In this document: positions 1 through 32,705 of the stretch, one piece after another
How the letters are laid out: each line of letters starts with the position of its first letter
Numbering within the stretch: position 1 is the stretch's first letter
IMG/VR virus record: IMGVR_UViG_3300034107_000080
Coordinates: 1-32,705 of that record
Origin: a virus
Strand: one strand, 5' to 3'
Length of the DNA: 32,705 bases
Made by a program: the position numbers and the translations under genes
Notes under the pieces: model-generated
The model's database searches: none
What the model was told of the DNA's origin: nothing
Seen by the model: only the letters and a program-made list of their open reading frames with translations

Positions 1-127
1 GCAATCGTTAAAATTATTTAAAAATGGCTGATATAAGTAAATGCTCCGACCACCTTTGCCCCTCAAAAACTATTTGTTATCGATTTACTGCGCCAGCAGA
101 CAAATTTAGACAAAGCTGGGTAAATAC
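1..127. repeat. Terminal direct repeat, left copy (circular overlap)
   Basis: These 127 bases are identical to 32579-32705. An exact overlap of this odd length is the usual sign of a circular assembly graph written out linearly (127 is a common assembler k-mer size). The molecule is therefore complete, circular or circularly permuted, with a unit length of 32,578 bp. A true packaged terminal repeat is less likely because the repeat cuts through two overlapping small genes. Confidence 0.95.
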
Positions 128-254
128 CAACCGAGAGGCGGATGCTTACAACTGCGATCTATTTTGGCATAATGGTATTTGTAAATACTGCGGTCAAAAT
201 GAGGGCAATCATAAATTAAGTTGCGCCAAATATAAAATACAAATAAACATTTAA
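24..254 (+). CDS. Small cysteine-rich, zinc-ribbon-like phage protein
   Basis: A 76-residue protein with seven cysteines: C7, C12, C18, C44, a CKYC pair at 53-56, and C67, plus several histidines. This pattern suggests a small metal-binding fold. The N-terminus (cysteines followed by CYRFTAP) resembles a small family I associate with Bacteroidota phages; its function is not known to me. The start ATG overlaps the end of the gene that crosses the contig junction (stop at 32609, equal to position 31), so the two are probably translated together. The next gene begins 9 bp after the stop. The first 104 bases of the gene are repeated at 32602-32705. Confidence 0.75.
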   Translation: MADISKCSDHLCPSKTICYRFTAPADKFRQSWVNTNREADAYNCDLFWHNGICKYCGQNEGNHKLSCAKYKIQINI

Positions 255-263
255 TAAATAATT

Positions 264-470
264 ATGAAAATAGCAGTACTGACAACAGACCAAAAAATAT
301 TCCAGCTTTACCTAATGCAAGAAAACCTAACCTTTGCCGATGCTAGACAAATTTGCCGAAAAGAGGATTTGGATAACACCATTTACGATGATGTAATTGA
401 TCTCGATCCAAAGCAAAATGTTACCGACTGGGTGCGAGTGAGAATAAAAAGTAAAACATTAGAATGTTAA
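264..470 (+). CDS. Small hypothetical protein (68 aa)
   Basis: An acidic soluble protein of 68 residues with no membrane segment and no motif I recognise. It begins MKIAVLTT and its second half has a run of aspartates (DDVIDLD). It lies 9 bp after the cysteine-rich gene and is the last gene before a strong promoter at 495, so it probably ends the transcript that starts near 32060 and runs through the contig junction. Coding is supported by tight spacing and an open frame in the shared direction; the function is unknown. Confidence 0.65.
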   Translation: MKIAVLTTDQKIFQLYLMQENLTFADARQICRKEDLDNTIYDDVIDLDPKQNVTDWVRVRIKSKTLEC

Positions 471-494
471 TAAAATGTTAAAGTTTTAATTTTG

Positions 495-525
495 TTTGCA
501 TAATCAAAATAAGGTTGTATATTTG
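495..525 (+). promoter_or_regulatory. Bacteroidota-type promoter P1
   Basis: TTTG at 495-498, a 19-bp spacer, then TATATTTG at 518-525. This matches the Bacteroidota housekeeping consensus (-33 TTTG, 19 bp, -7 TAnnTTTG) exactly. The leader that follows (526-542) is shared with the promoter at 1682-1712, with one mismatch over 25 bp counting from the -7 box. It drives the gene at 559. Confidence 0.85.
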
Positions 526-558
526 TACTCAGATAACAACAATTAAAAAACAAACATT

Positions 559-753
559 ATGACACCACAAGAAATGATTAAAGCAGAATACAAAAGAAGA
601 ACAGACTTAGTAAACGACATTACATTTAGAAAGCAATGTGTTAAAATGGCTAAAGCTTTAGGAATTACCTCTGAAGAATGGAATAAAGATAAAGTTCATA
701 TTATGTTAATTTTTGCAAATAAATTTTGTCAATTAGAAAACAAAGCGGTTTAA
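559..753 (+). CDS. Small hypothetical early-type protein (64 aa)
   Basis: A basic soluble protein of 64 residues, with no membrane segment. It contains a possible short helical motif (MAKALGITSEEW) that could be a helix-turn-helix fragment, but this is weak. The start is set by the ACAAACATTATG context, which recurs before several genes here, and by a perfect promoter 33 bp upstream. A hairpin overlapping the stop codon (742-762) may end this transcript. Having its own promoter and a shared leader with the LPD29-like gene at 1759 suggests the two are expressed together, probably early. Function unknown. Confidence 0.7.
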   Translation: MTPQEMIKAEYKRRTDLVNDITFRKQCVKMAKALGITSEEWNKDKVHIMLIFANKFCQLENKAV

Positions 754-769
754 TACCGCTTTTAAATTT
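742..769 (+). terminator. Hairpin terminator overlapping the stop of the 559 gene
   Basis: AAAGCGGT (742-749) pairs with ACCGCTTT (755-762) around a 5-nt loop that contains the stop codon, followed by an A/T-rich tail with a T4 run. An intrinsic terminator or partial attenuator before the gene at 777. Confidence 0.6.
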
Positions 770-776
770 TTATAAA

Positions 777-965
777 ATGGCACAAATATTAAAACCATCC
801 CGCTCCGATAACAGGGGCGGTTCTAATCGTAATCAAGGAGCAAAGCCGAAGTATAACGAGCCGACAACAACAATAGCCTTTAGGGTGCCTTTATCTTTAG
901 TTGATGAAATAAAAATACTTGTAAAGGAACAACTTAAAGAAAAATTAAATACATTTGATATGTGA
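777..965 (+). CDS. Small DNA-binding-like protein (possible ribbon-helix-helix)
   Basis: A 62-residue protein. The first half is basic and low in order (RSDNRGGSNRNQGAKPKY); the second half, TTTIAFRVPLSLVDEIK and on, has the beta-strand then helix pattern of small ribbon-helix-helix or related DNA-binding proteins. Similar short proteins occur in Bacteroidota mobile elements. The open frame extends back to 726, but that would overlap the previous gene and terminator, so the ATG at 777, just after TTTTTATAAA, is preferred. The stop overlaps the GTG of the sigma factor gene (ATGTGA), implying coupled translation. It may be a regulator; this is inferred from fold pattern only. Confidence 0.6.
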   Translation: MAQILKPSRSDNRGGSNRNQGAKPKYNEPTTTIAFRVPLSLVDEIKILVKEQLKEKLNTFDM

Positions 966-1399
966 TTGAACAACTTGCACAACGAGATAGCGACTGGCGA
1001 TTGATGGCTTTTAAAATTACAAAAGACAAAGACCTTGCTGACGATATTGTGCAGGAGATGTATTTAAAAGCGCACACGTTTAAGAATATAAATAATTCGT
1101 ACATTTACACAATCTTACGAAACTTATTTTACGATAGTTTAAAGACAAAAGAAATACTAATTGATGACTTTACAAGGTTTGAGATTATAGATGATGAATA
1201 CATAACGCTACCGGAGTTTGATGAAATTTCAAAGCGATTAACTTGGTACGAGAAAACGATGTTTGTTTGCTCAACATTAGAGGGGCAACGACCATTTTCA
1301 AGGCAAACGGGAATTCACATCCAAACAGTACACAGAATTAATAAAATGGTAAAAGAGAAACTAATATGGCAAGTAAAAAACCAAAACTCGGGACAATAG
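962..1399 (+). CDS. Phage RNA polymerase sigma factor (sigma-70 family, ECF-like)
   Basis: A 145-residue protein with the layout of a short ECF-type sigma factor. Region 2 lies at about residues 10-62, with the core DLADDIVQEMYLKA motif that contacts RNA polymerase and the -10 element. Region 4 lies at about 92-135, with a helix-turn-helix (RPFSRQTGIHIQTVHRINKM). It would redirect host RNA polymerase to phage promoters, perhaps the late ones: most of the tail and capsid region lacks visible TAnnTTTG boxes. It starts with GTG inside the overlap with the previous stop. The next gene begins inside its 3' end. The promoters it would recognise are not known. Confidence 0.8.
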   Translation: MIEQLAQRDSDWRLMAFKITKDKDLADDIVQEMYLKAHTFKNINNSYIYTILRNLFYDSLKTKEILIDDFTRFEIIDDEYITLPEFDEISKRLTWYEKTMFVCSTLEGQRPFSRQTGIHIQTVHRINKMVKEKLIWQVKNQNSGQ

Positions 1400-1653
1400 T
1401 AAAAGAGATTACAGAGGCAGTCGGAATAAAGCAATGTGCCAAATGTGAGGACAGACAGTTTACGATGGACAAATGGACTCACAAGAAGCCAATTTGCAAA
1501 ATTGATTGTAAGGATTGCGAAGCGTTTAATAGTCCAGAGCCTAATATAGCAGCATTGTATCTTAAATACTTCGGCTTGGATAACACCAACACCAAAAGCG
1601 AAAAGGTAATGGCGATAATGGTAAAGGATCTAGATAAATTGTTCAATAATTAA
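1366..1653 (+). CDS. Small CxxC protein, probable metal binding
   Basis: A 95-residue basic protein with a CAKC pair at 24-27 and further cysteines in KPICKIDCKDC (about 44-51), suggesting a zinc-binding cluster. The rest is helical, ending in lysine-rich sequence. The first 34 bp overlap the sigma factor gene in another frame, so the two are likely made together. Comparable small cysteine proteins are common in Flavobacteriia phages, but the role is not established. It is followed by an A-rich stretch and a new promoter, so it ends the sigma-factor transcript. Confidence 0.7.
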   Translation: MASKKPKLGTIVKEITEAVGIKQCAKCEDRQFTMDKWTHKKPICKIDCKDCEAFNSPEPNIAALYLKYFGLDNTNTKSEKVMAIMVKDLDKLFNN

Positions 1654-1681
1654 AAAAAAATTAAAAAAAGTTTATTTAAAG

Positions 1682-1712
1682 TTTGCGCATTAAATAAATA
1701 GTTTTATATTTG
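1682..1712 (+). promoter_or_regulatory. Bacteroidota-type promoter P2
   Basis: TTTG at 1682-1685, exactly 19 bp, then TATATTTG at 1705-1712. Bases 1705-1729 match 518-542 (promoter P1) with a single mismatch, so the shared block covers the -7 box, start region and leader. It drives the LPD29-like gene at 1759. Confidence 0.85.
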
Positions 1713-1758
1713 TACCCAGATAACAACAACGAAGTTTTTATCTTAACAAATAGAAATT

Positions 1759-2130
1759 ATGGCTTACATTACTTCAGAATCAGTAAAAGAAATGAGAAAC
1801 ATTATCAAAAATTTATATCCTGCAAAACAAGGGTGGAAATTTTCAATCGTAAGAGATCACTACACTAGTGTACGTTGTTCTATTTTATCGGCTCCAGTTG
1901 AGTTGAGATTAGACACAACATTGACAAACCAAAGCGTTAACAATTTTTGGATTGAAAGTAATTATGAGGGAAAAAATGATATTGCAAAAGAAATATTGCT
2001 AAATATAAATGATATCTTAAACCTAAATAATTTTGATAAAAGCGATGCGATGACCGATTACTTTCACGTTGGACATTACGTTAATATTTCAATAGGTCAG
2101 TGGGATAAACCATTTGAATTAAAAAACTAG
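1759..2130 (+). CDS. LPD29-like protein of mobile elements
   Basis: A 123-residue soluble protein. The N-terminal part (SVKEMRNIIKNLYPAKQGWKF, then a YTSVRCSIL strand) resembles the LPD29 domain, one of the 'large polyvalent protein' domains found in phage and plasmid proteins. The family is found in early or anti-defence contexts in some elements, but no activity is proven. It has its own promoter whose leader is shared with that of the 559 gene. Its stop codon is shared with the GTG start of the next gene (TAGTG), so it leads the modification cassette that follows and may be co-expressed with it. Family assignment is from pattern recognition only. Confidence 0.65.
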   Translation: MAYITSESVKEMRNIIKNLYPAKQGWKFSIVRDHYTSVRCSILSAPVELRLDTTLTNQSVNNFWIESNYEGKNDIAKEILLNINDILNLNNFDKSDAMTDYFHVGHYVNISIGQWDKPFELKN

Positions 2131-2297
2131 TGGAAAACAGAAAAAAAGGATCAGGAAGCAAAGAAAATGTAGGTAGGCACTCGCTTACCTACAAAACCAA
2201 AAGAATAGGTAAAACAGTACCCGAAAGCATTTACGATCTATGTTTGTCGTTAATCGATGCTGAATGCCTAAAATTTAAATTAAAAATGAAAAAATAA
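2130..2297 (+). CDS. Small hypothetical protein with GTG start (55 aa)
   Basis: A 55-residue basic protein read from a GTG that overlaps the previous stop (TAGTG), with its own stop overlapping the next ATG (TAATG). These two overlaps, exact filling of the gap, and a sensible soluble sequence (RHSLTYKTKRIGKTVPESIY) argue that it is real although short. The central VPESIYDLCLSLIDAE part looks helical. It could be a small DNA-binding or accessory protein to the ParB-like gene, since the two would be translated in series. No family recognised. Confidence 0.65.
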   Translation: MENRKKGSGSKENVGRHSLTYKTKRIGKTVPESIYDLCLSLIDAECLKFKLKMKK

Positions 2298-2866
2298 TGG
2301 AGATAGTAAAAATTTCGGAGGTTAAATTAAACCCGAACAATCCTAGACTTATTAAAGATGATAAGTTTAAAAAGTTGGTTCAGTCAATAAAAGACTTTCC
2401 CGAGATGCTAAACATCCGCCCAATAGTAGTTAATCAAGATATGATTATTCTCGGAGGTAATATGAGATACAAAGCCTGCAAAGAAGCTGGACTAAAAGAG
2501 ATTCCAGTTATCATAACAGACTTAACAGAGGAACAACAAAAGGAATTTTTAATTAAAGACAATACAAGCGGTGGCGAGTGGGATTGGGATATATTAGCGA
2601 ATGAGTGGGATGCGGAACAATTAAATGATTGGGGTTTAGACGTATGGCAACAAGCACCAGAAATTGATTATGATATTCTAAATGACGATGATGTTTCAGA
2701 CCAGTTAGAAGATATGACCAATGGCGTAAAAAAAGCAATACAAATAGAATTCGAGGCAGAACATTACGAAGATGCTTACGCACTTGTTAAATTCTGGAGA
2801 GAACGTGAAGCTTATGTAGGAGGAATGATAATAGAATATTTAAAAGCTGAAAAGGATAAATTATGA
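2297..2866 (+). CDS. ParB/sulfiredoxin-fold N-terminal domain protein
   Basis: A 189-residue protein. Residues 1-75 form a ParB N-terminal-like domain: ISEVKLNPNNPR at the start, then a second box GGNMRYKA at 53-60 (ParB proteins have GERRYRA here). This domain can bind or cut nucleotides or DNA. It is followed by EFLIKDNTSGGEWDWDIL, a stretch often seen in phage ParB-like proteins that lie beside DNA methylases, and then an acidic tail. There is no ParB helix-turn-helix, so chromosome-type partitioning is unlikely. It overlaps the FkbM gene by ATGA. In phages, such proteins often sit in DNA-modification or packaging neighbourhoods, as here, just before the terminase. Confidence 0.8.
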   Translation: MEIVKISEVKLNPNNPRLIKDDKFKKLVQSIKDFPEMLNIRPIVVNQDMIILGGNMRYKACKEAGLKEIPVIITDLTEEQQKEFLIKDNTSGGEWDWDILANEWDAEQLNDWGLDVWQQAPEIDYDILNDDDVSDQLEDMTNGVKKAIQIEFEAEHYEDAYALVKFWREREAYVGGMIIEYLKAEKDKL

Positions 2867-3561
2867 TTTTACAAAAAAGCGAAATAAAAGGAATCAAGTT
2901 TTATCATCGTCAAGGTATGTCTGACCTAAAAACCTTTGAAGAAGTAATAGGAAATGAAACCTACTTAAAAAAAGGTATGACAATACAACCTGGTGAAACT
3001 TGGATGGACTGCGGGGGGAACGTTGGAGCCTTTACTTTATTAGCTTGTGCAAAAGGTGCAAAAGTAACAGTTTACGAACCTGATCCATACAACTGCGAAA
3101 TGATTAAAAAAAACCTTGAATTAAATGGGTTTCAAGCTACAATTGTTCAAGCTGCATTAGTTCACGATAATACAAAAAAATTAACTTTATTTATTGGAAA
3201 TAATGGGAATGTCTGGCGAAATTCAATAGTAAAAAAATGGAATAACAAAGGTATAAAAGTAGATTGCATAAACTTTGAAACAGAAGCTAAAAACTTCGAT
3301 TGTTGTAAAATGGATATTGAGGGGGCAGAAATGCTTATCCTAGAAAATACAAATAAAATATTCAAAAAATTAGTTTATGAGTGGAGTTTTGATATTGACG
3401 GAAGTTTGCCAAGATTTTGGAACATAATAGAGAAACAACAAAAACAATATAATCAATTAAAAGACGTAGGTAACACGGGAAAATTTAAAAGTAGAGATTA
3501 TGATGTTTGGCAAAAATCTTGGTTTCCAGCTTGTACTAATGTTTTTGCATTTAATTTTTAA
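2863..3561 (+). CDS. FkbM-family methyltransferase
   Basis: A 232-residue SAM-dependent methyltransferase. Motif I is WMDCGGNVGAFT (47-58), followed by the acidic strand end YEPDP (71-75) and the family-typical KMDIEGAE (149-156). FkbM enzymes methylate hydroxyl groups of small molecules and sugars; the length is normal for the family. It overlaps the ParB-like gene (ATGA) and sits 3 bp before a 2OG dioxygenase, so the three are one translational unit. That neighbourhood makes DNA-base or sugar hydroxyl methylation a reasonable idea (inference). The alternative is methylation of a glycan or other cell component. Confidence 0.85.
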   Translation: MILQKSEIKGIKFYHRQGMSDLKTFEEVIGNETYLKKGMTIQPGETWMDCGGNVGAFTLLACAKGAKVTVYEPDPYNCEMIKKNLELNGFQATIVQAALVHDNTKKLTLFIGNNGNVWRNSIVKKWNNKGIKVDCINFETEAKNFDCCKMDIEGAEMLILENTNKIFKKLVYEWSFDIDGSLPRFWNIIEKQQKQYNQLKDVGNTGKFKSRDYDVWQKSWFPACTNVFAFNF

Positions 3562-3564
3562 AAT

Positions 3565-4362
3565 ATGAAAAGAATAGATTTAATACAAGTAGAACATAAT
3601 CGCAAAATTGGAGATAAATGCGAATATATAGAACCTAATGTAACAGAGGATTGTATATTTTATGTAGATGATGAAGCGATAGGATTTTACCTTACCAAAA
3701 TGCCTGAAAAAATGTGTAAACTTGCTGACCTAGCTAATGCAGAATTTAGATCTAAAAACGTGCCGAAAAGTATGATGGCAAGAGCTGGTAAATTAAGAGC
3801 ATTACAAGCTGGTAAGTCAAAAGAAGAAGCTAATAAAATTGATGTAGAACAATATTCAACAATATTAGGAAGTATACCACCAAAGGCATTAATGCGTAGG
3901 GAATATGAAAATAGAAGTTCAGTTCATTCAGTAAAATCTGCTCAAACTTTTATAAAAGCAATGTTACTTTTGGCAAAAGAAAGTGAGCAGCTAATTAAAG
4001 AGATCCTTCCAAAACAATACGAGCAGCAAATAAAATTATTTGAGGATGTTCCAGAGAAATGGAGATTTGCAAACCTATTTACAAGTTCTATTTCAAATTA
4101 TAATATTTCGGCACCTTTTCACCGGGATGCAGGAAATATTGTCGGAGCCGTAAACGTAATTATTTGCAAAAAATTTAACTCAAAAGGAGGGGATTTAAAT
4201 ATACCTGAGTATGGAGCGACAATCGGACAACAAGATAACTCGATCTTAGTTTACCCAGCTTGGAGAAATATGCACGGAGTAACTCCAATTATACCAACTT
4301 TTGAGGGAGGCTACAGAAATAGTTTAATTTTTTACCCGCTGAAAGCATTTAAAGGAATATGA
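3565..4362 (+). CDS. 2-oxoglutarate/Fe(II) dioxygenase, TET/JBP-like
   Basis: A 265-residue protein. The C-terminal third carries the full double-stranded beta-helix signature: H186 and D188 in APFHRDAG, H237 in RNMHGVTP, and R251 in GYRNSLIFYP, which would bind iron (H, D, H) and 2-oxoglutarate (R). The segment between holds GGDLNIPEYGATIG and a hydrophobic strand NSILVYPAW. The N-terminal ~170 residues are charged and helical. The arrangement resembles phage TET/JBP-type enzymes that oxidise methylated bases in DNA. A C5-cytosine methyltransferase at 25717 could supply 5-methylcytosine. The neighbours (ParB-like, FkbM, terminase) fit DNA modification before packaging. A protein or sugar substrate cannot be excluded. 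Confidence 0.75.
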   Translation: MKRIDLIQVEHNRKIGDKCEYIEPNVTEDCIFYVDDEAIGFYLTKMPEKMCKLADLANAEFRSKNVPKSMMARAGKLRALQAGKSKEEANKIDVEQYSTILGSIPPKALMRREYENRSSVHSVKSAQTFIKAMLLLAKESEQLIKEILPKQYEQQIKLFEDVPEKWRFANLFTSSISNYNISAPFHRDAGNIVGAVNVIICKKFNSKGGDLNIPEYGATIGQQDNSILVYPAWRNMHGVTPIIPTFEGGYRNSLIFYPLKAFKGI

Positions 4363-4523
4363 AAGTAATACAATCGGCAGAAGGTAAAAATATAAATACA
4401 TTTTTATCCGTAAGCGATGCAGCAAAAAAATTAAACATAAAAAGGGATTTGATTTTAAGATGTTGCAAAGGAAAACAGAAAAGCGCAAAAGGATTTAATT
4501 TCAATTACGATGGCATAGAATAA
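4359..4523 (+). CDS. Small NUMOD1-like DNA-binding peptide (54 aa)
   Basis: A 54-residue protein starting in an ATGA overlap with the dioxygenase gene. Residues 14-51 (FLSVSDAAKKLNIKRDLI, then CCKGKQKSAKGFNFNY) match the pattern of NUMOD1, the helix-turn-helix-like DNA-binding module found at the C-termini of homing endonucleases. No HNH or GIY-YIG nuclease domain is attached, so this is either a stand-alone DNA-binding peptide or the remnant of a homing endonuclease gene. It completes the coupled cassette just before the terminase. Confidence 0.6.
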   Translation: MKVIQSAEGKNINTFLSVSDAAKKLNIKRDLILRCCKGKQKSAKGFNFNYDGIE

Positions 4524-4540
4524 GAATAAAATTTTAATGA

Positions 4541-4903
4541 ATGAACAAACAAAATCCAACACTAAAAAAAGCGATGATTGATGCTCTTGAAAAATCTTTA
4601 GGGATTGTTACAACCGCTTGCAAAAAAGTAGGTATAAACCGAAGTACTCATTATGATTGGATAAAAGAAGATGAGGAGTACAGAGATGCAGTAAACGGAA
4701 TTGAGGATATTGCCATTGATTTTGCAGAGAGTAAACTTCATTCTCAAATTGACAAAGGAGATACCACCGCGACAATTTTTTATTTAAAAACCAAAGGAAA
4801 AAAAAGAGGTTATATTGAAAGGACAGAATACCAAATCGATGTTGAAAAACCTATATTTAAACAAATAGACCTCGATGTTATTACAGACGACAGCGCAGAG
4901 TAA
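4541..4903 (+). CDS. terS: Terminase small subunit
   Basis: A 120-residue protein with an N-terminal helix-turn-helix (GIVTTACKKVGINRSTHYDW, about 21-40) followed by a helical, charged region, as in TerS-like proteins that recognise the phage packaging site and load the large subunit. It ends with an acidic tail. Its last 29 bp overlap the large-subunit gene in another frame. Family assignment is supported both by the helix-turn-helix and by position directly before TerL. Confidence 0.85.
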   Translation: MNKQNPTLKKAMIDALEKSLGIVTTACKKVGINRSTHYDWIKEDEEYRDAVNGIEDIAIDFAESKLHSQIDKGDTTATIFYLKTKGKKRGYIERTEYQIDVEKPIFKQIDLDVITDDSAE

Positions 4904-6038
4904 AATAAGACAATTAAGAAAACGAGTAAGGATTGTGCAGGGCGGGACAAGTAGTTCCAAAACCTTTACAATCCTTCCTCTTTTGATACAGTACGCAATG
5001 GACACGCCCAACTCCGAGATAAGTGTAGTTGCTGAATCAATCCCGCATTTAAAACGTGGTGCCTTAAAAGACTTTTTAAAAATAATGCAGTGGACTGATA
5101 ACTTCAATTCAAACAATTTTAATAAGTCAAACCTAACTTACAAATTTACGAACGGATCTTATATCGAATTTTTTAGCGCAGATCAACCCGACAAATTAAG
5201 GGGAGCGAGGCGTGATGTACTTTTTATAAACGAGTGCAATAACATTACTTTTGAAAGTTACCAGCAGTTATCGATCCGTACAAAGAAATTTATCTATTTA
5301 GATTACAACCCGACAAATGAATTTTGGGTGCATACCGATTTGATAAACGATAGCAATTCCGACTTCATAATTCTAACGTACAAAGATAACGAGGCACTTG
5401 ATCCAGCAATCGTAAAAGAGATTGAAAAGGCACAAGAGAAAGCCAAGACTTCGGCATATTGGGAGAACTGGTGGAACGTTTACGGATTAGGGCAACTCGG
5501 AACGCTGGAGGGCGTTATATTTGAAAATTACGAACTAATCGATACAATACCCACAGAGGCAAAGTTAATCGGTTACGGGTTAGATTTTGGATATAGCAAC
5601 GATCCGAGCGCACTAATTGAAGTACACGAATACGATGGTAAAATAATTTGCAACGAGGTTATTTATAGCACTTCACTTTTGAACTCCGATATAATAAACT
5701 TAATGAGCCACGATAAACGCCTCCCGATTTGGGCGGATAGTGCCGAGCCGAAAAGCATCGAGGAAATAAGACGAGCAGGATATAACATTAAACCGGTTGT
5801 AAAAGGAGCCGACTCGATTAATTTTGGGATTTCGGTACTGCAACAAAAGCAAATGTTAATCACAAAGTCAAGCGTGAACCTAATTAAAGAGTTGAGAGCG
5901 TATAGTTGGGATGTTGATAAGACTGGCAAAAAACTAAACAAGCCGATTGATTCGATGAATCACGCTATTGATGCGCTTCGATACTTCGCAATGATGCAAC
6001 TTGCAATTAAACCTACACGAAAAGTAATAATTACATAA
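4875..6038 (+). CDS. terL: Terminase large subunit (ATPase and nuclease)
   Basis: A 387-residue packaging motor. The ATPase half has Walker A at 23-30 (GGTSSSKT) and Walker B at 115-120 (VLFINE), followed by an N-T/FES coupling segment. The nuclease half has acidic residues in GYGLDFGYSNDPSA (about 232-246) and WADSAEPKS (about 285). Sequence style is that of the PBSX/Terminase_3 family. The length is slightly short but all motifs are present. The start ATG lies inside the small-subunit gene. The packaging type (headful or cohesive end) cannot be told from the sequence. Confidence 0.95.
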   Translation: MLLQTTAQSKIRQLRKRVRIVQGGTSSSKTFTILPLLIQYAMDTPNSEISVVAESIPHLKRGALKDFLKIMQWTDNFNSNNFNKSNLTYKFTNGSYIEFFSADQPDKLRGARRDVLFINECNNITFESYQQLSIRTKKFIYLDYNPTNEFWVHTDLINDSNSDFIILTYKDNEALDPAIVKEIEKAQEKAKTSAYWENWWNVYGLGQLGTLEGVIFENYELIDTIPTEAKLIGYGLDFGYSNDPSALIEVHEYDGKIICNEVIYSTSLLNSDIINLMSHDKRLPIWADSAEPKSIEEIRRAGYNIKPVVKGADSINFGISVLQQKQMLITKSSVNLIKELRAYSWDVDKTGKKLNKPIDSMNHAIDALRYFAMMQLAIKPTRKVIIT

Positions 6039-6067
6039 ACAAAACCACATTTTTAAGTTATAATAGT

Positions 6068-6772
6068 ATGAGAGTAGTAATTCCAACAGATTTAAAGGAG
6101 ATAACATTATCGCAGTACAAGCGTTATCAAAAAGTCGTAGCCGATAATGCAGATGATGAAACGTACATTTGCATTCAGATGGTTGCAATATTTTGCAATA
6201 TAGAAGTTAGCGATGTGATGAAACTCCCAGCGATTGAGTTTGCCGATATAGTAAAAACAATAGCGCAAACACTCGACCAATCGCCATCACTTACAAAGAC
6301 TTTCAAAATGAATGGCGTTAACTACGGATTTATTCCAAATATGCAGCGGATTTCACTAGGTGAACACGCAACGATTGACACGTGTATGGGTAAAGATGAA
6401 TTAACCGAGTTGATGTTAAGCGTAATGTACCGACCAATAACAAAAAGCATAAAAGTAAACGGGGAAAAATATTACGAGATTGAAGAATTTACTGGCGATG
6501 AATCCCTTGCGTTAAATTTTAACGATACTCCGATGCACATTGTAAGAGGTGCAATGGTTTTTTTTTGGACTTTATTCAGCGAATTATTGAATCACACCCT
6601 TTGCTCTATTCCAAAGATGGCAGCGAGGGAGAAGCTGAATTTGGAGGAAGCTTTACCGAACGATGGGGATGGTATCAATCATTTATCACAATTAGCCGAG
6701 AACTTAAAATACGAATTTCAGACGTTGGAAAAGAGCCTCTTTTTGAATCACTCACGTTATTATCTTACCTAA
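6068..6772 (+). CDS. Tail assembly chaperone, unshifted product
   Basis: A 234-residue open frame. Residues 1-166, ending in the AMVFF encoded at the T9 run, look like a normal folded acidic protein (MRVVIPTDLKEITLSQYKRY and on). After the T-run the same frame continues for about 68 residues that do not look conserved, while the -1 frame (6565-6825) holds a WGWY-containing domain typical of tail assembly chaperones. I infer that the short form is made by normal reading and a longer 252-residue form by -1 slippage at 6559-6565, like lambda gpG/gpGT. These chaperones coat the tape measure during tail assembly. The leader TTATAATAGTATG also precedes the gene at 29592. Confidence 0.7.
   Translation: MRVVIPTDLKEITLSQYKRYQKVVADNADDETYICIQMVAIFCNIEVSDVMKLPAIEFADIVKTIAQTLDQSPSLTKTFKMNGVNYGFIPNMQRISLGEHATIDTCMGKDELTELMLSVMYRPITKSIKVNGEKYYEIEEFTGDESLALNFNDTPMHIVRGAMVFFWTLFSELLNHTLCSIPKMAAREKLNLEEALPNDGDGINHLSQLAENLKYEFQTLEKSLFLNHSRYYLT
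6559..6565 (+). promoter_or_regulatory. Slippery heptamer T-TTT-TTT for -1 frameshifting
   Basis: A run of nine T residues (6558-6566) sits in the chaperone gene with codon phase GTT TTT TTT TGG. The heptamer T TTT TTT therefore has the X XXY YYZ form needed for tandem -1 slippage, after which reading passes to the frame of 6565-6825. No other homopolymer that long is seen in the tail genes. A sequencing or assembly error in the run would give the same picture. Confidence 0.65.
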
Positions 6773-6825
6773 TTGATGAGAGCAAAGAGGAAGCACGTAG
6801 ACTAAAACAAACACAAAGAAAATGA
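6565..6825 (+). CDS. Tail assembly chaperone, frameshift (T) extension
   Basis: An 86-codon stretch in the -1 frame relative to the 6068 gene, with no good start codon of its own (it would need TTG in the T-run). It contains FTERWGWYQSFITISRELKI followed by a helical, basic tail (SLTLLSYLIDESKEEARRL), a pattern known from the extension domain of tail assembly chaperones in Bacteroidota phages. Its stop overlaps the next gene's start (ATGA at 6822-6825), the usual coupling in this genome, which supports real translation. The fused product would be 252 residues. Confidence 0.65.
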   Translation: MDFIQRIIESHPLLYSKDGSEGEAEFGGSFTERWGWYQSFITISRELKIRISDVGKEPLFESLTLLSYLIDESKEEARRLKQTQRK

Positions 6826-7283
6826 ACCAATACTATACATGTTTAAACTTCATCCGAGATAGCATAAAAGGCGCGCCATTTGTGAACACGATCACTCAGG
6901 GAACGGACATTATCGATAACGTAAAAAAGAATATATTTCCCCTTGCTCACATAAATATTTTAAACGCATCGGCACCTGGACAAAGTAATACTTTTACTTT
7001 TGAAATTGCAGTGCTAGATATTAGAAACGTGTCAAAGGTAAAATCAAATAATAAGTTTCTGGGCAACGATAATGAGATCGACAATTTAAACACGTGTCAC
7101 GCCATTATAAATTATGCCTTAACCAAAATGCAGTTAACGAGAAACGAGTTTGATATTGAAATCGAAAACGTTTCAGATTTAACTCCGATCCTTTTAGAAT
7201 TTACGAATATGTTAGACGGTTGGAAAGTAGATTTAACGCTTTCAATTCCTAATAACGCAATGAGTGTTTGTTGTGAAGATTGA
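6822..7283 (+). CDS. Tail terminator/neck-like structural protein
   Basis: A 153-residue soluble protein without membrane segments. The middle holds IFPLAHINILNASAP, then a beta-rich stretch and FLGNDNEIDNLNTCHAIINY, a pattern I associate with a Flavobacteriia phage family placed between terminase or tail chaperone and the HK97-gp10-like gene. Size and position fit a tail terminator or neck protein (inferred). It starts in an ATGA overlap with the chaperone extension and overlaps the next gene by about 20 bp. Confidence 0.6.
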   Translation: MNQYYTCLNFIRDSIKGAPFVNTITQGTDIIDNVKKNIFPLAHINILNASAPGQSNTFTFEIAVLDIRNVSKVKSNNKFLGNDNEIDNLNTCHAIINYALTKMQLTRNEFDIEIENVSDLTPILLEFTNMLDGWKVDLTLSIPNNAMSVCCED

Positions 7284-7818
7284 TAACGTACAAGCAGCAT
7301 TAAATGAGTTCGGGAAACTTGTTATTGAACGAGCGAAGTCTAACTTAAAGAAAGGAGGCAAATACGGTACTCACAATACAAGTAACAAGTTGACCAACTC
7401 GTTAAGGTTTGAAACTAAGGAAAGCGCGAGAAGTATTGAATTTGATTTTTACGCTGAGGATTATTGGAAGTTTTTAGATTATGGAGTAAAGGGAAAAATA
7501 TCAAGCGCAAAAGCACCGAACTCACCTTATAAGTTTGGAAGTGGAACGGGTAAAAAGGGCGGTTTAAGAACTGCTATTGATAGCTGGGTAGTACGCAAAG
7601 GATTGGCAGGAACTAGGGGCAAAGATGGGCGATTTATGAGCCGTAAACAAATGGTTAGTATGATAAGCCGAAGTATCTATTTAAAGGGTACTCACGAAAC
7701 AAAGTTTTTCCGAGAAGCCTTTGAAACGACTTACAAAAGTTTGGATGAAAATATAGTTGAAAAATACGGTTTGGATTTAGAATCGTTTTTAAAGTTCAGT
7801 TTAAAAGAAATAAAATAA
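7264..7818 (+). CDS. HK97 gp10-like head-tail joining protein
   Basis: A 184-residue basic protein with the pattern of the HK97-gp10 family: an N-terminal helix (VQAALNEFGKLVIERAKSNL), a central segment YWKFLDYGVKGK typical of the family (E/D-Y-G-T/V), and a C-terminal helix pair. These proteins act at the head-tail joint or in neck assembly. The start is GTG at 7264; a second GTG at 7273 is also possible, as both lie inside the end of the previous gene. The stop overlaps the next ATG (TAATG). Confidence 0.7.
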   Translation: MFVVKIDNVQAALNEFGKLVIERAKSNLKKGGKYGTHNTSNKLTNSLRFETKESARSIEFDFYAEDYWKFLDYGVKGKISSAKAPNSPYKFGSGTGKKGGLRTAIDSWVVRKGLAGTRGKDGRFMSRKQMVSMISRSIYLKGTHETKFFREAFETTYKSLDENIVEKYGLDLESFLKFSLKEIK

Positions 7819-8903
7819 TGAAAGTAATATTTGTTCGAAGTCCTTATAAAATTCTAGTTGATGAAGCCACGCAGGTTTACACAAAATGCGTGGTTGATAT
7901 TATCGATCCTGCTGGAGTGCTACCAAATAAAACCGTAACACTTGAAAAGCAAATCCCTGATACAGTTAATCGAGATTGCTGGTTTAATATTTCGCCTTAC
8001 ATTAAAGATGAAATTGAAAACATCGCACCGAGCGCAATCACGCCAACGGATGAAGACGCAAATATGTGGCGCAAGGTTGAAGTTACAACTTATTGGAAAG
8101 TAGATTTAACAGATGAATGGACTGAATTAGAAGTACAAGAGTTTGTCGCAGTAAATGGATATAATAATTATCAAGGCGGTTACAATCAATCAATCACTTC
8201 GGATGTTGTTTTATTAACGAATCCTGATGTAAATATTTACCGCTCCGATAATAACCAATATTTTAATTTACTTATTGATTTTACAACTGGCACTTATGAT
8301 TTAATTTATAGATATAGAAATTTGGCGGGTACAACCATTGAAAATGTAGTTGTTATTGGTAGTGGTTATGAAAGTGGAATTTATATGTACAAAGTTCCTT
8401 ATAGAACCGCAGCTGCTGGACTTGAAAACGGTAATAGCGTACAAGTGAGATACGATACTTCAGGAAGTGTTCCAGCGCAACCACAAATTTACTTTTTAAA
8501 TGGAGATGATTGTCTTTACACACCGATTAAATGTGCGTTTATAAACTCAAAAGGTGGGTGGCAATACTTAACATTCTTTAAAGCACGAACAGATAGCTAC
8601 GAAGTAAAGAGTAAAGGTTTTAATTTGTTAGCTGATGCGGTTGATTACAACCCATTAAGAGGGCAGCGCAAAGAATTTAATTTTGATTTAAAGCAAAGTG
8701 TTAAGTTGAACACAGGTTGGGTTGATGAAAATACAATCGAGTTACTAGTGGAGTTGATGACTAGCGAAACGATATTACTAGATAACGAGCCAGCAACTTT
8801 AAAAGACAAATCTTTACAAAAGAAAACAAGGTTAAAAGATAAAATGATTAACTACGAAATGAATTTTGAGTACGCATTTAACCTTATAAACGATGTAGAT
8901 TAA
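7818..8903 (+). CDS. Tail structural protein of Bacteroidota phages
   Basis: A 361-residue beta-rich protein with no membrane segment or enzyme motif. It contains GGWQYLTFFKARTDSYEVKS about two thirds along and ends in a helical segment. It sits between the gp10-like gene and the 840-residue tail protein, upstream of the tape measure, with TAATG coupling at the start and direct abutment (8903/8904) at the end. By position and beta content it is probably a distal tail or baseplate component. No known enzyme activity is implied. Confidence 0.6.
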   Translation: MKVIFVRSPYKILVDEATQVYTKCVVDIIDPAGVLPNKTVTLEKQIPDTVNRDCWFNISPYIKDEIENIAPSAITPTDEDANMWRKVEVTTYWKVDLTDEWTELEVQEFVAVNGYNNYQGGYNQSITSDVVLLTNPDVNIYRSDNNQYFNLLIDFTTGTYDLIYRYRNLAGTTIENVVVIGSGYESGIYMYKVPYRTAAAGLENGNSVQVRYDTSGSVPAQPQIYFLNGDDCLYTPIKCAFINSKGGWQYLTFFKARTDSYEVKSKGFNLLADAVDYNPLRGQRKEFNFDLKQSVKLNTGWVDENTIELLVELMTSETILLDNEPATLKDKSLQKKTRLKDKMINYEMNFEYAFNLINDVD

Positions 8904-11426
8904 ATGAAAAACGTTGCACTATACATTTATATCGACGAGTTAATTGATGACGTCTTAACGCCAATTAGACACCGTTTAGAATTGTTTGCCGATGAATCAA
9001 TTAGCGTGACTTCATCGATTACTAATTTTAGAGATTTAGCAAAGATATTTACGGACTATTCAAAGGCGTTTACTATTCCAGCATCGAGCCACAATAACAA
9101 AATTCTTTACCATTGGTATAATAGCGAAGTAGGAGCAACAATTATAGATAACCCTTTGAGTTTAACAGATGCGTTTGACCATAGAATAACGTATTATGGT
9201 TATATTGAAATTGACACTATTCCTTTTCGTTATGGAAAGTGGTCGTTAAAAGGAAGTAAGAAAACAGACAATAAAATAGAAAGTTACTCGATAAACTTTA
9301 CTGGTAATTTAGTGCAATTAAAGGAGCGTTTTAAAGATGACAAATTAAACGCAATAGCATACTTTGAGGATGGCGTTAGAATAAGTCCTTACGATGCATT
9401 AAATCACGCTTGGAACTTAACGCAGGTTAAAAATAGAGTTGATGGTAATGGAACGGATGACATATTATATCCAGTTATTGGAACAAAGAGAAAATTATTT
9501 TTAAGTGCTGGAGCAACCGCAGCCGATAATATTTCAACTACTGCGGGAAAATTAAAATTTGATGAAATTTTTCCAGCAATAAGAGTAACTAAAATATTAG
9601 AGTATATCCAAACTTGTTACGGTATTCAGTTTGATGGTGCATTTATACAAAGCCAAACTTTTAGCAAATTATTTTTATACTTAAAAAATCAAGATGAATT
9701 TGTAATAAAGGCGCAGCAAGTTAGAGTTAACTTTACAAGTAAGCAAGGTTATACGCAAGTATTAAGCAATCACACTAATCCGCAAACATCTACAAATCAA
9801 AGTGCTTATTTATTTAACGATTTGAATTTAGATACAGACGTAGTAACATTTGATTTAGATTACGCACCATTTTTTTCTCCTTATACATCACTGCGGCAAG
9901 TTTGGAGAAGGAGAGCCTTGCAATTAACAATAACGGTGACTGCTGGGGCTTCAAATCCTTACAATCTTTATGTATATAATAACGGAATTTTATATTCAAC
10001 TTTTGAAAATATAGTAGGCACTGCTACTCAAACAATCTTTGCATTGAATTTTTTTGGGGCTTCGGCTGATCCAGATGATTTTAATGTTTATAATTTTACT
10101 TTTTTTGTTTCTAGCGATAGCGGAATAACATTTGAAAGCACATTAACGCATACAGTTTCAGTTACTTCAAATCAATCTTATAATTATTTTGGGAATATTA
10201 TTTTATCGCCAACTCAAACTCAAATATTAAGAGGTTTCGGAGCGTCGCAGTCAACAACGTCAAACATTGATATTAAATCATTCGTTCCTGATATAACGGT
10301 AATTTCTTTTATCGAGGGTTTAATAAAAATGTTTAATATAATGGTTATTCCAACTAGCGAAACATCGTTTTATTTAGAGCCATTAACAAGATATTACAAC
10401 GATGGAAACAATATAGACATAACAGAGTATGTAATACCTGATTCGATTGATATAAACCCACCACAGTTATTTAAAAGAATAGCTTTTAAATTTGAAAAAT
10501 CAATTAATATTTTAAATGAATTTTTTAGAAGTAATTTCAATAAAGAATTTGGAGACTTAAATTTCGAAAATCAAAACAGCGCATTTTCTGAAACGTACGA
10601 AGTGGCTTTACCTTTTGAAGATTTTATTTTTGAAAGGGAAACTGCAACGGATTTTTTAACTGCTACCATATTTAACAAAGACATAAAAGCATACGTTCCA
10701 AAACCATCTTTAATTTACTGCAACGGAGCGCAACTAATAACTCCTAATATAAAAATTGGAGACAATTCAACTACAATCGACATTGATAGTTATGTAAGAT
10801 TTTCAAACGAATTAGCTTTAGCAGGTTCAGATGTAGCTTACACACAATCTTTGAGTTGGGGTGCGGAAGTTTCGGCTTGGGATTTGGATATTAACTTTGT
10901 AGGACTTTATCAAAGGTTTTATTCAAGTTATATTGAAAATTTATTTAACCAACGAACTAGAATTTTAAAACTAAAGGCGATGCTGCCAACTTCTTTAATT
11001 TGTTCAATAAAATTAAAAGATAAAATGATAGTTTCAAACAAGCGATATTTAATAAACACAATGACACCAGAACTTACAACTGGGGAAACTTCCTTTGAGT
11101 TGATTTTGGATAATTCGCCAACGCTAGAAGATGAGCAAACCGAAGTACTACGCTTTTCAAATTTAAACACGTTAGAGTTAGACAATAAGGCGCAAGTTAT
11201 TGAGGCACAAATTTTTTTAAGTGATAACGATTATTGGCAGGCAAAAACTGCAACGGGATTTTTAACGGGTGCTTATTTTAAAGATGATACTTTTTCAGAT
11301 GGACTTTTAAACGTTTCAGTTCCAGCAAATGCAACGGGTTTATTTAGAGATGGAAGTATAGTTATAGAATTTTACAAAGACGGAGTAGGAAAATCAGTAC
11401 AAATACCAGTTACACAAAATGCTTAA
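8904..11426 (+). CDS. Large tail/baseplate protein
   Basis: An 840-residue beta-rich protein, the largest in the genome. The N-terminus (RLELFADESISVTSSITNFR, then FTIPASSHNNKILYHWYN) matches a big family of Bacteroidota phage structural proteins found beside the tape measure. It contains no recognised glycosidase or peptidase motif. It probably forms the baseplate hub or tail tip. Gene order places it before the tape measure, whereas in most siphoviruses the tail-tip genes come after. Start ATG directly abuts the previous stop; the next small gene starts inside its 3' end. Confidence 0.65.
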   Translation: MKNVALYIYIDELIDDVLTPIRHRLELFADESISVTSSITNFRDLAKIFTDYSKAFTIPASSHNNKILYHWYNSEVGATIIDNPLSLTDAFDHRITYYGYIEIDTIPFRYGKWSLKGSKKTDNKIESYSINFTGNLVQLKERFKDDKLNAIAYFEDGVRISPYDALNHAWNLTQVKNRVDGNGTDDILYPVIGTKRKLFLSAGATAADNISTTAGKLKFDEIFPAIRVTKILEYIQTCYGIQFDGAFIQSQTFSKLFLYLKNQDEFVIKAQQVRVNFTSKQGYTQVLSNHTNPQTSTNQSAYLFNDLNLDTDVVTFDLDYAPFFSPYTSLRQVWRRRALQLTITVTAGASNPYNLYVYNNGILYSTFENIVGTATQTIFALNFFGASADPDDFNVYNFTFFVSSDSGITFESTLTHTVSVTSNQSYNYFGNIILSPTQTQILRGFGASQSTTSNIDIKSFVPDITVISFIEGLIKMFNIMVIPTSETSFYLEPLTRYYNDGNNIDITEYVIPDSIDINPPQLFKRIAFKFEKSINILNEFFRSNFNKEFGDLNFENQNSAFSETYEVALPFEDFIFERETATDFLTATIFNKDIKAYVPKPSLIYCNGAQLITPNIKIGDNSTTIDIDSYVRFSNELALAGSDVAYTQSLSWGAEVSAWDLDINFVGLYQRFYSSYIENLFNQRTRILKLKAMLPTSLICSIKLKDKMIVSNKRYLINTMTPELTTGETSFELILDNSPTLEDEQTEVLRFSNLNTLELDNKAQVIEAQIFLSDNDYWQAKTATGFLTGAYFKDDTFSDGLLNVSVPANATGLFRDGSIVIEFYKDGVGKSVQIPVTQNA

Positions 11427-11553
11427 ACAAATATTAGAAATGCTTCAAATAGCAGAGGACTACAAAGGCAACGAGATAATCGAAACCGCAAAGGGAAAAT
11501 ATCAATATACAAATAATTGGGAATTATTTAAAAAAGCAGCGAAATGGCAATAG
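11419..11553 (+). CDS. Small hypothetical protein (44 aa) before the tape measure
   Basis: A 44-residue helical peptide (MLKQILEMLQIAEDYKGNEI and on) whose start overlaps the stop of the 840-residue tail protein by 8 bp and whose end overlaps the tape measure start by 10 bp. It fills the only gap between the two genes, which is good evidence that it is translated. It could be a small chaperone or an assembly factor for the tape measure; no family recognised. Confidence 0.6.
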   Translation: MLKQILEMLQIAEDYKGNEIIETAKGKYQYTNNWELFKKAAKWQ

Positions 11554-13643
11554 AAAAGGTTATTGATATAAAAGTACAAGGCAACGCGGATGAGGCGGTT
11601 GGATCATTACGTTCGCAATTAAGAGCAGCGCAAGCCGATGTAGCGGCATTATCTGAAAAGTTTGGAGCAACTTCACAACAAGCAGTAGAAGCGGCAAAAC
11701 GTGCGGGAGAATTAAAAGATAGGATAGGAGATGCCAAAAGTTTAACCGATGCGTTTAACCCAGATGCTAAATTTAAGTCTTTAAGTAGTTCCCTATCAGG
11801 AGTTGCTGGTGGATTTGCTGCGGTGCAAGGTGGGATGGCTTTGTTTGGAAAGCAGTCAGAAGATGTAGAAAAAACACTTTTGAAGGTTCAGTCTGCAATG
11901 GCTTTAAGTCAAGGACTTCAAGGACTTGGAGAAGCTAGAGATTCATTTAAACAGCTTAAGGCGGTAGCAGTTGATGCATTTAAAGGTATTAAATCAGCAA
12001 TAGGGAGTACAGGTATTGGGTTATTAGTTGTTGCTCTAGGTACAATTTATGCATATTGGGACGATATAAAAGAAGCGGTTAGTGGAGTAAGTCAAGAACA
12101 AAAGAAACTTAACGCTGCTTCACAAAAGAATGTTGATTTAGAAGCAGAAAAATTAAAAGCAATAAGCAATCAAGATAATATTTTAAAACTTCAAGGCAAA
12201 TCTGAAAAAGAGATTTTAGATATTAAGATTAAGCAAACAGATGAAGCTATAATAGCTAATAAAATAAATCAACAAAATCAAATCTTAAATACACAGTTAG
12301 CGGTTCAAGGCGCAAAAAGAAATTATGAGATGTTAAAATCTTATATTGATTTTGTTACTATACCTCAAAGATTTTTATACAAAGACGCAGCAATGTCAAT
12401 AAATAATATTATTGATTTGCTAAATAAGATTCCCGGAGTAAAGATAAAATCAAAATTAGACGAAACTCTTGGAGATAAAGCAGCGGATTATATTGCTAAA
12501 TTAGGATTTGATCCAGAGAAAGTAAAAGCAGAGGGAGATAAAACAGTTAAGGCTACGCAAGAAACAGTAGATAAATTGTTAAATGATAGAGCAGGGTATC
12601 AATTATCTAAACAAGCGATTGATAAAGAAGCATCTAAAACAGAGGATGAGGAAACAAAAAAGAAAGTAAAAAAAGCGGAAGATGAAGCGGCAGCATTAAA
12701 AGCTATTGAAGATAAAAAGTTGGCTGATGATATGAAGTCGGCACAAGATGCAATTAACATATTAAATACATTAAGCCAAAATAATGAAACTCCAGCAGAA
12801 AAAGCGGAGCGAGAATATAAAGATAGAAAAGCAGTTTTAGAGGCTAACAATTTATCGACTGAAGAATTAACAAGGCAACATTTAAATAATTTAGCAAACA
12901 TTGAACTTGATATAGCCGCTAAAAAAATTGAAAAAGAAGATTCTGAATTTCTAAGATTACAAGAATTAACACTTGAAAAAGCTGATTATGATAAGCTAGT
13001 TTTATATCAAAAATATGAATCTGAATATTTAGCGGCAGAGGGTAATGCTGAATTGCAAAAGCAACTTAAAATAAAATTAGATAAGGATATTATAGCAGTA
13101 GATGTAGCGACTGCCGCAACACAAGATGAAATAGAAAAGAAAAAACAACAAGCTAGACAGGTTGCCCTTTCGGCTTATTCATCATCATTAAAAACAGCTG
13201 CAAGTTTATTGGGAGAAAGCACAGATGCGGGTAAAGCAGCAGCAATAGCAGCTACAACAATAGATACAATTCAATCGGGAGTTTCAGCATTTAAAGGAAT
13301 GGTAGCAGCAGTTCCCGGTCCTGTTGGGATTGCGTTAGGTGCAGTCGCGGCAGCTGGTGCATTAGCCTCTGGTTTCGCATCGGTTAAAAAGATTATGGCG
13401 GTTAAAACTCCTAAAGGTGGTGGCGGTGGAGGCGGAGGTGCAGCACCAACAATGAGCGGTGGCGGTGCAGCAGGTGGAGCAGCACCACAATTTAACGTTG
13501 TAGGAAATAGCGGAGTTAATCAATTAGCTGGAATAATGGCAACAAATGAGCAAACGCCAGTAAAAGCGTACGTAGTTCCGAGCGATGTAACAACGGGGCA
13601 ATCACTCGACCGCAACATCATTAGAAACGCGAGTTTAGGATAA
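11544..13643 (+). CDS. Tape measure protein
   Basis: A 699-residue protein. It has an alanine-rich coiled-coil N-terminus (about 10-70), a hydrophobic segment at about 155-172 (STGIGLLVVALGTIYAYW), long lysine/glutamate-rich coiled coils in the middle (about 340-540) and an alanine/glycine-rich C-terminus with a run of eight glycines near 630. This is the typical composition of tape measures, which set tail length and enter the host membrane at infection. At about 1.5 Å per residue, 699 residues imply a tail near 100 nm, consistent with a siphovirus. It is helped by the chaperone encoded at 6068-6825. Confidence 0.9.
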   Translation: MAIEKVIDIKVQGNADEAVGSLRSQLRAAQADVAALSEKFGATSQQAVEAAKRAGELKDRIGDAKSLTDAFNPDAKFKSLSSSLSGVAGGFAAVQGGMALFGKQSEDVEKTLLKVQSAMALSQGLQGLGEARDSFKQLKAVAVDAFKGIKSAIGSTGIGLLVVALGTIYAYWDDIKEAVSGVSQEQKKLNAASQKNVDLEAEKLKAISNQDNILKLQGKSEKEILDIKIKQTDEAIIANKINQQNQILNTQLAVQGAKRNYEMLKSYIDFVTIPQRFLYKDAAMSINNIIDLLNKIPGVKIKSKLDETLGDKAADYIAKLGFDPEKVKAEGDKTVKATQETVDKLLNDRAGYQLSKQAIDKEASKTEDEETKKKVKKAEDEAAALKAIEDKKLADDMKSAQDAINILNTLSQNNETPAEKAEREYKDRKAVLEANNLSTEELTRQHLNNLANIELDIAAKKIEKEDSEFLRLQELTLEKADYDKLVLYQKYESEYLAAEGNAELQKQLKIKLDKDIIAVDVATAATQDEIEKKKQQARQVALSAYSSSLKTAASLLGESTDAGKAAAIAATTIDTIQSGVSAFKGMVAAVPGPVGIALGAVAAAGALASGFASVKKIMAVKTPKGGGGGGGGAAPTMSGGGAAGGAAPQFNVVGNSGVNQLAGIMATNEQTPVKAYVVPSDVTTGQSLDRNIIRNASLG

Positions 13644-13682
13644 AAAGTTTATAACAAAATAATTAAATTCAGTCTTAAAGAT

Positions 13683-14774
13683 ATGCAAACGTACAAAGTG
13701 GTTTTAAACGAAAATGATGAAAGCGGAATTTACGCAATTTCGTTAGTGGATGATCCAGCCACAAAGGAGCTATTTATTTCACTTAGTGCAGAGCAAACAG
13801 ATATACAACTAGCAACGGCAAATGAGGAGAAAAGAATTGTAGTTGGCCCAGTACTTATACCAAATCAACTAATAATGAGAAACGATCCCGATGGAGGCGA
13901 ACCTTTCAATATTATGTTTGAAGCGGAAACGATTACAGAAATTCACGAGAAGTTCATTAAAAACGGATTTCAAAATAATTCAACCATCGAACATGATGGT
14001 AAATTTATTGAAGATGTAACCTTTACCGAAACGTGGATAAAGGAGGATGACGTACACGATAAGTCAGTTTTATACGGATTTAAGCATCCGATTGGAACAT
14101 TATACGGAATGCAGAAAATAAATAACGACGAGGTTTGGAATGACTATATAAAAACTGGAAAAGTAAAAGGCTTTTCTATTGATGGCACAAAATTCGGTTT
14201 GGAGAAAATTAATTTAAATACTAACTATATGAATCTAGAAGCGATTGCAAATGCAATTAAAGAGGGGTTTGCAGCGATAAAATTATCGAGCGATAACCCA
14301 GCACCCGAAGTGGTGGAAGTGCAACTAGCACAAATGAAACTTAGCGATGGCGTTACAGTTTTAGAAGCGGCAAGTTTTGAAGCTGGTCAAGAGGTTGTAA
14401 TTGTAGCCGAAGATGGCACGACTACTCCTGCTCCAGTTGGCGAACACGAATTGGAAGACGGAAACGTTTTGATAATTACAGAAGCGGGAATTATCGCTGA
14501 AATCAGAGTTAAAGAAATGGAAGCTGAAGAAGTGGAAATGAGTAACGATGCAAAATTTGAGGCGTTAATCAAAACGATTGTGATGAACCTTTCTTCGGAA
14601 GTGGCTAAGCAAATGAATGATCTTAAAGTTGAATTGAAAGCTGAAATTTCAGAGGCAAAAGAAATCCAACTTAGCGCAAGTACAAAAGCAAAACCCGAAG
14701 TTAAAGAATCAAAACCTTTCGAGGCAATGACAGCTTTGGAGCGACACAGAGCAATCAAAAATCAATTAAAATAA
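13683..14774 (+). CDS. XkdF-like head maturation protease with scaffold domain
   Basis: A 363-residue protein. Residues 1-175 carry the XkdF-like pattern: GIYAISLVDDPATKELF, RIVVGPVLIPNQLIMRND, the STIEHDGKF histidine segment and GKVKGFSIDGTKFG. XkdF-type proteins are thought to be prohead serine-type proteases. From about 190 to the end the protein is acidic and helical with coiled-coil character, as expected for a fused scaffold. It lies 19 bp before the major capsid gene, the standard protease-scaffold-capsid arrangement. Confidence 0.8.
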   Translation: MQTYKVVLNENDESGIYAISLVDDPATKELFISLSAEQTDIQLATANEEKRIVVGPVLIPNQLIMRNDPDGGEPFNIMFEAETITEIHEKFIKNGFQNNSTIEHDGKFIEDVTFTETWIKEDDVHDKSVLYGFKHPIGTLYGMQKINNDEVWNDYIKTGKVKGFSIDGTKFGLEKINLNTNYMNLEAIANAIKEGFAAIKLSSDNPAPEVVEVQLAQMKLSDGVTVLEAASFEAGQEVVIVAEDGTTTPAPVGEHELEDGNVLIITEAGIIAEIRVKEMEAEEVEMSNDAKFEALIKTIVMNLSSEVAKQMNDLKVELKAEISEAKEIQLSASTKAKPEVKESKPFEAMTALERHRAIKNQLK

Positions 14775-14793
14775 CAACTAAAAACTAAAAAAA

Positions 14794-15813
14794 ATGGCAA
14801 TAAGCTATACACCAGTAGACATTAGAGGGGTTGCAGTAGAACCAATCTTAGAAGAAGTATTATTCGCAAATAAAACTATTGCGGATGGTTACGTAACATT
14901 TAACGACAACATCAAAGCAGGTACAATCTTTACAGAGGCTGGAGTTGATGTAACTGCACAACTTTACACAGGAAGTGCTTTAAGTTCAAGCGGATCAATC
15001 AACATTACAGACCGCACAATCACACCTACAAAATTAGAGTACAAGCAAACATTCTTACAAGAGGCTTTGCGTTCATCTCGTTTTAATCGTTCAATGAATC
15101 CAGGAGCGTTTAACATCGAATCAAGCGAGTTTGCTTCAACTGTTTTAGCAATGGTAGGGCCAAACGTTTCACAAGATGCAGAGTCAATCTTTTGGGGTGG
15201 TATTACAAGCACAACAAAAACTGCTATTGCTGCATTAACTCCTAACGCTGCGCAAGGTTCAATGACTGCTGCAACACAAACTGCAGTTGCTGCTTTGACT
15301 GCTGGACTTGTTGATGGGGTATTTGCAAAAGTACTTTACGATAACGCTGCGGTTGGTGGTTACATTAAGGTTACCGGAACAACGGTTACAGCGGCCAATA
15401 TAGCGGGCGAAGTGAGCAAAATTTTCTTAGCAATACCAGCGGAAAACTTAAACGACACAGTATCGCCAACAGTTATTTACTGCCCACGTTCTTGGAAGCA
15501 ATTATGCTACAACGCTAACAACGCGGTAGGTGCTGCACAACAAGTTAATTTCGTAATCACTGGAGACAACTTCAATACTTCTCAAGTATTTTATAACGGA
15601 ATCGAATTATTGTTCGTTCCTGCTCCAAATGCTTTGATGGCTTACGCTCAAAGAAAAGCGGCAGTATCGTGGAATACAGATTTACTTGACGATGTAAACA
15701 GATTTGAAGTAGGTAAATTGGTTAACGATGGAGATGTTCAATTTGTACGTTCAATCTACACATTGGCAGCGAATGTAGGTCAAGCTACAAAAGGAGTACT
15801 TTACGGAGGATAA
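14794..15813 (+). CDS. Major capsid protein (HK97-like)
   Basis: A 339-residue protein rich in alanine, valine and threonine. The early segment resembles an N-arm and E-loop (TFTEA-type strand, then DRTITPTKLEYKQTFLQEAL). The later part (FYNGIELLFVPAPNALMAYA, RFEVGKLVNDGDVQFVRSIY) has the spine/P-domain style of HK97-fold capsids. Codon use is cleaner than in the neighbours, as in highly expressed genes. It follows the protease/scaffold gene and is closed by a hairpin terminator at 15823-15850, consistent with stepwise control of capsid and tail-tube levels. Confidence 0.85.
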   Translation: MAISYTPVDIRGVAVEPILEEVLFANKTIADGYVTFNDNIKAGTIFTEAGVDVTAQLYTGSALSSSGSINITDRTITPTKLEYKQTFLQEALRSSRFNRSMNPGAFNIESSEFASTVLAMVGPNVSQDAESIFWGGITSTTKTAIAALTPNAAQGSMTAATQTAVAALTAGLVDGVFAKVLYDNAAVGGYIKVTGTTVTAANIAGEVSKIFLAIPAENLNDTVSPTVIYCPRSWKQLCYNANNAVGAAQQVNFVITGDNFNTSQVFYNGIELLFVPAPNALMAYAQRKAAVSWNTDLLDDVNRFEVGKLVNDGDVQFVRSIYTLAANVGQATKGVLYGG

Positions 15814-15822
15814 CAAGTAACT

Positions 15823-15850
15823 AGGGCGGATTAGTTTCCGCCCTTATTTT
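15823..15850 (+). terminator. Terminator after the major capsid gene
   Basis: AGGGCGGA (15823-15830) pairs with TCCGCCCT (15837-15844) around a 6-nt loop, then TATTTT. Probably partial, since the next gene has no visible promoter. Confidence 0.8.
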
Positions 15851-15863
15851 AAATAAAAATATT

Positions 15864-16394
15864 ATGGCATATTGTCCAATAACTGCGGGTAGACTTTTAA
15901 ATAATTGTAAGAACCAAAGAGGGGGAATTAAAAACCTTTACTTTGCGAATTACGATTCTTACGGTTTTGTAGTAGCTGCGCAAGCGGTTACCGATTTGGG
16001 AACTTTAGATGAAGTTTTTAAATACGAAGTAAAAGCTACAACAAACGCACTAACAGAAACGGGTACAAGTTCGGAAGATAACGGAACTTATTTAGTTGCT
16101 CAATCTTTGGCGGTTACGCTTCCAAAATTGGCGGCAGACTTACAAGCGCAAGTACAATTAATTTGCCAAGGCAGACCTTTTGTATTTGTAGAAGATTACA
16201 ATGGTAATATTCACTTAGTTGGATTGACTAACGGAACTATGAGCAACTGTACAAAAGTAACAGGAGCAGCGGGTGGAGATTTATCAGGTTACACTTTGAC
16301 AATCGCAGCCGAAGAAGGTTCATTATCTCCATTCTTAGATAATACCACAAAAGCTGAATTGTTAACTTTTGTATCTGAAGACGTAGTTTCTTAA
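15864..16394 (+). CDS. Major tail (tube) protein
   Basis: A 176-residue protein with the order of motifs seen in Bacteroidota phage tail-tube proteins: an early GGIKNLYFANYDS, a strand FKYEVKATTNALTETGTSS, DNGTYLVAQSLAVTLPKL and FVFVEDYNGNIHLVGLTNG. The structure is expected to be beta-rich, forming hexamer rings that build the tail tube. It lies between two intrinsic terminators, right after the major capsid gene, which suits two high-level structural transcripts ending here. Confidence 0.8.
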   Translation: MAYCPITAGRLLNNCKNQRGGIKNLYFANYDSYGFVVAAQAVTDLGTLDEVFKYEVKATTNALTETGTSSEDNGTYLVAQSLAVTLPKLAADLQAQVQLICQGRPFVFVEDYNGNIHLVGLTNGTMSNCTKVTGAAGGDLSGYTLTIAAEEGSLSPFLDNTTKAELLTFVSEDVVS

Positions 16395-16416
16395 ATTTTA
16401 GCTTAACTTACTACTT

Positions 16417-16443
16417 AAACCCATCTTAATTGATGGGTTTTTT
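16417..16443 (+). terminator. Terminator after the major tail gene
   Basis: AAACCCATC (16417-16425) pairs with GATGGGTTT (16432-16440) with loop TTAATT, followed by a run of six T (16438-16443). This is the strongest intrinsic terminator in the window. Confidence 0.9.
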
Positions 16444-16475
16444 GTTACAATTTAGTTTTTTTTAGTCTTATAAAT

Positions 16476-16784
16476 ATGATAGTCTTTTCAGTAGCAACAA
16501 ATCACACGTTCAGATGTATACCATCTTACTATAATGGTGGGGAAATTGTGTTTAATTTACGTGATGAACTAAAAAATATTACCTATTCGATTGAATATGA
16601 TAATGTTTTTTACCAAAACTTTCAACTAATAATCACATTTTCGGATTTTCAGACCATCGAGGGGCAGAGTTTTGAGTGTGTAATACTCGAAAATGATGCA
16701 ATTACGTACAGAGGCAAGGCTTATTGTACTGCTCAAACCGATTTGGAAAATTACGAAATGAATAACGGGATTTTAAAAGTATAA
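16476..16784 (+). CDS. Small hypothetical protein before the portal gene
   Basis: A 102-residue beta-rich soluble protein. Its form (ATNHTFRCIPSYYN, a central FQLIITFSDF strand, then EGQSFECVIL) resembles small single-domain proteins of Bacteroidota phages found near head-tail genes; no enzyme motif is visible. The gene begins 32 bp after a strong terminator and ends 2 bp before the portal start. Because the terminator precedes it, it must be served either by read-through or by a promoter of a type not recognised here, possibly one read by the phage sigma factor. Confidence 0.6.
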   Translation: MIVFSVATNHTFRCIPSYYNGGEIVFNLRDELKNITYSIEYDNVFYQNFQLIITFSDFQTIEGQSFECVILENDAITYRGKAYCTAQTDLENYEMNNGILKV

Positions 16785-16786
16785 AA

Positions 16787-18694
16787 ATGGCTAATAAACC
16801 AACGCAAAGAGTATTCGAAATTCAATTATCAAACTACATTCGCCCAGAAATTAAAGAGGTGCAGGGTAAAAAGTGGGTATTGAATGGGCGAAATAACGAG
16901 TTTTACAAAACGATTATTGATGCTTACAACGGATCAACTACAAATAGTGCAATAATTGATAGTTACGCCAATTTCATTTATGGAAAAGGGATTAATTCCA
17001 ACGAGAAGTTAACCAAGCCAAAAGAGTGGAGCGCATTAAACACCATATTTGACAAAAAAGAATTAAGAAAAATTTGCAAAGATTTTGAAATGTTTGGCGA
17101 GGCTTCAGTTGAAGTAAAATATTTGAATAATGAAGTACGAAAAGTTTACCATATAGCCAAAGAAAGGGTTGCTCCCGAAGTAGCGAACGAGGATGGCGAT
17201 ATAACTGGATATTGGTATTCTTATGATTTTTCAAATGTTCAAAAATATAAGCCCGAGCGTTATGATGCTTTCGGATTTGGAAGCGGAAGCGGAGAGCGTT
17301 CAGAAATTTATATCATAAAAGATTACCAAGTTGGTCAATTTTACTACTCCAATCCTAGTTACGTTTCGGGATTGTCTTGGGCAAAATTTGAAGAGGAATT
17401 TCAAAACTATTGTATTAAGCACATTCAAAACGGACTTTCATTTGGGTACATTATAAATATGAACGCTGGAGTGCAAGCTAGTGAGATTGAAATAATGGAA
17501 AGCACTCGTAGAATTAGAGAGAATTTAACGGGATCAAATAAAGCTGGGAATTTCTTTTTAAATTGGAACGACAACAAAGATAGTGAGATTACAATTACTG
17601 CCTTAGAAGTTAGCGAAGCGCATAAACAATACGAGTACTTAACTGCCGAAGCTAGGCAACAACTTTGCACCGCTCACAAACTTACATCACCGATGTTGGT
17701 TGGTATAAAAGAGGCAAGCGGATTTAGTTCAAATGCAGAAGAAATTAAAGTCGGATTTGCAGAATTAATGATCAACGTTATAACTCCAAAGCAAGAAATT
17801 ATTTTGGATGGTTTAATGGAAATACTAGCGGCAAACGGTATTAGTTTAGATTTGCAGTTTGAAAGTTTAAGAAGTGAGCAGGTTGCTGCAAATGTTTTAG
17901 ATCAAACCGACAAAGCGAGTTCAGATGCGCAAATTTCTTACAACGGTGCGCAGATTGCTAGTGCGATTGATATTTTCGCAAAGGTAAAAGAGGGTATTTT
18001 AACAACGGAACAAGCGATAGTTTTCTTAGTTCAATTCTTAAACATTCCTGCAAGCGTGGCGCAGGCGTTATTCACGCAACAAACCGCAGCAGTTACACAA
18101 TTATCATCACACGACTTTTCAGATTTAGGAGAGGAAATAGATTTGAACGAGTGGGAGTTAGTTAGTGCCGATCCAGTTGACTACGACAAAGAAGATGAAC
18201 GAGATGCGGAGATGGAAAGGTTAAACGCTACAACCGTTAAATTAATGAATGTTGCAATGGAGGCGGTTAGCACTGGAACTGCACGAACTAAAAGCGTTTC
18301 CGAGCAAGACACAAAGTTATACATTACACGTTACAGATATAGCGGGAACCCAAATCCAGAACGTGAATTTTGTAAGGCAATGATGAAAGCAAAAAAACTT
18401 TACAGAAAAGAGGACATCGAGTTGATGAGCCAACGAAATGTTAATCCTGGATTTGGAATGCGACCAAACCCTAATAAACCTTACGATATATTTTTATGGA
18501 AAGGTGGCGGACTTTTAAGCGATGCTTTTCCTTTTGGAACTTGCAAACATTTTTGGGTACGTGAGATGTACAGAAAAATAGGAACTGGTAAAAATACAGC
18601 GGCTCAACCATCAACTCCAGCGGATGTAAGAAAAGCGGGAGAGATAGCACCAACAAACCCACAAAAAGTCTATATCGCGCCTCACGATATGTAA
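16787..18694 (+). CDS. Portal protein with a fused C-terminal minor-head-like domain
   Basis: A 635-residue protein. The first ~430 residues fit a phage portal: a wing/stem region with KDFEMFGEASVEVKYLNN and a helical crown with AEARQQLCTAHKLTSPMLVG. Residues about 505-600 form a second domain with NPEREFCKAMM, NVNPGFGMRP and TCKHFWVREMY, reminiscent of Mu F-like minor head proteins fused to portals in this host group. The portal forms the dodecameric ring for DNA passage. It lies after the capsid and tail-tube genes rather than next to the terminase, which is unusual. Confidence 0.85.
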   Translation: MANKPTQRVFEIQLSNYIRPEIKEVQGKKWVLNGRNNEFYKTIIDAYNGSTTNSAIIDSYANFIYGKGINSNEKLTKPKEWSALNTIFDKKELRKICKDFEMFGEASVEVKYLNNEVRKVYHIAKERVAPEVANEDGDITGYWYSYDFSNVQKYKPERYDAFGFGSGSGERSEIYIIKDYQVGQFYYSNPSYVSGLSWAKFEEEFQNYCIKHIQNGLSFGYIINMNAGVQASEIEIMESTRRIRENLTGSNKAGNFFLNWNDNKDSEITITALEVSEAHKQYEYLTAEARQQLCTAHKLTSPMLVGIKEASGFSSNAEEIKVGFAELMINVITPKQEIILDGLMEILAANGISLDLQFESLRSEQVAANVLDQTDKASSDAQISYNGAQIASAIDIFAKVKEGILTTEQAIVFLVQFLNIPASVAQALFTQQTAAVTQLSSHDFSDLGEEIDLNEWELVSADPVDYDKEDERDAEMERLNATTVKLMNVAMEAVSTGTARTKSVSEQDTKLYITRYRYSGNPNPEREFCKAMMKAKKLYRKEDIELMSQRNVNPGFGMRPNPNKPYDIFLWKGGGLLSDAFPFGTCKHFWVREMYRKIGTGKNTAAQPSTPADVRKAGEIAPTNPQKVYIAPHDM

Positions 18695-18712
18695 CCTACA
18701 AAATAAAGTATT

Positions 18713-19231
18713 ATGAATATTTGGCTACGAGAAAACGAATTGACAAAAAACACCTTACTCGGTGGTAATATAGATATTGATTTATATATCCCTTGCATTG
18801 CAGACGCACAACGTACACGATTGGAGGAAATTTTAGGGGAAACGCTATTTAATAAAATTGATGTTGACTTCGGAAACGACGATTTAAGCGGTTTATATCT
18901 CACTTTGTTTGATGATTACATTAAACCTTTTTTAATCCATCAAAGCGCGGTAGAATATCTTTTAGTGGGTGCTTACAAAATCACTAATAACGGGATTTAT
19001 AAAACACAACCCGAAAATACTGCGGCAGTTGACAAGACCGAAGTCGATTATTTAGTAAATAACCAAAGATTAAAAGCCGAAATGTATCAGGGACGTTTAG
19101 AGCGTTGGTTAATGTTAAACGAATTGCCAGAGTATTTAAGTGCAGATAGTCAAATTGTGCCGCCAGTTTACAATAAAAGTAGTATATTGAACCGATGGTA
19201 CTTTTTAGATCCGAATAATAACTACTATTAA
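18713..19231 (+). CDS. DUF6712-like head completion/adaptor protein
   Basis: A 172-residue protein. The helical N-terminus IDLYIPCIADAQRTRLEEIL, then LYLTLFDDYIKPFLIHQSAVEYLL, matches a Bacteroidota phage family (DUF6712) that I associate with head-tail connectors of the gp6/gp15 type. Helical content and position immediately after the portal fit an adaptor ring bound under the portal. It starts 18 bp after the portal stop. Confidence 0.7.
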   Translation: MNIWLRENELTKNTLLGGNIDIDLYIPCIADAQRTRLEEILGETLFNKIDVDFGNDDLSGLYLTLFDDYIKPFLIHQSAVEYLLVGAYKITNNGIYKTQPENTAAVDKTEVDYLVNNQRLKAEMYQGRLERWLMLNELPEYLSADSQIVPPVYNKSSILNRWYFLDPNNNYY

Positions 19232-19232
19232 A

Positions 19233-19367
19233 ATGAGAAAAGTAGACAAAAGAACAGAGGACAATATAAAAAAATTACAAAAGTATTTATCAAATGAAAA
19301 CAGTAAATTTCACGCACAAACGAGGGGATACATTTTACCAAACACCGATAAACATAAAGGTAAATAA
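19233..19367 (+). CDS. Possible small ORF overlapping the next gene (44 aa)
   Basis: A 44-residue, lysine-rich frame starting with ATG 2 bp after the previous stop, but with 74 bp overlapping the next gene (19294). The tight start spacing supports it; the long overlap and low-complexity basic ending count against it. It may serve only to bring ribosomes to the 19294 start. Doubtful. Confidence 0.3.
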   Translation: MRKVDKRTEDNIKKLQKYLSNENSKFHAQTRGYILPNTDKHKGK

Positions 19368-19614
19368 TGTTGATCTTGATTTAACCGATGCGGTTATTTT
19401 AATGCAACTTCGAAAAGAAGCGGGAGGCGTTATTGCATTAACTCCCGATTTAACGATAACCGATGCAGTTGGAGGCGACTTTCAAATTGATGAGCAAATT
19501 ATAAATATTCCAGCTTGCACTTATCAATACGATATACAGATAACTTTGGCAGACGATACGGTTGTAACGTGGATTAGTGGATTGTTTATTATTAACGATG
19601 ATATTTCAAGATAA
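19294..19614 (+). CDS. Small beta-rich structural protein before the fibre
   Basis: A 106-residue protein with FTHKRGDTFYQTPINIKVNN, LTDAVILMQLRKEAGG, CTYQYDIQITLADDTVVTW and a final GLFIINDDISR. These strands form the pattern of a small Ig-like/BppU-type domain found ahead of phage fibre genes. It abuts the fibre gene with no gap. A role as baseplate upper protein or fibre adaptor is likely by analogy. Confidence 0.6.
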   Translation: MKTVNFTHKRGDTFYQTPINIKVNNVDLDLTDAVILMQLRKEAGGVIALTPDLTITDAVGGDFQIDEQIINIPACTYQYDIQITLADDTVVTWISGLFIINDDISR

Positions 19615-21759
19615 ATGGCAGTAGATATAGTAATTAACGAAACGATTGATTCAGTTGATATTACGGTTAACCCTAATATTATCGAGGTTAATGTAACACG
19701 CACAAGCGGCGGCGGTGGTTCGCAAACACTAGCGCAAACTTTAGATTTAGGCAATCAAACAGGTGGCGAAAATATACTTGTAAATAATGCCGATGCGATT
19801 GAATTAGAGAACACTTCATCACTTCAAAAAGGAACTTATAATTTTGGCGGTAATGGTGGTATTTCTAGGATATGCTCAAACAATTACGAGGATATGTGGC
19901 AGAATGGATTTAGACACGTATTTGACCAAAGCGGATTTATAAGAAATTCAACAAACTGTTTTAATATTGTACCTGATGAAACTTTTGATGTAACATTAAG
20001 ATTTAAAGTTGATTCGTTATGGACTTTAGATGACGGAACTACTTACAAATGCACCGATGCAACAGAGGGCGCAGCAGTATGGGAAATTTATCATAATTTT
20101 ATTCCAAATTTAACGCAAGTATTAACGCAAGGAGATAGGGTATGGGATGGTATAAACGATGATTATACTTTTCAAGCAATAGATATTGCTAGAATGCTTT
20201 TGCAACAAGACAATGTTGGAACTCCTATTTTTACTATTGATGGAGATTTAGATAATGATTTTCCAATAAATTGTGTTTTAAAATTTCAATCTTGGCTGCA
20301 ACCTAGTCAATTAGAAGCTATTAACGGAGCTTTAATTTATGTTCAAGGTAATGGTGGTTCTTTAACTACTTACAATTTTAATGTTGGAGATTATTGCGAA
20401 TTAAAAAAAGTAAATGCAAACAGTTGGTTTTTAAACGTTTCAAATACAATAACTACTCCAATACCAACAAATACATCCGACCTTACAAACGATGGTGCAG
20501 ATGGCGTAAATCCTTTTATTACCGCTTTAGATATACCAACAACTGGACAAGCATCAACTTTAGTTCGTGAGGTTAAAAATATGACTGGAGCAACTTTAAC
20601 AAAAGGCACAGTTGTTTATATTTCGGGTGCAAATGGAAATAAGGCTTTAGTATCAAAAGCAATAGCCACAACCGATGCGTTAAGTGCTAGAACATTTGGA
20701 TTATTGCAATCTGACATTTTAAACAATGGCTTGGGAAACTGCGTTATCATTGGAGATTTAAGCGGAATTAATACTTCATCATTTGCAGATGGAGCGCAAC
20801 TTTATTTAAGCGGCACAGTTGCGGGTGCATTTACAGATACTAGAGTTTTAGCTCCAACGCATTTAGTTTATGTTGGTAAAGTTACTCGTTCGCATCCAAC
20901 ACAAGGGCAAATTGAGGTGCAAATACAAAACGGTTATGAATTAGCGGAAATCCACGATGTATCGATTACAAGCGTTACAAATAACCAATTACTAGCGTAC
21001 ACATCTGCTACTGAATTGTGGCAAAATAAAAACCTTATTGATATACTCAAAGATTTTAATAAAACCAAAGGGATTTATTTCTTTGAGGAATTTATGGGTA
21101 GTCAAAGTGGTTCTGTAACTACTAATTTTGGCGGACTTATTTCATCGCAAAGTGGTTTGGCAGCGGCTTGCGCTACAACCGCTACAATAACCAACAGAAC
21201 AAATCAGCAGGGCGTAGTAAGAAGTCAAACAGGAACGACCGCGACAGGCATTGCGGGTTATACTTATGGCAATGGTTCTTTATTTCGTGGGACAGGTGCA
21301 ATTACTTTGGAAACTTTTGTAACCGTTGAAACACTTTCAACAGTGACAGAAAGATTTTACAAATATTTTGGTTATTTAGGCACAGGAGCTTCTGTAAACC
21401 CAAACAATGCAATTTTATTTTTATATGACGAAGCGGGTTCGCTAGCATTTGGAGCAAATGCAGGTTCACCAAATTGGAAATGCGTTTCTATAAATGCATT
21501 AAGTAGAACATTTTTTACTTCTTCTGTTGCAGTAGTTGCTGGTCAATGGTATAAATTAAGAATTGATATAAACGCAGCAGGAACACAAGCATCATTTTAT
21601 ATAGATGGCAATTTAATAACTACATTAACTACAAACATTCCGTCAGTAGCAACAGGAATGACTATTGGCAGTTATATTATCAAAACAGTAGGCACAACTG
21701 CAAGAGCAACACAAACGGACTATTTTATGTATGAGGAAATATTTACAAATCCAAGATAA
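19615..21759 (+). CDS. Tail fibre/receptor-binding protein with LamG-like tip
   Basis: A 714-residue protein. The short N-terminus probably docks to the adaptor encoded just upstream. The middle (about 310-450) is beta-rich with repeats typical of fibre shafts and capping domains. The last ~235 residues start with GIYFFEEFMGSQ and contain GAITLETFVTVETL, AGQWYKLRIDINAAG and ASFYIDGNLITTL, the pattern of a LamG/concanavalin-like jelly roll that binds sugars. It is the best candidate for receptor binding and host range. Stop overlaps the next ATG (TAATG). Confidence 0.8.
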   Translation: MAVDIVINETIDSVDITVNPNIIEVNVTRTSGGGGSQTLAQTLDLGNQTGGENILVNNADAIELENTSSLQKGTYNFGGNGGISRICSNNYEDMWQNGFRHVFDQSGFIRNSTNCFNIVPDETFDVTLRFKVDSLWTLDDGTTYKCTDATEGAAVWEIYHNFIPNLTQVLTQGDRVWDGINDDYTFQAIDIARMLLQQDNVGTPIFTIDGDLDNDFPINCVLKFQSWLQPSQLEAINGALIYVQGNGGSLTTYNFNVGDYCELKKVNANSWFLNVSNTITTPIPTNTSDLTNDGADGVNPFITALDIPTTGQASTLVREVKNMTGATLTKGTVVYISGANGNKALVSKAIATTDALSARTFGLLQSDILNNGLGNCVIIGDLSGINTSSFADGAQLYLSGTVAGAFTDTRVLAPTHLVYVGKVTRSHPTQGQIEVQIQNGYELAEIHDVSITSVTNNQLLAYTSATELWQNKNLIDILKDFNKTKGIYFFEEFMGSQSGSVTTNFGGLISSQSGLAAACATTATITNRTNQQGVVRSQTGTTATGIAGYTYGNGSLFRGTGAITLETFVTVETLSTVTERFYKYFGYLGTGASVNPNNAILFLYDEAGSLAFGANAGSPNWKCVSINALSRTFFTSSVAVVAGQWYKLRIDINAAGTQASFYIDGNLITTLTTNIPSVATGMTIGSYIIKTVGTTARATQTDYFMYEEIFTNPR

Positions 21760-21989
21760 TGATAAAATACAGATACACAATCGGACAAATGAGCGTTGAA
21801 ACTTTAACACTAACTGATATTCCAGAGGGAGTTGATTACGAAACTATTACTTTTGAGCAAGAAGTTGAGCAAGAAGTAACGCCAACAAATTTAACAGTAA
21901 ACGAAGTTATCATAGATTTAGTTACAAGACAAGTTCAAGTGATGAGCGATGAGGAAAAAAGCGAATTGTTACAAAATTTATTAAATTAG
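21759..21989 (+). CDS. Small acidic protein after the fibre gene
   Basis: A 76-residue acidic protein (VDYETITFEQEVEQEVTPTN, then VNEVIIDLVTRQVQVMSDEEK). No membrane segment. It is coupled to the fibre gene by TAATG and lies 1 bp before the next gene. Such small proteins after fibre genes can be fibre assembly chaperones, a possible but untested role here. Confidence 0.6.
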   Translation: MIKYRYTIGQMSVETLTLTDIPEGVDYETITFEQEVEQEVTPTNLTVNEVIIDLVTRQVQVMSDEEKSELLQNLLN

Positions 21990-21990
21990 T

Positions 21991-22338
21991 ATGAATTTTT
22001 TTACTGAATATTGGGAAGCAATATTAGCAGCATTAAGCGCACCTGTTGCGTGGTTCTTTGGAGGCAGAGCAAAACAAAGACAAGATGCGGTTAGCACGAT
22101 GAAAACGATGTATGATGACTTTCTTTTAGTCTACCAATCTCGGATGAATGAAGTGATGCAAGAGGTAACAGATTTGAAAAAACACAATCTTACCTTGCAA
22201 AGAGAATTTAACGACATTCAAAAACTACACGCAAAAGAATTACAAAAATCTCAAAAGTTGGCTAAAGATTATGAGCAGTTGAAAGGGTTGTATGATCGCT
22301 TAAAAACGGACTTTGATAACTACAAAAAATTAAAGTAA
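21991..22338 (+). CDS. Membrane-anchored coiled-coil protein, holin-like candidate
   Basis: A 115-residue protein. One hydrophobic segment at about 7-24 (YWEAILAALSAPVAWFFG) is followed by a basic stop and then a long coiled coil (about 45-115; LVYQSRMNEVMQEVTDLKKH). It directly precedes the endolysin gene with ATG/TAATG coupling, so it may be the holin or a membrane partner in lysis. A single N-terminal membrane helix with a cytosolic coil is compatible with some small holins, but the evidence is positional only. Confidence 0.6.
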   Translation: MNFFTEYWEAILAALSAPVAWFFGGRAKQRQDAVSTMKTMYDDFLLVYQSRMNEVMQEVTDLKKHNLTLQREFNDIQKLHAKELQKSQKLAKDYEQLKGLYDRLKTDFDNYKKLK

Positions 22339-22784
22339 TGAGCAGAATAGTAGAAATTGCAAAAAAAGAAATAGGACAAGGCGAAGTGCCTTTAAACAGC
22401 AATAAAACAAAATACGGCAAATGGTTTGGATTTGATGGTGTAGCTTGGTGCGGTATGTTTGTGAGTTGGTGTTATGATCAAGCTGGTGCGCCTCTTGGTA
22501 ATATTGGTTTTAAAAAAGGATTTGCTGGATGCCAAACCGCAGTAGCGCATTATCGTAAAACAAATAGAATTACAAACAACCCAGTTGCAGGAAATATTGT
22601 TTTTTTTGATTGGAATAAAGATGGGAGACACGACCATACTGGCATATTTGTGCGATGGGTAGAAGTAAATAAAACTTTTGAAAGTATAGAGGGTAATACC
22701 GCAGTTGGTAACGATTCAAATGGTGGCAATGTAATGCTCCGAACTAGAAAAAATATAAACGTATTATTTGTAGATCCGTTTTAA
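22338..22784 (+). CDS. CHAP-domain endolysin
   Basis: A 148-residue enzyme with a single CHAP (NlpC/P60-like) domain. The catalytic cysteine is C38 in AWCGMFVSWC; H100 in HDHTGIFVRW and E118/N120 in SIEGNTAVG complete the likely triad. It would cut peptidoglycan (amidase or endopeptidase) at lysis. There is no signal peptide, so release depends on a holin, for which the gene just upstream is the candidate. It overlaps the upstream gene by TAATG. Confidence 0.9.
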   Translation: MSRIVEIAKKEIGQGEVPLNSNKTKYGKWFGFDGVAWCGMFVSWCYDQAGAPLGNIGFKKGFAGCQTAVAHYRKTNRITNNPVAGNIVFFDWNKDGRHDHTGIFVRWVEVNKTFESIEGNTAVGNDSNGGNVMLRTRKNINVLFVDPF

Positions 22785-22799
22785 AACAAAAAAAACATT

Positions 22800-23822
22800 A
22801 TGAGCGTACTAGGAAACCAAAACGCAGCAACTTACAAAAAAGAAATTATTTTATCGTATTTGCAAAAGTTTCCAAAAGCCACGACAATGGCGATTTGCAG
22901 AATGATTTTTACAGAAAACCCTTTAGACTTTAAAAGTTTGGAGGGAGTTCGTGGAATGGTTAGGCAATACAGATGCGAAAGTAAAAAAAATTCAAAAGTA
23001 TCTCCCACCGCAGTTAGAACACCCGAAGAAAAGAAGTTGGCAATGCGTGGAATTTCTGAACTTCCCGAAACTGATTACCAAAAGACAGAGCCTTTTATTA
23101 TTCCCAGAGGGCAAAATAACATCCTAGTGCTTTCCGATATTCATTTACCCTACCAAGATAATGAGGCTCTTACACTAGCTTTGAATTACGGACTTGAAAA
23201 TAAGGTTAACGCGGTTTATTTGAATGGAGATACAATAGATATGTACCAAGCAAGCCGATTTATTAAAGATAGGAGATTGCGTGATCTAGCTGGGGAGTTG
23301 GAAATTACTAGGGGATTTTTAAAACTGCTTCAAGATAAGTTTAACTGCCCGATTTATTTTAAAATAGGTAACCACGAAGCGAGATGGGAGCATTTTTTGA
23401 TGTTAAAGGCACCCGAGTTATTGGGAATTGATGACTTTAAACTTGAGCAGATTTTAAGGTTCAGAGAGTTTGGAGTTACGCTTGTAAAAGATAAGCAAAT
23501 TGCAATGGCTGGGAAACTTCCAATACTTCACGGACACGAATGGTATGGTGGATTTGCGCCTCCAGTTAATCCAGCGAGGGGATTGTTTTTAAAAGCAAAA
23601 GAAAGCGCATTAGTCGGACACCACCACCGAACTAGTGAACACACCGAAAAGACTTTGAGCGGTCACGTGGTTACAACGTGGTCAACTGGCTGCCTTTGTG
23701 GATTAGAACCTGAATATGCACCTTATAATAATTATAATCACGGATTTGCACACGTTAAGACCGATAAGGAGGGTAATTATGAATTAAAAAACATTCGAAT
23801 TATTAATTACAAAATTGTTTAA
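22800..23822 (+). CDS. Calcineurin-like metallophosphoesterase
   Basis: A 340-residue protein. Residues 1-60 look like a small winged-helix or other helical domain (SYLQKFPKATTMAICRMIF). The enzyme part has all five calcineurin-type metal motifs: LSDIH (111-115), LNGDTID (141-147), IGNHE (189-193), LHGH (243-246) and VGHHH (272-276). It should be a di-metal phosphodiesterase or phosphatase; the substrate is unknown. It lies between the endolysin and the spanin candidate, 15 bp after the former, in the ACATTATGAGCG start context. Roles in DNA processing or in destroying defence nucleotides are possible but untested. Confidence 0.85.
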   Translation: MSVLGNQNAATYKKEIILSYLQKFPKATTMAICRMIFTENPLDFKSLEGVRGMVRQYRCESKKNSKVSPTAVRTPEEKKLAMRGISELPETDYQKTEPFIIPRGQNNILVLSDIHLPYQDNEALTLALNYGLENKVNAVYLNGDTIDMYQASRFIKDRRLRDLAGELEITRGFLKLLQDKFNCPIYFKIGNHEARWEHFLMLKAPELLGIDDFKLEQILRFREFGVTLVKDKQIAMAGKLPILHGHEWYGGFAPPVNPARGLFLKAKESALVGHHHRTSEHTEKTLSGHVVTTWSTGCLCGLEPEYAPYNNYNHGFAHVKTDKEGNYELKNIRIINYKIV

Positions 23823-23823
23823 T

Positions 23824-24309
23824 ATGAGATCAATAATACTGGCACTTTTACTCGTTTCCTGCGGGGCAAAAAAAGTAGATAAAAGCGACAAAAAAACCGA
23901 TAGTATTGCCAAAACTATTGCGGTTACCAAAACAGATAGCACTTCCACCGATAGCACTTCGATTAAATTTGACGTTGTAAGTGAGGAAATTATTATCGAA
24001 GCAGTAGATAGCACCAAACCAATCGAGATTATCAATAATGAGGGCAAAGTAACTAAATACAAAAACGCCCGTATAAGCAAGAAAAAAAGAAAAGACAACA
24101 CAATAGTAGTAAACGAGAAAAGCGTGTCTAAAATCGTAGTAGATTCGCTTACAAACGAGATTGAAGTCAACAAAGTTGAAAGCACAAAGATTGTTTATAA
24201 GGAACAATTCAACTGGAGTACATTTATTTTGCAATTATGGTGGTTGTGGTTGTTGATTTTATTGGCTATTTATTTAGCTTACCGATATTATAAAAGACTT
24301 CTGTTTTGA
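23824..24309 (+). CDS. Probable unimolecular spanin (lipoprotein with C-terminal membrane helix)
   Basis: A 161-residue protein. It starts with a lipoprotein signal, MRSIILALLLVSCGA, with lipobox cysteine at C13. The middle is a charged linker of mainly beta character. It ends with a strong membrane helix at about 131-153, including WWLWLLILLAIYLAYRYY. An outer-membrane lipid anchor plus a C-terminal inner-membrane helix is the hallmark of a unimolecular spanin (like T1 gp11), which fuses the two membranes in the last step of lysis. An upstream ATG at 23815 lies within the previous gene; the MRSI start is chosen because it gives the signal peptide. Confidence 0.75.
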   Translation: MRSIILALLLVSCGAKKVDKSDKKTDSIAKTIAVTKTDSTSTDSTSIKFDVVSEEIIIEAVDSTKPIEIINNEGKVTKYKNARISKKKRKDNTIVVNEKSVSKIVVDSLTNEIEVNKVESTKIVYKEQFNWSTFILQLWWLWLLILLAIYLAYRYYKRLLF

Positions 24310-24425
24310 TTCCAGAATACGAATGGATAAAAAAGGGGATTGATTGGGTAAGAGTTGAAAAGCCAGTCAACAAATGGAAAGGTATTCCTCCGATTGAAGA
24401 TGAAATAAAAAAGCCGCTAGATTAA
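24306..24425 (+). CDS. Small hypothetical protein at the end of the lysis operon (39 aa)
   Basis: A 39-residue frame with a TTG start inside the previous stop (TTGA) and a stop that lies in the loop of the next terminator hairpin. The sequence (IPEYEWIKKGIDWVRVEKPV, then NKWKGIPPIEDEIKKPLD) looks like a genuine small protein, not random sequence: it is aromatic-rich and soluble. Coupling by the TTGA overlap and a hairpin that exactly closes it both support it. Function unknown. Confidence 0.5.
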   Translation: MIPEYEWIKKGIDWVRVEKPVNKWKGIPPIEDEIKKPLD

Positions 24426-24436
24426 TAGCGGCTTTT
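24409..24436 (+). terminator. Bidirectional terminator after the lysis module
   Basis: AAAAGCCGCTA (24409-24419) pairs perfectly with TAGCGGCTTTT (24426-24436) around the loop GATTAA. A-run and T-run flank the stem on both sides, so it can stop transcripts from either strand. It closes the late operon and faces the minus-strand gene pair beyond it. Confidence 0.9.
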
Positions 24437-24458
24437 CTAATTATCAAACCAAAACATT

Positions 24459-24533
24459 ATGAGCGACAAATGTAATAGTTTTTTTATTACCAACAAACTA
24501 AAAAGCCATAAGTTATCGCTAGTAAAAGCATAA
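24459..24533 (+). CDS. Possible 24-aa peptide, doubtful
   Basis: A 24-codon frame starting MSDKCNSFFITNKL in the AAAACATTATGAGC context also seen at 22800 and 26704. It overlaps the minus-strand gene 24487-24570 and has no visible promoter, so it may only be a copy of the translation-start region. Kept because the start context is so well preserved. Confidence 0.25.
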   Translation: MSDKCNSFFITNKLKSHKLSLVKA

Positions 24534-24570
24534 CTATTAAAATTACTACATCCTCGTTATTTTCTTTCAT
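24487..24570 (-). CDS. 27-aa single-pass membrane peptide, minus strand
   Basis: A 27-residue peptide, MKENNEDVVILIVMLLLAIT then YGFLVCW, that is almost entirely one membrane helix (about 8-26). Its ATG overlaps the end of the 48-aa gene (24557-24703) so the two form a tiny operon. It is one of only two minus-strand genes in the genome. Membrane micro-peptides of this size could be regulators, holin partners or superinfection factors; which applies here is unknown. Confidence 0.5.
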   Translation of the reverse strand: MKENNEDVVILIVMLLLAITYGFLVCW

Positions 24571-24703
24571 TATATCTTTTGGTTAGGTATTCGTACGCCA
24601 ATCGGTTACATTCTTTAGTTCCTCCGATAACTTCGATTTTATACTTTTCTAATTTACCATTATACGGTTCTCGCTTCTCTATTCCTTTAGCTTTTCTACC
24701 CAT
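24557..24703 (-). CDS. 48-aa basic protein, minus strand
   Basis: A 48-residue basic protein read from 24703 down to 24557 (MGRKAKGIEKREPYNGKLEK, then YKIEVIGGTKECNRLAYEYL). It has a perfect TAnnTTTG box about 24 bp upstream (24734-24727) and overlaps the 27-aa peptide gene, so both should be transcribed together, opposite to everything else. The IEVIGGTKECNRLAYEYLTK segment looks folded. It could be a small DNA-binding regulator given its charge and place at the divergent promoter, but no helix-turn-helix is evident. Confidence 0.6.
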   Translation of the reverse strand: MGRKAKGIEKREPYNGKLEKYKIEVIGGTKECNRLAYEYLTKRYNERK

Positions 24704-24726
24704 TTTATATTGTTTTATATTTATTG

Positions 24727-24757
24727 CAAACCTACAAATAAACTTTTATATAAAAAA
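24727..24757 (-). promoter_or_regulatory. Divergent promoter, minus-strand arm
   Basis: On the minus strand, TTTT at 24757-24754, 19 bp, then TAGGTTTG at 24734-24727, matching TAnnTTTG exactly. It would start the two-gene minus operon about 20 nt before the ATG at 24703. Confidence 0.65.
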
Positions 24758-24767
24758 ATTTTTTTAT
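24750..24767. promoter_or_regulatory. A7T7 palindrome between the divergent promoters
   Basis: An 18-bp perfect palindrome (AT, seven A, seven T, AT). Both -33 boxes lie inside it, so one bound protein or a bent A-tract could govern both directions. It resembles an operator or an UP-like element. Confidence 0.5.
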
Positions 24768-24789
24768 TCCAAATTAGATTCTATATTTG
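24759..24789 (+). promoter_or_regulatory. Divergent promoter, plus-strand arm
   Basis: TTTT at 24759-24762, 19 bp, then TATATTTG at 24782-24789. It drives the small-gene and methyltransferase operon beginning at 24817, in the CATTATG start context. Confidence 0.75.
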
Positions 24790-24816
24790 CCCTATCAAAC
24801 TTTAAAAAATAACATT

Positions 24817-24906
24817 ATGAACAAATTTCAAAAAAACGATTGGCAGTATTTAATTGCGTTTGGCGCAGCAGTATGGTTTCTAACGCAAATAATATTTAGA
24901 TACTAA
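24817..24906 (+). CDS. 29-aa membrane peptide
   Basis: A 29-residue peptide, NDWQYLIAFGAAVWFLTQII within it, forming one membrane helix (about 9-26). Start in an AACATTATG context, 27 bp after the promoter's -7 box. Its stop overlaps the next ATG (TAATG). It is the first gene of the operon leading to the DNA methyltransferase. The function is unknown. Confidence 0.6.
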   Translation: MNKFQKNDWQYLIAFGAAVWFLTQIIFRY

Positions 24907-25154
24907 TGATTAACTACGACAACGATGTGCTAGGAGTTGGAAACTCACTACACCCAGCGAACCAAGTTGAGAATATCGATCCAAACGGATACGAAGCACT
25001 AGCAAACACTTTATTTAATGAGAAAATGGAGTGGATGAAAAAAGCAATTACCTTAGAGGTTTACATTAAAGAGATTAAATTTCTAGCGGATGGAATGTAC
25101 GACAATAACGGATTAGCAACAATAATATCAAACCTTTTAAAAGACGTAGAATAA
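24906..25154 (+). CDS. Small hypothetical protein (82 aa)
   Basis: An acidic protein of 82 residues with a possible helical second half (FNEKMEWMKKAITLEVYIKE). No membrane helix or motif is seen. TAATG overlaps on both sides tie it to its neighbours, and it shares the promoter at 24759-24789. Function unknown. Confidence 0.65.
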   Translation: MINYDNDVLGVGNSLHPANQVENIDPNGYEALANTLFNEKMEWMKKAITLEVYIKEIKFLADGMYDNNGLATIISNLLKDVE

Positions 25155-25399
25155 TGGAAGATTTAATAAGATTTCAAGCACAACAATTAAACGCAGTACG
25201 AAAAGAAAACGAGCGTTTAAACAACGAACTTAGACAAATTAAAGAATTAATGCAATCACTTATTAACGAGTGGAAGGTGCAAGATGCGGAGGTATTGGAA
25301 TTTCCGCAATTATATGAAGCTACAAAAGTATTTGACGAGGCATTTCAAAACCCGATTGAACAACTAAACAACTTGACAGATGGATTTTATAGAAGATAA
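25154..25399 (+). CDS. Small coiled-coil protein (81 aa)
   Basis: An 81-residue protein whose first 45 residues form a clear coiled coil (QQLNAVRKENERLNNELRQI), followed by an acidic/aromatic half. It may dimerise. Its end overlaps the start of the next membrane-protein gene by 20 bp. Function unknown. Confidence 0.65.
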   Translation: MEDLIRFQAQQLNAVRKENERLNNELRQIKELMQSLINEWKVQDAEVLEFPQLYEATKVFDEAFQNPIEQLNNLTDGFYRR

Positions 25400-25514
25400 T
25401 ATTATACTTTGTAGCTTACTAGCTGGATATATTTTAATGATGCTAATATTTATAGTTTTCATCTTATTTTTTCCTAAAGAGATTATACAAGAATTTAACG
25501 AAGATTGGAAATAA
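25380..25514 (+). CDS. Small membrane protein (44 aa)
   Basis: A 44-residue protein with a long hydrophobic segment at about 8-32 (LLAGYILMMLIFIVFILFF) and short charged ends. It overlaps the previous gene by 20 bp and the next by TAATG, filling the gap exactly, which supports translation. A single-pass inner-membrane peptide of unknown role. Confidence 0.6.
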   Translation: MDFIEDNIILCSLLAGYILMMLIFIVFILFFPKEIIQEFNEDWK

Positions 25515-25720
25515 TGGATCGCAGAAAAGATTACAGCAGGTTCAAAATAACCATTATCGAATTATGGTTTAGATTTGAGTACTTCGGGCGACAAACATTT
25601 ATTAATCGTATGGCGATTAGTTCTAAAAAGATTAACAGAATTTTAGACGAGTGGGAGCAGAATGATGAGTGCATTTTAGTAGAAAGTAAGTTAAATTATA
25701 CTCCAAAAAGTTATTTATGA
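25514..25720 (+). CDS. Small basic protein before the DNA methyltransferase (68 aa)
   Basis: A 68-residue protein (start MDRRKDYSRF at 25514, preferred over the upstream non-ATG opening of the same frame). The body ELWFRFEYFGRQTFINRM and ISSKKINRILDEWEQN suggests a small winged-helix or helix-turn-helix form. It overlaps the methyltransferase start by ATGA, so it is translated with it and could regulate or assist it. Function unknown. Confidence 0.65.
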   Translation: MDRRKDYSRFKITIIELWFRFEYFGRQTFINRMAISSKKINRILDEWEQNDECILVESKLNYTPKSYL

Positions 25721-26583
25721 ATGTATTAAGTTTATTTAACGGAATGAATACAGGTAGGCAAGCACTTGAAAACGTAGGAATCAAAGTTGACAAGTACTAT
25801 TCAAGCGAGATTAAGCCTTATGCAATAGAACTTACTCAACATCACTTCCCCGACACTATTCAAGTCGGGGATGTTACCAAGTGGCGTGAGTGGGATATTG
25901 ATTGGAAAACTATTGATTTAGTTTTAAGCGGTTCTCCTTGTCAAGATTTAAGTATTGGAGGTAAAAGAGCAGGTATAAACGGAAGTAGAAGTAGTCTTTT
26001 CTTTGTTTTTGTCGAGATACTAGAACATATCAAAGAACTTAATCCAAAAGTATTATTTCTCCAAGAGAATGTTGGTAGTGCAAGTAAGTTAGATGTAGGA
26101 ATTATGAGCCGAGCGTTGGGAGTTTACCCAGTACGCATTAACAGTTCGCTTTTGACTGCACAACTTCGAGATAGGTACTATTGGAGCAATATAAGAACAA
26201 AAGAAACTATGTTTGATGTTGTTACAGATATACCACAACCAAAAGATAAAGGGATAATGTTTAAGGATATTTTAGAAAACGGAACTACAGACAGAATTAA
26301 AAGTTCTTGTTTAACCGAAAGAGAATATAAAAATATTTATAGAGATATGGATAAGTTAAAAAAACATATTGAAAATAAAAGAGAACAAGGTTTCGAACCA
26401 TTAATTCACGCAGTAGTTAATGATAAAGTTAGAAATTTAACTAAAACAGAATTTTGCAGATTACAAGGTTTCCCTGATAATTACTGCGATATTTTATCAA
26501 TTCAAAAAACTATTAGTTTATTAGGCGATGGTTGGACTTTACCAGTTATTGAGCATATTTTTTCTTTTATTGTTGCAGATTAA
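25717..26583 (+). CDS. DNA cytosine-C5 methyltransferase
   Basis: A compact 288-residue enzyme with all core motifs: I (SLFNGMNTGRQAL, 5-17), IV with catalytic C75 (SGSPCQDLS), VI (LQENV, 115-119), VIII (QLRDR, 149-153), IX (LTKTEFCRLQGFPDNY, 241-256) and X (GDGWTLPVIEHI, 270-281). It transfers a methyl group from SAM to C5 of cytosine; the target sequence, set by the region at about 160-240, cannot be predicted. No restriction nuclease is nearby, so it is an orphan phage methylase, either for restriction evasion or as the first step of cytosine modification with the dioxygenase at 3565. Confidence 0.95.
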   Translation: MNVLSLFNGMNTGRQALENVGIKVDKYYSSEIKPYAIELTQHHFPDTIQVGDVTKWREWDIDWKTIDLVLSGSPCQDLSIGGKRAGINGSRSSLFFVFVEILEHIKELNPKVLFLQENVGSASKLDVGIMSRALGVYPVRINSSLLTAQLRDRYYWSNIRTKETMFDVVTDIPQPKDKGIMFKDILENGTTDRIKSSCLTEREYKNIYRDMDKLKKHIENKREQGFEPLIHAVVNDKVRNLTKTEFCRLQGFPDNYCDILSIQKTISLLGDGWTLPVIEHIFSFIVAD

Positions 26584-26602
26584 AAACTTTTTTTTATATT
26601 TG
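26572..26602 (+). promoter_or_regulatory. Promoter before pseudoknot element 1
   Basis: GTTG at 26572-26575 (one base off TTTG), 19 bp, then TATATTTG at 26595-26602. The pseudoknot begins 9 nt after the -7 box, so the RNA would start just before stem 1. Confidence 0.75.
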
Positions 26603-26611
26603 CAAAACAAT

Positions 26612-26691
26612 CTGGTCAGAGATTGAAACAAAACTATAATCGATCCTAATTTTGCCTACTCTGACCAGTAGGATTTAAGTTAGGATTTTTT
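26612..26691 (+). ncRNA. Structured leader element 1 (predicted pseudoknot)
   Basis: Stem 1: CTGGTCAGAG (26612-26621) with CTCTGACCAG (26659-26668), 10 bp, perfect. Stem 2: ATCCTAATTT in the loop (26643-26652) with AAGTTAGGAT (26677-26686), 10 pairs including one G-T. The arms interleave (A-B-A'-B'), which is an H-type pseudoknot, and stem 2 is followed by a run of six T. A second TAGGAT at 26669-26674 could compete for the same loop bases. It lies in the leader of the 26704 gene. It may be an attenuator, a translation switch or the body of a small RNA. Confidence 0.65.
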
Positions 26692-26703
26692 AATTTAAAC
26701 ATT

Positions 26704-27147
26704 ATGAGCAAAGATTTATTCCAGTTAATGCGACAACAAGAGATTGACACGCAAAACTTTTTACCAAACCGCCTTGAGATCCAACTATCTTCAAGAAATT
26801 TCATTAAAGATTTGTTAGATGCTGGAGAAACAGACAAATTTGAACTACTAGCGCAAGCCAAACGAATGGGCGAAGCGTTGGAAGTAATTAACGCTGAACT
26901 TTTAAAAGTACTCCCGCAAGAAAACTTTGAAGCGTTTGGACTTAAAGGCACATTTAGAAGCGGTGGCGAAACTATCAACTACAAAGATTGTGAAGTTTGG
27001 AACGACATTAACCGAGAACTAAAAGAACGCGAGGAACTTCTTAAACTAGCTTTGAAATCGCAAAACGAAATATACGATGAGGCTGGAGTACAGGTGCCTA
27101 AAGTATCAACAACGCCACGCAAAAGCAGTTTGGCAATATCATTTTAA
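26704..27147 (+). CDS. Hypothetical recombination-module protein (147 aa)
   Basis: A 147-residue soluble protein, helical in the first two thirds (SSRNFIKDLLDAGETDKFEL) and ending in a short basic tail with the terminal SSLAISF. It has its own promoter and a structured leader (element 1) and comes right before the ERF recombinase gene, so it probably belongs to the single-strand annealing module, perhaps as an exonuclease or host-nuclease modulator. I do not recognise the family with confidence. Confidence 0.7.
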   Translation: MSKDLFQLMRQQEIDTQNFLPNRLEIQLSSRNFIKDLLDAGETDKFELLAQAKRMGEALEVINAELLKVLPQENFEAFGLKGTFRSGGETINYKDCEVWNDINRELKEREELLKLALKSQNEIYDEAGVQVPKVSTTPRKSSLAISF

Positions 27148-27176
27148 AACAATAATTAATTTTAATATCTTATCTT

Positions 27177-27671
27177 ATGAAAAACATTGCAACCGCTTTA
27201 CTAAAAGCACAATCCGAAATGAGCAACGCCAAAAAAGGCGCAGTTAATCCATTCTTTAAAAGCAAATACGCAGATCTAAACGCAATCCGGGAGGCAGTTA
27301 TTCCAACGTTAAACGCAAACGGTATATCGGTACTCCAGCCGATTGTACACGTGGATGGCAAAAACTTTGTTAAGACTATTTTGCTGCACGAAACTGGGGA
27401 AATGATGGAATCTTTAACCGAAATAGTTTACAACAAAATAAACGATGCGCAGGCCCAGGGATCCGGAATAAGTTACGCCCGCAGATATTCGCTTCAATCA
27501 TTTGTTTGCGTAGGCGCAGATGATGACGATGGACAAAAGGCAGTAGAGCCAAAACCAAACGCTACAAATGAAATACTAAAAAAGGCAAAAGAGGGAGGCT
27601 TTTCATTGGATCAAGTCAAAACCAAATACACAATAACACAACAACAAGAAACAATTTTTATTAATCTTTAA
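27177..27671 (+). CDS. erf: ERF-family single-strand annealing protein
   Basis: A 164-residue protein. The N-terminal ~130 residues match ERF: ALLKAQSEMSNAKKGAVNPF, FFKSKYADLNAIREAVIP, QAQGSGISYARRYSLQS and CVGADDDDG. ERF proteins form rings that anneal complementary DNA strands in phage recombination and genome circularisation. The C-terminal part is shorter than in P22 Erf. It lies between the 147-aa protein and an SSB-like gene, forming a standard annealing module. Confidence 0.9.
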   Translation: MKNIATALLKAQSEMSNAKKGAVNPFFKSKYADLNAIREAVIPTLNANGISVLQPIVHVDGKNFVKTILLHETGEMMESLTEIVYNKINDAQAQGSGISYARRYSLQSFVCVGADDDDGQKAVEPKPNATNEILKKAKEGGFSLDQVKTKYTITQQQETIFINL

Positions 27672-27681
27672 TTTTTTATTT

Positions 27682-27969
27682 ATGGCGCAGTCTTATTATG
27701 GTTCAATCGATTTTAGTAAATTAATTGAACAAGCAAAATCGGGAAACAAGGCTTTTACAAAATCCGAAAACGGAAAAATTTATTTAAACGTGCGGATGTA
27801 CGTTAATGATGAAGTTGATAAATTTGGAAACATCGCCTCATTTCAATCAAACTTTAAAGGAGCAGGCAAAGAGGACAAGTTCTATTTTGGTAATATGAAA
27901 GAATCAACTCCAATGGAGGCACAAATTGAAATTTCAGATGTTCCAGCAGAGGATGATCTACCATTTTAA
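27682..27969 (+). CDS. Single-stranded DNA-binding-like protein with acidic tip
   Basis: A 95-residue protein: a beta-rich body (GKIYLNVRMYVNDEVDKFGN, then ASFQSNFKGAGKEDKFYFG) and an acidic C-terminal tip ending DDLPF, like the SSB tip that recruits partner proteins. It is short for a normal OB-fold SSB, but this reduced form is common in Bacteroidota phages. It follows ERF by 10 bp, and a terminator-like hairpin follows its stop. Confidence 0.75.
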   Translation: MAQSYYGSIDFSKLIEQAKSGNKAFTKSENGKIYLNVRMYVNDEVDKFGNIASFQSNFKGAGKEDKFYFGNMKESTPMEAQIEISDVPAEDDLPF

Positions 27970-27976
27970 TTAAAAA

Positions 27977-28008
27977 ACGCCTCGTTAATTCGGGGCGTAA
28001 TTTTTATT
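27977..28008 (+). terminator. Hairpin terminator after the SSB-like gene
   Basis: ACGCCTCG (27977-27984) pairs with CGGGGCGT (27991-27998, one G-T pair), loop TTAATT, followed by AATTTTTATT. Probably partial, as the next gene starts at 28010 without its own visible promoter. Confidence 0.75.
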
Positions 28009-28009
28009 T

Positions 28010-28450
28010 ATGAAATACAAAATAATATCCAGCGTTGAAAGCGGAAATATTAAACGAAACAGAGAGCAAGTTAAACAAGCGATTGCAGAGTTTGAGGGTA
28101 AGAACATTGTAATAACTATTGAAAAACTTAAAAAGAGCCGTTCTAACAATCAAAACGCATATTATTGGGGCGTAGTTATTCCAATCGTTCAAAGTGGCCT
28201 AAAAGATGCTACGGGAGAGTTCAGGAGTGCCGATTCAATTCACTACGGAATATTACTTCCGTTGTTTGCTCCGAGTAATGAGATTGTAAATATTGATACT
28301 GGGCAAGTGCTAGAGGAAAAAATTAGTTCCAGCGAAATGACTACAGTTCAATTTATGGAATATGTTTTGGAAGTTCAAAAATGGAGTGCGGAATTTTTGG
28401 GAGTTGACATCCCAAATCCTAATGAAGAAATTTTATTGAATTTAGATTGA
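28010..28450 (+). CDS. ninB: NinB-like recombination protein
   Basis: A 146-residue protein with the NinB/Orf-like pattern: KKSRSNNQNAYYWGVVIPIV (about 41-60) and a C-terminal WSAEFLGVDIPNPNEE. In lambda, NinB (Orf) binds single-stranded DNA and helps strand annealing in place of RecFOR. It belongs with ERF and NinG here. A promoter for element 2 lies within its last codons and stop region. Confidence 0.8.
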   Translation: MKYKIISSVESGNIKRNREQVKQAIAEFEGKNIVITIEKLKKSRSNNQNAYYWGVVIPIVQSGLKDATGEFRSADSIHYGILLPLFAPSNEIVNIDTGQVLEEKISSSEMTTVQFMEYVLEVQKWSAEFLGVDIPNPNEEILLNLD

Positions 28451-28476
28451 TTATTTAAAATATATTTTTATATTTG
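28446..28476 (+). promoter_or_regulatory. Promoter before pseudoknot element 2
   Basis: ATTG at 28446-28449 (one base off TTTG), 19 bp, then TATATTTG at 28469-28476. Stem 1 of the RNA element starts 9 nt later, the same spacing as in element 1. Confidence 0.75.
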
Positions 28477-28485
28477 TTGCGGTTG

Positions 28486-28570
28486 GCGTCTCACACAATA
28501 CCAACTTAAAGGAATTACATAAACTCCTATAATGAAACCGAAGTGAGACGCGGTGGATTTATTGGAGTTT
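28486..28570 (+). ncRNA. Structured leader element 2 (predicted pseudoknot)
   Basis: Stem 1: GCGTCTCAC (28486-28494) with GTGAGACGC (28543-28551), 9 bp, perfect. Stem 2: AAACTCCTATAA in the loop (28521-28532) with TTATTGGAGTTT (28559-28570), 11 of 12 paired (one T-T mismatch). The arms interleave as in elements 1 and 3. A four-codon ORF (MKPK) starts inside stem 2. After the element come about 60 nt of leader before the gene at 28632. Stem 2 is followed by TCTGTTT rather than a clean T-run. Confidence 0.65.
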
Positions 28571-28631
28571 TCTGTTTAAAGCGGAAGCCGAAAAGCTAAT
28601 AGAGTAGGCAAAAAAAATAATTTTATAAGTT

Positions 28632-29453
28632 ATGTTTAACAACAAAACCGCACCAATGACAAATGGCTCAAGTGCAATCCAAGAAGTAAACAAAGTTTAC
28701 AAAACAAGTGATTTATCAATCTTTAAAGAAATTAGTGGCAATCGTGTCCCTAATCCGCAACACGTAAAAAGATTAACAGATTCAATTAAACAAAATGGAA
28801 TGTTATGCAATCCTATTTTAGTCAATGAATCAATGAGAGTTATTGACGGACAACATCGACTGCTAGCTTCAAAAGATGCAAATTCTCATTTGTATTTTAT
28901 TATATTGGATGGGTATTCTTTAAATGAAGTTCACACTTTAAACCTTAATCAAAAAAATTGGACTAAAAAAGATTTTATGGATGGTTACGCAGATATGGGA
29001 CTAGAATCTTATAAAAAACTTCAAGTTTTTGTAGAAAAAAATACCGATTTTTCTTTTGGTGATTGTATTGCAATGTGTAGTAATTTATCAACTGATGGAG
29101 GTTTTTCATCAAGTCAAAAAAATAGATCTAATAAAAAAAATGGCGAATTAAGTAATATATCAGAAATTTTTGTAGATGGTACTTGGCGAGGTAAAAATTT
29201 TGATTTAGCTAATGAATGGGCTGAAAAACTAAGACTTGTTAAACCATATTATGTTGGATACAATAAGTCAACTTTTGTAGGAACTATGTTATCTTTATTT
29301 ATTAATCCAATTTTTGATTATAGCGAGTTTATGCACAAGATTAGAATACAACCAAAAGCACTTGTTGATTGCGCAAATAGAGAGCAACAGAAATTATTAA
29401 TTGAGGAAATCTACAATTATAAGAGTAGAAATAAAGTTAACTTAAGATACTAA
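28632..29453 (+). CDS. ParB-like protein with DGQHR motif
   Basis: A 273-residue protein. The ParB-type N-terminal domain is at about 24-95: NPQHVKRLTDSIKQNGMLCN, ILVNESMRVIDGQHRLLASK (DGQHRL at 72-77). The rest is helical with no motif I recognise. ParB-like proteins in phages bind or process DNA; some act in partition or in DNA modification. It is transcribed from the promoter at 28446 with structured leader element 2, so its level may depend on that element. It differs from the other ParB-like protein (2297) in its box II sequence. Confidence 0.75.
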   Translation: MFNNKTAPMTNGSSAIQEVNKVYKTSDLSIFKEISGNRVPNPQHVKRLTDSIKQNGMLCNPILVNESMRVIDGQHRLLASKDANSHLYFIILDGYSLNEVHTLNLNQKNWTKKDFMDGYADMGLESYKKLQVFVEKNTDFSFGDCIAMCSNLSTDGGFSSSQKNRSNKKNGELSNISEIFVDGTWRGKNFDLANEWAEKLRLVKPYYVGYNKSTFVGTMLSLFINPIFDYSEFMHKIRIQPKALVDCANREQQKLLIEEIYNYKSRNKVNLRY

Positions 29454-29472
29454 TTTTTTATTTAAAAATGTT

Positions 29473-29480
29473 TATGTTTG
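29473..29480 (+). promoter_or_regulatory. Likely promoter -7 box before pseudoknot element 3
   Basis: TATGTTTG (TAnnTTTG) at 29473-29480, 13 nt before stem 1. No clear TTTG 19 bp upstream, so the promoter is weaker or read by another sigma factor. Confidence 0.55.
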
Positions 29481-29493
29481 CAAATGTAATTTA

Positions 29494-29576
29494 GTGAGAT
29501 TTATTACAATGTAAAATATTATAAGAATCCGATACGGAAAGCGAAATCTCACAATACGCTGACTGTATCGGATTTT
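29494..29576 (+). ncRNA. Structured leader element 3 (predicted pseudoknot)
   Basis: Stem 1: GTGAGATTT (29494-29502) with AAATCTCAC (29544-29552), 9 bp, perfect. Stem 2: AATCCGATAC in the loop (29526-29535) with GTATCGGATT (29565-29574), 10 bp, perfect, followed by TTAACTTTT. Same interleaved order and loop sizes as elements 1 and 2, but different sequence. It forms the leader of the initiator-like gene at 29592; the gene starts 17 nt after stem 2. Confidence 0.7.
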
Positions 29577-29591
29577 AACTTTTATAATAGT

Positions 29592-30134
29592 ATGAAACTA
29601 ACCAAACGCAAAGGATTTAACTTTTTTAGATCATATTACGATGTTTATAATGAACTAGAAAATGATGCAGATAAGGTGGCTTTTATTGATGCCTTACTTG
29701 ATAGACAGTTTTTAGGAATTAAACCTTTAAACCTTACCGGAATGGCTAAATTTGCCTACATTAGTCAGACTAATAGTATTGATTCGCAAGTAAAAGGATA
29801 CGAAGATAAAACTAAAACTATTTTAACCCCTACCGTAGGGGGTAGGCAAGGGGGTAATCAACCCCCTACCGAACAAGTAGAAGTAAAAGAGAAAGTAAAA
29901 GTAGAAGATATAAATATACCTGATTGGGATTTGTTTTTATCCTACGGAAAAGAAAAGGAACCCAGCGTAAAAATATCTGCATTAAAACACAAATACGATG
30001 CTTGGGTTGTTAATGGTTGGAAAAACGGAAACGATAAGCCTATTAAGAACTGGAAATCCGCTTTACTTCAAACACTAGCGTATATTGAAAAGGAACAAAA
30101 GCCAAAAGATAACCACATACCATTACGAATATGA
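29592..30134 (+). CDS. Replication initiator-like protein (DUF6291/DnaD-like)
   Basis: A 180-residue protein. The N-terminal half (FFRSYYDVYNELENDADKVA, FAYISQTNSIDSQVKGYEDK) resembles the DUF6291 domain found in replication proteins of Bacteroidota phages. After a linker (TPTVGGRQGGNQPPTEQ) a C-terminal helical part (SALKHKYDAWVVNGWKNGND) is DnaD-like, ending KPIKNWKSAL. The GC-rich linker DNA (29827-29871) holds inverted and direct repeats that may be the replication origin, as in lambda gene O. It begins the replication operon: ATGA coupling to the next gene and structured leader element 3. Confidence 0.65.
   Translation: MKLTKRKGFNFFRSYYDVYNELENDADKVAFIDALLDRQFLGIKPLNLTGMAKFAYISQTNSIDSQVKGYEDKTKTILTPTVGGRQGGNQPPTEQVEVKEKVKVEDINIPDWDLFLSYGKEKEPSVKISALKHKYDAWVVNGWKNGNDKPIKNWKSALLQTLAYIEKEQKPKDNHIPLRI
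29827..29871. repeat. GC-rich iteron-like repeats, possible replication origin
   Basis: Direct repeat CCCCTACCG at 29827-29835 and 29863-29871; inverted repeat GTAGGGGGT (29835-29843) with ACCCCCTAC (29861-29869); palindrome CCCTACCGTAGGG (29828-29840); an extra GGGGGT at 29850-29855. Strongly GC-rich against an AT-rich genome and located in the linker of the initiator-like gene, as with lambda ori inside O. Confidence 0.5.
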
Positions 30135-30643
30135 CAGAATTATCAGCAATTAAAAGACTAGCCTACACAGTTGGAAATAAAAACAAACCAAACGAAACAG
30201 ATGCGGAAGCAATCAACAAAGTTATTGAATGGTTTAATCTATCAAACCAAAAGGCAGTAAACGAAAATTTATTATTTGCCAAACTTTACATTTTAGTTTT
30301 AAAAGATTTGGCGAATCATTACAAGTCAATCGATGGAGCCAACAAGGTAATCTGCGACAGCTTAAGCAAGCCTATCGATTTTCACATAGAAAGTTTAAAG
30401 CAAAGCCTTAATCATTTGGAAATGGATTTATATTTGCAAACTTTAAATTTGGAACCGACTTGGGGAAATGGTTTGCACCTGGATGAGATTAGAGCAAACG
30501 AGTTATCCAATAGTGCAACTTTAAAAAAAGTAAATACGAAATTGTTTTTAGAAACTTTGGAAACTTGGGACAACGATAGCGTGATAGCGCATTTAAATTA
30601 TAGCGTAAACGAATTATTTAACAAATATAAAAATACATTATGA
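30131..30643 (+). CDS. Hypothetical replication protein (possible helicase loader)
   Basis: A 170-residue helical, soluble protein (FNLSNQKAVNENLLFAKLYI, then SLKQSLNHLEMDLYLQTLNL). No ATPase or metal motif. It sits between the initiator-like gene and the RecA-like ATPase with overlaps (ATGA) on both sides. That order (initiator, small helical protein, ATPase) suggests a loader or an accessory protein for helicase loading, but this is inferred from position only. Confidence 0.6.
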   Translation: MTELSAIKRLAYTVGNKNKPNETDAEAINKVIEWFNLSNQKAVNENLLFAKLYILVLKDLANHYKSIDGANKVICDSLSKPIDFHIESLKQSLNHLEMDLYLQTLNLEPTWGNGLHLDEIRANELSNSATLKKVNTKLFLETLETWDNDSVIAHLNYSVNELFNKYKNTL

Positions 30644-31473
30644 GCCTAATAGATAAAATAGAAATAGGAGTTGAGGAGGTTGTTGCGCAATTTGATTTTA
30701 GTCAACTAGAAAACGATTGCTTTGTCGATTTGTCTTTGGAGATGCCTAAACCCGAAATACTTTTATCAATCGGAAAACACGAATATAAAGGCAATTTTTA
30801 CGACACTCCAATAATGACAGCTGGAGAGTTCTCCGCAATAGTTGCTGAATCAAAAGCAAAGAAATCATTTTTAAAATCCGGATTGATTGGGTGCTACATT
30901 GGAGGAAATGCTACACAACTATTTCCAAACATAAAAAGCCACCGCAATAAAGAATTTCAGATACTAGATTTTGACACCGAACAGGGCAAATACTATACAC
31001 AAAGAACTTTTAGGCGAGTGCAGGATATAAGCGGAGCAGTTTATGAGCATTACAAAGGCTATGCAACGCGAAGTTTATCATCTGCGGAAAGGTTAGGATT
31101 AATTGATTATTGTTTAACAAATCAAAAAAAGCTGTACAAAAAAGAAGTCAAGCTAATTGCTATCGATGGCATTGCGGATTTAGTGGAAAACACCAACGAT
31201 ATAATTTTAAGCAAGCAAGCGAGCGACTATATTCTTAAATGGACCAATGACTACAACGTTCACGTTATTGCAATTATTCACAAAGCCGCAAGCACTGGCA
31301 AACCTTTAGGACATTTAGGCACCTATGTGCTAAAAAAAGCGGAAACGGTTATTAACCTAGATGTTAATTCGGACCGGAGCGTTACAGTTACAAATCCTTA
31401 CTCACGAGGTTATCATTTTGAGCAATTTAGTTTTGATATAAACAAAAACGGACTTCCGTATCTAATCGAATAA
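30640..31473 (+). CDS. RecA-fold replicative ATPase (AAA_25/RepA-like)
   Basis: A 277-residue protein. The P-loop is a variant: GEFSAIVAESKAKKSFL (62-78), where AKKS replaces GK(S/T), as in a group of Bacteroidota mobile-element RecA-like ATPases. Then come LDFDTEQG (109-116), Walker B KLIAIDGIADL (171-181) and IIHKAASTGKPLGHLGTYVL (212-231), where the hexameric-helicase-style His/Gly motif lies. The role is probably that of a replicative helicase or DNA-pumping ATPase. It overlaps the previous gene (ATGA) and is followed by NinG 1 bp later. Confidence 0.8.
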   Translation: MSLIDKIEIGVEEVVAQFDFSQLENDCFVDLSLEMPKPEILLSIGKHEYKGNFYDTPIMTAGEFSAIVAESKAKKSFLKSGLIGCYIGGNATQLFPNIKSHRNKEFQILDFDTEQGKYYTQRTFRRVQDISGAVYEHYKGYATRSLSSAERLGLIDYCLTNQKKLYKKEVKLIAIDGIADLVENTNDIILSKQASDYILKWTNDYNVHVIAIIHKAASTGKPLGHLGTYVLKKAETVINLDVNSDRSVTVTNPYSRGYHFEQFSFDINKNGLPYLIE

Positions 31474-31474
31474 T

Positions 31475-32032
31475 ATGCCCAGGTGCCTAAACTGTAAACA
31501 AAAATTTATAGCAACTCGTTTTTTACAAAAGCATTGCAACGATGATAAATGCGTTGACGCTTCAATTCAGTACGCTAGAGCGAAAGTAAAACAAAATGCG
31601 AGTAAAGTATGGCAAAAGGAAAAACAATCGCTTAAAACAGCCTTAAAAACGCTAACGCAATTAGAAAGCGAAGCTAAAAAATCATTCCAAAAGTTTATTC
31701 GGCTGCGAGATGCTGATTTGGATTGTATTTCCTGCGGCATTAAAAACACCGAGTTATGGGATGGAGGGCATTACAAAAAAGCGGAGATATATTCAGGAGT
31801 TATATTCAACGAAATGAATTGCCATAAACAATGCAGGAAGTGCAATCGGTTTTTAAACGGTAATGAGTTGAATTATCGATTAGGTTTAATTGCTAGATAT
31901 GGAGAGCAATTTGCAAATGATATTGAAAAGCTGGCAAACGACACCAGACAACTAAAATTCACACGTGAGCAGTTGATAGCCAAAAAATTACAATACGATC
32001 TTAAATGCAAGGAAGTGTTAAAATCAAAATAA
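31475..32032 (+). CDS. ninG: NinG-like recombination protein (Rap endonuclease family)
   Basis: A 185-residue protein with the NinG layout: N-terminal zinc cluster CLNCKQKF and CNDDKC (about 4-26), a basic coiled segment, then LDCISCGIKNTELWDGGHYK (about 86-105) and NEMNCHKQCRKCNRFLNGNE (about 111-130), the HNH-like metal core. In lambda, NinG (Rap) cuts Holliday junctions and favours focused recombination. It ends the replication operon. Its lysine-rich C-terminus fits DNA binding. Confidence 0.9.
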   Translation: MPRCLNCKQKFIATRFLQKHCNDDKCVDASIQYARAKVKQNASKVWQKEKQSLKTALKTLTQLESEAKKSFQKFIRLRDADLDCISCGIKNTELWDGGHYKKAEIYSGVIFNEMNCHKQCRKCNRFLNGNELNYRLGLIARYGEQFANDIEKLANDTRQLKFTREQLIAKKLQYDLKCKEVLKSK

Positions 32033-32058
32033 AATTAGTTTAATAAAAAAATTCTTTT

Positions 32059-32066
32059 AATATTTG
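32059..32066 (+). promoter_or_regulatory. Weak promoter-like -7 box before the last small genes
   Basis: AATATTTG at 32059-32066, one base off TAnnTTTG, with no clear TTTG 19 bp upstream. It lies 24 bp before the ATG at 32090 and may start the transcript that crosses the contig junction and runs to 470. Confidence 0.35.
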
Positions 32067-32089
32067 CTCAAACATTAAAATATAACATT

Positions 32090-32227
32090 ATGACAAAGCA
32101 ATTTTACATCTGGACAGAAGAGAACCAACACTCTGAAAATTATTACAGAACCGAAGAACACGCTAAAATTAGAGCAGAGTTATGCGGATATGAGAATTAT
32201 GAAATTAGAGAAGTTTATACGCGATGA
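32090..32227 (+). CDS. Small hypothetical protein (45 aa)
   Basis: A 45-residue acidic protein (MTKQFYIWTEENQHSENYYR, then EEHAKIRAELCGYENYEIRE). It starts in the AACATTATG context and its stop overlaps the next ATG (ATGA). It resembles the small soluble proteins commonly encoded at the end of Bacteroidota phage replication operons; function unknown. Confidence 0.65.
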   Translation: MTKQFYIWTEENQHSENYYRTEEHAKIRAELCGYENYEIREVYTR

Positions 32228-32379
32228 TTTACAGAGGTTACAACATCGAAAGGGATTATACTTCAAGTGAATTAACCTTTGATTTTTTTTGGGAGCAATC
32301 GTATATGGGAACAGGAACAAGTATAGAACATTGTCAAAAGCAAATAGATAGGTTATGGATCATAGAAGCCTCAATTTAA
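32224..32379 (+). CDS. Small hypothetical protein (51 aa)
   Basis: A 51-residue protein (MIYRGYNIERDYTSSELTFD, then FFWEQSYMGTGTSIEHCQKQ) with no membrane helix. The start overlaps the previous stop (ATGA) and its end overlaps the next gene by 25 bp. The aromatic MIYRGYNIE start looks like a small beta-type domain. Function unknown. Confidence 0.65.
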   Translation: MIYRGYNIERDYTSSELTFDFFWEQSYMGTGTSIEHCQKQIDRLWIIEASI

Positions 32380-32609
32380 CATCAACGCCTCAACTTTCAA
32401 AGTTGGGCAGACCTTACAGGTTATCGGCTATTGTAAAGAATTTACAAGTCCCTAGCAAGTGGATTAATAGAGTTGACTGTTGGCATTGGTTTTATGTTTT
32501 TATTTATACCGATGACAATAGCTTTTTTGGATTTGAGTTTGATTATTACGATAAATTTGTACAGAAGTTTAACCACGAGCAATCGTTAAAATTATTTAAA
32601 AATGGCTGA
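32355..32609 (+). CDS. Small hypothetical protein crossing the contig junction (84 aa)
   Basis: An 84-residue protein ending at 32609, inside the right terminal repeat; in the circular genome the last 31 bases are positions 1-31. It is rich in aromatics (WHWFYVFIYTDDNSFFGFEF), beta-like, without membrane segment. Its stop overlaps the start of the cysteine-rich gene at 24 (equal to 32602), so these genes form one operon around the junction. Function unknown. Confidence 0.65.
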   Translation: MDHRSLNLTSTPQLSKLGRPYRLSAIVKNLQVPSKWINRVDCWHWFYVFIYTDDNSFFGFEFDYYDKFVQKFNHEQSLKLFKNG

Positions 32610-32705
32610 TATAAGTAAATGCTCCGACCACCTTTGCCCCTCAAAAACTATTTGTTATCGATTTACTGCGCCAGCAGACAAATTTAGACAAAGCTGGGTA
32701 AATAC
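32579..32705. repeat. Terminal direct repeat, right copy (circular overlap)
   Basis: Exact copy of 1-127. It includes the last 31 bp of the 84-aa gene and the first 104 bp (32602-32705) of a second, cut-off copy of the cysteine-rich gene at 24-254. Count this stretch once when closing the circle. Confidence 0.95.

Follow-up and report, generated by a model that had tools for sequence, protein, structure and literature searches.

A widespread family of phage leader RNAs in which two kissing hairpins precede replication and recombination genes and end in a terminator-like tail

Three leaders in a 32,705-base viral record (the whole stretch analysed here, referred to as the window, with Flavobacterium phages among its relatives) belong to a single widespread phage RNA family, in which two hairpins, P1 and P2, are joined by pairing between their loops (arms A and A′), and P1, P2 and the A:A′ kissing helix are all under selection as coding-strand RNA. 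Family members occur in many phages with Bacteroidota-type promoters, and the leader probably governs read-through into the gene behind it. Little is known of RNA control in Bacteroidota phages, and this family, which is large, structurally very well supported, not in Rfam and located at the 5′ start of replication and recombination transcripts, provides a direct, testable handle on the timing of gene expression in these phages, as well as a naturally occurring collection of leaders with cis kissing loops that preserve pairing but not sequence.

Results

When about 100 relatives were lined up, arm A formed the apical loop of the 5′ hairpin P1 and A′ that of the longer hairpin P2. The elements followed the order TAnnTTTG box (described for a Bacteroidota sigma factor; PMC7366714), 4–5 nt, P1, an A-rich linker, the P2 outer stem, an internal loop, an inner helix, A′, the P2 3′ arm, a T-run and the start codon. 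P1 comprised 4–6 bp, with its onset 4–5 nt past the box in most copies and an apical loop A of 6–10 nt; the P2 outer stem was ~11 bp, the P2 inner helix was short, and kissing helices were mostly 7–8 bp. A preliminary description of the window had reported interleaved A-B-A′-B′ repeats and had read them as an H-type pseudoknot. The repeats were present as described in all three leaders, beginning 9–13 nt past the TAnnTTTG box in each, and the arm and loop sizes agreed to within a few bases, but the topology differed: arms A and A′ each lie in the apical loop of their own hairpin, and the fold is thus a pair of intramolecular kissing hairpins and not a plain H-type pseudoknot. An H-type fold would have arm A outside any hairpin of its own, whereas P1 was 98.7% paired across 68 sequences and showed covariation; two complete hairpins with complementary, covarying apical loops are what was found. 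RNAfold, which is incapable of predicting pseudoknots, returned both hairpins in 3/3 window leaders, their apical loops being complementary.

All three leaders are on the + strand, in a region with the gene order DNA methylase, gene 26704, ERF annealing protein, unassigned gene, NinB-like, ParB-like, DUF6291-like, unassigned gene, AAA-domain protein and NinG. Promoter boxes and the T-rich tract of leader 1 were read from the sequence; P1 of leaders 1 and 3 was placed by the alignment of relatives and RNAfold, and P1 of leader 2 by an orthologue (L162:4853) and RNAfold. Leader 1 has the promoter box TATATTTG at 26595..26602 and P1 at 26608..26625 (CAAT and ATTG enclosing arm A), from which arm A, CTGGTCAGAG (26612-26621), pairs over 10 bp with A′ (26659-26668). 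Its P2 (26642..26687) consists of outer arms B and B′ (26642-26652 and 26677-26687) and an inner helix, CCTA (26655-26658) with TAGG (26669-26672), which presents loop A′, and a T-rich tract past P2 (26686..26695) follows the family-wide trend. The gene at 26704..27147 (+ strand) starts 16 nt past leader 1 and had no match in Pfam or PHROG; downstream of it are the ERF annealing protein (27177-27671) and the NinB-like protein (28010-28450).

Leader 2 has the same box, TATATTTG, at 28469..28476, and P1 at 28481..28506 (GGTTGG and CCAACT flanking A), with arm A, GCGTCTCAC (28486-28494), pairing over 9 bp with A′ (28543-28551). P2 (28521..28570) is formed by B, AAACTCCtATAA (28521-28532), and B′, TTATtGGAGTTT (28559-28570), with an ACC/GGT inner helix and loop A′. 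A covariance model match covered 28467-28575 with 96.6 bits, this copy being part of the training set. Between leader 2 and the ParB-like protein gene downstream (28632..29453, + strand) is a DUF805b RNA (RF02914; 28578..28610, + strand, 49.5 bits cf. a gathering threshold of 35.6), a known element annotated as cis-regulatory; it shares leader 2 but is a separate 33-nt element 3′ of the kissing hairpins, and was present in few of the leaders searched. Leader 3 has box TATGTTTG at 29473..29480, P1 at 29485..29508 (TGTAAT, tta, arm A, then ATTACA), arm A, GTGAGATTT (29494-29502), pairing over 9 bp with A′ (29544-29552), and P2 at 29524..29576 (B 29524-29537, B′ 29563-29576), with a GCG/CGC inner helix, loop A′ and a T-rich tract next to it. 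The gene that starts 15 nt past leader 3 (29592..30134, + strand) belongs to the replication module and encodes a DUF6291-like protein (Pfam match under the cut-off).

Such arrangements were rare by chance. The interleaved-stem score was matched by 0/1000, 1/600 and 0/1000 dinucleotide shuffles of leaders 1, 2 and 3, respectively, and the full descriptor of P1, kiss and P2 by 0/2000 shuffles of each window leader; on the + strand of the window, a score ≥ 40 with a TAnnTTTG box closely upstream occurred only at the three leaders. When MAFFT aligned the leaders on sequence only, the three helices scored 0.569, cf. 0.205 when shuffled, with double-sided changes in 17 of 22 pairs.

We built a covariance model, R1, from P1 and P2 alone, with the kissing helix withheld, and ran it on viral contigs picked by a pattern free of P1 and kissing information. 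R1 recovered at least 68 distinct sequences; since the alignment was fitted to the P1 and P2 of the model, counts for these two hairpins lean towards structure, whereas those for the kissing helix do not. Although absent from both selection and alignment, the kissing helix was 97.5% paired in 68 distinct sequences and showed 127 double-sided changes, cf. 35.7 ± 5.8 in shuffles, and sliding it by 1–3 columns dropped the pairing to 30–41%. It was also strictly Watson-Crick, with 1 GU in 447 cells. In 34 of 65 cases, the apical loops taken blindly from RNAfold were complementary for 6 bp or more, cf. 6.8 with shuffled partners. G-U cells outnumbered A-C cells by 105:4 in P2 and 8:0 in P1, and the excess in P2 indicates that the selected molecule is the + strand RNA. 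Two of the checks that had been set beforehand, covariation in homologues and rarity in shuffles, came out in favour of the preliminary proposal that selection acts on structure and not on sequence.

The accompanying claim that the copies are unrelated in sequence was not wholly correct: motifs in the linker and internal loop recur within subclasses, and P2 is biased towards CC(C/T)T...(A/G)GGG followed by the T-run. In subclass 1 (65/186), the loop tail ATTATA, the linker AAAGGAATTATT and a TGA/GGAT internal loop were conserved; subclass 2 (25/186) had AGTA/GAA, a loop-E-like motif (likeness judged by eye).

The same architecture was found in at least 186 distinct viral leaders among those fetched, which bears out the earlier idea of a phage RNA family situated in leaders of genes for recombination and replication. 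Among 842 intergenic boxes of the viral loci fetched that had a gene start no more than 220 nt away, 191 had the element, as did 138 of 207 leaders of 90–125 nt and 169 of 267 leaders of 85–150 nt (cf. 1.15 in shuffles); the loci were partly fetched via genes downstream of the element, and these fractions are therefore no census of phages. Phages 11b, lillamy9-1, Harreka_1, FCL-2, FL-1, phi19:1 and phi10:1 had one element each, window-type phages had several within 3 kb, and a search of phages 6H and RAP44 found none. Downstream genes were mixed, and included DnaD-like helicase loaders or replication initiators (59/186), genes of the 26704 type (25/186), small ORFs of ~70 aa, HNH nucleases, helicases and ParB-methyltransferases.

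Bacterial genomes, in turn, look nearly empty of the element. A box-plus-terminator pattern led to the full fold in 102 of 121 viral matches, cf. 3 of 118 genome matches, and R1 had no match at E ≤ 1e-4 in 298 genomes from the order of Chryseobacterium, which is only weak evidence given the strict filters and a set without a positive control. One MAG contig (L441 of G009) matched R1, and a search of bacterial genomes for relatives by the replication protein found none. A host origin of the element was rejected on these nearly empty scans, among which the 298-genome result carries little weight.

Consistent with the earlier statement that no named family has this layout, Rfam had no match to the fold. 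Rfam 15 identified only DUF805b in the window, outside the P1-P2 fold, and the same was true at E ≤ 2 over 26400-29700; searches of 15 loci at the gathering threshold gave DUF805b only, and those of four loci at E ≤ 0.5 gave none. We found no description of these leaders in a literature search whose coverage was incomplete, notably for preprints and subscription papers. Kissing loops, attenuators and phage leader RNAs are each familiar; what is new, to the extent that this could be tested, is a phage-wide leader that combines them and is conserved in shape.

The T-rich stretch, which had been noted for copies 1 and 3 only, turned out to characterise the family as a whole. Where P2 ends and directly beyond it, the T fraction was 0.93, 0.87, 0.81, 0.85 and 0.78 before falling, cf. 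~0.3–0.45 in other leaders; P2 and the ATG were 8–26 nt apart in 134 of 191 copies. P2 resembled the intrinsic terminators of these genomes (AAxCCC...GGGTT and a U-run of 6–8 nt), with the start codon mostly another 13–26 nt downstream, and a terminator-like hairpin of ordinary type, at 16418-16450 in the window, had the same look as P2 with its T-run. Because T is much more frequent here than in other leaders and P2 resembles an ordinary terminator, the element is terminator-like; as this stable hairpin with its U-tract directly behind it is sited between promoter and gene, attenuation is favoured.

Discussion

The attenuator idea of the preliminary description is kept here as the leading reading, in view of the U-tract after P2 and the position between promoter and gene. 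The leader would be a promoter-proximal intrinsic terminator, its loop locked by the 5′ hairpin, that attenuates replication and recombination operons, and we give this proposal about an even chance of being correct. Transcription would probably start a few nt past the TAnnTTTG box, in which case the RNA begins directly with P1. A′ would leave RNA polymerase ahead of the 3′ arm of P2, and the A:A′ loop-loop helix could then form first. This helix, which could speed, stabilise or obstruct the closure of P2 over the U-tract, would set how fast and how completely that closure occurs at the presumed terminator, and thereby the fraction of polymerases that read into the replication or recombination gene, a fraction that a phage or host factor recognising the kissing complex could alter. 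Polymerases that stop would give rise to a compact RNA of ~100 nt whose two ends are both paired. The joint conservation of all helices suggests that selection maintains the complete fold, with its terminator closed, as a state in its own right. Counting against attenuation, the apical part of P2 is larger than in typical terminators, the U-run is interrupted in some copies (window leaders 2 and 3), and the folds are compatible, not mutually exclusive, such that no obvious ON/OFF switch is visible. More broadly, the leaders may form a class of Bacteroidota-phage regulatory RNAs in which the cis kissing-hairpin complex of the nascent leader controls the elongating polymerase (as a terminator that is locked or unlocked, or as an RNA-only antiterminator), is read purely by its shape and is reused before many replication genes while its sequence changes freely; the case for and against such a class appears to us evenly balanced.

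The antiterminator alternative has a precedent in HK022 putL, a cis-acting RNA of ~70 nt with two stem-loops directly past an early promoter that works without a phage protein (PMC9378689). Put RNAs act by binding the zinc-binding domain of RNA polymerase and suppressing distant terminators. By analogy, the folded leader would bind the elongating polymerase, which would then resist pausing and later terminators and transcribe long phage operons to their end, with P2 and the U-run acting as a pause for folding. Phages lillamy9-1, Harreka_1, phi19:1 and phi10:1 would suit this reading, having a single element before replication genes with long co-directional gene runs behind them, and a terminator-like hairpin (scored on the minus strand) is present in the gap before gene 28010, in the presumed operon of leader 1. 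However, an antiterminator needs the opposite of a terminator-like U-tract, window-type phages have several elements within 3 kb, and Put RNAs share sequence, whereas stems and kissing loops vary freely here. Compared by description, putL and putR are like these leaders in being two-hairpin phage RNAs adjoining a promoter, cis action being a put feature, and differ in having no reported loop-loop pairing ("kissing" is absent from the paper on put structure; PMC9378689), in the U-tract past the second hairpin here, and in host phylum. We consider a put-like function somewhat unlikely.

The position of P1, 4–5 nt past the box and so close to the expected first base of the transcript, and the short and consistent gap from P2 to the ATG would also fit an element that stabilises mRNA, with the paired 5′ end and kissing clamp opposing 5′-end-dependent decay, or one that presents the start region to ribosomes. 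Such a role is unlikely: it leaves the U-tract unexplained, the start codon region is outside the fold and is thus not masked by it, and in some copies DUF805b or a small conserved hairpin intervenes between P2 and the start codon. The paired 5′ end, terminator-like 3′ end and strict Watson-Crick kissing helix could likewise belong to a stable, terminated RNA of ~100 nt, with the leader mainly serving as its source, that binds a protein in trans (a Rop-like binder of kissing complexes or the host RNA polymerase). This seems quite improbable, as nearly every copy precedes a gene (among fetched loci, which were no systematic search for free-standing copies) and many copies with differing loops per genome would be unusual for a trans-acting RNA. 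That the repeats act in DNA, as operators or origin elements, might be suspected from the replication genes nearby, but the G-U excess in P2 and P1 largely refutes this reading; orientation and spacing to the promoter box are also fixed, and the elements are found ahead of many unrelated genes, making it extremely improbable.

For attenuation, there is a close likeness to pT181-type attenuators, in which a 5′ hairpin loop engages in a kissing interaction and a terminator hairpin downstream in the leader then decides read-through (PMC4878617). The partner in pT181 is a trans antisense RNA and its hairpin switches between exclusive folds, whereas here the partner is in cis. Plasmid-style antisense control was rejected for these leaders, with minus-strand TAnnTTTG boxes at 24 of 186 elements, cf. 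17.9 in shuffles, and hence not enriched. ColE1 RNAI and RNAII form intermolecular kissing complexes in plasmid copy-number control, in which fully paired loops of ~7 nt make a loop-loop helix that Rop recognises by structure and not by sequence; the complexes described here are intramolecular. The leader of T4 gene 32 mRNA, also a pseudoknotted phage RNA ahead of a DNA-metabolism gene, has an H-type pseudoknot through which that one gene autoregulates its translation, in contrast to kissing hairpins with a terminator-like tail ahead of many genes. Orthogonality of kissing loops within a phage, as in plasmid incompatibility, was tested too and gained no support: under a coarse grouping, identical loops occurred in 16 of 187 within-group pairs, cf. 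2.6% between groups.

Loop complementarity between two leaders, and additional RNA elements

Loop A in the 5' hairpin (P1) of leader 3 (GTGAGA..., window 29494-29502) and its counterpart in leader 2 (...TCTCAC, 28486-28494) are complementary, so that these leaders may additionally base-pair with each other in trans. Several subclasses of the kissing-hairpin leaders have GTGAG/CTCAC as a recurrent loop. One subclass has a long linker (viral loci L080, L093, L104, L160 at 3800, L188 at 7118, and L333), with a possible extra hairpin inside the linker in some copies; its second, terminator-like hairpin (P2) is closely alike in several copies, reading AAACCCTTAAAGA-tgt-A'-c-TCTTTAGGGGTTT, where A' is the loop that pairs with A.

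A cis-regulatory DUF805b RNA (RF02914) lies at 28578-28610, between the kissing hairpins of leader 2 and the ParB-like gene, with further copies at L002:3447-3479 and L026:3449-3481. A further small element, TAGTTATCGGTAATC..TAAAACCG, is conserved and is located 3' of P2 and before ORFs of ~70 aa (L079:3249, L084:3235, L099:120, the L157 and L183 leaders, and the L198 leader at 10353). It is a hairpin that may also form a pseudoknot, and the copies in L079 and L099 had no match in Rfam. Among published structured-RNA candidates from Bacteroidetes, HMP_4078 is palindromic, 109-bp, and found near D5 and integrase domains (PMC8040213).

Other terminator-like hairpins of the window were AACCCATC-TTAATT-GATGGGTTTTTT (16418-16450) and CGCCTCG-TTAATT-CGGGGCG (27969-28010), the latter within a presumed operon, immediately 5' of the NinB-like gene.
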